The notes under the pieces are model-generated. The model worked only from the letters and a program-made list of their open reading frames with translations. It ran no database searches and was not told the origin of the DNA. Positions 1 to 64,000 of a stretch of DNA of 64,000 bases are shown here, piece after piece. The DNA comes from Opitutales bacterium (GTDB taxonomy: Bacteria; Verrucomicrobiota; Verrucomicrobiia; Opitutales; UBA953), in NCBI GenBank assembly GCA_017531845.1, contig JAFXKI010000007.1, positions 1 to 64,000 of the forward strand. The letters are read 5' to 3'. A program made the position numbers and the translations under genes. Position 1 is the first letter of the stretch. Each line of letters starts with the position of its first letter.

Positions 1-1590
1 AGGCAAGCAGGAACCGCCGTTCACGCGCGCCATGTGGTCGGCTTCAACCGCATTGAGCAAATCTTTCATCTTGCGCTTCGTGCCTTTCGCTTCAAGAAGC
101 GTGTCCGTCGATTTCTTTTCCAAAAGACGAATCGCGAGATCTGCAAGGCTCGTCAAAAGCGTGTGTAAATCGTCAAATTCCTTTTCCGCTTTTTCGCTGA
201 ATTTGTACTTGTTCGCGTGAACGCGGTTCATGATGTCGCGAATGTCGGACGCCAAATCGCCAAGGCGTTCCGCGTCGTTCGTGCAGTGCAAAAGCAACGG
301 AATTTGTTCGGCTTCCTGCGTCGTGAGCTGGACCTGCATAAGCTTCGCCAAATATTCCGTAATGTCTTTTTGGCGTTCGTCAACGTCCGCTTCGCGCTTT
401 TCGAGTTGCTTGAGAACTGCCTGATTTTTCTCGTCGTTTTTATTATAAAGACAAAGCGCGCAATCGACGATTTTCCAAGATTTTTTCAGCATTTTGCGAA
501 GCGCTCCCGCCGTTTGCGCCAGCGCGATGGACGGCGTGTAAAGCAAGTGCGGTTCGAGGCGTTGGAACTTTGTTTTTTCCTTTTCGAGCGGAATCACTTT
601 TTCGCAGATTTTTGCCAAAAGCGGGATGAATCCGACCAAAATAACCGTTGCCGTTACATTGAAAATCGTATGTGCATTCGCAATTTCGCGAGCAAGCGAG
701 CCCTGAGCTTCTTCCGGGGAAAGACCGGACGTTCCCGAGAAGAATTGAACCGCTTTAAAGAAAATCGGCACGCCGTCAATCGTGAACCAGAACGTTCCCG
801 CGATAATGATCACGCCGAGCACATTGAAAAGCGTGTGTGCGAGAGCCGCCTGCTTTGCCACGCGGTTTGCCGTAAGCGACGCAAGTTGCGCCGTAACCGT
901 CGTCCCGATGTTCGAACCGAGAATCAACGCCACCGCCGTGTAAAGGTCGACGAGTCCGCCGACGCCGAGCGCGATAACGATCCCGGAAACCGCCGAACTG
1001 CTTTGCACGATAAACGTCGCGACCAAGCCGACGCCGATTGCGCCGAGGAGCGCGAGCGGCGGAATCACGCCGTCGACGGGAGCGCATTTAAAGGTTTGAA
1101 AAAGCTGCATGAACGCGGGATCTTTCGCAAGTTCCTTGAGCTCGTCGCTCATCAGCGTCATGCCGAGGAAGATGAAGCCGAGCCCGATGACCGTCTCGCT
1201 CCAATTGCGAATCGAGCGCGCGGGAACGAAGCTCAACAGCAAGCCGAGAATGATCGACGGCATGATAATCCACTCGATGTCGAAGGCGACAATTTGCGCG
1301 GTAATCGTCGTCCCGATATTTGCGCCGAAAATAATCGCAATCGCTTGCACAAGCGTCAGAAGCCCCGCGTTGACGAAGCCGATAACCATGACGGTGCTCG
1401 CGCTTGAGGACTGAATAACCGCCGTGACGGTTGCGCCGGAAAGGATTCCGACAAAGCGGTTTGCGGAGAAGAGGCGCAAGACCGTTCGCATTTTGTCTCC
1501 GGCAACGTTATGGAGGCCGTCGCCCATCAATTTCATCCCGAAGATGAAAATCGCCAAGCCACCGAAGACCTGAAGAAGTAGCATTGTCAT
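1..1590 (-). CDS. Na/phosphate cotransporter family protein with C-terminal PhoU-like region (3' end cut off by window)
   Basis: This inner-membrane protein probably couples sodium to phosphate import. The minus frame opens at ATG 1588-1590 and runs off the window start, giving 530 codons without a stop. It begins MTMLLLQVFGGLAIFIFGMK. It carries two copies of the family's QSSS signature, VIQSSSAS near residue 58 and IVQSSSAV in the second half, as expected of the inverted-repeat Na_Pi_cotrans fold. A charged helical stretch follows (DERQKDITEYLAK, LHCTNDAERLGDLA), typical of PhoU-like tails. The upstream AACTAAAGTAACACT holds no Shine-Dalgarno. Long plus-strand frames over the same DNA are arginine-rich shadows. 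The substrate is inferred from the family. Confidence 0.85.
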   Translation of the reverse strand, partial: MTMLLLQVFGGLAIFIFGMKLMGDGLHNVAGDKMRTVLRLFSANRFVGILSGATVTAVIQSSSASTVMVIGFVNAGLLTLVQAIAIIFGANIGTTITAQIVAFDIEWIIMPSIILGLLLSFVPARSIRNWSETVIGLGFIFLGMTLMSDELKELAKDPAFMQLFQTFKCAPVDGVIPPLALLGAIGVGLVATFIVQSSSAVSGIVIALGVGGLVDLYTAVALILGSNIGTTVTAQLASLTANRVAKQAALAHTLFNVLGVIIIAGTFWFTIDGVPIFFKAVQFFSGTSGLSPEEAQGSLAREIANAHTIFNVTATVILVGFIPLLAKICEKVIPLEKEKTKFQRLEPHLLYTPSIALAQTAGALRKMLKKSWKIVDCALCLYNKNDEKNQAVLKQLEKREADVDERQKDITEYLAKLMQVQLTTQEAEQIPLLLHCTNDAERLGDLASDIRDIMNRVHANKYKFSEKAEKEFDDLHTLLTSLADLAIRLLEKKSTDTLLEAKGTKRKMKDLLNAVEADHMARVNGGSCLP

Positions 1591-1929
1591 AGTGTTACTT
1601 TAGTTGGGTTAAATTTTTGAAAATATTCAAACAATTCGGAAACAATCCCCAATTTCAAACGGAATGTCAACCGCCCGAAAGTTAGGATTTTGTTAGGTTT
1701 TCGTTAGGGAATACATACGGATTGAATAATTTCGCATCAGCTGCGGGAACGCACGAGGTAGTAAATTTGCGGCTTGATAAATTCCTACGAAAGCGGATGA
1801 TTGTGCTTTGTCTTTCCTTCAGGGAAATCTTGCATCGCGCACGGAAAACCGAAGATTTGTCGGTTTTGAAACCCGACGGTCGGGAACGGGTGTTCGCAAG
1901 AAAGAAGACAACAAATAGAAATTAGTTAA
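1591..1929. other. Intergenic region between divergent genes, probable long leader of the RRM gene
   Basis: These 339 bases separate the minus-strand transporter from the plus-strand RNA-binding protein, so both promoters should lie here. GTTAGG occurs three times between 1680 and 1710. Two short hairpins precede the RRM start: ACCGA/TCGGT near 1848-1865 and CCCGA-CGG-TCGGG near 1871-1885. CGGGAACG copies lie at 1742 and about 1881. A 67-codon frame at 1722-1925 has no recognisable content and I do not call it. I saw no tRNA or known riboswitch. Confidence 0.5.
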
Positions 1930-2349
1930 ATGGATAATAAGTTATTCGTAGGAAATCTTGCCTGGGCAACCACGGAAGATGACCTCCAAGCCTACTTCGG
2001 GCAATTCGGCACGGTAGAATCCGTGGAAGTGCTTCGTGATAAATTCACCGGTCGTGCGCGCGGGTTTGCGTTTGTCATTATGGCAACTCCTGCCGAAGCG
2101 CAAAACGCGATTGAAAACACCGAAGGTCGAGAATTTCAGGGTCGCCCCCTCAAAGTCAATATCGCACGTCCGCGCGAAGAGCAACCGCCGCGCCGCGGGA
2201 ACGGCGGATTCCGTCCGCGCTTCGGCGGGAACGCGCCCCGCAACGGCTTTGGCGGTAATCGCGGAGGCTTCAACAAAGGTCCGCGCCGCAACTTCGGCGG
2301 ACCGCGCCGAGGCGGCATGCGCTCGTTTGAAGGCGGAGAAGAACGCTAA
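1930..2349 (+). CDS. RRM-domain RNA-binding protein with Arg/Gly-rich tail
   Basis: This 139-residue protein is a single RNA recognition motif plus a disordered tail. RNP2 (KLFVGNLAW, residues 4-12) and RNP1 (RARGFAFVIM, about 43-52) are both intact with their RNA-stacking aromatics. From about residue 90 the chain is RG/FGG-rich (RRGNGGFRPRFGG), as in the cold-inducible Rbp proteins of cyanobacteria and other bacteria. Such proteins act as RNA chaperones or post-transcriptional regulators; the specific role here is unknown. The gene stands alone behind a structured leader and is followed by a strong hairpin terminator. There is no Shine-Dalgarno before the ATG (TAGAAATTAGTTAA). Confidence 0.85.
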   Translation: MDNKLFVGNLAWATTEDDLQAYFGQFGTVESVEVLRDKFTGRARGFAFVIMATPAEAQNAIENTEGREFQGRPLKVNIARPREEQPPRRGNGGFRPRFGGNAPRNGFGGNRGGFNKGPRRNFGGPRRGGMRSFEGGEER

Positions 2350-2363
2350 TTTTTCAAAAAAGT

Positions 2364-2405
2364 AAAAAACGTTCCCGAAAAAAATGTTCGGGAACGTTTT
2401 TTTTG
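2364..2405. terminator. Bidirectional terminator built from an inverted CGGGAACG pair
   Basis: The stem ACGTTCCCGAA / TTCGGGAACGT is flanked by A- and T-runs on both sides. It lies between convergent genes (RRM plus, methyltransferase minus) and so can stop both. Each arm is one copy of the dispersed octamer. Confidence 0.9.
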
Positions 2406-2436
2406 TTTTAGCTAGAAAGCGCGCAACAAAAAGTTT

Positions 2437-3270
2437 TCATAAATTTCTCTGTCTTACCGCTTCAAAAAGGCAAATCGTCGCCGCCATAGAAACATTGAGA
2501 GAATCCGCCAAGCCCGCCTGCGGAATAGAAACGGGAACGATGGAGACATCTGCGCGTTTTCCTATCCAAAAATCCGTCAACCCGGTCGCTTCCGTGCCCA
2601 TTAGAATCGCGGCGGGAACGCGGAGGTCGCAATCCCAGTAGATTTTTTTTGCAGCAGGCGAAGTGGCAAAAACCGTTACGCCCTGCGCTTTCAGCCACGC
2701 AAAAACAACCTCGTTCGGAGCGACTGCCAGCGGCACGGAAAACAGCGTTCCCTGCGAAGCGCGAATTGTATTCGGATTGTAAATATCCGTTCCAGCATCA
2801 CCGCAACAGATGAGTGCCGTACACCCAGCGGAATCCGCAGTACGTAGTAGCGCGCCGAGATTTCCGGGTTTTTCAATGGATTCGGCAATAAGGAACAACG
2901 GCGGCGTCCCCGCAGGAACGTGGAGATTTTCGAGCCGGTGCGCTCGCATTTTTGCCACGGCGAGCACGCCTTCCGGTTTTTCCCGATAGGAAACCTTTTC
3001 AAATGCCGGACGCGAAAGCTCCACAATCGCCGCTGCCGGGAGCCTTTTTTTCGCAAGCGCAAAAACCTTTTCCGCAAGCGGATTGCGAATCAGTTCCGGA
3101 CAAAAGTAGAACTCAAGAATTTCCACGCCGCTCAAAGCGGCTCGCTCCAATTCTCTCAAGCCTTCCAGCAAAAAAACACCTTCAGCGACACGCGCAGCAC
3201 GCTCCCGTAATTTTACGAGCCGCAACACACGCGGGTTTTGCCGCGAAGCTATTTTCTCGAAACCGGACAC
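2437..3270 (-). CDS. TrmH/SpoU-family RNA 2'-O-methyltransferase
   Basis: This 277-residue protein has all three SPOUT motifs of the TrmH family: ESIEKPGNLGALLRTAD near residue 129 (with the N-x-G-x-x-x-R core), LMGTEATGL near 222, and ADSLNVSMAATI near 254. The N-terminal 100 residues (SRQNPRVLRLVKLRER...EGVFLLEGLRELERA) match the substrate-binding domain of RlmB/TsnR-like enzymes. It should use S-adenosylmethionine to methylate a ribose 2'-OH in tRNA or rRNA; the target base cannot be read from sequence. The gene lies 17 bases downstream of a lipoprotein gene on the same strand and may be the last gene of that run. Confidence 0.88.
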   Translation of the reverse strand: MSGFEKIASRQNPRVLRLVKLRERAARVAEGVFLLEGLRELERAALSGVEILEFYFCPELIRNPLAEKVFALAKKRLPAAAIVELSRPAFEKVSYREKPEGVLAVAKMRAHRLENLHVPAGTPPLFLIAESIEKPGNLGALLRTADSAGCTALICCGDAGTDIYNPNTIRASQGTLFSVPLAVAPNEVVFAWLKAQGVTVFATSPAAKKIYWDCDLRVPAAILMGTEATGLTDFWIGKRADVSIVPVSIPQAGLADSLNVSMAATICLFEAVRQRNL

Positions 3271-3287
3271 ACAAAGCAGATTTGCGA

Positions 3288-4244
3288 TTAACGGATTTTG
3301 CTCATTTTGAACTCAAATTCCCCGGTTTCCCTGTTTTTTAGAACAAAAAGTATGGTTTGGTTTTCTTTAAACAGACTGAAGGCAGATTCGTAAACAGGGC
3401 GATTCTGATCTTGCGGATCAACAAAGCTGATATTACAGATATCCCGATTTTTCGTAAGCGAGTCGGAAATGAAAAACTCTCCGCATCGCAGGAGGAAACG
3501 GCGGTTGATATCCGAGGCTCTGAACACAATATCTCCGACAACGTCTTCCTTACTCCAATTTATAACCTTGAGAGCGCCTTTCGGAAATTTTTTCTCTTCA
3601 AGATCAAGAAGTTGAACATACGCTCCATCGGGCTCGTTCGGATTGAATTTCGGCAAGATAACAACTGCAAGATTATCCATTCCGCAAGGATCGATTGAGA
3701 AAATCGGCAAAAAATCACCGTCGATTTTCCGATAAACCGTTACTTTCCCGTCTTTTTCAACTTCGGGTGTCAATTTTTGGGAAAAAACAAGTTCAAAGAG
3801 CTGGCAACGCTGAAATTTTCCGTTTTGACGAACATAAATATCAAAAATATTTTGCGACGGCTTATCCCAGTAAGCGCAACGGAGCGTAATCGTTTTTGCC
3901 GGCGGCGGAAGCGGCTCTTTTACGACAACGGGTTCAGGAGAAGGCTTGGGCGCTTCGGTTTTTTTCGGCTCCGGGTTCGGTTTTAGCTGCTGCGTTCCCG
4001 TCGGTTCTTTTTTTTCAGACTTTTCTACGGGCATATTTGTCTGCGGAGTTTTTTTAGGAGCGTCCGATTTTTGAAGTTCCGCTTTGGAAATTTCCGGTTT
4101 AGGGAGGGAAAGCGGCTCTGCCTGAACCGTCGTTATCTGGACAACGGGAACGGGTTTTTCGGGTTGCGAAGGCTTGGTTGAACAAGCAACGGACAAAATT
4201 ACGGAAGCGCAAAGCGCAAAAGCAAGGCGAAGACGGCGGTTCAT
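3288..4244 (-). CDS. Proline/lysine-rich lipoprotein, paralogue of the neighbouring gene
   Basis: This 318-residue protein has a type II signal peptide with lipobox LSVAC (lipidated Cys21), so it should be an anchored lipoprotein. Residues 22-115 are a Pro/Lys/Glu-rich linker of the kind used to span periplasm or peptidoglycan. The C-terminal part (from TLRCAYWDKPSQ) aligns with the protein at 4291-5127, which has TFRCAFWEKPAS and the same following pattern (FSIDPCGMDNLAVVILPK against FSVNPRGLKDIGVIFLPG). The two are therefore tandem paralogues. I do not recognise a named family. The gap to the upstream paralogue is 46 bases, suggesting co-transcription behind the Verru_Chthon A gene. Confidence 0.75.
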   Translation of the reverse strand: MNRRLRLAFALCASVILSVACSTKPSQPEKPVPVVQITTVQAEPLSLPKPEISKAELQKSDAPKKTPQTNMPVEKSEKKEPTGTQQLKPNPEPKKTEAPKPSPEPVVVKEPLPPPAKTITLRCAYWDKPSQNIFDIYVRQNGKFQRCQLFELVFSQKLTPEVEKDGKVTVYRKIDGDFLPIFSIDPCGMDNLAVVILPKFNPNEPDGAYVQLLDLEEKKFPKGALKVINWSKEDVVGDIVFRASDINRRFLLRCGEFFISDSLTKNRDICNISFVDPQDQNRPVYESAFSLFKENQTILFVLKNRETGEFEFKMSKIR

Positions 4245-4290
4245 AAATATTTGAAGAGCTAATAGAAGTTTTTTGAGGAAAATTTACAAA

Positions 4291-5127
4291 TTATCGGGTC
4301 GCGTTTTTCTGAGTCGCCGTCTCCGCGGAAACCGGAGCAAGCGGACGCTGATCTTTGAGCATGCGGAAATCCAGCTTTGGAATCGCGTTCACGTCCTTTG
4401 CCGATTGGGTGTCTTTGGGGACGATGAAAAGCAAAACGCGGTTCGTTTTGTAAAATGCGGCGGCAGAGGAATAAATTTTTACCGGTTTTTTATTTACGAT
4501 GGCGGCAAGTTGAATTTCGTAAATACGGCGTTCTCCCTCAAACGGCTTCGAGAGGAAACCATCCCTATTTTTCAAACGAAAATTTTCACTCTTTTCTTCT
4601 TCGGTTTGAGGAATCAAACGTCCGAGCAGAGGACGACCGGAAAAATTAAGCACGCGCACGGTTCCGTAGGGGAAAGCTTTTTCGCTGTAATCAAACACTA
4701 ATTGCGCATCATCCGTCTTTTTTTCCAAAGCTCCGGGCAAGAAAATAACGCCGATATCTTTCAAGCCGCGCGGGTTAACGGAGAAGAGCGGGATGTATTC
4801 CAAATCCGCCGCCTTCACGCCTTCCGCTTTGCGCTGTGCGATTTCTTCCTGAGTCGCTTTGCGGAAAATCGGGATCGGCAACGCTCCGCGGTATTTGTAG
4901 GGTCTGGCAAAAGCCATTTTTAAAACATTCAGATAAACGTAATTCCGCCCTTCCTTGACAAAAAGTTGCGGGGCACTTGCCGGTTTTTCCCAAAAGGCGC
5001 AGCGAAACGTTACCGTCTCCGTTTCCGACGCAGGAACGGTCTCAACCCCACGTCTCGATTGTGCCCCGGCAGTGATCGCCGAAAGCAAGCCGATTAATCC
5101 GATAAGTAAATATTTGAAGTATTTCAT
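4291..5127 (-). CDS. Secreted protein of unknown function, paralogue of 3288-4244
   Basis: This 278-residue protein starts with a classical signal peptide (MKYFKYLLIGLIGLLSAITAGAQ, cleavage probably after GAQ). Its mature part shares the (T)xRCA(F/Y)W(E/D)KP block and the later FSVNPRGLKDIGVIFLPG block with the downstream lipoprotein but lacks the proline-rich linker and the lipobox. A second conserved stretch is RVLNFSGRPLLGRLIP. It lies 77 bases downstream of the Verru_Chthon A gene. By position it may be a partner of that pilin-like protein, but this is inference and no domain name is assigned. Confidence 0.72.
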   Translation of the reverse strand: MKYFKYLLIGLIGLLSAITAGAQSRRGVETVPASETETVTFRCAFWEKPASAPQLFVKEGRNYVYLNVLKMAFARPYKYRGALPIPIFRKATQEEIAQRKAEGVKAADLEYIPLFSVNPRGLKDIGVIFLPGALEKKTDDAQLVFDYSEKAFPYGTVRVLNFSGRPLLGRLIPQTEEEKSENFRLKNRDGFLSKPFEGERRIYEIQLAAIVNKKPVKIYSSAAAFYKTNRVLLFIVPKDTQSAKDVNAIPKLDFRMLKDQRPLAPVSAETATQKNATR

Positions 5128-5204
5128 AAGTTTGAGAAATGCTAATTATTGTTGCGTTCGCAGATAAAAAAGAAAAAAACTTCGTTATCCGCGAACGGAA
5201 TCGA

Positions 5205-8200
5205 TTAAATTTCGTCCTGGGAGAGCCAACGGAAAGAAATAATTTTGTACCGGCGACCGAAAAGTGCGTTTACCGCCGAGAGTTTCGAGTTGCGGGTCCA
5301 TTTTTCTAAAACGTGATTTTTCGGCAAATCGTCGGACTGGTGTTCCCGATAGTTTTCCAGGAAGCTTATGCCATCTATCATCTCATCATCCGTATCTTCC
5401 TGTGGATTGAAAAATTCGGGAACGCGCTGGACAACGGCTTCACACCATGCACGGGCTTCCGGCGTTCCCGTAATTCCTGATATATCTCCGTAGGCACGGA
5501 TGGTGAACGTATCCGAGCGCGCCGAGAAAGCCGATCCGACATTGGCGAGAATATCCCCCTGCGTAACGTAACCGGGAACACCTTTTTTATCCGTTTTTTC
5601 TCCCGTGGAGAAAAGGTTCGGATAACGCGTCTGATCCGGATTCACGGCACCGGAATCTCCGAATGAACTAGCGCGACTTTTGTTTATCTTGGAGTCGTCA
5701 ATCGCTGCCTGAAGCGCGCCTGCCTGTCCGGAAGTTCCGCTGTCAAGCCGGCGGTTGACAAAATCACCCATCGACATAAACGGTCCGCGTTTTTTAACTT
5801 GTTCCACCATGGATTCCGCAAGTTTACGAATGTCCGATTCGCTCGCATCAACATACCAGCGCCAACCGTTCCCGTCGTCTCCGGAATTGTCGGCAACGGT
5901 TCCGAAGCCGCCGACGGAGCGACCGATAAGAGAGATGAATCGTGCGAACGGCGTATCTGCAATTTTTTTAAATTTGCCGTCGAGCAAAATCATTTTTCCC
6001 TGAAGCCCGGAAAGCACGGCGGACCACGCTTCCACGCTTGTCGAGTTGATGTTAAACGAACCGTTAAAAGTCAGATTACGAGCCACTTTTTCCGGATCGT
6101 AAAAATCTTTTTTCACGTCTGCTTCCTTGCGGGCTCCAAAGTCACGAATCAAGGAAATTCGCTTATTCGGGAACGGAGACGTTTTCTCGTTCGGAGAAAA
6201 AACTTTCTCAACAAAAGAATCAATGTCTTGGGCCTGCGAAGAATCCGCGTTCCCGAAATTGATTCCGGAGAAAAAGTAACGGTCAAACAAGTTCAAATTC
6301 GCCGCGAACGGCGTATCTGCACGAGGTTGCGGCGAGTGCAAATTGGAAACGCGCTCCGGCGCACCGTTCCGCATATAACCTTCTTCCGGCCAAAAGAATA
6401 TTTCCTTCAAATCCTTGATTCCGATGTTCGGATAAGAATTTCCGACGACATAGCCCGGTTCCGTATCAAGCACGGAGCATTCCACGTGCTGAAGCTGCCC
6501 GAGAGAAAGTAGAGGAGCTGTCGGTATTTCGAAAAGAACAATATTGGATTGCCCTTCGCCCTGCCCGAGCCCGTCGCCCCAAAAGCCTTTCCGGGAAGAA
6601 TACTGAACAGGACTGATGCCCTTATCCGGCTCGATTACCTTTTTCCAACCGAGCGCCACATTACGTTCTTTCATGTCAGCGTCCCACGCACGCGGGTCCA
6701 TCACCCATGCACGCGGATTCGTTACAAGAGGACCGACGAGCGGAGAATCTTTAGACGCCTGATTGTAAACGTCAATATAGGCAAAAAACGTTTTTTCGGA
6801 ATTGAGTACTCCGGTACCGCCGGTTTGCTGTCCGGTTGCGACACCATTGTGCCAACCGCCGTCCGGCGGCAAATAACGGCGAAAAGCAATTACTTGCGTA
6901 AGATTTTCGTCAGAAATATCAACCAAGTCCATTATGCGGCGCCAAATACGCTGAACGCCGTTCCGGGTCTCCAAATTTTCACCGGTGGAGGCTGTCGGAT
7001 AATAAAGATTGAATGCAACTTGGTCTAAGTCGTTATAGAGCGAGTTTCTGTTAGCAACGTTTTCAAACGGACCATAGTCGATTTCAAACGTCAGGGATTC
7101 GGATTGTCCGCTCTGTGAAAGCTGCCCCAAATTAATTCCCGGCAAACGGATTGCCGCCGCGCCCTTTTCTTCATAGTCAAAATCACCGATAGAAATGACC
7201 ATGTTACTGTTCGCGAGCCCGGAATTGGTGAGCGCAGACGAAGTCGGGAACACCACTTTAACTTCTCCCGGTTCCAAACGGATGCTCCCGCTTGAGGCTT
7301 TGTTGACATCGTCCGTTCCCGCGAAAACGCGAGCCGTACAAACAATATCTCCGGAATTCTGCCCCATAATGCTCAAGAAATTACAATCCAAAAGAGGACT
7401 GTTCGTTCCCGGCCAATTTTTGGTTTTGCCGCTTTCGTCCGTGTCCATTCGGCGCAGACGGAAATGGAACGGATAAAACTTTGTCCAATAGGCACCGAAT
7501 CCGTAAAATTCCATCGGGACGTTATACGGATTATGAATCGTAAATATCGGGTCGAAGCAAAGAGCCGCCGTGTCCTGATTCATAATAATCGAACAGCGGA
7601 TAACCATGCGGCGCACAATCGGAGCGATACGCATGGATTGCGGAATAATCAGGGGGAAATTATAACCGGAACCGTCGCTGGACAATTTGCGGTTTTTACC
7701 ATGAAATTCGGGCAAAAGCGCACCCCGGCTCGGCCAATATTTAAGTGTATGTCGGGCGGAAAGTAACGCGTAGTTTCCTTTCGGACCGAAGTAGCCGCCG
7801 AGATTAACGCCGTGTCCCTGATCGTTCGGAGCTCCCACGATATAGGAATATGGCTTACTACCGACAGCAATCCACGAATCCTTTTCCCGAGGTTTGAAGC
7901 CGCGAAATCCTTTTCGCTCATCTTCCCGCTTATAAAGTCGATAATAGTTGCGCACCAAGTCCCACGTCGGTCCGCGCAAATATTCCATATTGTTGTTTCC
8001 GCTACGGGTTGACTCCCCGGTAGTGATTTCGTAAAGGTAGCCCAGACCTTCATTCGGCTGGGTTGTCCACCACTTTTCGTCTGCGGGAACTTTAAATTTG
8101 CTGAGCAAATTCAAATCATTCTTTTCACCGCTCCCGTGAAATTGCCTGATATCGCGAAAACCTTTTCTCCACGAACCCTCGCTGAACCAAGGCATTTCAA

Positions 8201-9290
8201 ATGCCAAAGAAAGGTCGGTTTTCAAGCCGCCGTTGTAGGTGTCCGTAAAAATTCCCCGGGAAACAAACGAAACGTCGTGGAAGAGCCTGCGTGCACTTTC
8301 TTTCACTTCAGTTGCGTTCCCGGCACCGAGAGCTTCGACGTAAACCGGTAGCGTTCCCGCGTTGGGTACGTAGCCTAAGCGCGTCGCCGAAGCAGTGTTT
8401 GCCGCCTCGACATCTTTTTCCCACCAAGAATCAAAACGCTCCAAGCCTTCAACCAAGGAAACACCGTTGCGCTGAGCAACGATGTTAAAACGCTGATTCC
8501 AATCCGGATTTTTAACAAATTTTTCATCCGTGCCGTCCGGAATATTAATACGTGCTTTCACGCCTTCGTCCCCGACCCAGTAGGCGAACGATCCCGTAAT
8601 CGGGCGAATGGCTTCGTCCGAAGCCGCCGAATATTTCACCAGCGGCACACGGCGCACTTTCACTTCCCGCTCGCCGTAAGAGAGCTCATCTGAGGCGTCT
8701 TTTCCGGAACCCAACGTACCCTTCCCGACAAGCGTCACCAAGTCCAGTTTCTTATCATCGACGCGAAAATCCTCCTGCACGAGTTTCAGAAGCGTCGCGT
8801 TTGATTTTGACGCCGTATCTTTACTTATCGGATTTTCGTTAGGAGCATAAATTTCCTTGCCTTCGTCGTAGTCGGAAACAAGCCAGCCGAGGAACGGTTT
8901 TTTGTCCGGAGTGTAAATACTCCAGTCTCGGAGCTTTGTCTTGTCCAAACCGCCCGTTGCCCAAACACCGGTCCAGAACCGCTTTCCGTTAAAGGCTTCT
9001 CCGCCGGTCGGCAGAGAGTTGTTCTCGGCACCGCCGAAAATATCCGCCGTCGCCGTTACACGTTGGTCATCGCCCGTCAAAAGCTGGAGCTGCCCTAAGG
9101 CAACGCGCATTCCGCTGATAGCGTTAATCTGCGCCTGCGTTCGCTTGAGCTTGCTCTCCGTCAGCCGCGCTTGCACATAAACAAACGAGACCAGGGTAAT
9201 CGCAATCATCAGCATTAGTGCCATCATGACCAGCGAAACGACCAACGAGAACCCGCGGCGGGAACGTTTTTCAAAAAAATTAGGGCTCAT
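5205..9290 (-). CDS. Verru_Chthon cassette protein A-like giant pilin-like protein
   Basis: This 1361-residue protein begins with a prepilin-type N-terminus: a basic leader (KRSRRG), then FSLVVSLVMMALMLMIAITL as one hydrophobic helix, then a coiled, polar region. The Glu usual at position +5 of pilins is missing, as in GspK/PilX-like minor pilins. The size, the N-terminus and the long low-complexity mature region match my memory of Verru_Chthon cassette protein A, a family restricted to Verrucomicrobiota and relatives and usually accompanied by other pilin-like cassette members. I see no B, C or D members here. Two paralogous secreted proteins follow instead. The start ATG at 9288-9290 has no Shine-Dalgarno. 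The function of the family is unknown. Confidence 0.75.
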   Translation of the reverse strand: MSPNFFEKRSRRGFSLVVSLVMMALMLMIAITLVSFVYVQARLTESKLKRTQAQINAISGMRVALGQLQLLTGDDQRVTATADIFGGAENNSLPTGGEAFNGKRFWTGVWATGGLDKTKLRDWSIYTPDKKPFLGWLVSDYDEGKEIYAPNENPISKDTASKSNATLLKLVQEDFRVDDKKLDLVTLVGKGTLGSGKDASDELSYGEREVKVRRVPLVKYSAASDEAIRPITGSFAYWVGDEGVKARINIPDGTDEKFVKNPDWNQRFNIVAQRNGVSLVEGLERFDSWWEKDVEAANTASATRLGYVPNAGTLPVYVEALGAGNATEVKESARRLFHDVSFVSRGIFTDTYNGGLKTDLSLAFEMPWFSEGSWRKGFRDIRQFHGSGEKNDLNLLSKFKVPADEKWWTTQPNEGLGYLYEITTGESTRSGNNNMEYLRGPTWDLVRNYYRLYKREDERKGFRGFKPREKDSWIAVGSKPYSYIVGAPNDQGHGVNLGGYFGPKGNYALLSARHTLKYWPSRGALLPEFHGKNRKLSSDGSGYNFPLIIPQSMRIAPIVRRMVIRCSIIMNQDTAALCFDPIFTIHNPYNVPMEFYGFGAYWTKFYPFHFRLRRMDTDESGKTKNWPGTNSPLLDCNFLSIMGQNSGDIVCTARVFAGTDDVNKASSGSIRLEPGEVKVVFPTSSALTNSGLANSNMVISIGDFDYEEKGAAAIRLPGINLGQLSQSGQSESLTFEIDYGPFENVANRNSLYNDLDQVAFNLYYPTASTGENLETRNGVQRIWRRIMDLVDISDENLTQVIAFRRYLPPDGGWHNGVATGQQTGGTGVLNSEKTFFAYIDVYNQASKDSPLVGPLVTNPRAWVMDPRAWDADMKERNVALGWKKVIEPDKGISPVQYSSRKGFWGDGLGQGEGQSNIVLFEIPTAPLLSLGQLQHVECSVLDTEPGYVVGNSYPNIGIKDLKEIFFWPEEGYMRNGAPERVSNLHSPQPRADTPFAANLNLFDRYFFSGINFGNADSSQAQDIDSFVEKVFSPNEKTSPFPNKRISLIRDFGARKEADVKKDFYDPEKVARNLTFNGSFNINSTSVEAWSAVLSGLQGKMILLDGKFKKIADTPFARFISLIGRSVGGFGTVADNSGDDGNGWRWYVDASESDIRKLAESMVEQVKKRGPFMSMGDFVNRRLDSGTSGQAGALQAAIDDSKINKSRASSFGDSGAVNPDQTRYPNLFSTGEKTDKKGVPGYVTQGDILANVGSAFSARSDTFTIRAYGDISGITGTPEARAWCEAVVQRVPEFFNPQEDTDDEMIDGISFLENYREHQSDDLPKNHVLEKWTRNSKLSAVNALFGRRYKIISFRWLSQDEI

Positions 9291-9605
9291 ATGAAAATAC
9301 GTGGGGAAATTCTTTCCGAATTCTCACAAAAAAGAGCAGCTTATTCAAGGAAATTGAAATTTACTTAAGCGCGCTCGCTAAAAGCTGAAAGGCTTAGAAG
9401 TTTAGGTATTTCGCAAACAAAACAAGAAGATGAATCCTTTTTTCTCTTTTTAGTTTCGTAAAGGAAAAATTTTCGGCCAAACCTGCCCAACTTTTCAGCA
9501 CCTCGGACCTCAAACATTTGCCTACGCATGCCCGCAAATTTCAATTTACAAACTTGACGCAATTTCCTCTTTCTGCGATCTTGAAACCTTTAATTCTTTT
9601 ATTCT
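9291..9605. other. Divergent intergenic region between Verru_Chthon A and efp
   Basis: These 315 bases hold the start regions of two diverging genes. A TTGACG at 9554-9559 could be a -35 element for efp, but no convincing -10 lies 16-18 bases after it. The 65-codon minus frame at 9365-9562 has no recognisable content. No copy of the dispersed octamer occurs here. Confidence 0.4.
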
Positions 9606-10169
9606 ATGGCAAACACCACCGTCAACAACATCAAGCGCAAAAACATCATTCGCTACAACAACGATCTTTGCCTCGTTCTCGAGTGCCAAGTCCGCACGCC
9701 GCCGAACAATGCCTCCTACTGTCAGATGGAGCTTCGTTCTCTCTCTTCCGGACGCGTTATTCCGGTTCGAACGAACATCGGCGCATCTTTCGACGTCCTC
9801 GAAAATAGCATTCGTCCGCTCGAACTCCTCTACCAGGCGGACGGCAACTACGTATTCTCCGACGCGGAAACGTTTGAAGAATTTCCGATTCCGGCTTCCA
9901 CGCTGAAGGACTCCGAAGGATTCCTCATCGAAGGTCAATCTTACGATATTCTTTTCGTTGAAGAAAAACCGGTTTCCGTCAATCTTCCCGCATCCGTGAA
10001 CGTGAAAGTCGTTGAAGCTCCGCCCGCAATCAAGGGCGATACTTCCGGAAACGCACAAAAAGCGGTTAAAATCGAATCCGGGCTCACGGTTATGGTTCCG
10101 CTCTTCATCAAGGAAGGCGAAATCATTCGCGTCAGCACAGAAGACAAAAGCTACCTCGGACGCGCTTAG
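9606..10169 (+). CDS. efp: Translation elongation factor P
   Basis: EF-P rescues ribosomes stalled on polyproline. The 187 residues show the three-domain layout: N-terminal KOW-like domain (NIKRKNIIRYNNDLCLVLEC), central OB fold, and the C-terminal OB fold with the family signature (ESGLTVMVPLFIKEGEIIRVSTEDKSYLGR). The loop that normally carries the modified Lys34 (KPGKGQA in E. coli) or Arg32 (Pseudomonas) reads TPPNNAS at residues 31-37, so the usual modification residue is absent. No epmA, epmB or earP homologue is seen in the window. The gene is single and followed by a strong terminator. The ATG lacks a Shine-Dalgarno; the leader is T-rich. Confidence 0.93.
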   Translation: MANTTVNNIKRKNIIRYNNDLCLVLECQVRTPPNNASYCQMELRSLSSGRVIPVRTNIGASFDVLENSIRPLELLYQADGNYVFSDAETFEEFPIPASTLKDSEGFLIEGQSYDILFVEEKPVSVNLPASVNVKVVEAPPAIKGDTSGNAQKAVKIESGLTVMVPLFIKEGEIIRVSTEDKSYLGRA

Positions 10170-10185
10170 TCATTAGCGGTTCCGT

Positions 10186-10225
10186 AAAAAACTCCGCATT
10201 CCCGTTTAGGAATGCGGAGTTTTTT
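10186..10225 (+). terminator. Rho-independent terminator of efp
   Basis: The stem AAACTCCGCATTCC / GGAATGCGGAGTTT has a six-base loop and is followed by a T-run. One arm contains GCATTCCCG, one base away from the dispersed octamer, possibly a decayed copy. Confidence 0.85.
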
Positions 10226-10306
10226 ATAATAAAGACAACCTTTTTTAAGCACTTCTTACGCGAACAAAGGTATTCCTACCGCCGCTTTTAGATTTTGCTG
10301 TTTCTC

Positions 10307-10334
10307 GAAAAAAGTGACCTTCCCGCGAGGGAAG
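10307..10334 (-). terminator. Possible weak terminator downstream of purL
   Basis: CTTCCCGCGAGGGAAG forms a short stem, and on the minus strand GTCAC then six T follow it. It lies about 30 bases past the purL stop. The stem is short, so the call is tentative. Confidence 0.35.
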
Positions 10335-10365
10335 ACATAAAAACCGCCCCTCGCGTACTCGAAAG

Positions 10366-13300
10366 TTAAGCGAAGTAGTCAACTCCGGCTGCAAAAAGCG
10401 GTTGATTTTTGTTGCCGGGGATATTTTTCCCGACATTGTTCCCGCGGCGTTCCGAGTGTCCCATCTTACCGAGAACGCGTCCGTCCGGAGAAATAATGCC
10501 TTCAATTGCCTGATACGAACCGTTCGGATTGTAGGCAATATCGTAACTAGGCGTTCCCGCCGCATCACAATATTGGAAAGCGATCTGCCCGTTTGCGGCG
10601 AGTTGCGCAACAACCTCCGGCGATGCCGTGAAATTGCCTTCGCCATGAGACGCGGGAACGGTAAACACGTCGCCCACATTTACGTTTGCAAGCCACGGAG
10701 ACTTCACCGTCGCGACGCGCGTGTGAACGTAACGCGAGATGTGGCGTCCGATGCGATTGTGGAAAAGCGTCGGGCAATTGGCGTCCATGTCACGGATTTC
10801 GCCGAACGGCACCAGTCCGAGTTTAATCAATGCTTGAAAGCCGTTGCAAATACCGAGAATCAAGCCGTCGCGCTCCTTGATGAGCGCATTCGTGGCATCG
10901 CGAACCGCCGGATTTTTAAATACGGAGGCAATGAATTTTCCGGAACCGTCCGGTTCGTCGCCGGCGGAAAAGCCGCCCGGAATCATCAAAATCTGCGTGT
11001 TCGAGATTTTGTCTGCAAGGGCACGCAGAGATTCGTCAACGGCGGCGGTTGTCAAATTCCGCACAACGAAAATTTCCGGTTCGGCGCCGGCTTCACGGAA
11101 CGCGCGAGCCGTATCGTATTCACAGTTCGAACCCGGGAAGACCGGGATAAGAACCCTCGGCTTTGCCACGCGGATTTTTGCTTTCGCGGGAACGCTTCGA
11201 TCCGTGCAGGAAAAAATCTGAGGAGCGGGAGCAGTGTCCGCCGGAGCCGCACGTGTCGGGAAAACACTTTCAAGGACATATTCCCAAACTTTGCGCATCT
11301 CTGCTAAAGGAACGGATTCTCCGCACCAAGAAACCTCCGCTTTCTCCTGTGTTTTCCCGAGAACGCGATGTTCCAAACCGTCAAGATCGTCATCCGCGCC
11401 AACTTCAAGCACCCAGCTTCCGTATTCAGGAACGAAGAATTTTCCGTCCGGACACGCGTCGAGCACGATACCGATTTGATTTCCGAGAGCCATTTCCGTA
11501 AGCGCAACGGCAATCCCGCCTTCGCGCACCGTGCGAGCGGCAAACACGCGCCCGTCAAGAATGAGTTTATGCAGAGCGGAAAGTTTTTCGCGCAAGTCTG
11601 CCCAATTCGGCATGCGATCCGGCGTAAGCTTCGCGGGAACGTGAACGAGTTTCGTTCCGGCTTTTTTCAGCTCCGGAGAAATCACCCGGGAAGCCTTCGC
11701 GGGAACGATGGCGAAAGAAACCAGAGTCGGCGGAACGTCGAGATTTTTAAACGAGCCGGACATCGAGTCCTTCCCGCCGATGGCACCGTTGCCGAGCTCA
11801 AGTTGCGCCGTGAACGCGCCGAGCAAGGCGGCAAGCGGTTTGCCCCAGCGCTTCGGATCGCCGCCGAGCTTTTCAAAGTATTCCTGAAGCGTCAGTCGCG
11901 CATTCGCGGGATTGCCGCCGGCGGCAACGAGGCGCGCCACGGAATCGACGACGGCAAACGCCGCGCCGTGTGCCGGAGACCAGCTCGAAACTTCCGGATC
12001 GAAGCCGAAGCTCATCAGCGTGCAATCATCGGTTTCGCCTTCGAGCACCGGGATTTTTGCCGCCATGGCTTCGGTCGGCGTCGTTTGCGTTTTTCCGCCA
12101 AACGGATGCAAAACCGTTCCCGCGCCGATGGAGGCGTCAAAGCGTTCCACCAAGCCGCGTTGTCCGCAGCAGCGCAAATCGCCGAGCGCATTCAGCCAAG
12201 TTGCTTTCGCATCGCCGTTTAGAAGCGGTTTCGGCAAGAACGGATTGGCAATCGGATCCGGCGCGCAAACGTGCGCGTCCGCTTCCTGCGTCGCTCCGTT
12301 CGTATCAAGAAATGCGCGCAACAAATCGACGATCGTGTTGCCTTGCCAGAACATACGCAGGCGACCGGTGTCGGTAACGTCCGCAACGTGCGTGGATTCC
12401 AAATTTTCGCGTTCGGCGGCAGCGCGGAATTTTTCCAAGTCCGCGGGATCGATGACAACCGCCATGCGTTCCTGCGATTCGGAAATTGCAAGTTCCGTTC
12501 CGTTCAGTCCTTCATATTTGCGCGGAACGCGGTCGAGATGAATATCGAGCGACGGCGCAAGTTCGCCGATGGCAACGGAAACGCCGCCCGCTCCGAAGTC
12601 GTTGCAACGCTTGATGAGGCGAGAAACTTCCGCGTCGCGGAAAAGGCGCTGCAATTTGCGCTCGGTCGGAGCGTCGCCTTTTTGAACTTCCGCGCTGTTT
12701 TCGAGCGCTTTTTCCGTGTGTTCCTTGGACGATCCCGTCGCGCCGCCGATTCCGTCGCGCCCGGTGCGTCCGCCGACGAGCACGATAATGTCTCCGGGAG
12801 CGGGCGTGCCGCGAACAACGTTTTTCTTCAATCCTGCGGCGACAACGGCTCCGATTTCAAGACGCTTGGCAACGTAGCCCGGGTGATAAATTTCGTGAAC
12901 CATTCCCGTCGCGAGTCCGATTTGGTTCCCGTAGGAAGAATAACCCTGCGCCGCGCCGCGCACAATTTTGCGCTGCGGGAGCTTGCCCGGAATCGTTTTG
13001 GAGAAAGGCACGCGCGGATCCGCCGCGCCGGTAACGCGCATCGCCTGATAAACGTAGCTACGCCCGGAAAGCGGGTCGCGAATCGCACCGCCGAGGCAGG
13101 TTGCCGCACCGCCGAAGGGCTCGATTTCGGTCGGGTGATTGTGCGTTTCGTTTTTAAACATCACGAGCCAGTCTTCCGTTACGCCGTCAATGGTGACGGG
13201 AACGACGATGGAGGCGGCGTTGATTTCTTCGGAAACTTCGAGATCGTTGAGCTTGCCCTGCTTTTTGAGTTCGCGCATCGCGAGCAAAGCAACGTCCATG

Positions 13301-14109
13301 AGGCAAACGGTTTTTTCTTCGCGACCGAGTGCTTTGCGGAGTTCGAGATAATTTTTCCACGCTTTTTCGACGGGCGCGACAAGCGGCGAGTTGTCAAAAG
13401 AAACGTTGTTAAGGCGCGTGAGAAACGTGGTGTGGCGGCAGTGGTCGGACCAATACGTGTCGAGCACTCGGATTTCGGTGAGCGTCGGGTTGCGCTTTTC
13501 TTCGTCGCGATAATATTTTTGGACAAAAGAAATGTCCGCATCGCTCATCGCCAAGCCGAGCTCTTTGCGCAGAGCAGAAAGTTCTTCGGCGGATTTTTCG
13601 CAGAAGTTTTCAATGCTCGGAATTGCGGCGGGAGCGGGAATTTCCTGCTTAAGCGTCGCGGGAACGTCCAGAGAGGCTTCGCGGGAGTCGACGGGATTGA
13701 TGAGGTAAGCCTTGATGCGAGCAATATCTTCTTCGGAGATTTCGCCGCTCAGCACATAAACGCGCGCAGAGGCAATGAGCGGACGCTCCTTAAGCGTGAG
13801 CATCTGCACGCACTGCGCGGCGGAATCGGCGCGCTGGTCGAATTGCCCGGGAAGATATTCCACGGCGAAAACCGTGTCTGTTTTTCCGCACGGGAGCGTA
13901 TCTTCAAAAACATCATCAACCTGCGGTTCCGCGAAAATCGTCGGGAGGGTCTTTCGAAAATCTTCGTCCGCGAGCCCGTCGATGTCGTAGCGTTGAGCGA
14001 TGCGCAAGTCTGCCAAGCCGGGCAGACCGAGAGATTCGCGGAGGTCTTGGAGAATATGTTTTGTCTGTTCGCGGAATGCCGCTTTTTTTTCAACGAAAAT
14101 ACGCTTCAT
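10366..14109 (-). CDS. purL: Phosphoribosylformylglycinamidine synthase, long single-chain form
   Basis: This enzyme makes FGAM from FGAR, glutamine and ATP, step four of purine synthesis. At 1247 residues it is the long fused type of gamma-proteobacteria and eukaryotes, not the PurL-PurQ-PurS complex. The first AIR-synthase-like ATP-binding half has NETHNHPTEIEPFGGAATC; the C-terminus is a class I glutamine amidotransferase with PVFPGSNCEYDTARAFREAG, catalytic Cys in LGICNGFQALI, and the His/Glu end MGHSER. The gene is monocistronic, with no purine riboswitch visible in the short upstream gap. It contains several copies of the dispersed octamer. A 748-codon plus-strand frame lies over it and is a codon-bias shadow. 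Confidence 0.96.
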   Translation of the reverse strand: MKRIFVEKKAAFREQTKHILQDLRESLGLPGLADLRIAQRYDIDGLADEDFRKTLPTIFAEPQVDDVFEDTLPCGKTDTVFAVEYLPGQFDQRADSAAQCVQMLTLKERPLIASARVYVLSGEISEEDIARIKAYLINPVDSREASLDVPATLKQEIPAPAAIPSIENFCEKSAEELSALRKELGLAMSDADISFVQKYYRDEEKRNPTLTEIRVLDTYWSDHCRHTTFLTRLNNVSFDNSPLVAPVEKAWKNYLELRKALGREEKTVCLMDVALLAMRELKKQGKLNDLEVSEEINAASIVVPVTIDGVTEDWLVMFKNETHNHPTEIEPFGGAATCLGGAIRDPLSGRSYVYQAMRVTGAADPRVPFSKTIPGKLPQRKIVRGAAQGYSSYGNQIGLATGMVHEIYHPGYVAKRLEIGAVVAAGLKKNVVRGTPAPGDIIVLVGGRTGRDGIGGATGSSKEHTEKALENSAEVQKGDAPTERKLQRLFRDAEVSRLIKRCNDFGAGGVSVAIGELAPSLDIHLDRVPRKYEGLNGTELAISESQERMAVVIDPADLEKFRAAAERENLESTHVADVTDTGRLRMFWQGNTIVDLLRAFLDTNGATQEADAHVCAPDPIANPFLPKPLLNGDAKATWLNALGDLRCCGQRGLVERFDASIGAGTVLHPFGGKTQTTPTEAMAAKIPVLEGETDDCTLMSFGFDPEVSSWSPAHGAAFAVVDSVARLVAAGGNPANARLTLQEYFEKLGGDPKRWGKPLAALLGAFTAQLELGNGAIGGKDSMSGSFKNLDVPPTLVSFAIVPAKASRVISPELKKAGTKLVHVPAKLTPDRMPNWADLREKLSALHKLILDGRVFAARTVREGGIAVALTEMALGNQIGIVLDACPDGKFFVPEYGSWVLEVGADDDLDGLEHRVLGKTQEKAEVSWCGESVPLAEMRKVWEYVLESVFPTRAAPADTAPAPQIFSCTDRSVPAKAKIRVAKPRVLIPVFPGSNCEYDTARAFREAGAEPEIFVVRNLTTAAVDESLRALADKISNTQILMIPGGFSAGDEPDGSGKFIASVFKNPAVRDATNALIKERDGLILGICNGFQALIKLGLVPFGEIRDMDANCPTLFHNRIGRHISRYVHTRVATVKSPWLANVNVGDVFTVPASHGEGNFTASPEVVAQLAANGQIAFQYCDAAGTPSYDIAYNPNGSYQAIEGIISPDGRVLGKMGHSERRGNNVGKNIPGNKNQPLFAAGVDYFA

Positions 14110-14163
14110 AGTGGAAAGAAAATAGTTTTAAAATTCTCTCGAAAACCGTGCCGCGAAGCAATG

Positions 14164-14208
14164 AAAAAGGGCGTTCCCGCCATGAATACGGCGGAATGCC
14201 CTTTTTTC
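14164..14208 (-). terminator. Terminator of topB with one intact octamer arm
   Basis: On the minus strand AAAAAAGGGCATTCCGCC pairs with GGCGGGAACGCCCTTTTT around a short loop, followed by T. One arm holds CGGGAACG; the other (GCATTCCGCC) looks like a decayed copy. Confidence 0.8.
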
Positions 14209-14225
14209 GTTGCTAACAGCTTCTT

Positions 14226-16844
14226 TTATCCGACTTCAAAATCCGCGTCGGTATTTTTTGTCGGTTTTTTGATGAGCTTACGCTTTGCGGGGGCTTTTTT
14301 CGGCGTTCCCGCAGGTTTCGGTTTCGCTTCCCGCGAAGGAAATTCCCAGCCGAGCTTTCCGCTTGATTTTAAAACGAGAAAGGCATCGAATTTCCGCTTT
14401 GTTTTGTTTGAAACAAAGCCGGAGAGCAAATCCGTTTTCTTTGCAATCAAAAGTTTTTCGATTTGTTCGCGCGGAATTTCCAGCCCGAGCAACTTTTTCT
14501 TCATCGAAAACGGCTGAACTTTTTTAGCGTCTTTCGGTAACTCTGCGGGATTTACCGCATAGCCGGCGGGAGTTTCGTAAACGTTGCACTTTGTTACGGG
14601 ATCGATTCCGACCACGGGTGCCGTCGAAAAATCAACGGGAACGGCTTCCTCTTCCTCGCCTTCCCGCGGCGGAAATACAAAAGTCGTGCGCAATAATCCG
14701 CTTTCATTTTTCTCAAGCTTCAGCGTCGCCGTAAAGTTTTTCCCGAAACGTGATTTGAAATCCGAGAACGGTCCGATTTCTCCCTTCTCGAGCAACATAG
14801 CAAGCTCTTCCGGCGTAACATTGTGCCCGCTCGCATTTTTGTAAACCGTAAGCGCGGGAAATTCGCGCCCGTTCCCGACCTTGACTTCGTCCTGCGAACG
14901 ATACATGCGGTAGTTTTCAATCATAGGCAAGCCGTCCGTCGGAGAATTAACGGCAATTTCCGTCCACTGATCGTCACTTCCGCCGCTGTTCACGCCGGCA
15001 ACGATTTGTTGCGTGAGCGCGACGATTCCGCTCATAAATTCCCTGCGGGACAATTTTCCCTCTGAAACCTGACGCAACTTGTATTCCCAATCTCCGGTCA
15101 TCGCCGGGCTCGTCAAATACTCCACGCCTGCAACTTTCAAAAACGCGATCAGCTGTTCCGCTTTTACGGTAGGAATCATTTCGCGATTAGCGCGCTCAAC
15201 ATATTTTGTGCGGATTAAATGGTCGATTATTCCCGCACGCGTCGCCGGAGTGCCGAGTCCGCGCTCTTTCATAGCCTCAGCGAGTTCTTCGTCTTCGACG
15301 AATTTTCCCGCACTTTCCATTGCGGCGAGCAACGTCGCTTCCGTGTAGCGCGCAGGCGGCTTTGTAGCTTCCTCCTGTAATTGAAGTTCGTTTACGTTGG
15401 CGTTCCCGCCGTCTGCATCGGAAAGTGCCGGTAGCGCATCTTCTGCGGCGGCGCCCTCTTCTTTTCCGTAAACTTCCTTCCAGCCCGGAGCGACAAGTAC
15501 TTTGCCTTCCGTTTTAAAATTGTGCTTTCCGGCAAGCGTGGTGATGCGCGTCGTTACGTCAAACTCCGCAGCCGGATAAAAAACGGCAATAAAGCGGCGC
15601 ACGACCATGTCGTAGATTTTCGCTTCATCAGGCGGGAGCGCGCCGGACGGCGGCTGATCCGTAGGAATAATCGCAAAGTGATCACTCACTTCCGCGTTGT
15701 TGAAAATGCGGCGATTCGGGCGCACCCATTTGTTTTCGACGACACGTGAGGCGAAACCGCCGAAGCGCGTCGCATCAAGCGCGTTCAGCGTATGATAGCA
15801 AGTCGGAATATAATCTTCCGGAAGCGCGCGGGAATCCGTTCTCGGATACGTTGTGGCCTTGTATTTTTCGTAAAGAGCCTGAGCAATCTGGAGCGTTTTT
15901 GTTGCCGGGAAGCCGAAGCGTTTGTTCGCCTCGCGTTGCAAAGTCGTCAAATCGTAGAGGCGACCGCAAACCTCCGTCGTGCGCTTTTTTTCCTCGGAAA
16001 CCGTTCCCGCCGGGCAAGCCTTGCACTCGGCAAGAATCTGTTCCGCAAGAGCTTTGTCCCAAATGCGATCCGCCCGGTCGTCCGGATTTGCCGGAGTTTC
16101 GCCCTTTGCCGGTTTTTTGTAATCAGGGCGTTGATACAAACCTTCATACGTTCCCGTCGTAAGCGAAAATTCCGCCGCCAAGCGCCAGTAGCCCTTCGGA
16201 ACGAAATTGCGGATATCCAGTTCCCGCTGAACGATGAGTGAAAGCGTCGGCGTTTGAACGCGACCGACCGTCGACACCTGCCCGGTTCCGGCAGGAGAAG
16301 TCCGTAGCGTTACCGCGCGCGTACCGTTCATACCGATAAGCCAATCCGATTCGGAGCGGCAACGCGCCGCCGAGCACAAATCCGCCATTTCCGAACCCTC
16401 ACGCAAATGCGTAACACCGTCGCGAATCGCGGCGGGCGTCATACTCGTCAACCACAAGCGTTTTACCGGCAACTTGCTTCCGGCGAGCTCGTAAATATAC
16501 GCAAAAATCAATTCGCCTTCCCGCCCGGCGTCGCATCCGTTGACCACGGTTCCTACATCTTTACGCGCCATCAGCTTTTTCAGTTTGAGAAACTGTTCTT
16601 TTGCGCCTTTTTCCTTCGATGCCTTTATCTTAAAATCTCCCGGAATAATGGGAAGCGTCTTGCGAGACCAGCGTTTAAACTTCGCGTCGTAATCCTCCGG
16701 CTCGCAAAGTTCAACCAAATGACCGACCGCCGATGAAATCACGTATTCGTCATTTTCAAAAACATCTCCCTTCGCGGGAACCTTAATCACTTTCGCAATG
16801 TCCTTCGCGACCGACGGTTTCTCGGCAATGATGAGCGTCTTCAT
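14226..16844 (-). CDS. topB: DNA topoisomerase III
   Basis: This type IA topoisomerase cleaves single strands to resolve and decatenate DNA. The start chosen is ATG 16842-16844 because the family N-terminus begins there (MKTLIIAEKPSVAKDIAKVI); an upstream in-frame start at 16952 would add 36 unrelated residues. The Toprim domain has NGCDAGREGELIFAYIYE; the active-site tyrosine is in TYPRTDSRALPEDY. Zinc fingers are absent. The C-terminus has repeated domains (LLEKGEIGPFSDFKSRFGK and KKLLGLEIPREQIEKLL), then a Lys/Pro-rich tail. At 872 residues it matches the TopB-like class. It is divergent from an ArsC-like gene. Confidence 0.92.
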   Translation of the reverse strand: MKTLIIAEKPSVAKDIAKVIKVPAKGDVFENDEYVISSAVGHLVELCEPEDYDAKFKRWSRKTLPIIPGDFKIKASKEKGAKEQFLKLKKLMARKDVGTVVNGCDAGREGELIFAYIYELAGSKLPVKRLWLTSMTPAAIRDGVTHLREGSEMADLCSAARCRSESDWLIGMNGTRAVTLRTSPAGTGQVSTVGRVQTPTLSLIVQRELDIRNFVPKGYWRLAAEFSLTTGTYEGLYQRPDYKKPAKGETPANPDDRADRIWDKALAEQILAECKACPAGTVSEEKKRTTEVCGRLYDLTTLQREANKRFGFPATKTLQIAQALYEKYKATTYPRTDSRALPEDYIPTCYHTLNALDATRFGGFASRVVENKWVRPNRRIFNNAEVSDHFAIIPTDQPPSGALPPDEAKIYDMVVRRFIAVFYPAAEFDVTTRITTLAGKHNFKTEGKVLVAPGWKEVYGKEEGAAAEDALPALSDADGGNANVNELQLQEEATKPPARYTEATLLAAMESAGKFVEDEELAEAMKERGLGTPATRAGIIDHLIRTKYVERANREMIPTVKAEQLIAFLKVAGVEYLTSPAMTGDWEYKLRQVSEGKLSRREFMSGIVALTQQIVAGVNSGGSDDQWTEIAVNSPTDGLPMIENYRMYRSQDEVKVGNGREFPALTVYKNASGHNVTPEELAMLLEKGEIGPFSDFKSRFGKNFTATLKLEKNESGLLRTTFVFPPREGEEEEAVPVDFSTAPVVGIDPVTKCNVYETPAGYAVNPAELPKDAKKVQPFSMKKKLLGLEIPREQIEKLLIAKKTDLLSGFVSNKTKRKFDAFLVLKSSGKLGWEFPSREAKPKPAGTPKKAPAKRKLIKKPTKNTDADFEVG

Positions 16845-16982
16845 GCTTTTTCTGTAAATACTTCTGTGGCTGTGGTCGAAATCCTGATTAACTAAGCCAA
16901 CTGCTTTTGGAGTTTTGGACGCACATTGGCAAGTAAAAATTGAAATTTGCACTCTTTAAATATCTTATTTAGCGTCATTTCC

Positions 16983-17336
16983 ATGAGCGAATATCTGTTT
17001 ATCGAATACCCGAAATGCACCACCTGCCAACGCGCAAAAAAATTTCTCGTAGAAAAAAACGTAAATTTTGAAGCCCGGCATATCGTTGAAAACCGCCCGA
17101 CGGAAAACGAATTGAAAAACTGGATTTCCCATAGCGGCGTTCCCGTAAAAAAGTTTTTCAATACTTCCGGATTGCGCTACAAAGCACTCGCATTGAAAGA
17201 TAAACTTCCGCAAATGAGCGAGGACGAACAAATCGCTCTTCTCGCGAGCGACGGCATGCTCGTGAAGCGACCTCTTCTCATCTCGAAAAACGCCGTACAC
17301 GTGGGCTTCAAACCGAGCGAATGGGAAAATCTATAA
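16983..17336 (+). CDS. ArsC/Spx-family thioredoxin-fold protein
   Basis: This 117-residue protein begins MSEYLFIEYPKCTTCQRAKK, with the redox CxxC (Cys12, Cys15) of the arsenate reductase/Spx/MgsR family. Later family blocks are PVKKFFNTSGLRYKALALKDKL and KRPLLISKNAVHVGFK, the latter like the cis-proline region. Real ArsC enzymes also need a conserved Arg triad that I cannot confirm, so arsenate reduction is not assigned; a YusI-like redox protein is equally possible. The earlier in-frame start at 16947 was rejected because homology begins at this ATG. It converges on hrpB with only nine bases between stops and no visible terminator. Confidence 0.82.
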   Translation: MSEYLFIEYPKCTTCQRAKKFLVEKNVNFEARHIVENRPTENELKNWISHSGVPVKKFFNTSGLRYKALALKDKLPQMSEDEQIALLASDGMLVKRPLLISKNAVHVGFKPSEWENL

Positions 17337-17345
17337 AGCGCGCGC

Positions 17346-19994
17346 TCACCGCCATTCGTGCTTCGGGTAGCGACCTTTGAGGTCCTTTTTTACGTGCTCG
17401 TAAGATGTTTTCCAAAACGCGTCCAAGTCCGCCGTGCGTTGAACCGTCCGCCGCGCCGGTGATTGCACTTCGACGATGAGCGGCACGTTCCCGCCGCAAA
17501 TTCTTAAGCGTTCGCCCGGGCAATCGTAAAGTTCCTGCACCGTCGCGCCGATAACCGCCTCGCAATCCGCCGTGTAAACGATTTTCGCGGGATGGCGTTT
17601 GCGCGGGAGCGAAACCGAATCCGGCAACAGCGAGTCCATCGCCATTTCCTGCTCCTGTGAGAGCCAGCCGCGAAGCGTTTTCCAAACGGATTTTTCTCGA
17701 ATATCCCTGTAAGCCGTCGCTCCGAGGCAAAGCTCCTCCACAAGCATGCGCCGCCCGTCATCATCAAGCGTCGCGATGCCGAGCTCCGGGCAATGCTTCG
17801 CGGCAAAATTCACTTTGTTAATCCACGCTTCGACCTGCGTATCCCATTTTTCCAAAACAAGCCGCCCGGCAATCACCTCATCCGCAAGCATACGCGAAGC
17901 CGCATCGCTCACGACATCCGGCAGTTCCCGTGAGCTCAGTACGAGTCCGCGAAACACGCGTTCCCGCCGCGTGAGCACGCGCTTTTGCGCCGCATCAAAG
18001 CTCACCGTGTCGCGCGTTTCAAAATCTTCGGGAAAATATTTTTCAAGCCAAGCTTCTTCGACCGCCGTCGCAAGCGAAAGGAAAACCGTAACTTCACCGC
18101 GCGTCTGAATTTCCTCCACATCCGCCGCGACCAAGAGCCTCGCGTGCCGCACCGCGCTCCCGCGCCGCAACTCGCCGCTACGCCCGTGAACGAGCTTGCA
18201 ACGCAGCGTTCCCGCATCAACGCGCCGCGCCAGTTGCGAAACGAACCCGAGCAAAAGGCATTGGCGAACGGCATCATAAATATCGGGAGAAACGTCCGGC
18301 GCACCTGCCGTTCCCGCCGACAACGTTTCACTTTCGCGGCGTTCCCGCGCAAAAACATTTTCCGCAATTTTCAAAAACTGTGCCGCGAGCCGATCCGCCT
18401 GCCGCGCCGCACCCGCATGAATGCCCCAACGCTTGCAAAACTCGAAATCAAAATCTTTTTTTCGCGCCATGCCGAGCAGTGTCAGGCGATGGAAAAAATC
18501 GGAATCCGTTTCGCCGAGCAAATCTTCGCGGTCTTCGCTACGTCGGCGATCGGCGAGTTCGAGCATAATGTCGCGCCCCTGCGCCATCGCCGCGACAAAG
18601 GCGATTTGACGCAAGCAACCGAGCTCGTTCGCGGCAATCATCATGCGTGCGTAGCGCGGATGAAGCGGGAAACGCGCCATCGCCGCGCCCGTGCGCGTGA
18701 GTTTTCCCGCCGCGTCGAGCGCGCCCGAATCGCGTAGAAGCTCCAGCGATTTTTCCAGCGCGGGCGCTTCCGGCTTTTCAAACCACGGGAACGTATCCAA
18801 ATTTTCAGTACCTCCGGCCTTTAAAAGCAAAAGCGTTTCCGAGAGTTCGACACGACGGATTTCGGGAACGTCGCGCACGGCGCGATTTTGCTGATCCGCA
18901 CGCGACCAAAGCCGCACGCAACGTCCCGGCGCGGTTCGCCCTGCCCGCCCGGCACGCTGGTCGGCGGAACTTTGCGAAATATTTTCAATAAGAAGCATGT
19001 TGATGCCGCGATGCGGATCGTAACGCGCAATGCGCGCCAAGCCGGAATCAATCACGACGCGCACGCCGGGAATCGTCAGCGACGTTTCCGCAACGTTTGT
19101 GGCGACGACGACTTTGCGTGTTCCCGCGGGCGCAGGCGCCACGGCGCGATCCTGCTCGGCGGCGGAAAGTTCGCCGTAAAGCGGCAGTAGCGCACATTCG
19201 CGCCCTTCCGGCGTTCCCGCGATCGCCGCAATCGTTTTTGTGATTTCATACGCACCCGGCATGAAAATAAGAAAATCTCCCTCCGGCTCCGCGTGAAACG
19301 CTTTGCGAAACGCTGCCGTCGCATGATCCCAAACCGCATAGCGCGGCAAAAATCCGTTGCGCATCTGCGTTCCCGCAAAGCCGGTTGAGCCGCCCGCTGC
19401 CGAATATTCGATTTCGATGGGGAACATGCGCCCTTGAGCCGTCAGCGTTTCGCAGGGCGCAAGCCAAGCGGCAAGCGAATCCGTGTCGAGCGTTGCCGAC
19501 ATCACGATGATGAGCAAATCCGGGCGTGTCGTGCGCTGAAGCTCCAGAGCAAACGCAAGCGTTAAATCCGAATAAAGATGCCGCTCGTGAAATTCGTCGA
19601 AAACAATCGCGCCGATTTTTTCGGAGTCTGCCGCGTTCCCGCCCAGTAATTGGCGTAGCAACAAGCCTTCCGTGACAAATTTAATGCGCGTATCCGCAGA
19701 TTCGATACGGTCGAAACGAATTTGGTAGCCGACTTCTCCGCCGAGATTTTGCCCGCGTTCCCGCGCAATGCGCGCGGCGAGCATACGCGTCGGCAGTCGG
19801 CGCGGCTGAAGCACGACAATTTGTTTGCCGGCGGGAACGAGCGCGTCGTCGAGCAAAAACTGCGGAATCTGCGTCGATTTCCCGGAACCGGTAGGCGCTT
19901 GGAGAACGATGCGCCGAGAGCGCGTGCACGCAGTTTTCAGGCGTTCCCGCAGTTCAAAAATAGGCAAATTCTCCGCTCGCTCTTCGCTTGGCAT
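17346..19994 (-). CDS. hrpB: ATP-dependent helicase HrpB
   Basis: This DEAH-type superfamily 2 helicase is 882 residues, close to the HrpB norm. Motif I is APTGSGKST (about residues 33-41), motif II is DEFH in IVFDEFHERHLYSDL, motif III SATLD, motif V NVAETSLTIPGVRVVIDSG and motif VI QRAGRAGRTAPG. The HrpB-specific end (DLDAFWKTSYEHVKKDLKGRYPKHEWR split over the last 27 residues) closes the protein, which separates it from HrpA. HrpB is a putative RNA helicase of unclear substrate. The gene is dense in the dispersed octamer, with about a dozen copies, several as RSR/RER or AGT codons. Confidence 0.93.
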   Translation of the reverse strand: MPSEERAENLPIFELRERLKTACTRSRRIVLQAPTGSGKSTQIPQFLLDDALVPAGKQIVVLQPRRLPTRMLAARIARERGQNLGGEVGYQIRFDRIESADTRIKFVTEGLLLRQLLGGNAADSEKIGAIVFDEFHERHLYSDLTLAFALELQRTTRPDLLIIVMSATLDTDSLAAWLAPCETLTAQGRMFPIEIEYSAAGGSTGFAGTQMRNGFLPRYAVWDHATAAFRKAFHAEPEGDFLIFMPGAYEITKTIAAIAGTPEGRECALLPLYGELSAAEQDRAVAPAPAGTRKVVVATNVAETSLTIPGVRVVIDSGLARIARYDPHRGINMLLIENISQSSADQRAGRAGRTAPGRCVRLWSRADQQNRAVRDVPEIRRVELSETLLLLKAGGTENLDTFPWFEKPEAPALEKSLELLRDSGALDAAGKLTRTGAAMARFPLHPRYARMMIAANELGCLRQIAFVAAMAQGRDIMLELADRRRSEDREDLLGETDSDFFHRLTLLGMARKKDFDFEFCKRWGIHAGAARQADRLAAQFLKIAENVFARERRESETLSAGTAGAPDVSPDIYDAVRQCLLLGFVSQLARRVDAGTLRCKLVHGRSGELRRGSAVRHARLLVAADVEEIQTRGEVTVFLSLATAVEEAWLEKYFPEDFETRDTVSFDAAQKRVLTRRERVFRGLVLSSRELPDVVSDAASRMLADEVIAGRLVLEKWDTQVEAWINKVNFAAKHCPELGIATLDDDGRRMLVEELCLGATAYRDIREKSVWKTLRGWLSQEQEMAMDSLLPDSVSLPRKRHPAKIVYTADCEAVIGATVQELYDCPGERLRICGGNVPLIVEVQSPARRTVQRTADLDAFWKTSYEHVKKDLKGRYPKHEWR

Positions 19995-20080
19995 ATCCGC
20001 CTGAGCATTACGTATTCCCGCCGCAAACGCAAAGGCGTTTTGAAAAAATAAAATCGGGCTTCGTCGTGAATCTATGCCGA

Positions 20081-20112
20081 AAAAAAATCCCCGCCGAGAA
20101 GGCGGGGATTTT
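20081..20112 (-). terminator. Terminator of the sialidase gene
   Basis: AAATCCCCGCC and GGCGGGGATTT form a perfect stem around a five-base loop, followed on the minus strand by a run of T. It lies 16 bases past the sialidase stop. Confidence 0.85.
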
Positions 20113-20127
20113 CAGGAAAGCGAATTT

Positions 20128-21747
20128 TTATTTCGAGCTTTTGGCTTTTTTAATGTCTTCGCAAGGAATGCTCAGGAAGAAGAGGGTTTTCGAATCGGGC
20201 GAGCCTTCGTAGAGAACGCCGATGGTTTTGTTTTTGTCATCGTTAAACGCGAGTGTGGAATAGCCTGCGCACCGACGTTCGTCGTAGAGGAGCCCGTCGG
20301 ACCACGTTTTCCCGCCGTCCTTCGAATATTTAATCGTCATGTTGTCGCGTTTTCCGGAATTCGGGTTCGAGAAATACAGATTTTTCCCGTCCGCAGTCAA
20401 AAGTGCCGCTTGGCAAAGATTGCCGGGTTGGCGCAGATTTTCCCCGTTGAATTTTTGCCAGGTTTCACCCATATCCTTGGTGGTTGCGACGATGCGGGCT
20501 CCGGGAGAACCCTGACGCACGTTGAGCATGATGGAACCGTCCTTGAGCTGCACGCAGGTGGATTCGGAACCGCCCCAGGGCATTTTTTTGGAGGAAGTCC
20601 ACGTTTTCCCGCCGTCTTTGGAGTAGACGAGAACGCCCCAAGTGCCTTTTCCTTTGTTTCCCCAAATCTGAGACGGGAAAATCAGCGTTCCGTCCTTTGT
20701 GCAGATTCCCGCTCCCGGACCTTGGAAAACCAAGCCCCAATCGGCGGTATCGCTGTCGCCGAGACGTTTAATATCGGGAGTGATATTGATGGGCTTTCCC
20801 CATGTTTTTCCGTCATTTTTCGAGGCTACGAGCAGCATTTGCCCGCATTCCTGTGGTGAAACCGTTCCCGTGGAGCTTGAGAAAATCGGGTGTCCGCTCT
20901 GCGGAGCCCAAAGCGCGGAAATCCAAACCGTTCCCGTTTTTTCATCAACGAGGATTCCGGGGTCTCCGATTCCTTTTTTTACCTCCATGTCCTTGGAGGA
21001 CAAAACGGATTCCACCGGGCTCCAGCTCTGCCCGCCGTCCGTGGAGCGGCAAACGCCGACATCGATATTGGCGGGAAGGTCTCCCGCATGGTTGTAGCGA
21101 ATATCAAAAGTGGCGATGAGCGTTCCCGTTTTCGGATTACGAACAATGGCAGGGATGCGATAATTTTTCGAGCCGAGATCGCCGGCTTTTGCCACTGCGT
21201 AGCCGATGCGCTGATTGACGGGAACGGAATTTACGACAATCGGTTTACCGTTAATCATCATTTGCGAGGCGACTGCGGCGATCTTTCCATTGATATCCGC
21301 ATTTTTTTTCATGCGAACGCTGACCCAAATATTGTTTTCCGTGCCCTGCTTGAGTTCTACAGATTTTTTACCCCGAATTGTAAGAATCGGGTTTGATTTC
21401 GTGGGTTTTGCGGTCCCGAAAAGCGTTCCCGCCGCGACATCGCTCCCTCCAACAAATACCTCCGCCGCTTCGATGTCCGCAATATTTGTCGTTTTGGAAA
21501 AATCAATTTTGAGAGCCTCAAACTTATCGGGGCGGGCGGAAGAAGACGGTTGCACCTTAATTTGCAAAATCGGATTGTAATCCATGCGCACCATCACCGG
21601 CCAAACGCCGGATTCGAGCGAAACATTACTTTGCACAACTGCCGCATCAAGCGACGCGGACGAAAAAACGGCAAGCGCCACCATCGCCGCTAAAGATGAA
21701 CATTGAGAAAGGATACGTTTGGAAGTTGTCATTTTGTTATCTGTCAT
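20128..21747 (-). CDS. Secreted exo-alpha-sialidase (GH33)
   Basis: This enzyme should release terminal sialic acid from glycoproteins such as mucin. I start it at ATG 21745-21747 (MTDNKMTTSKRILSQ), which puts a signal sequence ending SSASLDA at the front; ATG 21730-21732 is an alternative. An N-terminal sialidase-associated beta domain is followed by the six-bladed propeller: the RIP motif is in NYRIPAIVRNPKTG, and five Asp-boxes are visible (STDGGQSW, SKNDGKTW, SKDGGKTW, TKDMGETW, SKDGGKTW). Downstream ESTCVQLKDGSIMLNVRQ carries a likely active-site Glu/Arg. Together with the GH20 enzyme at 29645 it suggests mucin glycan use. Confidence 0.9.
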   Translation of the reverse strand: MTDNKMTTSKRILSQCSSLAAMVALAVFSSASLDAAVVQSNVSLESGVWPVMVRMDYNPILQIKVQPSSSARPDKFEALKIDFSKTTNIADIEAAEVFVGGSDVAAGTLFGTAKPTKSNPILTIRGKKSVELKQGTENNIWVSVRMKKNADINGKIAAVASQMMINGKPIVVNSVPVNQRIGYAVAKAGDLGSKNYRIPAIVRNPKTGTLIATFDIRYNHAGDLPANIDVGVCRSTDGGQSWSPVESVLSSKDMEVKKGIGDPGILVDEKTGTVWISALWAPQSGHPIFSSSTGTVSPQECGQMLLVASKNDGKTWGKPINITPDIKRLGDSDTADWGLVFQGPGAGICTKDGTLIFPSQIWGNKGKGTWGVLVYSKDGGKTWTSSKKMPWGGSESTCVQLKDGSIMLNVRQGSPGARIVATTKDMGETWQKFNGENLRQPGNLCQAALLTADGKNLYFSNPNSGKRDNMTIKYSKDGGKTWSDGLLYDERRCAGYSTLAFNDDKNKTIGVLYEGSPDSKTLFFLSIPCEDIKKAKSSK

Positions 21748-21847
21748 AAAAACCGAAGAAGATGATGAGTCATACGTTCCCGCTTGGCAAAAATAAAAAA
21801 GGAGAAAACCATGCGAACAAAGCGGCAATGCGAACGCTCGGCAAAAT

Positions 21848-22405
21848 TTAATTTGAGGACAAATCCTCAGGCGCACAAAGCATTAGTGCCGCTTCCGGAC
21901 GACGGATTTTTTCGACAAGTTTCCGCCAAAAGCTTTCCGCCCCGCCGGCATCCCACGCATCGGCGTTCATGCGAACGCGCATCCATGTCCCGCTCGCGAT
22001 CTCGTTTTCAAGCTGCCCGGGAGCCCACTCAGCGCGCCCGACAAATCCGTAGGCGCGAACGCCCGGATTAAAAATCACATCCCGGATTTCTTCCGTTCTG
22101 ACCCCGACGCGCACATTATGATTCCCGTCCGCAGAAGCGCGGGAACGCAACACGAAGCAGAGCTGCCCTACGCCGACGGGACCGCCCTCAAGCATAGGAA
22201 TTTCGCCGAGCGGCGTTCCCGAAAAATTCGGCGAACAGGCTGCAAGCGTCCGGTTCATCGGACGATTTAAAATAAACCCCCTCGCCCCTTTTTCCTTTGA
22301 AAACTCGACAATCCAAACGACGGAACGCGCAAAAATCCCTTTCACGTTCAGGCGCGCCAAGAGAAAATGCCCTTCAATATCCGTGTAGATTTTCGAGTTT
22401 TCCAT
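21848..22405 (-). CDS. YqgE/AlgH-family (UPF0301) protein
   Basis: This 185-residue cytoplasmic protein fits the AlgH fold: GHFLLARLNVKGIFARSVVWIVE, then GARGFILNRPMNRTL, then the GGPVGVGQLCFVLRS block, which correspond to the family's GxFLxAxP, GAxGxxxNRP and GGPV motifs. The family's biochemical role is unknown; AlgH in Pseudomonas was linked to alginate regulation. It lies 14 bases downstream of the PA14-like gene and about 100 bases upstream of the sialidase, all on the minus strand, so the three may share a transcript. Confidence 0.85.
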   Translation of the reverse strand: MENSKIYTDIEGHFLLARLNVKGIFARSVVWIVEFSKEKGARGFILNRPMNRTLAACSPNFSGTPLGEIPMLEGGPVGVGQLCFVLRSRASADGNHNVRVGVRTEEIRDVIFNPGVRAYGFVGRAEWAPGQLENEIASGTWMRVRMNADAWDAGGAESFWRKLVEKIRRPEAALMLCAPEDLSSN

Positions 22406-22419
22406 TGAAAATAGTAAAT

Positions 22420-23772
22420 CTACCGACTGCCTTTTACGCCGAAATTCGGTCCGTTTTCCTTGTAGCGACCTTCGATGAAAAGCATGTCCGAAATTTCAGG
22501 ATTAACGGCTCCGAGCTTGAAAACGGAATACGGAGCATCCGGATTTTTCTCGTCGCGCTCTCCCTTTTTTTCTATGCCTAAGATTGCGCCCGCATAGCCG
22601 CCCGCGCCTTCGCCGAAAGCGACGCAGATTTTATACCTTTTCCCCTTTGAAAGTTTCATCCAGGAACCTTTGAAAAGGTGATTCTGCACGGTGCCGCCGC
22701 TTCCGGAACCTTTGCCGTCGGTTTTCGTATGGTTTTTCGGTTCCCAATTCGCTCCGGCAGGCTCACGCACGGCGTTCCCGTGGCCTTCACCCGGCCAATA
22801 CGCGTAAAAAACGGTTTTTTTGTTGAGCCCGACGATGAGCACGTCGTCGCCCATGCCGACAAAGCGATATTCGCCCGTCTCCGGCGGCGTAATTTCTCCG
22901 GTGTAAACGACCAGCCAACCCGGTGCGTCAAACGGCGGTTTGCCTTCGTCGTCTGCAAACGCGGCGGTTGCCGCCTCCGCTCGAATCGCGTTCTTTGTTT
23001 TGAAATCCTTGTAAATATAAAGCTGATTGCTTTTAAGTTTCGTTCCCGCCTCAAAGTAGCGTTGTTCGAGTTTTCTCACGTCGAAACTGTCGTCAAGCAT
23101 GCCGATTGCTTTGTGAAGTTCGCTTTTTCGCTTAGCGGCATCGCCCGGCGCGGTTGTGCAATAAGTAACTTTTCCGTCGCGGGAACGCTTCAGGTCGAAC
23201 AAGGCGCCGTCGAGGCTCGGTTGCGTGGAAAAACGCGTTCCGAAAGTGGAAACAAAATTGCTTGCGTTGCCGATGCCCACACCTTTTCCGGGACCGATTC
23301 CGCCGCCCGAACCGTCGTCTCCGAAACCGGAAGAGGGACCGCCCGCCTTCATTCCGCCCAAAGAAGATGCACCCATTTTCGGCATTTCGGGGAGCGTGAG
23401 TGTCGAACTCGTATTTTTGGACGTGATTTTATTTTGCGTCGCCATATCGCGCGGTTTCGGGCGCATCGGGCGCGTTTTCGAAGGATTTTCCCCGTTCCCG
23501 CCGCCGCCCGCGCCGGACAGGAAGAGCGGTTCCGGCTCCGATGCCGGTTTTACGGTCGCCATGACATAGAAGAACGCAAAAAGAATCAGCACGGCGTGAA
23601 TAATCACGGAAACGACGAAACCGTCGCCGCCGAAACTTTTCCATGAAAATTTTTCCCGGCGCGCCAAAGGGTCTTCGCCGTTTTCTTCAATCGCGGCAAG
23701 CGGCTCGCGCTCCACGGTCGGGGCATTCGGTTCGGAGGTATAAGCTTCGTCAGAATTCGAATTCGTTCTCAT
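22420..23772 (-). CDS. Membrane-anchored protein with Gly/Pro-rich linker and PA14-like domain
   Basis: The ATG at 23770-23772 gives MRTNSNSDEAY and about 450 residues; a TTG two codons earlier is possible. A cytoplasmic head of about 48 residues precedes one membrane segment (FVVSVIIHAVLILFAFFYVM), a layout like TonB or TolA. Next comes a Gly/Pro/Lys-rich linker (FLSGAGGGGNGENP, GDDGSGGGIGPGKGVGIGN). The C-terminal half has GWLVVYTGEITPPETGEYRF followed by VGMGDDVLIVGLNKKTVF, the signature pattern of a PA14 carbohydrate-binding beta-barrel. No TonB C-terminal domain is seen. I infer a periplasmic glycan- or wall-binding role; the exact function is unknown. Confidence 0.72.
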   Translation of the reverse strand: MRTNSNSDEAYTSEPNAPTVEREPLAAIEENGEDPLARREKFSWKSFGGDGFVVSVIIHAVLILFAFFYVMATVKPASEPEPLFLSGAGGGGNGENPSKTRPMRPKPRDMATQNKITSKNTSSTLTLPEMPKMGASSLGGMKAGGPSSGFGDDGSGGGIGPGKGVGIGNASNFVSTFGTRFSTQPSLDGALFDLKRSRDGKVTYCTTAPGDAAKRKSELHKAIGMLDDSFDVRKLEQRYFEAGTKLKSNQLYIYKDFKTKNAIRAEAATAAFADDEGKPPFDAPGWLVVYTGEITPPETGEYRFVGMGDDVLIVGLNKKTVFYAYWPGEGHGNAVREPAGANWEPKNHTKTDGKGSGSGGTVQNHLFKGSWMKLSKGKRYKICVAFGEGAGGYAGAILGIEKKGERDEKNPDAPYSVFKLGAVNPEISDMLFIEGRYKENGPNFGVKGSR

Positions 23773-23852
23773 AAGCAATCAAGAATTTAAGTTTGTAAAA
23801 AAATAGAATACGCGAACGGGGAAAGTCGCGGCGGGAAACGGAGCGGTTTCCG

Positions 23853-24347
23853 TCAGAACGTCAAGCGTTCGACGGTGATTCCCGCCGTTTCCAAAAGCGG
23901 AAGCACCAACTCATCGTTGTGGTAATCGTGCAGATATTTTACCGCTCCGACTCCGGCGGCAGCGAGAATTTTTGCACAGTTAATGCAGGGGAAATGCGTG
24001 ACATAAATCGTCGCTCCCATGAGGCTGACGCCGCGCTTGGCGGCATCGGCGACGGCGTTTTGCTCGGCGTGAACAGTCGCTTGCTCGTGTCCGTCGCGCA
24101 CACAGGAGCAATGCGGCGTTCCCGGCAGAAAGCCGTTGTATCCGGCAGCGATAATGCGGTTCGGATGCTCACCGGAAGAAACCGCGAGGCATCCGACGTG
24201 GAGGCGATCGCAGGCGGAGCGCATGCTGATTAAGACTGCTGCCGCCATGAAATATTCGTCCCAACTCGGGCGGTAATTCATTCCGGAAACCAATGCGTCC
24301 ACCGCGGGAACGATATTTTCCGGGTTTTTCTGTTTTTCGTCAGCCAT
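23853..24347 (-). CDS. dCMP deaminase-like zinc deaminase (ComEB family)
   Basis: This 164-residue cytidine/deoxycytidylate deaminase-fold protein should convert dCMP to dUMP for dTTP synthesis. Zinc ligands and catalytic Glu are in the HAEQNA motif (His93, Glu95) and PCINC (about residues 119-123); the substrate loop GYNGFLPGTPHCSC is typical of dCMP deaminases, as in Bacillus ComEB. ComEB sits in a competence operon in Bacillus but is not needed for DNA uptake, so it is no evidence for competence here. The gene stands 80 bases upstream of the PA14-like gene on the same strand. Confidence 0.88.
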   Translation of the reverse strand: MADEKQKNPENIVPAVDALVSGMNYRPSWDEYFMAAAVLISMRSACDRLHVGCLAVSSGEHPNRIIAAGYNGFLPGTPHCSCVRDGHEQATVHAEQNAVADAAKRGVSLMGATIYVTHFPCINCAKILAAAGVGAVKYLHDYHNDELVLPLLETAGITVERLTF

Positions 24348-24524
24348 ACTTTCCTTTCATTTTGCCTTGCCGGAATACACTTTCCGAGAAAATTTTAAAA
24401 AAGTCCGAACGACACCGCACCATGAGGAAAAATCGCGCAAGGGCACAAAGTTTTTCTGACCCGGTTGAAGCGGATTCACAAACAGCCGAGACGGCTGTTC
24501 TCCCGTTTTTCTTCTCGGAAACGC

Positions 24525-24572
24525 AAAAAAAAACGTTCCCGCGAGAAAACATCGCGGGAACGCTTTTTTTTA
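24525..24572. terminator. Terminator made of an inverted octamer pair, downstream of the porin
   Basis: ACGTTCCCGCGA pairs with TCGCGGGAACGC around a six-base loop; A-run on the left and a long T-run on the right make it functional in both directions. Each arm is one dispersed octamer. Confidence 0.9.
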
Positions 24573-24592
24573 TTTCGGGAAATAACTACGAA

Positions 24593-25423
24593 TTAGTAGC
24601 GGAAGTTAATCCACGCACCCCACCAGAGGTTGGAGCTGTTGTTGTCCCAATTGTAAGCCTGGTCGTCGCCGTCGTTGTTATAAGCGTAGCGGGCACCGAT
24701 GCCGATATCCGTTCCTTCGTTAATCGGGCAGGAAAGATCCGCCGTGAAAGCGACGTAGCCGTAGTCGTTTCCGCCTTTCAGCCCTTTCACCTGGTCGCCC
24801 CCAACGTCATTGCAGTCGATGTAGCCGTAAACCGCGCCGAATGCGAGCGTTGCGCCGTTCAGGTCAAAGGCTTTCGACAAACCGAGTTCATAAGAAATTT
24901 GGTCGCGATTCCAGTCGTAGCGGACATAAGCCGAGGCTTCGAGATCCCATTCCGGATTACCGTCAACAACCGAAATGGAGTTCTTGATACCGAAAAAGAT
25001 TTCATTTCGGCGGTTCAGGGGCGCCCAGTTCATGCTCGCCGCACCCGCGCGATCGTTCCATCCGGTGAATTTGTAGCCGAGATCGAGCGAAAGCGTTTCA
25101 CCGACGGCGACTTCGGAACCGAGCGTGAGGGAACCTTCGTCGGAAACCGTGTGATCTCCTTTACGTTTGTTGTCCGTCGGGGACATCCAGAAGAAGTCCG
25201 CATACGGCGTGAACACGAAATCCGAAGAGGTGCTCGGCGCGAAATACTTGAACGAAATCGACGTCTGCGTATTTTCGTTCACGTGGCGCTTCCCTTCGGA
25301 GATGTAGCGGCTTTCGAAATCAAATTTCGCGCTGATAGCGAAATCATTTTCCTGAGCGACTTCTTGAGCGAACGCGGAAACGCCGAACGCGGCGACCGCA
25401 ACTGCTGTCATGATTTTTTTCAT
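24593..25423 (-). CDS. Putative outer-membrane porin, TorF/Gcw_chp-like
   Basis: This 276-residue protein starts at ATG 25421-25423 (MKKIMTAVAVAAFGVSAFAQ, a clear signal peptide cut after AFAQ); a start ten codons upstream would spoil it. The mature protein alternates aromatic beta-strands and ends NLWWGAWINFRY, an outer-membrane beta-barrel signal with terminal aromatic. FDFESRYISEGKRH near the N-terminus resembles the RYxxRG-type opening strand of TorF family putative porins. It has no copy of the dispersed octamer inside the gene, although its terminator is made of two. The substrate is unknown. It is a single gene between terminators. Confidence 0.75.
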   Translation of the reverse strand: MKKIMTAVAVAAFGVSAFAQEVAQENDFAISAKFDFESRYISEGKRHVNENTQTSISFKYFAPSTSSDFVFTPYADFFWMSPTDNKRKGDHTVSDEGSLTLGSEVAVGETLSLDLGYKFTGWNDRAGAASMNWAPLNRRNEIFFGIKNSISVVDGNPEWDLEASAYVRYDWNRDQISYELGLSKAFDLNGATLAFGAVYGYIDCNDVGGDQVKGLKGGNDYGYVAFTADLSCPINEGTDIGIGARYAYNNDGDDQAYNWDNNSSNLWWGAWINFRY

Positions 25424-25599
25424 TTCTGCGTATCTATAACTTAGGTTTAACAAATGATATTTCGGAAAATATTATTTTGGGAAATGGAATAGGCTTATCA
25501 GGCGAAACACAAGCCGGAATTTTTCACAAAAAGCGTTTCCCGCGCCGAAATTTGTTTTTTTTAAAACGGGAAAATTAACTTTGGGCTTTACTCTATCCG

Positions 25600-28128
25600 G
25601 TGCGGGTGTTTTCTTCTCCCTTAATCACTACTAATTTAATAGACTTTATAAAAAACCGACTTCTCTTTCTTTTACGGAAAAGCGGCTTGCCGGCAACACG
25701 CTTCGCCGGGTTGCTTGCCTTTATTTGCGCCGCGGGAACGGCGCAGGCGGAATTCGTTGATATAATTGCGTTGAATTCCGTTCCCGAGGACGAAACGGCG
25801 GCAAACGTCGGCATTATTTCTTTGAATAATCCGAACTTGGCTCCGCCGGCGGGATTTGAAAACGGCTTTCAAACCGCGAGGGAAAACGGGCGGCAAATCC
25901 GTTATCATATTATGGACGGCAATCCGAACGCGTGGAGCGCAGTCGTCGGCAACGGCATCGAATATTGGCAAGCTAACGGCGGCAGCACACTCGGCGTGGA
26001 GCTTTGCGCGGGTCCGCGTTCCCGCGGCATAAAACAGCGTTTTGCGATGGAGGCGAGCAAAGATTTTTGCGGCGGCTATGCCTTGGTTTGGAATCATTAC
26101 GGGCGAGTGCCGAAATCGGGAACGCTGGACTACAGCTACACGGTGATGATTACGGCGGGCGACCCTTCGGCGGAAGGAGCGCAAACCATCGGAACGCCGC
26201 TCGTGATTGAGTCTGCGCGCGTTCCCGCAGGCGGCACCGCGACGAAATGTTTCTTTTTCGGAATCGGAGAAACGGATCTGCCTGCGATTGAAAAAAACGG
26301 ACTTTGGATCAGCATTACGCCGAACACGACGGGAACGTTTTCGGCAGTCGTCAGCAATCTCCGCATCGTAAAAATCTGCATGGCGGTCGATAAAAACCGC
26401 GACCGGAACGTTTCCTTCGGCGGCGACGATTTTACTTCCGCTTCCGAGCCCTATCGCTTTTGGATAAACAACGATTCCGATAAAAGCGGCATGAGCGAAG
26501 ACGAGGTTTCCGCTATCGACCGAAGCGGCTCCGCCGAACCGGACAGCAACAATGAAAAGCCCGAAAGCATTCGCGATTTGGAAGATTTTTCCCGCTTGCA
26601 GATTCGTTTTTTCGGCGACGAAAGCGGCATTGATTGGCTTCGCGGACAACTCGCAGACGGCGAAATAAAAACTTCTCTGGTCGTTCACGGTGAAAGCGTT
26701 CCCGCGATTCGTGTCGTGGAGCATTTGGATCCCGACGGCTCGCTCCGTTATCTTTACGATGCCGAAAATGCGGTAAAAGACGTTAGCCTTTCCTCGAAGA
26801 AATCTTATGTTTCGATTGCCGTTTCCGAAGTTGCAGATTGGACGAAAACGATTCTCGGATGGCTTTGGGGGCTTGTTACGCGCACGGAAAACGAAATGCC
26901 CGAAACGCAAAGCTATTTTCCGCTTAATTTTAACGACAAATCACAGGCGAACTTTCTCTTTGAGGGCATTCAGGAAGGATTGGGAAAATTTACCTTGGTG
27001 TTTTCCCGCTCCGACGCGCATCTTCAGGAAACCGCCTCCGTTTGGCTTGAACTTCTTGATGTCCGAAAAATGTTTGAGCAAGTAGAGTTAGTCGGAACAA
27101 ATTCTTCCGACAGTGAAAAATATTATTGGCGCTCCGATCAATTCGGAAGTTTCCGAAAGCCGTGGGATGAGGAAATCGGGAAGCAAATTGTTTTTATTCA
27201 CGGTTGGAATATGGAAAAAGCGGGAACGCGTTCTTATGCGGAAACCGCGTTTAAGCGCCTTTGGTGGCAAAATTACACAGGACGCTTCTCTTCGGTTTAT
27301 TGGCCAACGGAAACAGGAGGCACAACTTATTGCCCGAGTGAGTTTATTGCGTGGAAATGCGGGAACGCGCTAAGTGATTATTTTGACGTCCTGAAAAACA
27401 ACGGAATGAGAGTAAATGTTATGGCTCACAGCATGGGCAATATTGTTGTCGGAAGCGCGTTAAAAGAAGGGGCAGAGATCGACAAATATGTATTAATGAA
27501 TGCAGCGATTCCGGCAGAGTGCTATGACGACAGGAGTGAAATAAAGCAAAAAAAGACAACTAAAACACTTACAAACTTAGGGTTGAAATTCGCTAATACG
27601 TTGAATTGGGCTTGGAACGAATATGACGCGTGGGCACTCCCTTCGCTTGGAGAAGATTCTAATCCCGATGTTACAAGGCTCGCTTATCGAGGATTTCTTA
27701 AAAATATTAAAGGCAATTTCTTTAACTTTTATCTGCCGGAAGATTTTGCTACGGAAGAAGCATGGGAATTTAACAACGCGACACAAAAACCGTGGGACGG
27801 CGTAGGTTGGACTGGCTCTTACTCATATACTCCGGGAAATATTCCTACGAGGGCGAACAGATTTTTTATTTCGCACAATGTAACGGACAGATACGAGGCG
27901 ATGTCCTTTGTGGATTCAAGTAAGACGAAAGTCGCGGGAACGGAAGGACGAATGCAAGCCAACGGAAGTGAGATAAAAAGCATTAATATGGGAGATTTGC
28001 ATAGAAAAGATGGTTATAGTTTTAATCGGACACATAGTGCCCAATTTGTTTGGACGGTTCAAGCGACGTGGAAATTTTGGACAGAATTGAAAGAAGTATT
28101 AAATGGAGAACTAAATGATGAAAAGTAA
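25600..28128 (+). CDS. Secreted alpha/beta-hydrolase (lipase/esterase-like) of an accessory module
   Basis: This 842-residue protein is probably exported (LLAFICAAGTAQAEFV), from a GTG at 25600 or a nearby start; the N-terminus is uncertain. The first 450 residues are beta-rich and not recognised. The last third is an alpha/beta-hydrolase: oxyanion strand KQIVFIHGWNMEKAG and nucleophile elbow NVMAHSMGNIVVGSA with catalytic Ser. A likely catalytic His is in MGDLHRKDG or HSAQF near the end. A downstream lipoprotein gene overlaps its 3' end by 14 bases, which implies a coupled product. The pair resembles a secreted lipase with a membrane-bound partner or immunity protein, but this is inference; a self-processing surface lipase is an alternative. 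Confidence 0.7.
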   Translation: MRVFSSPLITTNLIDFIKNRLLFLLRKSGLPATRFAGLLAFICAAGTAQAEFVDIIALNSVPEDETAANVGIISLNNPNLAPPAGFENGFQTARENGRQIRYHIMDGNPNAWSAVVGNGIEYWQANGGSTLGVELCAGPRSRGIKQRFAMEASKDFCGGYALVWNHYGRVPKSGTLDYSYTVMITAGDPSAEGAQTIGTPLVIESARVPAGGTATKCFFFGIGETDLPAIEKNGLWISITPNTTGTFSAVVSNLRIVKICMAVDKNRDRNVSFGGDDFTSASEPYRFWINNDSDKSGMSEDEVSAIDRSGSAEPDSNNEKPESIRDLEDFSRLQIRFFGDESGIDWLRGQLADGEIKTSLVVHGESVPAIRVVEHLDPDGSLRYLYDAENAVKDVSLSSKKSYVSIAVSEVADWTKTILGWLWGLVTRTENEMPETQSYFPLNFNDKSQANFLFEGIQEGLGKFTLVFSRSDAHLQETASVWLELLDVRKMFEQVELVGTNSSDSEKYYWRSDQFGSFRKPWDEEIGKQIVFIHGWNMEKAGTRSYAETAFKRLWWQNYTGRFSSVYWPTETGGTTYCPSEFIAWKCGNALSDYFDVLKNNGMRVNVMAHSMGNIVVGSALKEGAEIDKYVLMNAAIPAECYDDRSEIKQKKTTKTLTNLGLKFANTLNWAWNEYDAWALPSLGEDSNPDVTRLAYRGFLKNIKGNFFNFYLPEDFATEEAWEFNNATQKPWDGVGWTGSYSYTPGNIPTRANRFFISHNVTDRYEAMSFVDSSKTKVAGTEGRMQANGSEIKSINMGDLHRKDGYSFNRTHSAQFVWTVQATWKFWTELKEVLNGELNDEK

Positions 28129-29080
28129 AAAACGCATACTTGTAACAATCGGGCTGATTGTTACCCTATTCCTCGGACTCTCGGCTATTATATTTCCGCT
28201 TACAAGCTGTAACGGGCAATTACTCGACAGAATCCTTGCCAATAAGATTGTTTTCCACGGGCAGGTTTTGGATTTGGACGGCAATCCGGTTCCGAATGCA
28301 AAAATAACTTACTCCGGTTTTAGTGCCGCTCATTATGAGAACGCTTGGACAGGCGGCGGTCCGCCGGACAAAATCAAACACGCCGACGAAAACGGACGCT
28401 TTGAAATTCGCGAAACCGGAGGAAGTTTGTATGTAAAGTGCACGCATCCGGAATATTACGGATCTGAATCTTCGGCACAGAAATTCGGCTACGGACTTCA
28501 GGTCGGGAATGAGCCGGCGTGGGATTCGCAAAATCCGGCGATTTTTCGCTTACGCAAAAAAGGCATTAGAGAGCCATTATATTTTTCCTGCGGGAGGATG
28601 ATAAACAAGGGAAACGCATGGACTGCTCTTCGGAACGGGGAGAGGATTGTGATTGACCTTGCTCGGGGGCGACGGAGAGAAGCCGACACAAGCATCTATA
28701 TTTCGTATCAGTGCGAAAAAGACAAAGATCAGGAGCGAAATTACGACTGGGAATACACATTGCGTATTCCCGGCGGCGGATTTATTGAGAAGCAGGAAAA
28801 CTTTGACTTTATCGCACCGGAAGACGGGTACCAAGAAGAGATAAAAATCGGTTACCTTAAAGATGATGAATCTTGGAACTATTTTAAGCGGTGCTTCTAT
28901 TTCGTAAAATTCCCTAACGGGCTTTACGGAATTTTTGAAATTAGTGCCGAATCCAGAAAGAGAGGCGTATTTCTCTTCCAAGCACTCGTCAACCCTAATC
29001 CGGCTTCCCGCAACTTGGAATATGAATACGAAAAACAAATTAACAAAAACCAAGGTGGAGACAGCTATTGGCGAATATAA
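28115..29080 (+). CDS. Lipoprotein with carboxypeptidase-regulatory-like domain, coupled to the hydrolase
   Basis: This 321-residue lipoprotein has a signal peptide and lipobox FPLTSC (Cys32). Residues 45-130 hold a CarboxypepD_reg-like beta-sandwich: FHGQVLDLDGNPVPNAKITY, then DENGRFEIRETGGSLYVKCTHPEYYG, the usual G-x-V-x-D-x-x-G-x-P opening. The rest is unrecognised. ATG 28115 lies inside the hydrolase 3' end with GGAG eight bases upstream, one of few Shine-Dalgarno-like sites in the window. A nearly identical 198-base segment recurs in the next gene. The gene carries no dispersed octamer over its 966 bases. Confidence 0.7.
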   Translation: MMKSKKRILVTIGLIVTLFLGLSAIIFPLTSCNGQLLDRILANKIVFHGQVLDLDGNPVPNAKITYSGFSAAHYENAWTGGGPPDKIKHADENGRFEIRETGGSLYVKCTHPEYYGSESSAQKFGYGLQVGNEPAWDSQNPAIFRLRKKGIREPLYFSCGRMINKGNAWTALRNGERIVIDLARGRRREADTSIYISYQCEKDKDQERNYDWEYTLRIPGGGFIEKQENFDFIAPEDGYQEEIKIGYLKDDESWNYFKRCFYFVKFPNGLYGIFEISAESRKRGVFLFQALVNPNPASRNLEYEYEKQINKNQGGDSYWRI

Positions 29081-29375
29081 AATGCGATTTATTAGAAAAA
29101 TTGTTTTTTTATTCTTTGCGGGAACGCTTACGGGAATTTTGTCCTTTTGTGTCTCCTGCGGGACGGGAACGCCACTGCTCGACAGAATTCTTGCCAATAA
29201 GATTGTTTTTCACGGGCAGGTTTTGGATTTGGACGGCAATCCGGTTCCGAATGCAAAAATAACTTACTCCGGTTTTAGTGCCGCGCATTATGAGAACGCT
29301 TGGACGGGCGGCGGTCCGCCGTACAAAATCAAATACGCCGACGAAAACGGATGCTTTGAAATTCGGGAAACCGGA
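28223..29375 (+). repeat. Direct repeat of 198 bases (28223-28420 and 29178-29375)
   Basis: The two segments differ at eight of 198 positions by my reading, about 96% identity, while the lipoprotein sequence around them is far less similar. They encode the same CarboxypepD_reg-like block in two adjacent lipoproteins. This indicates recent duplication or gene conversion limited to that domain. Confidence 0.88.
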
Positions 29376-29447
29376 TTCGCTTTTGACGCCCTCGTTAATC
29401 CGAAGCTTGCTTCTCAACACCCAGAATATACACACAAACATTCGTAA
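29082..29447 (+). pseudogene. Internally deleted tandem copy of the lipoprotein gene
   Basis: This 121-codon frame starts one base after the preceding stop. It has its own signal peptide (MRFIRKIVFLFFAGTLTGIL, Cys26), then repeats the CarboxypepD_reg-like segment of its neighbour almost exactly, 198 bases with eight mismatches. It then jumps to FDALVNPKLASQHPEY, which matches the neighbour's C-terminus FQALVNPNPASRNLEY. About 200 residues between these points are missing. It is therefore a tandem duplicate with an internal deletion, either a remnant or a short variant that still reaches the membrane. The open frame means expression is possible. Confidence 0.65.
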
Positions 29448-29565
29448 CTTTGCGGCTTAGCACGATGCCCTATTCTCACCCGGAAACAATTTTTCCTGAC
29501 ATTCGGTGTTTTCCGTGATTCTTTTTTAGGAAGAAACTCGCGCCAAGACGCAAAGTCGCGAAGTT

Positions 29566-29612
29566 AATAAAAAGCGTTCCCGCTGAAAACGGCTTTCGCC
29601 GCGCGGGAACGC
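29566..29612 (-). terminator. Terminator of the GH20 gene, inverted octamer pair
   Basis: GCGTTCCCGC (29574-29583) pairs with GCGGGAACGC (29603-29612); on the minus strand a T-run follows at 29566-29573. Each arm is a dispersed octamer. The inner bases GAAAACGGCTTTCGC could extend or branch the stem. Confidence 0.82.
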
Positions 29613-29620
29613 CTCAAAGT

Positions 29621-29646
29621 TCGACAGCGTGCTGTCGTTTTTTTTT
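29621..29646 (+). terminator. Terminator of the hydrolase-lipoprotein module
   Basis: CGACAGC pairs with GCTGTCG over a two-base loop, followed by nine T on the plus strand. The T-run overlaps the stop codon of the opposing GH20 gene. Confidence 0.7.
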
Positions 29647-32575
29647 ATTTCGCGAGAATCGGGTAAATTTCCGCCATGGAGCCATAATCGCCCACCCCGT
29701 CGAGGATAACAAGGCGAAGTGCATCCGTTGTAATTTTCGGGAACTTCAGCGTTTTCATTTCACGGGACGGATTATTTTCCCGTAACTCTGCGATTCGTTT
29801 CCAAAATCCGTTTTCGGTTTTTACCAAGAGCGCGAGGTGCTTTGCGTTTCCGTTGTCTCCGCTTTGGCGCGGCAGGAATTTGAGCGCGTTAAGCTCGAGC
29901 GGCTTCTTGAATATGATGTCAATTTCAAACGGCGGAGTATCGCTTGCGCCTTTTGTTTCGTATTTGGAATGCCAATACGTCGTTTCGTCGCCGTCCCAAA
30001 GTGCGGAGGCGTCGCCGTCGGCACCTTTTCCGTGTTCGCTGCTTGCCTTAACGTCGAGAATCATATTTTCCGGCACGGCATTTTTAACACCGACTTTGGA
30101 AATACGAGTAATCTTCAATGCCTCGATCTCGCAATTTCCGGAAGACGAAATTTTTTCGAGCGGGAAAACGAAGCTCGTAAATTTATGTGCTTCCGGAAAA
30201 AGTTTGCGCACGGGTGCACCGATTTCCTCTCCGTCCGCGTAAAGAGTGAGTGTGCGTTTGTCGGCGACAAATTGCAACTTCACGGTTTTTCCGAGAGGCA
30301 GCTCATACGGGAACGCATATTCCCAGGTATCGCGAGTGACACCAAGCTCGCCCGTATTACCGTCGACAAAAATATCGCCCGAAGGTCCGGAGAAGAGCAC
30401 GTTTTTGCCTTCGGCTTTTTTCGTACGTTTCACCGTCAGATCCGCCGTAAAATTCGGAGCGATGCCTTCGATACCCGTTTCGAACGTTTTCCCGGCGGGA
30501 ACGTTCTTTTTAAGCTCAAAAAGCACGTCGCTACCGTCTGCAGTTTCCACGACGTATTCCGGGTTGGAAAGCGGCGCGTAGCTGACGTTTTTGACGAGCT
30601 TTTGGAAATCACGGAAGCTGATGTCCTCACCGGTGTTCCATGTTTTTTCCGCAAAAACGGCGCAGCTTTGGCGAATACGGTCGAACAAATCATAATCCGT
30701 CAAGCCGGTGTCGCGGCAAAACGAATTGTCGTTCCAAAGTGCCCACGAAGCCCCGAGCATTTTCGGGAGTCCGGGAACGACTTCTTCCTTGTGCGACATT
30801 TTGTGCGGATGCCAATTTTGCGAATAGAGGAAGTTCAGGTCGAGTAAGTCGCCGTAGCCGCCTCGATTGCCGTTCCCGTTCGGAACGATATAAGCCCAAA
30901 CGTCGATGATGTTGACGAGGTCAAAATTGTGTTCGAGCGCGAGGAGCGGATTTTGCCAGCCGTGATTCCAAACGTTGATTTGCGCTCCCGTGCCGTCCAC
31001 GGGCGTTTTTCCGCGTTTAACGGAAAGGCTTCCCCAAAGACGCGGCGTGTATCCGCGGCTCTTCACGTATTTAATCATCGCATCGGCAAAGGCGCGGTAA
31101 TCTTCCGGGTCGCCGTAATATTCGTCGGTGCCGAAGTGAATTACCGGGGTGCGGAAGACGGGTTCTTCGCCGTTTTTGCCGACGAGATATTCGTCGAAAA
31201 CGGATTGCACGAAGTCGAGCGTTTCTTCCCGATAGGTTTTGCCCGTTTTTTCGTCAAAAACATCATCCGAAGCATCGAGCATCGCGGTGCGCTCGACATC
31301 GTGCGCCTTCGTTACCTTGCCGCGATACATGAGGTCCGGGCGAACGCGAACAAAGCTCATGGCGTGCCCGGGAACATCAAACTCCGGCACGATGGTTACG
31401 CCGTAAAGCTTTGCCAAATCGATGAGTTCGCCGAATTCTTTTTTCGTGTAGTAAAGGTCGGAGGCGGTGAGCGGCGTTCCGTCTTTGCCGACGACGTCGG
31501 ATTCGAGGCGGAAAGCGGTCGGCGCGGCAGCGAGAATTTCCTCGCAGGCGGCTTTTTTCTGCTCGGGCGTAGCATTGTGTCCGTTCGGGATCTGCGTGTA
31601 ATTATACATCCAAATGAAGTTGTCGTTCAGATGGAGGTGATAATCGTTCATCTTATAATACGCCATCGTCTTGAGCACGTCTTTGACGGCTTTGAGCGAA
31701 GCCGGTTTGCGCCCGAGGTCGTACATAAAGCCGCGAAGCGGATACTGCGGATAGTCAATCGCGATCCCGCACGGGAACGTATTGTTGTTTTGTTTGAAAA
31801 CCTGAAGAATGGAGCGTGTTCCCCAAAATGCGCCGAGCGGATCCGTGGAAACGATGTGCAGACCATCGCTCATCGCGGCGAGCACGTAGCTCTCCTTTCC
31901 GAAATTCACCGCGAGTTCCGGCGTATTTTTAGCATCGGCAACGGAAATATGAATATCCGCTTTTCCGTGCCGCCCTTGGGAGAGCACCTCAATTTTGCGA
32001 CCGAAAATTTCGGAAAGTTCGCCTGCGAAAAGCTCAGCGCGTTCCCGCAAAGTCGGGCTACCGACATTGGCGCATTCTGCGGGTACGATGACGGCAAAAT
32101 CTGCGGACGGAACAAATTTCCCTTCTCCTCCGAGCCATTCCTGAAGCGCGGGAACGACTGCCGGTTTTTCATTGCGCTTAATTCCGGCGGCATCATCCGA
32201 AATTTTGGCAACGGGAACGCCCAGCTCAAAAGTCGGGGTAACCGCCTTATTGCCCGCACTGTCCGTCAGTTCAAAAGTGACTTTGGTCGTTTTCGGAGAA
32301 AGCGGATTGCGGATTTTTCCGTCAAAATCGATTAACTGTTCGTAGGTCGTTCCGACAATTTTCGCGGAGACGCCGGCGGGAAGATTTTTGTAAACGAGTT
32401 GTTTTCCCGAGAGATCGATATTTTGCTCCGGGGAAAAGTTTTTGGCGATTGCCGCAATTCCGGTCGCGGAGTCCTGCGCGCAAGCGGGAACGCAAACAAA
32501 CGGGATGATGTCGACACCGGAAAATCCGGCAAGGGCGATTGCCGCAAAAGCGGCAGCGTAGGTTGTTTTTCTCAT
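29645..32575 (-). CDS. Beta-N-acetylhexosaminidase (GH20) with C-terminal F5/8-type domain
   Basis: This secreted enzyme should remove terminal GlcNAc or GalNAc from glycans. The ATG at 32573-32575 (MRKTTYAAAFAAIALAGFSG) gives a signal peptide and 976 residues. After an N-terminal GH20b-like domain, the barrel opens with YPLRGFMYDLGRKPAS and HLHLNDNF; the catalytic Asp-Glu pair is in HFGTDEYYGD, and the active-site Trp is in ASWALWND. A concanavalin-like insert follows (GKNVLFSGPSGDIFVDGNTG), then an F5/8 type C-like discoidin domain (DGDETTYWHSKYETKG). With the sialidase at 20128 this fits stepwise mucin breakdown. The gene has its own inverted-octamer terminator. Confidence 0.9.
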   Translation of the reverse strand: MRKTTYAAAFAAIALAGFSGVDIIPFVCVPACAQDSATGIAAIAKNFSPEQNIDLSGKQLVYKNLPAGVSAKIVGTTYEQLIDFDGKIRNPLSPKTTKVTFELTDSAGNKAVTPTFELGVPVAKISDDAAGIKRNEKPAVVPALQEWLGGEGKFVPSADFAVIVPAECANVGSPTLRERAELFAGELSEIFGRKIEVLSQGRHGKADIHISVADAKNTPELAVNFGKESYVLAAMSDGLHIVSTDPLGAFWGTRSILQVFKQNNNTFPCGIAIDYPQYPLRGFMYDLGRKPASLKAVKDVLKTMAYYKMNDYHLHLNDNFIWMYNYTQIPNGHNATPEQKKAACEEILAAAPTAFRLESDVVGKDGTPLTASDLYYTKKEFGELIDLAKLYGVTIVPEFDVPGHAMSFVRVRPDLMYRGKVTKAHDVERTAMLDASDDVFDEKTGKTYREETLDFVQSVFDEYLVGKNGEEPVFRTPVIHFGTDEYYGDPEDYRAFADAMIKYVKSRGYTPRLWGSLSVKRGKTPVDGTGAQINVWNHGWQNPLLALEHNFDLVNIIDVWAYIVPNGNGNRGGYGDLLDLNFLYSQNWHPHKMSHKEEVVPGLPKMLGASWALWNDNSFCRDTGLTDYDLFDRIRQSCAVFAEKTWNTGEDISFRDFQKLVKNVSYAPLSNPEYVVETADGSDVLFELKKNVPAGKTFETGIEGIAPNFTADLTVKRTKKAEGKNVLFSGPSGDIFVDGNTGELGVTRDTWEYAFPYELPLGKTVKLQFVADKRTLTLYADGEEIGAPVRKLFPEAHKFTSFVFPLEKISSSGNCEIEALKITRISKVGVKNAVPENMILDVKASSEHGKGADGDASALWDGDETTYWHSKYETKGASDTPPFEIDIIFKKPLELNALKFLPRQSGDNGNAKHLALLVKTENGFWKRIAELRENNPSREMKTLKFPKITTDALRLVILDGVGDYGSMAEIYPILAK

Positions 32576-32684
32576 AGATTTCGTTTTGAGGGTAAAGTTG
32601 TCGAAAACAGTAAGGATTAAATAAAAAGAGAGCAAGAAAAGTTTACGGAGGGGCCGGGAACCGGGAATGTGCTCTTTCGGTGTC

Positions 32685-32723
32685 TTACGGGAGCGAAAAC
32701 ATTACAAGTCTCCGCTCCCGTAA
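32685..32723. repeat. Perfect 11-base inverted repeat between dsbD and the GH20 gene
   Basis: TTACGGGAGCG (32685-32695) and CGCTCCCGTAA (32713-32723) are exact inverted copies with a 17-base loop. There is no T-run, so a rho-independent terminator is unlikely in this form. It lies between the dsbD stop and the GH20 start on the minus strand and could be an operator, processing or attenuation site. Confidence 0.6.
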
Positions 32724-32753
32724 AAGTGTGCACATCTATGCTACACGAAGAGA

Positions 32754-34910
32754 CTATTCACCGACGATTTCGTCCAATCCGGCGGCAACCGTTCCCGGAC
32801 CCGAAAAAAGTTCTCCGAGAATAACCGGCTCTTTTCCCTCTTTGAGGAATACGTTCACGGGAACGGCAGCACGCCCGTATTTTTGAAGTTCTTCGGCGAT
32901 TGTTGCGTTCTTATTTGTCCAATCCGCTCGCATTTTAACCACGCCGGCATCGCCCAAGCGTTTTCTCAGTTCAGGATCGTCATAGACGCGTTTGTTCACT
33001 TGGCAGGTTGCACACCAACGCGCCGTAAAATCGATGTAGACGATGCTGCCTTCTTCAAGCGCTTTTTCCTGCGCCTCCGGCGACCACTCCACCCAATCGT
33101 TATCCGCTTTTTTTCCGTAGAGTAAATCTGCGCCATAAACGACGGTTCCGACAAAAAGCAATCCCGCAACGAGCGTTCCCGCGATGCGGGCAAAGCGGGA
33201 ACGCCACGGCGTAGCCCACTTCCCGTAAATCCAGCACGCGAGCGCGATAACGGAAAGCGAAATCAGCAAATTCCGTTGCACAAAGGCATCTTCGATTTGC
33301 CCCATCAGAACCCACACAAAATACAGCGCGGGAGCATAAAGCAAAAACGCCATTGCCTGCTTGAACGTTTCCATCCACGCGCCGGGCTTGGGCAGAAATT
33401 TCAAAAGCGCGGGAACGCAAGATAAAATCACATACGGAGCGGCAAGCCCGACGGCAATTGCCGTAAACAGCGCAAACGAAGGAACGAGCGGCAAAGTCAG
33501 CGCGCTGCCGAGTGCCGGTGCCAAAAACGGAGCCGCACACGGCGTTGCAATAATCACCGCGAGAACGCCGGAGAAAAACGAGCCGGCGTAGCCGGATTTT
33601 TCCGTCAGAGAACCGCCGACACTCGTTGCGCCGACGCCAAATTCAAAAACGCCCGACATCGACAGTCCGAAAACGAGCATCAGCAAAATCATTCCGTAAA
33701 CAAAACCCGGCTCCTGAAGCTGAAAACCCCATCCGAGCTGCTCCCCGCCGCTTCGCAAAACGGCAAGCACCCCGGCAAGTATCCAAAACGAAACGAGCAC
33801 GCCCGCACCGAAAACAAATCCGTGGTGCGCAATTTTCTTTTTGTCCGTTCCCGCTTTGCTGACAAAATGCATGATTTTAAGTCCGAGCACCGGGAAAACG
33901 CAGGGCATTAAATTCAAAATCAAGCCTCCGGCGAACGCCACGGCAAGCAATCCGAAGAATGCGAAATCAAGCGAAAATTCTTCTGCGGGAATACCGGAAT
34001 TTTCCGTTCCCGCAGCAGACGTTGCGTTTTTGACGGAAAATGCTTCGGCAGGCACTCCGATTGCACTCCCGTCAGGCGCAACAAGCACGCCGGAAAGTTC
34101 GCTCGGATTCGCGATTTTCTCATCTTCGCGAAGCGGGAGCGTAAAAATGAGCGCTCCGTTTTTTTCGACGGGAGCGACGGTTGCCGCCGGTGCCGCGAAT
34201 TTTTCGCTTTCCGGAAAGAAACGGGAATCGGACGGGAACGCTACTCCGTCGACCCTTTTCAAAGCAATCTCAACCGCACCGGACTTTTCCGAAAACGTTG
34301 CGGAAAGAAGCTCGGGACCCAACGGAAGCGGAAACGCTTTTGCCGCTTCGCGAAATTCCGGCAAATCTTCGGCTCCGCGCAAATCTTTCGTCAGATCAAT
34401 CTCGACGGAGATTTCCTTATCCTGCGGGAAACAGCCGTTATCGTCGCACGCAAGCCACGAAGCCGTTCCCGTGAACGCGAGTTTTGCTGCAGGAAAATCT
34501 TCCGGAACCCAGAAGTCGATTTCGACGTAGGCGACATTTTCGTAAACGTAGCTTCCCAAGCCCTGAAGCTCGTAATATTTCGGCGTGCTCCAATCCCAAC
34601 TAAAGAAATTCACGCCCGCGGGAACGCCTTTCCACTCGATGCTGAGCGGCATGCCGGCTTCACCCGGATTTTTCCAGTAAAGATGCCAGCCGGGTTGCAT
34701 CGTCATCTTAAGGAGCACCGAAAAACAGCGTATATCGGTGTCTCCATACTCTTTAACACCGACGACTTCGACGTCTGTTGTTTTCGCCGTTTGCGCCGAT
34801 GCGTCAAACGAGCCCCACGGCGTATCCGAAAAAGAAAAATCGTAATCCTGTGCTGCCGCGCCGACGCAAGCGAGAACCCAGCACAAACCCGCAAGAAAGA
34901 ATTTTTTCAT
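32754..34910 (-). CDS. dsbD: Thiol:disulfide interchange protein DsbD
   Basis: DsbD moves electrons from cytoplasmic thioredoxin to the periplasm for disulfide repair and cytochrome c maturation. The 718 residues show all three parts: a signal peptide (CWVLACVGAAA) and periplasmic alpha domain with paired cysteines in WLACDDNGCFPQ; a membrane beta domain with the redox pair in LMPCVFPVLGLKI and TPCAAPFLAPALG; and a C-terminal thioredoxin domain with WCATCQ. Family length and order match. The start ATG lacks a Shine-Dalgarno. tatA is the next gene upstream on the same strand, 52 bases away, which may place export and folding functions together. Confidence 0.93.
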   Translation of the reverse strand: MKKFFLAGLCWVLACVGAAAQDYDFSFSDTPWGSFDASAQTAKTTDVEVVGVKEYGDTDIRCFSVLLKMTMQPGWHLYWKNPGEAGMPLSIEWKGVPAGVNFFSWDWSTPKYYELQGLGSYVYENVAYVEIDFWVPEDFPAAKLAFTGTASWLACDDNGCFPQDKEISVEIDLTKDLRGAEDLPEFREAAKAFPLPLGPELLSATFSEKSGAVEIALKRVDGVAFPSDSRFFPESEKFAAPAATVAPVEKNGALIFTLPLREDEKIANPSELSGVLVAPDGSAIGVPAEAFSVKNATSAAGTENSGIPAEEFSLDFAFFGLLAVAFAGGLILNLMPCVFPVLGLKIMHFVSKAGTDKKKIAHHGFVFGAGVLVSFWILAGVLAVLRSGGEQLGWGFQLQEPGFVYGMILLMLVFGLSMSGVFEFGVGATSVGGSLTEKSGYAGSFFSGVLAVIIATPCAAPFLAPALGSALTLPLVPSFALFTAIAVGLAAPYVILSCVPALLKFLPKPGAWMETFKQAMAFLLYAPALYFVWVLMGQIEDAFVQRNLLISLSVIALACWIYGKWATPWRSRFARIAGTLVAGLLFVGTVVYGADLLYGKKADNDWVEWSPEAQEKALEEGSIVYIDFTARWCATCQVNKRVYDDPELRKRLGDAGVVKMRADWTNKNATIAEELQKYGRAAVPVNVFLKEGKEPVILGELFSGPGTVAAGLDEIVGE

Positions 34911-34962
34911 AAAATTGAGGTCAAAAAAAAGGGACGGAGAGTTAAACTACGGCTGAACTTTC

Positions 34963-35262
34963 TTAATTTTTTCCGGATTTGGCTCGCTCTTCCGCTTCAA
35001 TACGAGCCCGAATCACTCTTCGTTCTTCGGACTCAATACGTTTACGGCGCGCGTCCGGGCTTTCCTCGTCATCAAGAACAGCCTTAAACTCATCTTCGAT
35101 TTCTTCGCTGGCTTTTTTAAATTCGCGGCGGGCTTTTCCAAGCCCGCGAGCTAATTCCGGCAATTTTTTCCCGCCGAAAATCAGCAAAATTAAAACCAAA
35201 ACGATAATGAGCGCCGTCGGAGTGAACGCCGCCAACATTTGCATGTGGGATAATTGTTCCAT
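34963..35262 (-). CDS. tatA: Twin-arginine translocase subunit TatA/TatB-like
   Basis: This 99-residue protein has one N-terminal membrane helix (ALIIVLVLILLIFG) followed at once by the Tat hinge and amphipathic helix FGGKKLPELARGLGKARREFKK. The remaining 50 residues are charged and coiled. The FG hinge and the KLPELARxLG motif define the TatA/E class; TatB cannot be fully excluded. No tatC lies in the window. It may be co-transcribed with dsbD. Confidence 0.88.
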   Translation of the reverse strand: MEQLSHMQMLAAFTPTALIIVLVLILLIFGGKKLPELARGLGKARREFKKASEEIEDEFKAVLDDEESPDARRKRIESEERRVIRARIEAEERAKSGKN

Positions 35263-35453
35263 CGTCGTATAAATTCGGTGCGCGATTATGCGTTTTCAAG
35301 TTATAAGCGGCAACGCATTTTATTTTCGCCCGGAAAAAATACCAGGACATGCGTTCCCGCAAAAAAACAATTACAACCAAAACAATTGTTCTAATTTTTA
35401 TTTGCATCGGAGAAATCTTTGCGTTTTCATTCGGGATTTATTTGGAACATAAA

Positions 35454-36419
35454 ATGCAATTTCCAAACCGAATTTTAGCTGTTTTATGCACACTCGTTCC
35501 CGCGTCGGCACTTTTTGCGGGAACGCCGGGAGAAAATCGGGAAAGTGAAGAGCGACGTATTTACACGCCGGCTCGCGAGCAAGTTCGCGCCCGCGAGCAC
35601 CTCATCACTCCGTTTTACGCTTATTATGCGCAGAGCTTACCTGCCGCGCTTTCCTCCGGCGGAAAAATGGCGTATTCGACCTACGGAACCGGTTGTGCAT
35701 GGCGCTACGTTCATCCGGAAAAAACGCGCATCGCCCTAACCTCTCTGGATTATCGCCGCACGGATTTCCGCTTTTCCGGCAAAGCCGCAACACCTTTTCG
35801 CCACACGGATTCCGTGCGTGCAAGCACTTATCAGGAATTTATTAATCCGGGCAGCGGCTTAGCGCTCGCCGCCATCGTTTCCGGCTCCATGTCGGCGGAA
35901 GATTCCGTTGCGCTTTCGGACGGCGCAAGCGGGCTTTTCGGGCTTGCCTGCAAGCAATATTTTTCTGAAACGACTTCGGTCGCAATCGGGCTCTCCGCCC
36001 TGTATCGCACGGATCGGGAACGTTGGTTTTGCGCCCCGTTTGTTTCCGTGGACTGGCGAATTGCGCCCAACTGGAACCTGCGAACACTCAACGGGCTTAC
36101 GCTCACCTGGGACGTTCACGGAAACAACGACTTTCTGATCGATTTTTCCTTCAATTATGAAGATTCCGCATTTGCGGTCGATACCGCTGACGATACCGCA
36201 TCGCCGCATCGGGGAAAAAGCGCTGCCTACCGCAGACAAAGCGTTCCCGTGAGCATTTCGGGAACGTGGAATTTTTCCGAAAATCTTTTTTTCAACCTCG
36301 GTGCCGCACTCAATACTTGGTCCAAATTCCGTCTTTACCGCAACGGCAATAAGACCGACGAAAATTTTACAACGGATCCGACGCTTGAATTTTCCCTGCA
36401 GATCGGCTGGCGATTCTGA
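35454..36419 (+). CDS. Putative outer-membrane beta-barrel protein (DUF6268-like)
   Basis: Starting at ATG 35454-35456 (MQFPNRILAVLCTLVPASALFAG) gives a normal signal peptide and 321 residues; the longer frame from 35349 begins with unrelated sequence. The mature protein alternates polar and aromatic residues and ends FSLQIGWRF, with the terminal Phe expected by the Bam machinery. The central part (GLACKQYFSETTSVAIGLSALYRTDRERWFCAPFVSVDWRIAPNW) resembles the DUF6268 family of beta-barrels as I recall it. The ligand is unknown. Two octamer copies lie inside the signal-peptide region, at 35495 and 35517, as an inverted pair. Confidence 0.65.
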   Translation: MQFPNRILAVLCTLVPASALFAGTPGENRESEERRIYTPAREQVRAREHLITPFYAYYAQSLPAALSSGGKMAYSTYGTGCAWRYVHPEKTRIALTSLDYRRTDFRFSGKAATPFRHTDSVRASTYQEFINPGSGLALAAIVSGSMSAEDSVALSDGASGLFGLACKQYFSETTSVAIGLSALYRTDRERWFCAPFVSVDWRIAPNWNLRTLNGLTLTWDVHGNNDFLIDFSFNYEDSAFAVDTADDTASPHRGKSAAYRRQSVPVSISGTWNFSENLFFNLGAALNTWSKFRLYRNGNKTDENFTTDPTLEFSLQIGWRF

Positions 36420-36509
36420 TTCATAATACTCTGCCCGAACCGGAAACCGAGAGATAGAAACCGGGAGTCGGCTTTCTTTAATCTCCCATTTTCTCCGAAC
36501 TTTCCGATT

Positions 36510-36525
36510 TGGCACGGCTTTTGCT
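36510..36525 (+). promoter_or_regulatory. Sigma-54-type -24/-12 sequence before clpB
   Basis: TGGCAC (36510-36515), five bases, then TTGCT (36521-36525) is an exact match to the consensus TGGCAC-N5-TTGCW. The predicted start point would be only about seven bases before the clpB ATG, cutting off the AAAGG that could serve as ribosome site, so function is doubtful. No enhancer-binding activator gene is seen nearby, and no CIRCE repeat was found here. Confidence 0.35.
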
Positions 36526-36542
36526 GACGCTTTAAAGGTATT

Positions 36543-39149
36543 ATGGATTTCAATAAATTTACCGAAAAAAGCCGCGAAGCCATTACTTCCGCTCAAACGA
36601 TTATGTCCGAGCACGGGAACCCGATGCTCGAAACCTGGCATTTGCTCGCCGCGTTACTCAAGCAGGACGGCGGTATCGTTCCCGCGCTCCTCGCGAAGAT
36701 GAAAATCGACAATGCCGGTTTTTCTCAAAATATTGAACGCGAGCTTGCGCGCCTTCCGCGCGTGAGCGGCGGCGGGAACGTGCAGCAAGGCGCGGCTTCG
36801 GGAACGATTCAAAAAGTGCTCGCCAAATCCGTTGAAGAAGCCCGCGCGCTCAACGATGATTTCGTCAGCACGGAGCATCTTTTCCTCGCGCTCCTTGCCG
36901 CCGCGCCGGAAATGAAGGAAATTTTTAGGGCTTTCGATATTTCCCGCAACGCCGTGCTCGCCGCGCTCAAGGAACTGCGCGGAAACCAGCGAGTAACGAG
37001 CGACAACCCGGAAGCGACTTATGATGCACTCGGCAAATACGGCATCGATTTGGTCGACATGGCACGCAAGGGCAAACTCGATCCCGTCATCGGACGCGAT
37101 GAGGAAATTCGCCGCGTCATTCAAATTCTTTCCCGCAAAACGAAAAACAATCCCGTGCTCATTGGCGAGCCCGGCGTCGGCAAAACCGCCATCGTCGAAG
37201 GCTTGGCGCAACGCATCGTGCGCGGCGACGTTCCCGAAGGCTTGCGCGACAAAACCGTCTTTTCCCTCGACATGGGCTCGCTGCTCGCGGGAGCGAAATA
37301 TCGCGGCGAATTTGAAGAACGCCTCAAAGCCGTTTTAACTGAAATTAAAAAATCCGACGGGCGCATCTTGCTTTTCATCGACGAACTTCACACGCTTGTC
37401 GGCGCAGGCAAAACCGACGGAGCAATGGACGCCGGGAACATGCTCAAACCGATGCTCGCACGCGGCGAATTGCACTGCATCGGCGCAACTACGCTCGACG
37501 AACACCGCAAATACATCGAAAAAGATGCCGCGCTCGAACGCCGATTCCAAAGCGTGCTCGTCGAGCCGCCGAGTGTCGAAGACACGATTTCGATTCTGCG
37601 CGGCTTACGGGAACGCTTCGAGGTGCACCACGGCGTGCGCATCATGGACAGCGCCATGGTCGAAGCCGCCGTGCTTTCCAACCGCTACATTTCCGACCGC
37701 TTTTTGCCAGACAAGGCGATCGACCTCGTCGACGAAGCCTGCGCGCAAATCCGCACCGAAATGGACTCGATGCCGGAAGAGCTCGATTCGCTTTCCCGCC
37801 GCGTCATGCAGCTCGAAATCGAAGAAACGGCGTTGAAAAAAGAAACCGACGAAGCGTCGAAAATCCGCCTCGAAGCCCTGCGCAAGGAGCTGACGGAAGC
37901 ACGTTCCGAAGCGACCGCTCTGCGCGCGCGTTGGGAAGCGGAAAAGGAAAGCGTCGGAAAAATCCAAAAAATCCGCGCCGAACTCGAAACCGCGCGCCAC
38001 GACGCGGAAGCCGCCGAGCGTTCCCGCGATTACAACAAAGTCGGCGAACTGCGCTACGGGAAAATTCCGCAGCTGGAGGCCGATTTAAAAAAATACGAGA
38101 AAATCGCCGAAGAAAAATCCGGCGGGAACGACAAGCTTTTCCGTGAAACGGTTTCGCCCGACGAAATCGCCGAAGTCGTCGCGCGCTGGACGGGCATTCC
38201 CGCTTCAAAATTGCTCGAAGGCGAAAAACAAAAATTGCTCGGTCTTCAAAGCGAACTCGAAAAACAGGTCATCGGGCAGGAAGAACCCGTGCGCCTCGTT
38301 TCCGAAGCGATTTTGCGTTCCCGCGCCGGCGTGCAGGATCCGCGCCGCCCGGTCGGAAGTTTCCTCTTTCTCGGACCGACCGGCGTCGGCAAAACCGAGC
38401 TCGCCAAGAGCCTTGCGCGTCAGCTTTTCGACAGCGAAGACGCGATGATTCGTATCGACATGTCCGAATACATGGAAAAGCATTCCGTGTCGCGCTTGGT
38501 CGGCGCACCTCCGGGCTACGTAGGTTTTGAGGAAGGCGGGCAACTCACCGAAGCCATTCGCCGCAAGCCGTATTCCGTCGTTTTGCTCGACGAAATCGAA
38601 AAAGCGCATCCGGATGTATTTAATATTTTATTACAAATTCTCGACGACGGGCGTTTGACTGACGGACAGGGGCGCACGGTCGATTGCCGCAACGCCGTGT
38701 TTATTCTCACGTCCAACATCGGCTCGCGCTTCCTCGTCGAAGGCGTGGAAAACGATGCAATTCCGGAACGCGTGCGGGAACAGGTGATGGCGGAATTGCG
38801 CGCCGGATTCCGCCCGGAATTTTTGAACCGCATCGACGACATCGTTTTGTTCAAACCGCTCGGGTTGAAGCAGATTTCGGCGATTGTCGACTTGATGATT
38901 GCGTCGCTGAACAAACGCTTGGAAGAACACCGCATTACGGTTTCGCTCGACAAATCCGCCCACGCGTGGATTGCCGAAAACGGCTACGATCCCGTTTACG
39001 GGGCGCGTCCCTTGCGACGTTTTATCCAAAAGGAAATTGAAACGCCGCTGGCAAAGGCGATCATCGGCGGGAACGTCGCCGACGGGCAAACGGTGAAATT
39101 TTCCAAACCGAAATCCGAAGAATCCGGTTTAAAACTCTCCGCGAAATAA
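36543..39149 (+). CDS. clpB: Chaperone ClpB (Hsp100 disaggregase)
   Basis: ClpB threads aggregated proteins through a hexamer with ATP. The 868 residues show the Clp N-domain ([14 protein letters not shown]), the first AAA module with GEPGVGKTA near residue 208 and sensor/arginine residues, the long coiled-coil middle domain ([20 protein letters not shown]), and the second AAA module with GPTGVGKTE, the pore loop [13 protein letters not shown], and Walker [12 protein letters not shown]. The middle domain rules out ClpA or ClpC. Nine octamer copies lie in the gene, read in different frames. The short upstream gap holds a possible sigma-54 site. Confidence 0.96.
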
Positions 39150-39193
39150 AAACAAAAAATTAAAGTTTTTTAAGTAGCTCTCACGGGATCGTG

Positions 39194-39236
39194 GGGCGTC
39201 CGGTTTTTATTAAAAATCTTTCGGACGCCCTTGCTT
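39194..39236 (+). terminator. Possible terminator of clpB
   Basis: GGGCGTCCG (39194-39202) pairs with CGGACGCCC (39222-39230). The following TTGCTTG is only moderately T-rich, so efficiency is uncertain. Confidence 0.45.
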
Positions 39237-39296
39237 GCGCCGTGAAAAAATTTCTCTTGCCGACGGAAATGAAACCATTTCAATAATAAATCCGTT

Positions 39297-40637
39297 ATGG
39301 AACCCGAACTACTTGCTCGAATTCAATTCGCCTTCACCGCCGGATTTCACTTTTTGTTCCCACCGCTTTCCATCGGCTTGGGCGTGTTTCTGGTCGTTGT
39401 TCAAGGCTTCGCCTACAAACTTAAAACTCCGGAGTGGCGGGCACTTGCCGATTACTGGACAAAAATTTTTGCGCTGATTTTTGCCTTCGGAGTCGCCACG
39501 GGAATCGTGCTCGAATTTGAGTTCGGCACAAACTGGGCGTGCTACTCGCGCTACGTCGGCGATATTTTCGGGAGCCCGCTCGCGGCGGAAGCAATTTTCG
39601 CATTCTTCATGGAATCATGCTTCCTCGGGATCGTGCTTTTCGGAAAAAATAAAGTTTCGGAAGGCTTCCACTATTTTTCTGTCATTATGGTTTGCCTCGG
39701 TGCGCATCTGAGCTCGCTGTGGATTTTGGTTGCCAATTCCTGGATGCAAACGCCGGCAGGTTTTCACATCGTCGAGACGGAAAACGGCACGCGTGCGGAG
39801 ATCACCGATTTTTGGGCGATGGTTTTCAATCCGTCCACGATTGACCGACTCTGGCACGTGCTTGTCGCAGCGTGGCTCACGGGAGCATTTCTCGTACTTT
39901 CCGTCAGCGCGTGGCATCTGCTGAAGAACCGCTTCGTTCCCGTGGCGCAGCGCGGACTGAAGGTTGCGCTTTCGATTACAGCCGTGGCAATTGTCCTGCA
40001 ATTTGCGTCCGGGCACGCCAGCGCGATGTTGGTTGAAAAAATGCAACCGGTAAAATTCGCGGCGATGGAGGGAATTTTTGATTCAAGCAAACCCGCCGGA
40101 TTTCACATTATCGGCTATGTTGACGAAGAAGCCAAAACCGTGCGCGGGCTGACCGTTCCCGGAGCCGTCAGCATCATGCTCGGAAAAGGCTTGGAAGTAA
40201 CGCCGGAGACAAAGGTGCTCGGGCTGAACGACGTTCCCGAAGAGCTTCACCCGCCGCTTCAACTCACGTTCCAAGGTTTTCACTGGATGGTTTATTGCGG
40301 TATTGTGATGTGCGCGATTTCCGCAATCGGAATGTTGCTTTGGTTTCGAGGAAAACTCTTTGAAGCTCGCTGGTGGCTGTGGATTTGCGTTCCCGCCGTG
40401 CTGTTGCCGCAATTTGCCAACCAAATGGGCTGGATTGCCACGGAAGTCGGTCGACAACCGTGGATCGTTCAAGGGCTTCTCAAAACCAAGGACGCCTTTT
40501 CTACCAACGTTACTGCCGACCAACTTTGGTTTTCGCTGATTTTCTTCAGCTTCATTTATGCCGTAATGTTTGTCCTTTTCATTTTTCTGCTGACGAAAAA
40601 AATCGCCGCAGGACCGAAAATAACGACTAACTCTTAA
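39297..40637 (+). CDS. cydA: Cytochrome bd quinol oxidase subunit I
   Basis: Subunit I of the high-affinity oxidase oxidises quinol and reduces oxygen at low oxygen tension. The 446 residues begin with the conserved helix RIQFAFTAGFHFLFPPLSIGLG, whose His is a heme ligand; GRQPWIVQGLL near the end is the family signature. Helices carrying FEFGTNWACYSRYVGDIFG and FFMESCFLGIVLFG are typical. The Q-loop is of the short type. cydB follows 73 bases later. Quinol is probably menaquinol, since menA is in the window. The ATG has no Shine-Dalgarno. Confidence 0.96.
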   Translation: MEPELLARIQFAFTAGFHFLFPPLSIGLGVFLVVVQGFAYKLKTPEWRALADYWTKIFALIFAFGVATGIVLEFEFGTNWACYSRYVGDIFGSPLAAEAIFAFFMESCFLGIVLFGKNKVSEGFHYFSVIMVCLGAHLSSLWILVANSWMQTPAGFHIVETENGTRAEITDFWAMVFNPSTIDRLWHVLVAAWLTGAFLVLSVSAWHLLKNRFVPVAQRGLKVALSITAVAIVLQFASGHASAMLVEKMQPVKFAAMEGIFDSSKPAGFHIIGYVDEEAKTVRGLTVPGAVSIMLGKGLEVTPETKVLGLNDVPEELHPPLQLTFQGFHWMVYCGIVMCAISAIGMLLWFRGKLFEARWWLWICVPAVLLPQFANQMGWIATEVGRQPWIVQGLLKTKDAFSTNVTADQLWFSLIFFSFIYAVMFVLFIFLLTKKIAAGPKITTNS

Positions 40638-40710
40638 CTACTATGTCTTTTATCAAAATTCGTTAGTTAAAAGTTAACAATTAATAGTTAATCTATAATC
40701 AATTTTCTCT

Positions 40711-41766
40711 ATGGATTTAAATACAGTTTGGTTCGGTTTGCTCGGTGTTCTTTTCATCGCTTATGCAATACTCGACGGCTTTGACCTCGGAGTCGGAATT
40801 ATTCTCCCCTTTTTCAAAAGCGACGAGGAACGCCGCCTTGCGCTCAATTCCATCGGTCCGGTTTGGGACGGAAATGAAGTTTGGTTGCTCACGGCGGGCG
40901 GCGCGCTCTTTGCGGCGTTCCCGCACGTTTACGCCGGTGTTTTCAGCGGGCTTTACTCTGCGCTGATTCTGTTGCTCGGCGCGTTAATCTTCCGTGCGGT
41001 TTCGCTCGAGGTGCGCAGCAAATGTGAAGGCGCGGCGTGGAGAAAAATTTGGGACTTTGTGTTTTCCGTTTGTAGCTTTCTCATCGCGCTTTTGCTCGGC
41101 GTGGCTTGCGGAAATCTCGTCACGGGAATGCACGTGAGCGCGGCGGGAGACATCGATGCGGGCTTCCTCGGCTTATTCAATTTGCTCGAACCGATCCCGT
41201 TGTTTACCGGCGTGCTTTCCGTTTGCCTGCTTTCGCTTCACGGCGCACTTTTCCTGCGCATGAAAACGCAAGGACTGATGCAGTTCCGTACGGATATGAT
41301 TCTTCCTGCAATTTTTGCGGCAACGGTGATTTTCTACATCGCACTCACAGCGTGGGTCGTGCTTTCAGGCCCGCTTCCGGGAACGTGGAATTTTGAAAAA
41401 TACGAAGTGCTCGGCATCGTTCCCGTGCTCGCAGCTCTCGCCCTCGTAGCAACGGGAATTTTCCTGCGTTGCCGCACATTCAAGCTCGCCTTTTGCGGAA
41501 CAACGGCGACGATCGCTCTTTTGATTTTAACGGTCGGATTCGGCATGTTCCCCAACCTCGTTCCCGCAATCGGCGATTTCACCGAAGCCGGAAAACCCCT
41601 CCTCGAAAATGGGAATTCACTCACAATTTACGATTCCGCTTCAAAGAAAACGTTGCTGACGATGCTCGTCATCGTCTGTTTAGGAATCCCTCTCGTTGCG
41701 CTTTATCACGTGCTCGTTTACAACGCCTTCCGTAAAAAAACCGAACTCGACGAAAACAGCTACTAA
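40711..41766 (+). CDS. cydB: Cytochrome bd quinol oxidase subunit II
   Basis: This 351-residue partner of CydA opens with VWFGLLGVLFIAYAILDGFDLGVGIILPF, the family N-terminus, and has the conserved NSIGPVWDGNEVWLLTAGGALFAAFPHVYA block. About eight membrane helices are visible. It is followed by a strong inverted-octamer terminator, so cydA-cydB is the whole operon and no cydX was recognised. The gap before it holds AT-rich TTAACT-type repeats (40640-40700). Confidence 0.95.
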   Translation: MDLNTVWFGLLGVLFIAYAILDGFDLGVGIILPFFKSDEERRLALNSIGPVWDGNEVWLLTAGGALFAAFPHVYAGVFSGLYSALILLLGALIFRAVSLEVRSKCEGAAWRKIWDFVFSVCSFLIALLLGVACGNLVTGMHVSAAGDIDAGFLGLFNLLEPIPLFTGVLSVCLLSLHGALFLRMKTQGLMQFRTDMILPAIFAATVIFYIALTAWVVLSGPLPGTWNFEKYEVLGIVPVLAALALVATGIFLRCRTFKLAFCGTTATIALLILTVGFGMFPNLVPAIGDFTEAGKPLLENGNSLTIYDSASKKTLLTMLVIVCLGIPLVALYHVLVYNAFRKKTELDENSY

Positions 41767-41781
41767 AACAAACTCCACACC

Positions 41782-41834
41782 AAAAAAAAATCGTTCCCGC
41801 GCGGCAAAAGCCGTTTTCGCGGGAACGCTTTTTT
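41782..41834. terminator. Bidirectional terminator from an inverted octamer pair after cydB
   Basis: CGTTCCCGCG (41792-41801) pairs with CGCGGGAACG (41818-41827), flanked by an A-run on the left and a T-run on the right. It serves the convergent cydB and LtaS-like genes. Confidence 0.9.
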
Positions 41835-41852
41835 GTGAGGCGTAACAGCACG

Positions 41853-43844
41853 CTACTCCTTCACGGTATTAGCATCTTCCTGCGGAAGTTTGTGCAACGA
41901 CTCCCGATACGCGAGGCTTCCCCAATGAACCCAGGCAAGCGCATCACGGGCGGCTTCTTCGGAAATTTCGGCAGGCGAGAGTTGTTCATTTTCAAAATCG
42001 TAATGAAAAGCGCTTGCGGGTTTTCCGGGACGAAGAATAACGACCTCGTTTCCGCGCATCATTGCAAAGTTATTGTCAAATTGCATCATCGCTCGACCGG
42101 CACGTTCCCGTGTCAAATCACATCCGAGCATCGGATACATTCCATCAATCCCGATAAGAGACAGAAGCGTTGTCGGCATATCAATTTGCGAACAAACCTG
42201 CGAATCCCGTTTTGCGGAAACGTTATTTCCTAGAATCAGCCCGGGGATACGAAAGCGAGAAACGGGAACGAGGTCCGCACCGGAAACCCTGGAATCATGA
42301 TCGGCAACAATGAGAAAAACCGTATTGTTCCAATAATTTGATTTTTTTGCTTTTTCGAAAAATTTACCCAAGGCAAAATCCGCATACTTCGCCGCGTTCT
42401 CGCGCGTTGCTTTGTTTTTCCGGTCATAAAGCTCAATTTTTCCTTCCGGAAAATCAAACGGATCATGATTGGACGACGTGAAGACAAGTGAGAAAAACGG
42501 TTTTCCCGCCCTGCTCCAGCCGGAAAATTTTTCATTCGCTTTATCAAACAAATCTTCATCGGAAACGCCCCATGTCAAAATATGGCGAGGGTTTTCATAA
42601 TCTTTTTCGTCCACAATTTCCTTAAACCCGTTCCCGTAAAAGAACGACGCCATATTATCGAAATGTTTCTCTCCCCCGTAAATAAACGCGGTGTGGTAGC
42701 CGCGGCGACGAAGCAATTCGGCAATGGTGAAAAATCCGCTCTGACTTTTCCCCAGCTTTACGGTTGCCCGCGCCGGGGTAGGCGTAAATCCGGCAACAAC
42801 GGCCTCAATGCCGCGCACGGAACGCGTTCCCGTCGCATAAAGATTCTCAAAAAGCCAACCTTCACGTGCAAGTTTGTCAAATTCCGGCGAAAGCGGGAGC
42901 CCGCCAAGCGTGCCGATATACCTTGCGCCTTGGCTTTCCATGAGGATGATCACAAGGTTCTTCGGTTCACCGCGCCATACGGATTGATTACGCGTCAGCG
43001 TCGGGATTTCCGCAGAAACATAATCGCCTTCCGGGCGCCCGCGGGAACGCTTAACGCGGGAAATAATTTCCTCGGCAGGCATTTTCCCGTAAATTTCTGC
43101 AGATTTCATCTCCGCTCCCATTTGTTTTGCGGCAAATGCCAACGAATACGCAGAATTGACAACGAGCGAATTTACAAGCGGATCCGCCGAAAACGCGACC
43201 ATCGCCGGATTCAACGGACGGTGTCCGAAAGTCGATCGTGCGGAAATGAACAATAGCGCGAAGGCAACCAAGGCATAAAGCGGACGAAAAAGCCAACGCG
43301 GGAAGCACAACTCACGAGTTACGCTTCCTGAGATTTTCCAAAATCCCCACGCTGCGAAAACCGTGAGCAAAACCGTAAGTAAAAGCTCTGCCGCATGGCT
43401 TTTCAAAAGCATGGAAAAAACCTCACGAGGAGAGGAAAGATATTCAAAAAATAAACGGTTCGGACGAAAATCGTAAGTTGCAATAAACGACGGTGTTGAC
43501 AACTCCATAAACAGGAAAAATACGGAGCCGAGCGTCAGCCAGATTCGTAGCGTAAAAATCTCGCACCTGTAAAGTTTTTGCGTTCCCGGAGAAAACGGAG
43601 AAAACACGAAAAGGGAAAAAAATACAGCGGGAACGAGGAGCCACCATCCGATTGTTGCAGCGTCGACGCGGACGCCCTGAATCATCAGCGTTCCGAATCC
43701 GTCAACAGCACTGATTCGAGAAAATTGCCAAATAGCCAAGCAAAGGCGAAAAATTCCGAAAACGATCAAATTCAACACCGCAAAAACAAAAAACGGGAAC
43801 AGCGGTCCGAAAATATTTTTTATTTTTAAAATGAAAAATTTCAT
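41853..43844 (-). CDS. LtaS/MdoB-family membrane phosphotransferase (sulfatase fold)
   Basis: This 663-residue protein has five N-terminal membrane segments and a large extracytoplasmic alkaline phosphatase/sulfatase domain. Motifs include KNLVIILMESQGARYIGTLGG, the likely nucleophile Thr in ATGTRSVRGIEAVVAG, GGEKHFDNMASFF, and the metal-binding VADHDSR. LTA synthases and MdoB-like phosphoglycerol transferases share this layout. In a Gram-negative host a role in osmoregulated glucans or lipid and LPS decoration is more likely than lipoteichoic acid, but the acceptor cannot be told from sequence. It stands alone, convergent with cydB. Confidence 0.85.
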   Translation of the reverse strand: MKFFILKIKNIFGPLFPFFVFAVLNLIVFGIFRLCLAIWQFSRISAVDGFGTLMIQGVRVDAATIGWWLLVPAVFFSLFVFSPFSPGTQKLYRCEIFTLRIWLTLGSVFFLFMELSTPSFIATYDFRPNRLFFEYLSSPREVFSMLLKSHAAELLLTVLLTVFAAWGFWKISGSVTRELCFPRWLFRPLYALVAFALLFISARSTFGHRPLNPAMVAFSADPLVNSLVVNSAYSLAFAAKQMGAEMKSAEIYGKMPAEEIISRVKRSRGRPEGDYVSAEIPTLTRNQSVWRGEPKNLVIILMESQGARYIGTLGGLPLSPEFDKLAREGWLFENLYATGTRSVRGIEAVVAGFTPTPARATVKLGKSQSGFFTIAELLRRRGYHTAFIYGGEKHFDNMASFFYGNGFKEIVDEKDYENPRHILTWGVSDEDLFDKANEKFSGWSRAGKPFFSLVFTSSNHDPFDFPEGKIELYDRKNKATRENAAKYADFALGKFFEKAKKSNYWNNTVFLIVADHDSRVSGADLVPVSRFRIPGLILGNNVSAKRDSQVCSQIDMPTTLLSLIGIDGMYPMLGCDLTRERAGRAMMQFDNNFAMMRGNEVVILRPGKPASAFHYDFENEQLSPAEISEEAARDALAWVHWGSLAYRESLHKLPQEDANTVKE

Positions 43845-44010
43845 AAAATTTTTGTGTCAAATAACCGGGCAACATACAATACCAATTTGGTAGTATTTTA
43901 TAAAACTCACCCTTCTGCGCCAAATGCAACACGGCTTTCGTCGGGAAAGCGGTCATTCCATATAGCGCATCAAATCACACAAAAAGTTCATTCCGTAAGA
44001 AAAAATCCGC
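43845..44010. other. Short intergenic region upstream of the LtaS-like gene
   Basis: This AT-rich region should contain the minus-strand promoter of the LtaS-like gene. I saw no recognisable regulatory element, RNA gene or coding frame in it. Confidence 0.4.
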
Positions 44011-44054
44011 AAAAAAAAGCGTTCCCGTGATGATTTCACGGGAACGCTTTTTTT
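44011..44054. terminator. Terminator of the aldolase gene, inverted octamer pair
   Basis: GCGTTCCCGTGA (44019-44030) pairs perfectly with TCACGGGAACGC (44036-44047) over five bases, with eight A before and seven T after. Both arms are dispersed octamers. Confidence 0.93.
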
Positions 44055-44087
44055 AAGCTTTAAGCCTTAATCTCTAAGCTTTCAAGA

Positions 44088-45083
44088 TTACGCTTTTCCG
44101 GCGGAGCCGAGAACGTTGTTAATCTTGTGCATGTAGAGCTTCTTGAGCTCGTCGCGAGCCGGCCCGAGGTATTTGCGCGGGTCAAATTCTGCCGGCTTGC
44201 TCGTGAAGACCTGGCGGACAGCCGCCGTCATCGCGAGACGTCCGTCGGAGTCGATGTTAATCTTGTCAACGCCGAGAGAAGCCGCCTTGCGGAGCTGTTC
44301 TTCCGGAATACCGACCGCCGCCTTGAGCGCGCCGCCGTTTTCGTTGATGATTTTGACATATTCCTGCGGAACGGAGGAAGAACCGTGGAGAACGATCGGG
44401 AAGCCCGGAATGCGTTTTTCGACTTCTTCGAGAATGTCGAAGCGCAGCGGCGGCGGAACGAGAAGGCCCGTTGCCGGGTCAACCGTGCATTGTTCCGGCG
44501 TGAATTTGTAAGCGCCGTGCGAGGTGCCGATCGAAATCGCGAGGGAGTCAACGCCCGTTTGTTTCACGAAGGCTTCGACTTCTTCCGGTTGCGTGTAGTT
44601 GGAGTGTTCGTGCTGAACTTCGTCTTCGATACCCGCGAGAACGCCGAGTTCGCCTTCGACGGTAACGTCGTATTTGTGCGCGTATTCAACGACCTTGGCG
44701 GCGAGTTCCACGTTCTTTTCGAACGGGAGCGAAGAACCGTCGATCATGACGGAGGAGAAGCCGTATTCGATGCAGGATTTGCAGAGTTCGAAAGAGTCGC
44801 CGTGGTCGAGGTGGAGAACGACGGGAACGTCAAAGCCGAGTTCCTTCGCGTATTCGCAAGCGCCCTGCGCCATGTAGCGGAGGAGCGTCTGGTTCGCGTA
44901 TTTACGCGCGCCGCTGGAGACCTGAAGGATCACCGGAGACTTGGTTTCGACGCAAGCCTGAATAATCGCCTGCATCTGTTCCATGTTGTTGAAGTTAAAC
45001 GCCGGAATCGCGTAGTGGCCTTCGTGAGCCTTTTTGAACAATTCCTTCGTGTTCACCAAACCGAGTTCTTTATAGGATACCAT
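44088..45083 (-). CDS. fbaA: Class II fructose-bisphosphate aldolase
   Basis: This zinc-dependent glycolytic enzyme splits fructose-1,6-bisphosphate. The 331 residues hold the zinc site VLHLDHGDSFELC, GELGVLAGIEDEV with metal and catalytic residues, and the phosphate-binding GTSHGAYKF and HGSSSVPQEYV. Synonymous sites look strongly biased, as in a highly expressed gene, and only one dispersed octamer (44821) lies inside. It is single, between menA upstream and its own terminator. Confidence 0.95.
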   Translation of the reverse strand: MVSYKELGLVNTKELFKKAHEGHYAIPAFNFNNMEQMQAIIQACVETKSPVILQVSSGARKYANQTLLRYMAQGACEYAKELGFDVPVVLHLDHGDSFELCKSCIEYGFSSVMIDGSSLPFEKNVELAAKVVEYAHKYDVTVEGELGVLAGIEDEVQHEHSNYTQPEEVEAFVKQTGVDSLAISIGTSHGAYKFTPEQCTVDPATGLLVPPPLRFDILEEVEKRIPGFPIVLHGSSSVPQEYVKIINENGGALKAAVGIPEEQLRKAASLGVDKINIDSDGRLAMTAAVRQVFTSKPAEFDPRKYLGPARDELKKLYMHKINNVLGSAGKA

Positions 45084-45180
45084 AGTTTTGTCTTTCGTTG
45101 AAAAATGTTCGGCAATTCAACGCTTTCCCTCACGGGAACGCAATTTTAAAATCTCTTTAAATAGCGATAAATGAGGCTTT

Positions 45181-46089
45181 TCAGCTGAACGCAAGCCCGA
45201 TGCTTTGCGCCACGGCGTAGAGCAAAAGCGTTCCCGCCACTTTCGCCAAAAGCGGATTATACTCCTGCGGATTTTTAATCTCGCGCAACTTTTTCAAAAT
45301 TTCACCCAAGGGAATCGGCAACAGAATCATCGGCAAAAGCACGGTCAGGGCCTCCATACCGAAGCCGAAGCGCAGCACCAGCGGTGAAAGAAACATCACG
45401 GCAAAATTAAATTTAAAAAGTTTTTTTGCCCAAGCTTCACCGAATCGGACCACGGTTGTCCGCTTCCCCGCTCGCTCATCCGTTTCGCGGTCGCGAATAT
45501 TGTTTATCAGCAAAATATTATCCGCGCCCAGCCCGCACGCGAGGGCGACGATCCACATATACGGCGGGAACGTTCCCGTCTGTACGTAACAGGTAAACGC
45601 GACGGCAACAAAACCGAAAAAAATAACGACAAACACATCGCCCAAACCATGATACGCCAACGGGAACGGTCCCGCCGTATACGCGAGGCAGGCAAGCGCA
45701 CTCAACACGCCGACGATTATCATTTCCCAACCGCCGTAAAAAATCAGCCCGCTCCCGCAAAGCCCGGCGAGGGCAAGTGCGACTGCCGTTCCCGCAGCCA
45801 CTTCTCGCGGACTGAGCCACCCGCTTGCCGTTGCGCGGGCGAAACCGGCTCGGTCGCTTTTATCTGCACCGCGTATAAAATCGCCTCTGTCGTTTGCTAA
45901 ATTACACGCAATCTGCGAAAAAAGTGCGAAAAGCCCGGCGAGCAACGCGGGGATGATTTTCAAGCCGCCTGCCGCAAATGCGCACGCACTTCCGAGCAAA
46001 ACCGGAGCCAATGCAGCCGGCAAGGTTTTTGGCCGCGCCGCCAAAAAAAACGCGTGCGTTTTGGAAATTCCGAGTTTCCCGGCACTCAT
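45181..46089 (-). CDS. menA: 1,4-dihydroxy-2-naphthoate polyprenyltransferase
   Basis: MenA attaches the isoprenoid tail in menaquinone synthesis. The start ATG 46087-46089 overlaps the upstream stop codon as ATGA, which fixes it; a longer frame from 46140 was rejected. The 302 residues hold the first Asp-rich motif in QIACNLANDRGDFIRGADKSDR and the second in DNILLINNIRDRETDERAGKR, with about eight membrane helices. The overlap with a secreted hypothetical gene and nadE suggests one operon for quinone and NAD supply to respiration. At 45565-45578 two octamers form the palindrome CGGGAACGTTCCCG within the gene. Confidence 0.9.
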   Translation of the reverse strand: MSAGKLGISKTHAFFLAARPKTLPAALAPVLLGSACAFAAGGLKIIPALLAGLFALFSQIACNLANDRGDFIRGADKSDRAGFARATASGWLSPREVAAGTAVALALAGLCGSGLIFYGGWEMIIVGVLSALACLAYTAGPFPLAYHGLGDVFVVIFFGFVAVAFTCYVQTGTFPPYMWIVALACGLGADNILLINNIRDRETDERAGKRTTVVRFGEAWAKKLFKFNFAVMFLSPLVLRFGFGMEALTVLLPMILLPIPLGEILKKLREIKNPQEYNPLLAKVAGTLLLYAVAQSIGLAFS

Positions 46090-47294
46090 TCCCTTTGCCC
46101 TTCCGGAAGATTTACCAGCGTAATTTCGGAGCTGATACAAGACCCGAGCGACACGTTCCCGCGACTCGCCATTGCAAACAGCGGAGGCTCCGGCAAAATC
46201 GGTTCAAATCCGCGCTTCACCCGGCACGCATTCATACGCAACCACATCAGATAATCGAGAATCACCGGATTGGCACTCAGCCAAAGATGCTTCTCGCTCG
46301 CCGTGTATTCGGCATAAAAATTCGGTCCGCCGATAAATTGAAATTTTTCAAGCGTAAGCAAAGTCAGTTCAAATTTTGCTTTAAATTCCGGAATCGTCGC
46401 CATGCCGACGGCGGCGACGGCGGCATTTGCCGGATTGTCGAGAAAGCGCCGCTGATTGCTCATGTTCCACAGTGTCGCATTGGCAAGCGCACCGGAAACG
46501 CCCAACGCCGGGCTGTCCGCAACAACAGGCAAATTTATCCAAAAATCCACCTCAAACAATAGCGGTATCGGCAAAAAGCTTTTTCGGTCGTTTTCCGGCG
46601 CATCCCAAGCAGTCGCATTCGGCAAATAAGTGTCGCGCGACGGAAGCGGATTTTCGAGAAACCATTTGGCATTGTAAAATTTTCCCGTATCCAAAGCGAC
46701 GACCGGGGAACCGTCCCACTTGTCCGCGCCTCGACGAAACGGCGGCAAATAACCGGCACGACGCAAAGATTTTTCGCTTAAATCGACGAGCAAAATATTT
46801 TCTTTTTTAAAGCCCCGGTGCATCAATTCGTTCCGCACGGCTCGCGTAAGCGTTTGCGGCGTCGCAAGCCCCTTGCCGGACGCCGTATAAATTTTCAACG
46901 CTACTTTTTTCTTTTCCCCGGGCACGAGCTTGCGCCCGGTCGCATTTTCATACGCCGAAAAAAGCTCCGTAACGGCGGATTCGTAATTTTTTTGAGAAAA
47001 ACCGGCAAGGCGATAGTCAAAAAGATAAGCGCGGTGAGGCTCCCGTGCGGAAACCGGCAGCTGTACTCGCGCGGGAACGTCCGGCTCTTCGGCGTTGTCC
47101 GCCGCTTCGGGTGCGACAGCCCCCGCCGCACCGGAATTTACTTCGCCGATATCCGCAAGCGGATCAAAACCGACGTTTACGCGGGAAACTTCGCCCTGCT
47201 CTACATGAATTTCCTCGGCAAAAAGCGTTCCCGTGCAGAAAAACACGGCACACGCGCATATTGCCTTCCAAAATTTTAAAACCGAAAGATTCAT
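46086..47294 (-). CDS. Secreted conserved hypothetical protein, perhaps DUF362-like
   Basis: The ATG at 47292-47294 (MNLSVLKFWKAICACAVFF) gives a signal peptide and about 402 residues. The body has distinctive blocks: KKVALKIYTASGKGLATPQTL, PLPSRDTYLPNATAWDAPEND, FWINLPVVADSPALGVSGALANATLWNMSNQ, and SANPVILDYLMWLRMNA. The metal- and cluster-like layout recalls DUF362 proteins, which I mention only as a possibility. It sits 14 bases after nadE and overlaps menA, so it is likely co-expressed with both. A role linked to quinone or redox work would be a guess. Confidence 0.65.
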   Translation of the reverse strand: MNLSVLKFWKAICACAVFFCTGTLFAEEIHVEQGEVSRVNVGFDPLADIGEVNSGAAGAVAPEAADNAEEPDVPARVQLPVSAREPHRAYLFDYRLAGFSQKNYESAVTELFSAYENATGRKLVPGEKKKVALKIYTASGKGLATPQTLTRAVRNELMHRGFKKENILLVDLSEKSLRRAGYLPPFRRGADKWDGSPVVALDTGKFYNAKWFLENPLPSRDTYLPNATAWDAPENDRKSFLPIPLLFEVDFWINLPVVADSPALGVSGALANATLWNMSNQRRFLDNPANAAVAAVGMATIPEFKAKFELTLLTLEKFQFIGGPNFYAEYTASEKHLWLSANPVILDYLMWLRMNACRVKRGFEPILPEPPLFAMASRGNVSLGSCISSEITLVNLPEGQRE

Positions 47295-47308
47295 AAAAGA
47301 GTTTTTGT

Positions 47309-49273
47309 TTAACATTTTACGGCTGCTAACCACGATGAAGCATCCGCATCGCTCGGCATTCTCCAATCACCGCGCGGGGAAAGACCGATTTCGACAACTT
47401 TCGGACCATCCGGACACGCGGAACGCTTAAATTGTTGGGAAAAAAACCGCCGTAGGAAAACCTTCAGCCACTTACAGATTGTTTCCCTGTCGTATGTTCC
47501 CTCGAAAGCGTTTTCCGCGAGCAAAAGGATTTTATTCGGAGCAAACGCGTTCCCGCAAAAATGATACAGGAAAAAGTCATGCAACTCGTACGGTCCAACC
47601 AAATCTTCGGTCTTCTGTGCGATCTCGCCGCTTTCGCCCGGCGGCTTCAGTTCCGGAGAAATCGGCGTATCGATAATATCCTGCAAAGTTTGCGCAATCG
47701 CCGCATCGCCCTTTTCCTCCGCGACCCAAGCAATAATGTGGCGAATCAGCGTCTTCGGCACACCGATGTTCACGTGATACATCGACATTTGGTCCCCGTT
47801 AAATGTGCACCAGCCGAGTGCCGCTTCAGACATATCGCCCGTTCCGACAACAAAACCGCCGAAACGATTCGCCAAATCCATCAAAATCTGTGTGCGTTCC
47901 CGTGCCTGCGCATTTTCAAACGCCGCATCGTAGCAGTCTCCCGGATGCCCGATGTCGTTCAGATGCTGTTCAACAGCCGGAACGATAGAAATTTCCTTCG
48001 CTTCGATGCCGAGCCGCGTCATTAAATCCAACGCGTTTTTGCGCGTGCGCTCGGAGGTTCCCGGTCCCGGAAGCGAGTAGCCGTGAATTCCCGCCACGTC
48101 CAGACCGAGCCGCAAAAACGCTTCTTTCGCTACCAGAATTGCGAGCGTCGAATCCAGTCCGCCGGAAATTCCGAGCACTACATTTTTCGCGTGCGTGTGA
48201 GCCAAGCGCTGCGCCAGCCCCGCCACTTGAATTTCAAACGCCTCGCGGCAAACATCCTCGCGCTCGAGCGAGTCTGCCGGAACAAACGGCGAATTTGAAA
48301 TTTTCCCGAAAACCGCCGCTCCGAAATCCGTATGCGTCGAAGAAAGCACGAAATGCTGACGGCGGAAATTTTTCTGCGTTCCCGCAGATTCGGAAGCGAG
48401 AAATTCCGCACTCGTGCTCCGCCGATTCACCGTCAAATCGACATCCGCCTGCGCAAAAATGATGTCTGTTCCTCCCGGGAACGGCTTCGACTCGGCGAGA
48501 ATTTTCCCGTTCTGCGCAATAAAACATTCTCCGCCGAAAACGACATCCGTCGTCGATTCGCCCGCACCCGCTCCCGCATAAACGTAAACGGCACAGCAAC
48601 GCGCAGACTGCATTTTCACCGATTCCCGGCGAAACCGCGTTTTCCCGACTACGGCATTGCTTGCGGAAAGATTAAAAATCACCGCTGCTCCCGCCAACGC
48701 GAGTTTTCCGCTCGGCGGTTCCGTCGCACACAAATCTCCGGAAATTTCGATTCCGAACGAAAGTTTTTTGAAAAATTTGTTTTCAAAAATTAAATCCGAG
48801 CCAACGGGAACGGGTATTCCGATTTCGCCGATTTCAATTTCGGAAACGGGCAATTCTCCCGCGGGAGCGAACCACCGCCGCTCGGAAAGCTCCTGCATAT
48901 TCGGCAAATGCGATTTCGGGACAATTCCGCGAATTCCGCCGCCGGAAAGCACAACCGCACAATCGTAAATGCGCTGGCGGATACGAATCGGTGCGCCGAC
49001 AATCGCCGTGATGTCGAGACTTGCCGTAAGCTTTGCCAACGCTACAAGCCCGTTTTCGACCTCGTTCAAAAGTTCGCTCTGAAAAAACAAATCGCCGCAG
49101 GAATAGCCCGTGAGCGAAAGTTCCGGGAAAACGACAATCGCCGCTCCCTGCGCCGCCGCACGGTTCATCACGTCGCCGATTTCGCGCACATTCGCGGGAA
49201 CGTTTGCCAAATGAACTTTCGGCGAAGCCGCCGCGACCTTCACCAAACCGAAATCAATAGAGGATTTGAACAT
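47309..49273 (-). CDS. nadE: NAD+ synthase with N-terminal nitrilase domain
   Basis: The 654-residue enzyme amidates nicotinic acid adenine dinucleotide. The synthetase half has GISGGLDSTLAILVA and TGDMSEAALGWCTFNGD. The N-terminal nitrilase (glutaminase) half has the catalytic Glu51 (VVFPELSLTGYS) and Lys120 (IVPKSHLPN). The third residue is unusual: the normal cysteine in EICEDLW is serine here (EISGDLC, Ser178), and a cysteine stands four residues later (Cys182). The glutaminase may thus be altered or lost, leaving ammonia use, or the cysteine may have shifted. It opens a run with the secreted hypothetical and menA. Confidence 0.88.
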   Translation of the reverse strand: MFKSSIDFGLVKVAAASPKVHLANVPANVREIGDVMNRAAAQGAAIVVFPELSLTGYSCGDLFFQSELLNEVENGLVALAKLTASLDITAIVGAPIRIRQRIYDCAVVLSGGGIRGIVPKSHLPNMQELSERRWFAPAGELPVSEIEIGEIGIPVPVGSDLIFENKFFKKLSFGIEISGDLCATEPPSGKLALAGAAVIFNLSASNAVVGKTRFRRESVKMQSARCCAVYVYAGAGAGESTTDVVFGGECFIAQNGKILAESKPFPGGTDIIFAQADVDLTVNRRSTSAEFLASESAGTQKNFRRQHFVLSSTHTDFGAAVFGKISNSPFVPADSLEREDVCREAFEIQVAGLAQRLAHTHAKNVVLGISGGLDSTLAILVAKEAFLRLGLDVAGIHGYSLPGPGTSERTRKNALDLMTRLGIEAKEISIVPAVEQHLNDIGHPGDCYDAAFENAQARERTQILMDLANRFGGFVVGTGDMSEAALGWCTFNGDQMSMYHVNIGVPKTLIRHIIAWVAEEKGDAAIAQTLQDIIDTPISPELKPPGESGEIAQKTEDLVGPYELHDFFLYHFCGNAFAPNKILLLAENAFEGTYDRETICKWLKVFLRRFFSQQFKRSACPDGPKVVEIGLSPRGDWRMPSDADASSWLAAVKC

Positions 49274-49429
49274 TGCCCGAAGATTTTACAACCCCATACC
49301 GGGAAAGCACGCTAAAAAAGATTAAAGATTAGAGGTTAAAGATTAAAGAAAATGGAACTCGAACCGAGCTCCCGGCTCCTAATTACCGGTCACCAATTAC
49401 CAGCTACCAGTCACGAGCTCCCGATATCC
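49274..49429. repeat. Intergenic AT-rich degenerate repeats
   Basis: The region has two blocks of short imperfect repeats: ATTAAAGATTAGAGGTTAAAG near 49320 and ATTACCGGTCACCAATTACCAG near 49385. Such TTA/ATTACC runs lie between genes elsewhere in the window (40640-40700, 52707-52759). I saw no gene or promoter here. Confidence 0.5.
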
Positions 49430-50224
49430 TCAAAGCTCCGTTGCCTTTTCGACGACGCTTTCCTCAAAGAAATTCCAGCCCATGCCGGCATCGACGACGA
49501 GTGATTGCGCGTTCACGCCGGACGAGCGCGGCGACAGGAGCCACACAATCGCGTCGGCAACTTCCTGTGTCGTGATGTTCGCCTTGCGCATCGTGAGTTT
49601 TTCCGCAAAAAGATAATTTTTCAAATAACCCGGAATGCCCGCCGATGCCGAGGTCTTGAGCGGTCCCGCGTTTACGGAATTGAAACGGATATTTTGCCCG
49701 GAAAACGATTTTGCCAAAAAGCGCGAAGCCGATTCGAGCGCCGCCTTAATCGGCGACATGTAGCCGTAATTCGCCGCCGTAACCTGCGAAGAAATTCCGA
49801 CGGAAACGACCGCCGCTCCCGCGTTCATGTGCGGAGCGAAAGCGCGGGAAAGCTCGACGAGCGAAAACGCCGAAATCGCCGTTGCCTGCAGAAAATCCGC
49901 ACGCTTGGTTTCGTGAAACGGTTTAAAACCGTCCGCGTAATTCGCAAACGCGATGCTGTGCACGAGCCCGTCCACGTTCCCGTGGTCGCGCGCAACGGCT
50001 TCGGCGAGCGCAGGAATTTCGTCCTCGTGTTCGACATCGCAAATGTAAACGGGTTTGCCTTCGAGCAATTTTGCGAGCGAGTCCGCGCGTTCCCGCGAGC
50101 GCACGGAATAAATGACTTTCGCGCCCGCTTCTTCGAGCGTTTTTGCCGTGAACCACGCCACGGATTTGCGGTTTGCCACGCCCGTAACGACAATTTTTTT
50201 ACCTTCGAGTTTCAAAAAGTTCAT
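49430..50224 (-). CDS. fabI: Enoyl-ACP reductase
   Basis: FabI does the last reduction of each fatty acid elongation cycle with NAD(P)H. Starting at ATG 50222-50224 (MNFLKLEGKKIVVTGVANR) it has 264 residues. The nucleotide-binding loop is TGVANRKSVAW, the catalytic pair is in YGYMSPIKAALE (Tyr-x6-Lys spacing of FabI), and LKTSASAGIPGY is the substrate loop. GTGGAGAAATAAAACA before the start offers a rare GGAG and is part of the left inverted repeat of the GxxExxY element. fabZ is the next same-strand core gene, so fabZ-fabI was probably contiguous before the insertion. Confidence 0.93.
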   Translation of the reverse strand: MNFLKLEGKKIVVTGVANRKSVAWFTAKTLEEAGAKVIYSVRSRERADSLAKLLEGKPVYICDVEHEDEIPALAEAVARDHGNVDGLVHSIAFANYADGFKPFHETKRADFLQATAISAFSLVELSRAFAPHMNAGAAVVSVGISSQVTAANYGYMSPIKAALESASRFLAKSFSGQNIRFNSVNAGPLKTSASAGIPGYLKNYLFAEKLTMRKANITTQEVADAIVWLLSPRSSGVNAQSLVVDAGMGWNFFEESVVEKATEL

Positions 50225-50233
50225 TGTTTTATT

Positions 50234-50257
50234 TCTCCACAAATTTTCACAAATTTC
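50234..50257. repeat. Left inverted repeat of the GxxExxY element
   Basis: These 24 bases (TCTCCACAAATTTTCACAAATTTC split at the usual length limit: TCTCCACAAATT, TTCACAAATTTC) are the reverse complement of 50655-50678 with one mismatch. The pair brackets the GxxExxY gene between fabI and fabZ. Confidence 0.82.
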
Positions 50258-50265
50258 GCAAATTT

Positions 50266-50650
50266 TTATCTGACGAAACGTTTAAATTCAAGACTCGGAG
50301 CTCCGAAATTTATCAGCAGTCCAATCTGTTTCCCAGATGCTTTCATGTAATTAAGTAATTGTGATTCATCGGCGGAGCTAAGAGCTTTTTGTGCTTTGAT
50401 TTCCACAATAATTTGGTCAAAAACGAGAAAATCTGCGTAATAGGTTTTCTTCAATTCCCGTCCCCACAAACGAATTTTCAGTTCGTGTTGCTTCACTAAA
50501 CGGGATTTTTGCCAAATCAAAGCCGAGTGCCAACGCTTCTTGGTAAACAGCTTCAAGAAATCCGAAACCGAGTGCCGAATGAACCTTCATTGCAACGCCG
50601 ACGATATCGTAACATTCCTTTTTTAAAAGAAAATTTTCGTCAGATCCCAT
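50266..50650 (-). pseudogene. Frameshifted GxxExxY protein gene (PD-(D/E)XK nuclease-like)
   Basis: Two overlapping minus frames together form one GxxExxY protein of about 125 residues. The first gives ENFLLKKECYDIVGVAMKVH and GFLEAVYQEALALGFDLAKIPF; the second continues VKQHELKIRLWGRELKKTYY, ADFLVFDQIIVEIKAQKAL and LLINFGAPSLEFKRFV. An extra base at 50497 (the T before AAACGGG on the plus strand) separates PF from VKQHEL; removing it restores the family sequence. The D...ExK pattern (ADF, VEIK) is nuclease-like, but function is unproven. Inverted repeats of 24 bases flank it. A sequencing error cannot be excluded. Confidence 0.82.
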
Positions 50651-50654
50651 TTGT

Positions 50655-50678
50655 GAAATTAGTGAAAATTTGTGGAGA
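50655..50678. repeat. Right inverted repeat of the GxxExxY element
   Basis: GAAATTAGTGAA then AATTTGTGGAGA; 23 of 24 bases match the reverse complement of 50234-50257. It lies between the GxxExxY start and the fabZ stop. Confidence 0.82.
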
Positions 50679-50686
50679 CACTTTTT

Positions 50687-51127
50687 TTATTTTTTTTCGA
50701 GCATGGCAAGGGCGAATTTAATTTGGAGAACGGTTTTGCCCTTGGATTTTACGTTCCCGGAGAGGTAATAAAACCCGGCGAGCGTTTCTCCGTCTTTCAC
50801 GTCGATGATGATTTCGTCTCCGGGGAAAACCATACCTTTGAATTTGGCGTTTTCGATGCGGCAAAGCACAGGCGTGCGGTTCGCGAAATCCGCGTTCCCG
50901 CTTGACTGCGCTTTTTTTACCAAATAAATCGCGGCGGCCTGAAAAACGCTTTCGCAGAGCAAAACGCCCGGCGTGAGCGGCGCATTCGGATAATGCCCTT
51001 CGTAGAATTTTTCGTCGGAGCGAAACGTGCGGGAACACACGATGCCGTCGTCTCGCGTTTCGAGAACTTTGTCGATAAACAAAAACGGCGGACGGTGCGG
51101 AATGGCTTGTAATACTTCTTCTGTCAT
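50687..51127 (-). CDS. fabZ: 3-hydroxyacyl-ACP dehydratase FabZ-like
   Basis: This 146-residue hot-dog enzyme should dehydrate 3-hydroxyacyl-ACP. The family start IPHRPPFLFIDKVLE supplies the catalytic His, and GHYPNAPLTPGVLLCES has the conserved Gly-His-(Y/F)-Pro and catalytic Glu. Substrate range is not readable. It lies 45 bases downstream of the O-antigen ligase-like gene and upstream of fabI, separated from fabI by the inverted-repeat element. Confidence 0.9.
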   Translation of the reverse strand: MTEEVLQAIPHRPPFLFIDKVLETRDDGIVCSRTFRSDEKFYEGHYPNAPLTPGVLLCESVFQAAAIYLVKKAQSSGNADFANRTPVLCRIENAKFKGMVFPGDEIIIDVKDGETLAGFYYLSGNVKSKGKTVLQIKFALAMLEKK

Positions 51128-51172
51128 ACAGGAAAAAAGCTTACTCGCATTTATCGCAAATTGAAAGGGAGA

Positions 51173-52684
51173 TTAAACGCGCTTTATGTGTGGCTCGCCT
51201 CTAAGCGACGCGTTTTCGGAGGATTTTAAACTCCAGCGAAATCCGGCAACGAGCACGGCAAGCATTTGCAGCAACGCCGGATTGTAAGACACAAAATCCA
51301 TCGTCGAATGCGCGATAAAAAACGCGATTCCGCACAGCAACGCGATTGTCGGCACCCGCCAACGCCGAATATTTTTTACTGCAAAAGCAAAAAACCACAG
51401 CGTTCCCGCAAAGAAAATTCCCGCTCCGGCATAGCCCCATTCCGCAATCATTTGCAACGGATCGCAATGCGCGTATTCCGTGCGCGTTTTGAGCAGCCCT
51501 TTTTTGTTCAAAAATTCCGGCATGCGTGACTGATACGGCGGTGCCACCCAGCGATACGAGCCCGCGCCCCAACCGAACCATTCCCGCGTTTTGTCCTGAT
51601 GAATCATTTTCCAAGAAAGCTCGCGAAGCGGTGCACGATCGTCGATTTCCTCTTTTTTCATTAAATCGAATTTCGTTTCCACTTTTTTCCATGTGGATTC
51701 CATGTCCGCCGTCGCGAACCAAACCGCCGCCAAGCCCAAAATCATCGTTCCGACAAATGCCGAAGCGATCCACGCCGCCCGGCTCATCAGCTTCGAGCAC
51801 AAAATCAACGCGGGAACGACCACGACCCACGCCGCCGCAAGCGCGATTCCCGCGAAGCTCGCCGTGCACAAAGCCGCAATCCACAAAAACAAAGCAAAAA
51901 CAGCAAGTAAAACATGCGAGCCGCTTTTTTTGAATCGTTCCGTGTTGCGCCGCCAAACAGTCAGAGAGAGAGCGACCGTCAATGCCAAACTCAAAACAAA
52001 AAATTCACCCGCATGGTTTTTATAGGAAAAAACTCCGAAAAAGCTCTTCGCGCCCGTTTTGTAGCCGAGATAACCCGAAGTAAAATCATTGCTCCATGAC
52101 AGCAGGCAAAATACGGCGAGCAAAACCGCGTTCAGCACCAATGCCCAAGCAAACCAATGCCGCACCCGGCGGGAACGCAATCCGCACCAGAGCGCACACA
52201 ACAGAAACCAGCTGCTTCCGAACACACACATTTGCCGTAAGGCATTCATGCCGATCGGATCGCCGTCCATTCCGAAGGGAGCCAAAACTCCGTTCGGAAG
52301 CCATGCAACGTATTCGTCGAAATACCCGAACATCCACCAGCCGCGCTCCGGCAGGAAAACCTCCACGCTCGGATTCAAATGCTGACAAAGCATCCACGCC
52401 AAAAGAGCACCACCCAGCCAAAATCCTGGGAAACGCAGAAGCCGCCGCAAATTATCCCGCCCGATTTCGCGCGAGCCGTCGCGAAACGGAAGCGGCAAAA
52501 ACGCCGTCAAAAACGTAAGTGCCGACATCGCAACGGCGACAATCACCGGGACCGCGCCCATTCCGGACACATACCAAAGCGTCGAAATTACGGTCAACGC
52601 CGCAAGCGCACCGACAATGCGTTCCCGCATCGGCGGCAAATTCGCCCGCCACTCGGCGAGGCATCCTGGAGCCGGAAATTTCAT
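51173..52684 (-). CDS. O-antigen ligase-like polytopic membrane protein
   Basis: This 503-residue protein has about eleven membrane helices and a large loop between late helices. The Wzy_C/WaaL-family features are FGVFSYKNHAGEFFVLSLA, FGWGAGSYRWVAPPYQS and AHCDPLQMIAEWGYAG. WaaL joins O-antigen to lipid A-core and related polymerases use the same fold, so the assignment to ligase rather than polymerase is uncertain. The neighbours kdsD and kdsB support an LPS role. The start ATG at 52682-52684 is preceded by AT-rich DNA without Shine-Dalgarno. Confidence 0.8.
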   Translation of the reverse strand: MKFPAPGCLAEWRANLPPMRERIVGALAALTVISTLWYVSGMGAVPVIVAVAMSALTFLTAFLPLPFRDGSREIGRDNLRRLLRFPGFWLGGALLAWMLCQHLNPSVEVFLPERGWWMFGYFDEYVAWLPNGVLAPFGMDGDPIGMNALRQMCVFGSSWFLLCALWCGLRSRRVRHWFAWALVLNAVLLAVFCLLSWSNDFTSGYLGYKTGAKSFFGVFSYKNHAGEFFVLSLALTVALSLTVWRRNTERFKKSGSHVLLAVFALFLWIAALCTASFAGIALAAAWVVVVPALILCSKLMSRAAWIASAFVGTMILGLAAVWFATADMESTWKKVETKFDLMKKEEIDDRAPLRELSWKMIHQDKTREWFGWGAGSYRWVAPPYQSRMPEFLNKKGLLKTRTEYAHCDPLQMIAEWGYAGAGIFFAGTLWFFAFAVKNIRRWRVPTIALLCGIAFFIAHSTMDFVSYNPALLQMLAVLVAGFRWSLKSSENASLRGEPHIKRV

Positions 52685-52706
52685 ATCCGGCGATTAGAAC
52701 AAAAAA

Positions 52707-52759
52707 ATCAGGAATTAGAAATTAGAAATTAGCATCTTTCCTAACTCCTAATTCCTGAT
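52707..52759. repeat. Intergenic inverted repeat upstream of the O-antigen ligase gene
   Basis: ATCAGGAATTAG (52707-52718) and CTAATTCCTGAT (52748-52759) are perfect inverted copies, with extra AGAAATTAG repeats inside. The AT-rich stem has no T-run. It lies in the 84-base gap between kdsD and the ligase gene and resembles the other intergenic AT-rich repeats. Confidence 0.65.
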
Positions 52760-52768
52760 TCTTTCCAA

Positions 52769-53749
52769 CTAAACCAAGCCCGCTTGGTAAATATCGTGAA
52801 TACGAATCAGCCCCGCGATTTTTCCGCCCGGCTCATCAAGCACCGGCAAAACGGAAATCTGCGACGGACGATCTTCCATCACGCGTGCCGCATCGCCGAG
52901 TGCCATCGCAACAAAAGCGCAAACCGGTTTTGCCGTCATTAATTCCCTGGCGGGAACGCCGGAAATATTTTCGTATTTATGAAGCGCGCGGCGCAAATCG
53001 CCGTCTGTTATAATTCCGAGCAAAGTTCCGTCTTCTTCCGCCACAAGTGCCGCGCCATACGGGAACGCCGTCATCGCCACGACAGTATCGCGTAATGAAG
53101 CTTCGGCGGGAACGACCGCGATTTTACCGAGCGGGTGCATCACGTCCTTCACAGTCAAAAGCAAATTGCGCCCGAGTTGCCCCGCCGGGTGGAATTGCGC
53201 AAAATCTTTTTCCCCGAAATGGCGTTTGTGCATCAATGCAGCGGCAAGCGCGTCGCCCATCGCGAGTTGGAGCGTCGTACTCGTCGTGGGAACGATCCCG
53301 ATCGGGTCTGCTTCGGTTTTTACGCCGATATCGAGAACGACATCTGCTTTTTCCGCCAAGGGAGAATTTTTATTCGCGACAATGGCGATGATTTTCGACC
53401 CCATTTTTTTCAGGCTCGGAAGCAAGCGTACCACTTCCGAAGTCGTTCCGCTTTTGGAAATGAGCACGACGGGATCGCCCGGCTGGCAGATTCCGAGGTC
53501 GCCGTGAACGGCGTCCGCGCTGTGCAGAAAAATTGCGGGCGTTCCCGTCGAACACATCGTCGCCGCGATTTTTTGTCCGATAAGCCCGGATTTTCCCACG
53601 CCGGAAATCACCACTTTGCGTTCCGCCGCAAAAAGAATTTCCACGGCGCAGGCGAAATTTTCGTCCAATCCGCCCTGCATCACGCGAAGGGCATCCGCTT
53701 CTGCGCCAAGCACGTGTTTTCCCGCCTCAATAATCTGTTCGTTCGTCAT
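52769..53749 (-). CDS. kdsD: Arabinose-5-phosphate isomerase (KpsF/GutQ family)
   Basis: KdsD turns ribulose-5-phosphate into arabinose-5-phosphate, the first step to Kdo. The ATG at 53747-53749 (MTNEQIIEAGKHVL) gives 326 residues. The SIS domain shows VISGVGKSGLIGQKIAATMCSTG and SKSGTTSEVVRLLPSLK, and HPAGQLGRNLLLTVKDVM leads into two CBS domains, the second ending LIRIHDIYQAGLV. The gene order kdsB-kdsD-ligase on one strand supports Kdo and LPS assembly. Confidence 0.92.
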   Translation of the reverse strand: MTNEQIIEAGKHVLGAEADALRVMQGGLDENFACAVEILFAAERKVVISGVGKSGLIGQKIAATMCSTGTPAIFLHSADAVHGDLGICQPGDPVVLISKSGTTSEVVRLLPSLKKMGSKIIAIVANKNSPLAEKADVVLDIGVKTEADPIGIVPTTSTTLQLAMGDALAAALMHKRHFGEKDFAQFHPAGQLGRNLLLTVKDVMHPLGKIAVVPAEASLRDTVVAMTAFPYGAALVAEEDGTLLGIITDGDLRRALHKYENISGVPARELMTAKPVCAFVAMALGDAARVMEDRPSQISVLPVLDEPGGKIAGLIRIHDIYQAGLV

Positions 53750-53872
53750 TTTGATAAAAATTCGTCGTTTGTTTATTTTAATTTTAAGCACAGATTTTCA
53801 CGGGAGTTGCCCGCCTGGACGGGAACGTGAAATTAGCCGTGCTTGCCTGTGCGAATCCGTAACCGAAAACCC
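53750..53872. repeat. Decayed repeat between kdsB and kdsD
   Basis: A degenerate inverted arrangement lies here: AAGCACAGATTTTCACGGG near 53788 and CCGTGCTTGCCTGTGCG near 53837, together with one octamer copy at 53819. No gene was found. Confidence 0.45.
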
Positions 53873-54628
53873 TTAGGCAAAAAGTTTGCGTGCGTTTTCG
53901 AGATCTTCCGCCGTGTCAATGGCAACGGGGTGATAATCCGTTTCAATCGTTTGGAAACTCATTCCGCGATCGATGAAGCGAAGCTGTTCGAGCGATTCGA
54001 CCGTTTCGAGCACGGTAACCGGCATCGTCGGATGCGCTTCCAGCGTCGAGCGAGCATAGCCGTAAACACCGATGTGCGACCACCACGTGTTTTTCCCGCT
54101 CGTAATCCAGTCTTCCACGGGAACGCCACGCAGATACGGCACTGCCGAACGCGAAAAATAAATCGCACGACCGTCGCTCCCGCGAACCACTTTGACAACA
54201 TTCGGATTCTGCAACTTTGCGGGATCGGTGATTTTCGCCACCGCCGTCACCAACTCGCAACGCGTTTCCGCATAGCGGTCGACAAGGGCATCAAGCATCG
54301 CCGTATCGACAAAGGGCTCGTCGCCCTGAACATTCAGGAAAAATTCGCCGGGCAACTGCGCAAGCACCGAGGAAAGGCGTTCCGTTCCCGAGCGGCATTC
54401 CGGAGAAGTCATAATCACGTCCGCTCCGAACGCCGTCGCTGCAGAACGCACTTCTTCCGTGTCGGCAAGAATCACGACTCGCGCCGCATTTTTCATTTTG
54501 CAAACACGTTCCCAAACGTGTTGCACGACGGGCTTGCCGCCGAGATCAAGGAGCACTTTCCCCGGAAGGCGCGTCGAACCGAGACGCGCAGGGATAGCAA
54601 CGGTTGCTTTTACAGAGGTATTGGACAT
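53873..54628 (-). CDS. kdsB: 3-deoxy-manno-octulosonate cytidylyltransferase
   Basis: KdsB activates Kdo as CMP-Kdo for lipid A-core assembly. The 251 residues begin with the nucleotide-binding ATVAIPARLGSTRLPGKVLL and have ECRSGTERLSSV and the metal-binding FFLNVQGDEPFVD. GKNTWWSHIGVYGYAR and ETVESLEQLRFIDRG complete the family signature. It is the first gene of the minus-strand LPS run. The presence of Kdo genes shows a Gram-negative outer membrane. Confidence 0.95.
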   Translation of the reverse strand: MSNTSVKATVAIPARLGSTRLPGKVLLDLGGKPVVQHVWERVCKMKNAARVVILADTEEVRSAATAFGADVIMTSPECRSGTERLSSVLAQLPGEFFLNVQGDEPFVDTAMLDALVDRYAETRCELVTAVAKITDPAKLQNPNVVKVVRGSDGRAIYFSRSAVPYLRGVPVEDWITSGKNTWWSHIGVYGYARSTLEAHPTMPVTVLETVESLEQLRFIDRGMSFQTIETDYHPVAIDTAEDLENARKLFA

Positions 54629-54864
54629 GAGATTTGGGTTTGATTTTCGTGTATTTTACACTTATTGCGAGTTCGCTTCAAGAATTGCTTCCCCGAGAAA
54701 CGCTCATTTTTTGAGCCGCGTAAAAATTTCGCACAACGCCTCTAAGGCGCAAAGCAAAGTATCCCTGCGCTAACGGGCAAATTTCTGAGTCAAAGCCTCT
54801 TTCTTTTCTTGAAACTCGCGATGCGGGAACGTTCAATTCCGCATGTTTATTTTTTCAAAAAAAA
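54629..54864. other. Divergent intergenic region between kdsB and hemL
   Basis: These 236 bases should carry promoters for both genes. A short degenerate repeat, CTCTAAGGCGCAAAGCAAAG near 54740, resembles CGCAAAG-type strings at 29540 and 24440. One octamer lies at 54822. No RNA gene or coding frame was recognised. Confidence 0.4.
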
Positions 54865-56157
54865 ATGACGACTTCCTTTCCCGTATCTTCCAAACTTTTT
54901 CAACGCGCCCAGCGGCTCATTCCCGGCGGCGTAAACTCTCCCGTGCGCGCCTTCCGCAACGTCGGCATGAATCCGTTTTATACGCAAAGTGCGAACGGAT
55001 GCCGCCTTACAACTCCCGACGGGAACGAATTTATCGACTACGTCCTGACCTGGGGCCCGGCAATTTTCGGGCATAACGACCCCGAAATCCGTGCCGCAGT
55101 GCATGCCGCCGTCGACTGCGGGTTGGGCTTCGGCACCAACGCTCCCGCCGAAGTGCGCATGGCGGAGCTGATAACGCAGACCGTTCCCGCCGTCGAAAAA
55201 GTGCGCATGACGAATTCCGGCACGGAGGCAACAATGTCTGCCATCCGCTTAGCCCGCGGCTTTACGCAACGCACCAAAATCGTAAAATTCGCCGGCGGCT
55301 ACCACGGACACGTTGATTCTTTACTCGTAAAATCCGGCTCCGGTGCGATGACGTTCGGGCAACCCGACAGCCTTGGCGTTACTCCGGGAACGGCGGCAGA
55401 CACGTTCGTCCTCCCGTATAACGATTTTGACGCCGCCGAAAAACTTTTCGCGGAGCGCGGGAACGAAATCGCCGCGATTATCGTCGAGCCATTCCTCGGA
55501 AACATCGGCTTCATCATGCCCGAGCCCGGTTTTCTCGCCAAGCTTCGCGAGCTGACTGCGCGTTGCGGAGCGTTACTGATTTTTGACGAAGTGATGACCG
55601 GCTTCCGCATTTCCCTACAAGGAACGATGGGCGTTCACGAAGTGCGCCCGGACTTGGTTTGTTTGGGAAAAATCATCGGCGGCGGGCTTCCCGTGGGCGC
55701 GTTCGGCGGGCGGGCAGAAATCATGGATTGCCTTGCACCGCTCGGCGGAGTTTATCAGGCGGGAACGTTCTGCGGGCACCCCGTCTCGCTCGCAGCGGGC
55801 GTTGCGGCGTTGGAAAAACTCATTCGGGAAAAAAGCGTTTACGAAAAACTCTCCGCCTTCGGAAAAACGCTTGCGGGCGAGCTGACCCGCACGGCGCGGG
55901 AACGCGGAATCGCGCTCCAAGTCCCGCATTGCGGCGGCATGTTCGCGCTCTTTTTCAACGAAAATCCGGTGCGAAATCTGGAGCAGGCGACGCAATCCGA
56001 TCCCGAAAAAGCGAAAAAACTTTTCCGCTACGCAATCGAAAACGGAGTTTTCCTGCCGCCCTCGCCTTACGAATCCTGCTTCATCTCAACCGCTCACGAC
56101 GAAGCCGCTCTCGAAAAAACCGTTCGCGTCCTCTGCGACGGGCTTCGCACGCTATAG
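54865..56157 (+). CDS. hemL: Glutamate-1-semialdehyde 2,1-aminomutase
   Basis: HemL makes 5-aminolevulinate from glutamate-1-semialdehyde in the C5 heme pathway. The 430 residues are of family length. Typical blocks are AQRLIPGGVNSPVRAFRNVG, NSGTEATMSAIRLARGFT, FAGGYHGHVDSLLV and the PLP-binding lysine in CLGKIIGGGLPVGAFGG. No hemA is in the window. The heme supply fits the bd oxidase and DsbD functions nearby. The start ATG follows an A-run without Shine-Dalgarno. It is dense in octamers, for example 55018, 55185, 55385, 55458, 55760 and 55897. Confidence 0.96.
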   Translation: MTTSFPVSSKLFQRAQRLIPGGVNSPVRAFRNVGMNPFYTQSANGCRLTTPDGNEFIDYVLTWGPAIFGHNDPEIRAAVHAAVDCGLGFGTNAPAEVRMAELITQTVPAVEKVRMTNSGTEATMSAIRLARGFTQRTKIVKFAGGYHGHVDSLLVKSGSGAMTFGQPDSLGVTPGTAADTFVLPYNDFDAAEKLFAERGNEIAAIIVEPFLGNIGFIMPEPGFLAKLRELTARCGALLIFDEVMTGFRISLQGTMGVHEVRPDLVCLGKIIGGGLPVGAFGGRAEIMDCLAPLGGVYQAGTFCGHPVSLAAGVAALEKLIREKSVYEKLSAFGKTLAGELTRTARERGIALQVPHCGGMFALFFNENPVRNLEQATQSDPEKAKKLFRYAIENGVFLPPSPYESCFISTAHDEAALEKTVRVLCDGLRTL

Positions 56158-56165
56158 AAATCCGT

Positions 56166-57773
56166 CTAAAGCATACTTTTGAAAAAATCGGAAAGCTCGT
56201 TTTGTTCTTCATAAAAGACAAGGTGATCGCTTTCTGCAAAGTTCAAAAATTCCATGAGCCGTTTGCGCGACACTCGGCGAGATTCGGCAAGTTGAGGCGC
56301 ATAGCGCACAAATGTCGCAGAATCTTTTTGCCGCACAGCGTGCTCCAAGACTGCGCACAACAGCACCGGATTTTTCGGTTCGATTTCTTTTCGCGCCTCC
56401 AAAAAACGTAAAGCCGTTCCCGCGTGCCCGCTGTCTTCAAGCATTCGTGCGAGTGCCACGGTTTGAGAAACGCTCAGCTCTGCGCTCGTCCGGGCGGCAT
56501 GGAGAAATATTTGTCCGAGCTTCTCGTTCCCGCTTGCATAAAGTGCGACGGCGCGAATCCCCGAAAGGATTGTTTTCTTTTCGGAAAACCAACCCGGTTT
56601 TTCGCGGAAAATCTCGTCGAGTTCTGCTTTGGCTTTTTCCGCCGCCCCACAACGCAAGAGCGTTTCGAGATGAATTAAAATAAATTCCGGCAGGTTGATG
56701 AATACCTCTTTTTTTGCTTTCCGAAAACAAAGCTCCACGCTCTCCGCTTCGCTGCGATTTGCGGCAAACATGGCGAATTGTTCGAGGGCTTCGGGGGAAT
56801 TTCCGTAACGTTTGAAAAAATCCTTTTCCGCTTCGCTTTTTCGTTCCCGCGCGGAAGCAAGGTCAATTTTTGCCAATACGTCAATAATGCGCACGAGCAT
56901 TGCGGGACTATCTTTTGCCCGCGTTCGGGCAGAATCCAAAAAACGAAGTGCGATTTTGTCTTTTCCGAGGGAGTGCAAATCCTCAGCGAGCTCAATATCC
57001 GGCTCCGGAGAATCGACGCGCTTACGCAGTTTCAGCAAAATTTCCGCAGCCGCGCGAACATCACCGCGTTCCCGCGCCATGCGTGCGGACAAAAATTCCG
57101 CACTGGACGTTCCCGCGAGGGGAGCTGTGTTCAGCCGTTTTTCTGCATCCGCAAAACGCCTGGTCGCGATTTCCGCCTGCGCGGCACCCGCACAAAGCAC
57201 AAAACGATTTTGGGGAGAAATTTTCTCGTGCCCGGCAAAAGTATTTGCTGCTTCTATCAGGAGGCTGTCTTCGAAATGAGCGGCGCATTGCCGGGTAAAA
57301 AAACGCACGTATTCCGGGTGAGTGAGCTCTCGCTCATTTTCCAATCCCTCGCGCAGAAATTCCAACGCATCGCGGGAACGCCGTTGCAGAAAGAGAACAT
57401 ACGAATAAAAAATGCGCCCGTCCGGCTGGGTAGAATCCTGCATAAGTCCTTGTTTAACAAGGTTGAGCGTTTTATACGGATCTTTGCTGTGCTTCGCACA
57501 TTCAATCAGCACATTCGAGTAACGTTTGTGCTGCATCCGGCGAATATTTTCGGAAAACGGATACGCAAGCATATCGGAAAATTCCGTTTCCTCCAACTCG
57601 CGTAAATTCCGTTCCCGCAAAAACAAAAAAAGAGCCAGTACCAGATAAGCTACCGCACAAAGCACAGATAAAGCAAAAAAGATACGCCGCCAACGCGGTC
57701 GCAACGTCCATTTTCCGGATGCCGTGCGCCCGTATTCGGCAAAACCGAAAAAATCCTCGGCAGAAATTTTCAT
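56166..57773 (-). CDS. Membrane-anchored TPR-like helical repeat protein
   Basis: ATG 57771-57773 (MKISAEDFFGFAEYGR) gives 535 residues. After a basic stretch (RPRWRR) comes a membrane helix (IFFALSVLCAVAYLVLALFLF), and the remainder is alpha-helical with degenerate TPR-like repeats (RFADAEKRLNTAPLAG, KIALRFLDSARTRAK, GTALRFLEARKEIEPKNP). Function is unknown; such anchored repeat proteins serve as scaffolds in envelope or export systems. It lies 46 bases after the PEP-CTERM gene on the same strand, so a link to surface protein sorting is possible but not shown. Confidence 0.7.
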   Translation of the reverse strand: MKISAEDFFGFAEYGRTASGKWTLRPRWRRIFFALSVLCAVAYLVLALFLFLRERNLRELEETEFSDMLAYPFSENIRRMQHKRYSNVLIECAKHSKDPYKTLNLVKQGLMQDSTQPDGRIFYSYVLFLQRRSRDALEFLREGLENERELTHPEYVRFFTRQCAAHFEDSLLIEAANTFAGHEKISPQNRFVLCAGAAQAEIATRRFADAEKRLNTAPLAGTSSAEFLSARMARERGDVRAAAEILLKLRKRVDSPEPDIELAEDLHSLGKDKIALRFLDSARTRAKDSPAMLVRIIDVLAKIDLASARERKSEAEKDFFKRYGNSPEALEQFAMFAANRSEAESVELCFRKAKKEVFINLPEFILIHLETLLRCGAAEKAKAELDEIFREKPGWFSEKKTILSGIRAVALYASGNEKLGQIFLHAARTSAELSVSQTVALARMLEDSGHAGTALRFLEARKEIEPKNPVLLCAVLEHAVRQKDSATFVRYAPQLAESRRVSRKRLMEFLNFAESDHLVFYEEQNELSDFFKSML

Positions 57774-57819
57774 GCGCACGTCTTGTCGTTTTTTTTTTGC
57801 GCTTCAATCTTTCGTAATT

Positions 57820-59349
57820 TCAACGACCGAAATTACGTGTGCACCTGCGGCGGCGCGTTCCCGCAAAGGCTACGAACACCAAGCCCGTCATCAATGCAAA
57901 TGTTGCCGGCTCTGGAATTTCCGAAAGAAGAATAAGTTGCCCCTGATCGTTAATTCTCGCATTCCAAATAGAACCGCCGTTGATTGTAACCGTCGTGAAG
58001 TTTGTTGTAATGTAGTCGGAAATTTTATCGGTATCGGGAGCGTTGCTGACGGAGACTATCTGATACTTGCTTTCTCCGTCTCCGTCCGCAGAATCTGCAA
58101 TCAAATCCTCAAGCGTCTCCTCGTCCACCGTAATATTCAATGCCTGAACGTCCAAATTAGCTTTTTCGTTTCCGGATGTATATGCCTCAAAAACGACGGG
58201 AACGACGCAGACTTCGCCGTCTTGCGGTTTTTCCAGCGTTACATCTAAGGTGTGAAGGCGAATGTCCGTCGAACCCGTGAGTAAAAGTTGACCGCCGCTT
58301 GCAATAGTCGCGGAGTGAGTGTGTTGCTCTACGGCAGAAAGGTCTCGTGTGAAAATGATGTCTTTAATTTCGAGCGTATCTCCGGCGGCGATGTCGATAT
58401 CTATTTTTCCGGAAATATGCCCTTCCGTTCCCGAAGACATCAATGTCCCGCTGTGAAGCTCGTAGTGCCCGTTTGCCCAACTTCCGGTAAGGTCGAGTGT
58501 GCCGCCGCTACCGCCGGCTCCCAGTTGGATAACTGCATTTCCCGAGTGATTCTCGGTCGCTGTTTGCAAAAGAGTATATGCGAGGAGATTTCCTTCTTCA
58601 TCCTGAAGAGGTGTTCCGAGCTTTACGATCCCGCCTTCAATATTGAGACTACTGTTATTAAGGTGAGACGTCCCGATAGTGAGATTGCCGCCATCATAAA
58701 CAAAAACATCTCCGGTTCCAAGTTTACCGCTTACGACAGACACGTTCCCGAATTCGTCCGTTGTATAAATTTCATTATCTTTTTTTGCAAGAGGCGCTCC
58801 CTCAAGATTGACGGTTCCGTAAATATACGTGTCGCCGGTGTATTGATTGTCATCCGTAAGCGTTAGTGTCGCGCCGGAGCAAACCCAAAGATTCCCCTCC
58901 TCACCTCCGATCCAGCCGTCTTGAGGTGTGTTTTGCCCGCTGTTTTGCTTCGGAATAAATTGATAATTCCCTGACGCAATGACAATTTCCCCGGGAGTAA
59001 CAATACCGCCGATGTAAACGTAAACGGGTTCTGTGCCTGTTGAGTCCTCATGCTGATTAAAAACGACAACGGCTGTTGACGGATCGGAATATTTTCCTCG
59101 AATTGCTTTGTGCTCCGTTAAAGTTCCGCCGCTATTTGTGTCTTCAACCCACAGATTTTTTCCGCTGTTGTTGTTTTCACTGGTGAAAGCAACGAGAATA
59201 TCTCCGTCATGCGAAATATATTTTCCGTTTTCGTCAACGAAACCCGAATTTGTCGTTTCTTCTGCAAGCGGAGCTACGCTGTAAGCGGCAGCGTTCCCGA
59301 AGGAGACGGAAAGAAGCGAAAGTTCGCGGGAACGGTTACTGCCGGGGGA
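57820..59349 (-). CDS. PEP-CTERM surface protein, 3' part downstream of the G tract
   Basis: The minus frame is open from just after the G tract, TCC at 59349, to TGA at 57820: 509 codons. It reads SPGSNRSRELSLLSVSFGNA, then AAAYSVAPLAEETTNSGFVD, and continues with autotransporter-like beta-helix repeats (GDTYIYGTVNLEGAPL, GGNLTIGTSHLNNSSLNIEG, GKIDIDIAAGDTLEIKD). It ends with a PEP-CTERM sorting signal: EIPEPATFALMTGLVFVAFA then RRRR. Exosortase would process it. No strong start codon lies near its front, so it is either the continuation of the frame ending at 59336 or a gene with a non-standard start such as the GTG at 58743. No exosortase gene is in the window. Confidence 0.78.
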   Translation of the reverse strand, partial: SPGSNRSRELSLLSVSFGNAAAYSVAPLAEETTNSGFVDENGKYISHDGDILVAFTSENNNSGKNLWVEDTNSGGTLTEHKAIRGKYSDPSTAVVVFNQHEDSTGTEPVYVYIGGIVTPGEIVIASGNYQFIPKQNSGQNTPQDGWIGGEEGNLWVCSGATLTLTDDNQYTGDTYIYGTVNLEGAPLAKKDNEIYTTDEFGNVSVVSGKLGTGDVFVYDGGNLTIGTSHLNNSSLNIEGGIVKLGTPLQDEEGNLLAYTLLQTATENHSGNAVIQLGAGGSGGTLDLTGSWANGHYELHSGTLMSSGTEGHISGKIDIDIAAGDTLEIKDIIFTRDLSAVEQHTHSATIASGGQLLLTGSTDIRLHTLDVTLEKPQDGEVCVVPVVFEAYTSGNEKANLDVQALNITVDEETLEDLIADSADGDGESKYQIVSVSNAPDTDKISDYITTNFTTVTINGGSIWNARINDQGQLILLSEIPEPATFALMTGLVFVAFAGTRRRRCTRNFGR

Positions 59350-59836
59350 TGCCCCCCCCCCCCGAATTAAATGTTTCGAGATTGGAAACGCCGCTTTGCG
59401 TTCCCGCCTTCTTGTTTCCGTTCTGCTCTTCTTCTTTTTTTGACGAAAAAAGACGGATTATGCGCCCCGGACGCGTCTGCCCGAGCAGGAAGCGATGCCA
59501 GTCCGTGAGCGGCGCAACCGAAACGGGTGAGAATGTTCGTTTTCTCGTCTTCCAAAGGTCTTCGAGTTCTTCCTCCGCTAAAAGTCCGCTTGTAGGGACG
59601 TAGAAAAGTTTGATGCCGCCGGAACTCTTCCCGTTCCCGCCACCGGCACGCGGAATGTTTTTCATCTCGTAGGCGATCCCGCTCATTTCGTCTTCCGGAG
59701 ACGAAGCATCCGAAATCAGCGGCAACGTTCCCGTTTCAGAAAACAAGTCCCATGCTAAAGTTTCTTCTGCAAAAACCGAATCCGCGACGCAGAGAAAAAG
59801 CGCAAACACGCCGGACAGATGAAAATACTTTTTCAT
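59336..59836 (-). CDS. Secreted N-terminal part of the PEP-CTERM gene, terminated early after the G tract
   Basis: The ATG at 59834-59836 gives MKKYFHLSGVFALFLCVADS and cleavage near VFAEE, a signal peptide. The body is not recognised (GIKLFYVPTSGLLAEEELEDL, RPGRIIRLFSSKKEEE). The reading frame enters a run of twelve G on the coding strand and then stops five codons later (GGGGIPRQ, TAA). With eleven or fourteen G the frame would run straight into the PEP-CTERM part downstream, giving one protein of about 670 residues. As sequenced the product is a truncated secreted fragment. Confidence 0.65.
   Translation of the reverse strand: MKKYFHLSGVFALFLCVADSVFAEETLAWDLFSETGTLPLISDASSPEDEMSGIAYEMKNIPRAGGGNGKSSGGIKLFYVPTSGLLAEEELEDLWKTRKRTFSPVSVAPLTDWHRFLLGQTRPGRIIRLFSSKKEEEQNGNKKAGTQSGVSNLETFNSGGGGIPRQ
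59352..59363. repeat. Homopolymer of 12 C (12 G on the coding strand), candidate phase-variation switch
   Basis: Twelve C in a row at 59352-59363 sit inside the coding region, at the point where the open reading frame changes. The next-longest C runs in the window are much shorter. Slipped-strand changes of the tract would switch the frame between truncated (12) and full length (11 or 14). Confidence 0.85.
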
Positions 59837-60063
59837 CAGCTTGGCGGCACTCGGCAGAAAAAACGCACGTCCGCCTCTCCCTGCGGGGAGGGTTTTGTCA
59901 GTCGAAAGTTGCATAGAAATCGCAAAAGGTCAAAATTCTATAGATTTCAACCGGGGAGTAAAGTCGAATTTTCGACGGACAAAAACGAAATGCCGCTCCT
60001 GTAATTATACTAATTATGCGCTTAAGCGATCAGGAAGCGTTCCCGTTTTCGGACGCACCTCGC
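59837..60063. other. Intergenic region upstream of the PEP-CTERM gene
   Basis: These 227 bases lie between the ymdB-like stop and the PEP-CTERM start, both minus strand. Near 60015 GCGCTTAAGCG is a short palindrome, and one octamer is at 60038. There is no clear terminator and no coding frame that I recognise. Confidence 0.4.
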
Positions 60064-60846
60064 TTACGACAGGCGGAAACGCTCGATTGCGACGGATTTT
60101 TTCAGCGTTTCGTCGTAAGAAATCAGGCAACCGTTGAGTTGCACTTCGCCGTCCGCGATTTCGAAGCGGCGGGGACGCCCGTCGAGAAAACGACCGAGCA
60201 CGGCTTGCGTTTCGCGCCCGATTACGCCCGAATGCGGTCCGCACATTCCGGCATCGGTTTGATAGGCCGTTCCCGCCGGCAAAATACATTCGTCCGCCGT
60301 GGGAACGTGCGTGTGCGAGCCGACGACCGCCGCCGCGCGCCCGTCAAGGAAACGTCCGAGAGCAACTTTTTCGGATGTCGCCTCGGCGTGAATTTCGACA
60401 AAGGCGGCGTCAAACGTTCCCGCAAGCTCCGTCAATTTTTTCTCTGCGCAACGAAACGGGCACGCAGTTTTCGGGCCCATGAAAGTTTGTCCGAGAACAG
60501 TAAAAACAAGAAGCCGGAAGCCGTCGGGCGCAGTCAAAATCAAGTGCGTCGCGCCGGGGTTTTCTTCCGGCAAATTCGCCGGGCGGCAGATTTTTTCCAA
60601 TTTCGGAAGATCATTTTCAAAGCCGCGCTGATCCCAAGTATGGTCGCCCAAAGTCAGAGCATCGATGCCTGAGGCGACAAAATCCCGTGCGATGGACGCG
60701 TTTATCCCTGAGCCCGCCGCCGCGTTCTCGCCGTTGACGATGATGAAATCCGCCTGCGTTCCCGCGCGGATTTGAGCGAGATTTTCCATCAGAAATTTTC
60801 TGCCGGGAGCACCGACTACATCTCCCAAAAAAAGAATTTTTTTCAT
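60064..60846 (-). CDS. YmdB-family metallophosphoesterase
   Basis: This 260-residue enzyme has the di-metal phosphoesterase motifs: FLGDVVGAPGR, IVNGENAAAGSGI, LGDHTWDQRGF, and VGSHTHVPTADE, with EIHAEATSEK between them. YmdB of Bacillus hydrolyses 2',3'-cyclic nucleotides and affects biofilm switching; the role here is inferred from the family. It is first of a set of short genes in the same orientation, or last if read on the minus strand: an HhH protein gene lies 22 bases upstream. Confidence 0.9.
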   Translation of the reverse strand: MKKILFLGDVVGAPGRKFLMENLAQIRAGTQADFIIVNGENAAAGSGINASIARDFVASGIDALTLGDHTWDQRGFENDLPKLEKICRPANLPEENPGATHLILTAPDGFRLLVFTVLGQTFMGPKTACPFRCAEKKLTELAGTFDAAFVEIHAEATSEKVALGRFLDGRAAAVVGSHTHVPTADECILPAGTAYQTDAGMCGPHSGVIGRETQAVLGRFLDGRPRRFEIADGEVQLNGCLISYDETLKKSVAIERFRLS

Positions 60847-60868
60847 AACAAAAATGCGGAAGTTTCAG

Positions 60869-61153
60869 TTATTCCCACGCGTGAAGATTAAGCAGAGATT
60901 TATCGGGGAAGCTTTGATTTTCGGAAAAATAAATTGCGAGGCGCAACGCCGGTAGCACCGTTTTTGCTTCTGCAAGAAAATCGTGTTTGCGAATCTCCTC
61001 AAGAAGCGATTCCGCCGAACGTCCGGAAAGCTGGAACAAATCCGTGTATCCGGCGTCCAGCAAATAACGCGCGACCGCGACCGGCATGTGCGGCACACGC
61101 ATAAACGCGCTTCGCAGAGCTTCCAAATCCGCTTTTTTCTTGGCTTCTCGCAT
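60869..61153 (-). CDS. Helix-hairpin-helix protein, Cdd1/pathogenicity-locus-like
   Basis: This 94-residue protein has one HhH-type motif: RVPHMPVAVARYLLDAGYTDLFQLSGRSAESLLEEI resembles the DNA-binding LPGIGPxxAxxLxxxGIxxVxDL pattern of Cdd1 family proteins (PF11731) split over residues 19-54. Function in that family is unclear; HhH motifs generally bind DNA without sequence preference. It sits between the ymdB-like and DUF2103-like genes on one strand. The start at ATG 61151-61153 is preceded by GGAGGAAAATTT on the complementary sense only, so no Shine-Dalgarno is counted. Confidence 0.6.
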   Translation of the reverse strand: MREAKKKADLEALRSAFMRVPHMPVAVARYLLDAGYTDLFQLSGRSAESLLEEIRKHDFLAEAKTVLPALRLAIYFSENQSFPDKSLLNLHAWE

Positions 61154-61197
61154 CGGAGGAAAATTTTTAATTTTTGAAAATATAACAAAGAAAACGG

Positions 61198-61482
61198 CTA
61201 AGATTCTTTCGGGAGAATTTTTTCGAAAGAATCAAATTCGCGTTCCGACAAAATTTTTTCGAGTTCCGGCAAAGAAACGTCGAAAAGGTGAAATTCCTGC
61301 TTCGCGTTTTTGGCGACGACCGTCAAACGCCAACCGCCCTTCAGTGCCAAAATCTTAATCGTGCGGGAACGGGAACGCGCATTCGCACGTATCACGCCGC
61401 ACGATACACGACAGACGCGATCCAACTTCGCAATCAGCGATTCCGCCGCATCGATAATACTACTGTGCGTTCCCGCGCGCAT
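61198..61482 (-). CDS. DUF2103-like small protein
   Basis: These 94 residues begin MRAGTHSSIIDAAESLIAKL and contain GVIRANARSRSRTIKILAL, GGWRLTVVAKNAKQEFHLF and LPELEKIL. The spacing of HS, G-I, GG-(W/Y)-(R/K)-L and QE-(V/F)F matches the DUF2103 putative metal-binding family as I remember it. No function is known. Two overlapping octamers at 61363-61376 encode RSRSR. It lies 44 bases from the HhH gene and 56 bases after the M24 peptidase gene. Confidence 0.5.
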   Translation of the reverse strand: MRAGTHSSIIDAAESLIAKLDRVCRVSCGVIRANARSRSRTIKILALKGGWRLTVVAKNAKQEFHLFDVSLPELEKILSEREFDSFEKILPKES

Positions 61483-61538
61483 TTTTTATAAAGCCGGAAA
61501 CGGGAACGTCTCCGGCATTTTTCATTTCCGGCTCCCGC

Positions 61539-62708
61539 TTAAGCAATTTCCCATTTATACGGATGCTTCGAAAGCAATTCGCAACCGTCCTTGCGCACGA
61601 CGACGACATCCTCGATGCGGCAACCGCCGATCCCCGGATAATACAGCCCCGGCTCAATCGTAACGACCATGTTTTCGCTCAACGGCTCCGTCATCACGCT
61701 GCGCCCGCCGAGATTCGGAGCTTCGTGAACGTCAAGTCCTACCCCGTGTCCCAGCCCGTGGAAAAATCCGGTCGGCACGCCGTCGACAACGCCGGTTTTG
61801 TAGCCGGCTTCGGCAAAAAACTCAACGGTTCCCTTGTAAATATCGTAGCCGGGAACGCCGGCGCGAACGGCGGCAATCGCCTTGTCATGAGCTTTTTTTA
61901 CAGCCGCGACCAAAGCGCGTTGCTCCGGCGAGGCTTTGCCTTTGAGGTAAGTGCGCGTCATGTCGCCGAAATATCCGGTAGCGGCGATTCGCGGGAAAAT
62001 GTCGCAAACGATGAGCTCGTTCGCCCGGATCGGACCGAAGCCGGAGCAGTGGCAGTCCACGCCTTGATCTCCGGCGGCGGCGATCAGACCTTCGACGTTG
62101 ATTCCGCCAGCGTCCAGGCACGCGTGCTCAATTGCAGCGCGGAGGATTTCGGAAGTCAGCGTTTTGCCCTGATAATTCAGAAAACCTTTTTTGTCGATTT
62201 TCGATTCCTTCAAAATTTTTTCTACCGCCTTAAAGCCCGCACAGGAAGCGCGATTTCCGGCGCGAATCATTTCGAGTTCTTCCTCGGTTTTGATCACGCG
62301 TTGAGGGAAAAACGGCGTGGCTCCTACGGAAAGCTTTACGCCGAGCTGGTGCAGCTTCACAAAAAGCCCGGCGGGAAAATCGGCGGGAACGCTCCACGAG
62401 GAGACTTTGTATTTTTTTGCAAAATACGCGATGAGTTCCGGCATGTTTGCGGACGGATTCGTTTCGCGCAATTTGGCAAGCTCCGCGCCCAAATCCAAAA
62501 CAACATCGAAGCCGGATTCCTTGCGGAAGCGCACGATTTCGAGCAAGGTAATCGCCGCGATTTTTTTCCCTTTTGCCGTGAAAGCGATAAACGCGTCCCC
62601 GCAACTGAATTTCGTAAACCAACGCATGTCTGCCGAATTATTCGGAGAGGCGTAGAGAAGAACGTCTTTGCTTTTTTTGGATTTGGAAGGAACTTTTGCT
62701 GTAGCCAT
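61539..62708 (-). CDS. M24 metallopeptidase (Xaa-Pro aminopeptidase-like)
   Basis: This cytoplasmic 389-residue peptidase should remove N-terminal residues, probably before proline. The C-terminal pita-bread domain carries all five metal ligands: Asp in VCDIFPR, Asp in GDMTRTYLKG, His in FHGLGHGVGLDVHE, Glu in VTIEPGLYYPG and Glu in CRIEDVVVV. The N-terminal creatinase-like domain starts SKDVLLYASPNNSADMRWF. The family cannot be narrowed further by eye. Confidence 0.9.
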   Translation of the reverse strand: MATAKVPSKSKKSKDVLLYASPNNSADMRWFTKFSCGDAFIAFTAKGKKIAAITLLEIVRFRKESGFDVVLDLGAELAKLRETNPSANMPELIAYFAKKYKVSSWSVPADFPAGLFVKLHQLGVKLSVGATPFFPQRVIKTEEELEMIRAGNRASCAGFKAVEKILKESKIDKKGFLNYQGKTLTSEILRAAIEHACLDAGGINVEGLIAAAGDQGVDCHCSGFGPIRANELIVCDIFPRIAATGYFGDMTRTYLKGKASPEQRALVAAVKKAHDKAIAAVRAGVPGYDIYKGTVEFFAEAGYKTGVVDGVPTGFFHGLGHGVGLDVHEAPNLGGRSVMTEPLSENMVVTIEPGLYYPGIGGCRIEDVVVVRKDGCELLSKHPYKWEIA

Positions 62709-62771
62709 ATTGCCGCACAGTATAAGCCCGCTCGTTCCCGCAACGCAAGCGCGGGCTTGGAAACGCGACGG

Positions 62772-63596
62772 CTAAAGTTGCTCAAAAAGCGAAGCGGGAA
62801 CGTAAGGTGCCGGCTCGGAAAGATTTTCCGGAGAAAAAATCGTGCGAGGAAGGCGCAAATTTAACGCCGCCGCCACGACGACAAATTCGTCCTTGTCGCG
62901 CGTCGTGTCGTCGCGCAACTCGAGCTCGCGAATCGTGTATTGTTCCTGCACTTTTTGGACACGGGAAAGCGAAAATGTTTTTTTCAGCTTTCCGTCTGTT
63001 CCGAAAATTTCGGCAGAAACAAGAGCGTTGTAAACGCGGTCAAAGCCGATGCGCACGTAGGCGATTTCCGGGTTTTCGGCGCGAAAGGCTTCCGGCGGCG
63101 TCATTTTAAAAAAGTGAACGGGTCGCCCGCGGAAACGTTTTGTGCGCTCGTAGACAGCATCTTCCCAGTAAACAAACGGTGTCTGCAATTCAAACGGCGT
63201 AAAAATCAAATGCTCAAAAAACGGGTCCGTAGAACTTTTGTCCATGCGCACGGGGCGATTTTCCGCGTCCAATGTCCAAAGCTCCGGAGCCGTCCCGCCG
63301 CGCAGAAGGAAGGATTTTTTTACATCGCCCTGCTCTAATTCTATGCGAAGAACGGGAACGTTTTTTTCCCAGGTTCCGTAAAGCGTTCCCGCACAGGATT
63401 CCGTCTCGTCGCTTTTGCGCAGATAGTGCGTGATTTCGAATTTCATGCAAAAATCGCCCGCCATACGGTAGGCGCGAAATTCAGAAAGCACCTTTTCCGC
63501 ATCCGATGGAGAAAGGCGGCGAAAATCATCCTGTGCAATAAGCGATGATGCCCCCAAAAGAGCAAGCGAGATAAATAAAAATCGGAAAAATTTCAT
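62772..63596 (-). CDS. Secreted LolA-like (outer-membrane lipoprotein-sorting) protein
   Basis: This 274-residue protein has a signal peptide (FRFLFISLALLGASSLIAQD). The mature part has the layout of LolA/LolB-like lipoprotein carriers: AGDFCMKFEITHYLRKSDETE, LRIELEQGDVKKSFLLRGG, PFFEHLIFTPFELQTPFVYWEDAVYERTKRF and NALVSAEIFGTDGKLKKTFSL. The likely fold is an unclosed beta-barrel; a role in lipoprotein transport is inferred from this. It lies 18 bases downstream of the D-Ala-D-Ala carboxypeptidase gene. Confidence 0.65.
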   Translation of the reverse strand: MKFFRFLFISLALLGASSLIAQDDFRRLSPSDAEKVLSEFRAYRMAGDFCMKFEITHYLRKSDETESCAGTLYGTWEKNVPVLRIELEQGDVKKSFLLRGGTAPELWTLDAENRPVRMDKSSTDPFFEHLIFTPFELQTPFVYWEDAVYERTKRFRGRPVHFFKMTPPEAFRAENPEIAYVRIGFDRVYNALVSAEIFGTDGKLKKTFSLSRVQKVQEQYTIRELELRDDTTRDKDEFVVVAAALNLRLPRTIFSPENLSEPAPYVPASLFEQL

Positions 63597-63614
63597 CTTT
63601 AAAAAAAAGGATGA

Positions 63615-64000
63615 TTAAGGTTGTTGCGGAGTAGGCTCGTATTCGAGTACTCCCATTTTTTTCAAACCGTCGAACATGAGCTCAGCGGCGCGCTGGTTGC
63701 GTTCCCGCTGAGAGGTTTTTGCATCCACGCTTCCCTTCTGAGCTCCGGGAACGATTCCGCCGAGCACGACCGCAATAACGCGGCGATTTCCCCGCGATGC
63801 CGTTGTTACGATGGAGGCACCGGCATTGGTCCAGCCGGTTTTAAGCCCGTCGCAACCCGGAAAAGTCCGCAAAAGTTTATTGTGGTTTCCCATCGGGAGC
63901 GGCTTTATGTTCAAACTGTATTCACGAAATACTTTCGCTTTTGCCGCGCTGTAACGAAAAATCCCCGGGTGCGTTTTTATCAGAATCCGGGAAAGTTTTG
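63615..64000 (-). CDS. D-alanyl-D-alanine carboxypeptidase, DacA-type PBP (5' end cut off by window)
   Basis: The frame is open to the window end and ends at 63615. The visible 128 residues are the C-terminal part of the penicillin-binding domain: THPGIFRYSAAKAKVFREYS, NHNKLLRTFPGCDGLKTGWT (KTG motif) and NAGASIVTTASRGNRRVIAV. The SxxK and SxN motifs lie beyond the window. It should trim D-Ala from peptidoglycan stem peptides in the periplasm. There is no C-terminal PBP5-like anchor domain after the KTG region; the end EYEPTPQQP is short. Confidence 0.88.
   Translation of the reverse strand, partial: KLSRILIKTHPGIFRYSAAKAKVFREYSLNIKPLPMGNHNKLLRTFPGCDGLKTGWTNAGASIVTTASRGNRRVIAVVLGGIVPGAQKGSVDAKTSQRERNQRAAELMFDGLKKMGVLEYEPTPQQP

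Follow-up and report, generated by a model that had tools for sequence, protein, structure and literature searches.

A twelve-base G tract divides a PEP-CTERM gene of an Opitutales bacterium: a probable poly-G phase-variation switch in a genus with many such tracts

Within the 64,000-nucleotide stretch of an Opitutales genome analyzed here (hereafter "the window"), a run of twelve G divides the coding sequence of one PEP-CTERM protein between two reading frames, and the same gene in a sister species is a single open frame with a run of eight. An off-frame G12 here against an intact G8 gene in the sister species makes an on/off switch very probable, and we interpret the locus, with good confidence, as a poly-G contingency (i.e., phase-variable) gene controlled by a translational switch, and as a member of a phasome that extends across the genus. 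The best-documented cases of slipped-strand phase variation come from pathogens, in a small number of genera. If our interpretation is true, the same bet-hedging strategy is used in another phylum, with PEP-CTERM proteins among its targets, and the role of these surface proteins becomes testable through on and off tract lengths in existing metagenome reads. More generally, "broken" genes in metagenome assemblies may represent switches rather than pseudogenes, and the tract repertoire of the genus merits a separate study.

The gene is encoded on the minus strand, where twelve C of the forward strand read as twelve G in the coding sense (Table 1). A frame with a signal peptide (ATG at 59836) runs for 157 codons up to the tract and ends five codons past it in a TAA at 59336–59338, so that the split described in the sequence-only reading of this DNA is borne out. 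That reading also had a second frame opening at the tract and continuing for 509 codons to a PEP-CTERM signal; the length and the signal stand (stop codon at 57820–57822), but the frame is already open from 59457, i.e., 31 codons before the tract. Searching this second frame for ATG, GTG or TTG returned none until 58743, ~202 codons after the tract, and the downstream part of the window gene thus has neither a usable start codon nor a signal peptide of its own, which means that no exported protein would come from the downstream frame alone. Tracts of 8, 11, and 14 G belong to the in-frame class (3n+2), and 12 G is out of frame. The earlier arithmetic, by which 11 or 14 G would join both frames, is right, and it holds for 8 as well, the length found in the sister species.

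Table 1. Features of the split gene in the window, and tract-bearing genes in congeneric genomes (target genes listed are those interrupted by tracts or starting at them).
Feature	Position (window) or locus	Strand	Remark
Whole split gene: signal peptide, N-terminal region, G tract, beta-rich region, PEP-CTERM	57820..59836	-	Single 672-codon ORF in SIG76
Upstream frame at present length, truncated unsorted product (predicted)	59336..59836	-	ATG, signal peptide, 157 codons, TAA
Signal-peptide-like N-terminus MKKYFHLSGVFALFLCVADSVFA	59768..59836	-	By inspection
G12 tract (C12 on forward strand)	59352..59363	-	G8 at same site in SIG76
Downstream frame	57820..59457	-	From 31 codons before tract to stop; first ATG/GTG/TTG at 58743
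PEP-CTERM sorting signal IPEPATFALMTGLVFVAFAGTRRRR	57841..57918, approximate	-	TIGR02595 over cutoff; PF07589 under
Short self-complementary stretch, tract 3' end (GGGGG..CATCCCCC)	59343..59358, approximate	-	Weak hairpin, z -1.16
Acyl_transf_3 enzymes with tract	L099, L128, L133		Pfam
Hexapeptide transferases (Hexapep) with tract	L098, L123, L128, L129		Pfam
Wzy (O-ag_pol_Wzy) with tract	L091		Pfam
O-antigen ligase (Wzy_C) with tract	L093		Pfam
Polysaccharide pyruvyl transferase (PS_pyruv_trans) with tract	L107		Pfam
GT2/GT8 glycosyltransferases with tract	L076, L110		Pfam
Type I specificity subunits (HsdS, Methylase_S) with tract	L118 3043, L121 3018/3567		Pfam
EcoRI-type adenine methyltransferases (EcoRI_methylase) with tract	L102 3001, L105 3029		Pfam
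MmeI-type enzyme with tract	L112 3080		Pfam
PEP-CTERM genes, tract in ORF	L120, L125		
PEP-CTERM genes, tract just upstream of ORF	L084, L087, L089, L104		

Broadly speaking, runs of this length stand out in this genome. The G12 is the sole G or C run of at least seven bases in the window (52% GC), where 0.27 runs of nine G would be expected and none of 100 dinucleotide shuffles reached the observed count. Pattern searches over the whole genome (1.69 Mb) retrieved five runs of at least nine bases, with lengths of 9, 10, 10, 11, and 12. By our own arithmetic, composition (base frequencies ~0.26) predicts ~149 exact G7 runs genome-wide and only seven were seen, which corresponds to a strong avoidance of long G runs. 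Extrapolating from these seven, 0.6 runs of at least nine and 0.04 runs of at least 11 would be expected, compared to the 5 and 2 found.

The metagenome-assembled genome SIG76, from the sister species, carries the same gene (SUVQ01000004.1, locus L038, G003:C6), with 95% protein identity across the 511 downstream residues. Its tract is a G8, flanked by sequence that matches the window exactly over 60 bases upstream and over the first 20 downstream, and the gene forms a single open frame of 672 codons from the ATG (703 from the preceding stop), so that both parts seen in the window belong to one gene. The sequence-only reading had regarded a relative with two separate intact genes as the case that would contradict it, and the relative displays the opposite; as for tract length, which it held should be compared among relatives, this differs (8 vs. 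12) with the adjoining DNA otherwise identical. In the 11-kb comparison, nothing in the gene but the tract alters the frame: ~670 codons contain no stop and no second frameshift, and the sole further indel (net 6 nt) is in frame.

Evolutionarily, the dN/dS between the window gene and its SIG76 counterpart is ~0.67 in both parts, against lower values in neighboring genes (0.055 for YmdB, 0.02 for the M24 peptidase and 0.28 for the TPR protein), a ratio that is compatible with either a diversifying surface protein or relaxed constraint. Synonymous divergence ranges from 0.02 to 0.06 in the split gene and the downstream TPR gene, and reaches 0.22 for both YmdB and the M24 peptidase. At the nucleotide level, the window is ~97–98.6% identical to SIG76 from ~56500 to 60000, and mostly 93–95% identical on both flanks. 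Judging from these alignments, the ~56500–60000 segment was probably exchanged recently between both lineages, in which case the four-base change in the tract would have been all the quicker. Just upstream of the TPR gene, a T10 homopolymer (forward strand, 57789–57798) exceeds its SIG76 counterpart by three bases, and is a further candidate for a variable tract, perhaps in a promoter or leader.

The C-terminus of the split gene (IPEPATFALMTGLVFVAFAGTRRRR, then CTRNFGR) includes a PEP motif, a transmembrane stretch and a basic cluster. It matches the TIGR02595 PEP_CTERM model (18.9 bits, cutoff 16), and scores 15.5 bits with Pfam PF07589, under its cutoff of 20.7. In SIG76, this signal and the N-terminal signal peptide (the latter by inspection) are found on the same joined ORF. 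The window's genome also includes an exosortase-like gene (G000:C5:93670-94182), which matches TIGR02602 at 63.3 bits (E 1.5e-17), below the family cutoff of 105.55. Among 79 genomes of the family, an orthologue was recovered in the two sister species only, and no homologue of the N-terminal 157 residues was found beyond them. Among congeners, clear relatives over the protein body were detected in G002 only (~35%, two copies). Both of these homologues have a C tract (C11 and C10) just upstream of the conserved part and their own signal peptide there, and a degenerate hydrophobic stretch (LSLLSVSFGNAAAYSVA) is all that occupies the matching place in the window gene; before its tract, the window gene has a different signal peptide and ~135 residues without counterpart elsewhere. 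One might speculate that the tract formerly stood in front of the gene and came to lie inside it through the gain of a new N-terminus. The AlphaFold model is beta-rich and of modest confidence (pLDDT 49.8 overall, 60–77 across much of 255–640). The best Foldseek matches were Ag43, Hap, and UpaB, which are beta-helix adhesin passengers, with TM scores of only 0.1–0.2 that are too low for a match, and the fold search is to be read as a hint of fold class only. Comparison with solved structures gave no meaningful homologue. The protein body may be a beta-solenoid and adhesin-like.

The second longest tract of the same genome, a G11 (C11:487815-487825; L016 4016-4026), splits a left-handed-helix (hexapeptide) acyltransferase, the last 46 codons of which are in another frame. 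Its neighbors are GT4-like and GT2-like glycosyltransferases and a multi-spanning polymerase/ligase-like protein (families assigned by inspection), and we consider this acyltransferase as a second candidate phase-variable gene, in a polysaccharide locus. Its closest homologue (61%, in G004) is intact, and its own G11 occupies another Gly codon, as would be expected if tracts had emerged more than once within this acyltransferase family. The other three tracts (9, 10, and 10 bases) are located between genes or at a gene 3' end.

To place the locus within its genus, we considered seven further species (G001 to G007, one genome per species), which have 6–41 tracts of at least nine bases each (5, 6, 18, 15, 8, 13, 23, and 41 for G000 to G007, G000 being the window's genome). 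The count for G007 is inflated by poly-G at contig ends (up to G54); these G50–G54 runs (L144, L148) are probably an artefact of the sequencing chemistry. Tracts of at least 11 bases were found in 8 of the 8 genomes of the genus but in few genomes of the neighboring genera g2 and g5; they are also present in genera g3 and g4. The genes affected (Table 1) lend support to the phase-variation reading, since the G11 too splits a surface-glycan gene and many tracts of the seven congeners fall in classic phase-variable classes, such as O-acetyltransferases, O-antigen and glycan genes, HsdS and DNA methyltransferases. Tract lengths vary between orthologues (10/11/10, 12/14/10, 11/9, and 9/10), and the 11/9 pair (L103/L110) differs in phase, G11 being on and G9 off. 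We regard it as fairly likely, with less confidence than for the window locus itself, that the genus has a large poly-G phasome of the Campylobacter and Neisseria kind, which would switch PEP-CTERM proteins (from inside the ORF and, in congeners, from the −35/−10 spacer) along with genes for O-acetylation, O-antigen/capsule assembly and restriction-methylation, including phasevarion-type methyltransferases.

Methyltransferases are among the poly-G contingency targets of Campylobacter and Neisseria. In the genus, the tracts of methyltransferase and specificity-subunit genes (L102, L105, L112, L118, L121) are located near the start or inside of the ORF, and these genes are candidate phasevarions in uncultured Verrucomicrobiota. 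Two of the PEP-CTERM genes come from G006: one protein has a Mac-1 (IdeS-like protease) domain, with a G9 in the ORF (L125, G006:C45), and the other is a GDSL lipase with a C9 at codon 4 (L120, G006:C33).

The mechanism we propose is that slipped-strand mispairing during replication would lead the tract to gain or lose bases. Lengths of 8, 11, or 14 (3n+2) would yield a single secreted product in which a beta-rich body follows the signal peptide and precedes a PEP-CTERM tail, the latter presumably handled by an exosortase system, and other lengths would stop translation a few codons past the tract (five at G12), leaving a short secreted fragment without sorting signal. The locus would be one of many tracts in the genus, most of whose recognizable targets are genes for surface glycans, surface proteins or DNA modification. 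From this arrangement, we infer that the length changes reversibly within populations, at some rate of switching, and that the full protein is displayed at the surface in an adhesin-like role.

Several alternative explanations have to be weighed against this switch. An assembly or sequencing error, i.e., a real tract that is in frame and a gene that is intact, seems unlikely: long G runs are prone to errors, and assemblies of this genus do contain poly-G artefacts (e.g., the G50/G54 near G007 contig ends), but the G12 lies within a 332-kb contig with unique flanks that match the sister genome, a count off by one would still exceed the sister's 8, and the G11, this genome's other tract in a coding region, is likewise out of frame. 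A miscount would also leave the switch standing, because tracts of at least 11 G are hypermutable in known systems. Only marginally less probable than such an error would be a plain pseudogene, in which the frameshift represents a fixed, one-way loss toward decay. The elevated dN/dS of both parts relative to YmdB, M24, and TPR, and a gene known in two species only, would fit such a decay. However, the gene is free of stops and of a second frameshift (its further indel being in frame), the frame change falls exactly at the hypermutable tract, and many functional genes of the genus have tracts in both phases.

Two further explanations are highly improbable. With programmed recoding, the full protein would be made with no DNA change through ribosomal frameshifting or transcriptional slippage at the G12. 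Polymerase slippage on homopolymers is known in general, and CATCCCCC follows the homopolymer, making a small hairpin possible, but the stretch folds no better than its shuffles (z −1.16), and recoding would require a fixed frame offset, when SIG76 is in the zero frame and L103 and L110 differ in phase. Programmed frameshifting is thus disfavored by an offset that is not conserved, although the hairpin at the 3' end of the tract may add some leakiness to the off state. Just as improbable are two adjacent and separate genes, one for a small secreted protein and one for a PEP-CTERM protein. The distant G002 homologues, with a signal peptide shortly after the tract where the window gene has its degenerate hydrophobic stretch, point in this direction, yet the ~202 codons lacking ATG, GTG, or TTG indicate that the downstream frame is not a separate gene, and SIG76 has one continuous ORF; on these two grounds, we rejected a two-gene organization.

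A poly-G switch, our preferred explanation, is of a kind already known from Neisseria, Campylobacter and the Akkermansia gene Amuc_1413. Campylobacter and Neisseria provide the classic examples of poly-G phase variation (PMC6321876, PMC5953494), and the same kind of switching was put forward for Akkermansia in 2011 (PMC3048395), with experimental support in 2026 for Amuc_1413, in which a 9G to 10G frameshift was associated with a loss of mucin binding (PMC13055324). Amuc_1413 belongs to a member of the same phylum, Akkermansia muciniphila, and resembles the window gene in its intragenic poly-G tract (G9) of variable length among genomes, where one additional G truncates the protein and affects a surface trait (PMC13055324, PMC3048395). 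Unlike the window gene, it encodes an exopolysaccharide export protein rather than a PEP-CTERM protein, in another genus, and its switching was demonstrated with reads and passaged strains, whereas the variation described here is known from assembled genomes. Campylobacter and Neisseria phasomes (PMC6321876, PMC5953494) likewise include on/off control by frame, varying lengths among homologues and surface targets, and Campylobacter poly-G tracts are mostly inside ORFs, as is the window tract. These genera are from phyla unrelated to the host, and no orthology was found between the target protein and theirs.

As for PEP-CTERM proteins, one group of invertible elements (inverton group 138, mostly from Akkermansia) shows an enrichment of their genes in its vicinity (PMC11892184). 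There too, PEP-CTERM proteins of a gut Verrucomicrobium may be under phase-variable control, through DNA inversion near the gene as opposed to homopolymer slippage in the ORF. The C-terminal PEP motif, hydrophobic helix and Arg cluster are shared with the PEP-CTERM/exosortase (EpsH) system (PMC1569441); here, sorting is predicted, with the exosortase-like gene of the genome matching below the family cutoff. In the open-access literature, no paper that describes PEP-CTERM genes switched by a homopolymer was found, and both this target and the tract repertoire in an uncultured lineage appear to be new.

Three of the congeneric PEP-CTERM genes with an upstream tract have their G run between −35-like and −10-like hexamers, a layout first noticed by eye and similar to known promoter-type phase variation: TTGACA, 8 bases, G9 and TAAGAT (17-base spacer) in L087 (tract 3077), TTGAAA and TATCTT separated by 5+G12 (17 bases) in L089 (tract 3019), and TTGACT and CAAAAT separated by 6+G13 (19 bases) in L104 (tract 3092). 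This placement is not supported as a rule for all tracts (27 scores of at least 8 vs. 24.8 in shuffled sequences, and 9 vs. 5.05 for scores of at least 9), and since it is not clearly above chance overall and convincing only in L087, L089 and L104, it represents a lead for these three genes only. Another layout is seen at the C10 tract of the window's genome (G000:C9:55550-55559; L014 4051-4060), which is at the 3' end of a NAD-dependent epimerase gene whose frame, at the current tract length, extends as far as a TAATG junction with the following gene. In G003 to G007, comparable arrangements of tract, Shine-Dalgarno and ATGA are found after PglD-like genes and further glycan genes, and a tract in this position could possibly act as a switch of translational coupling.
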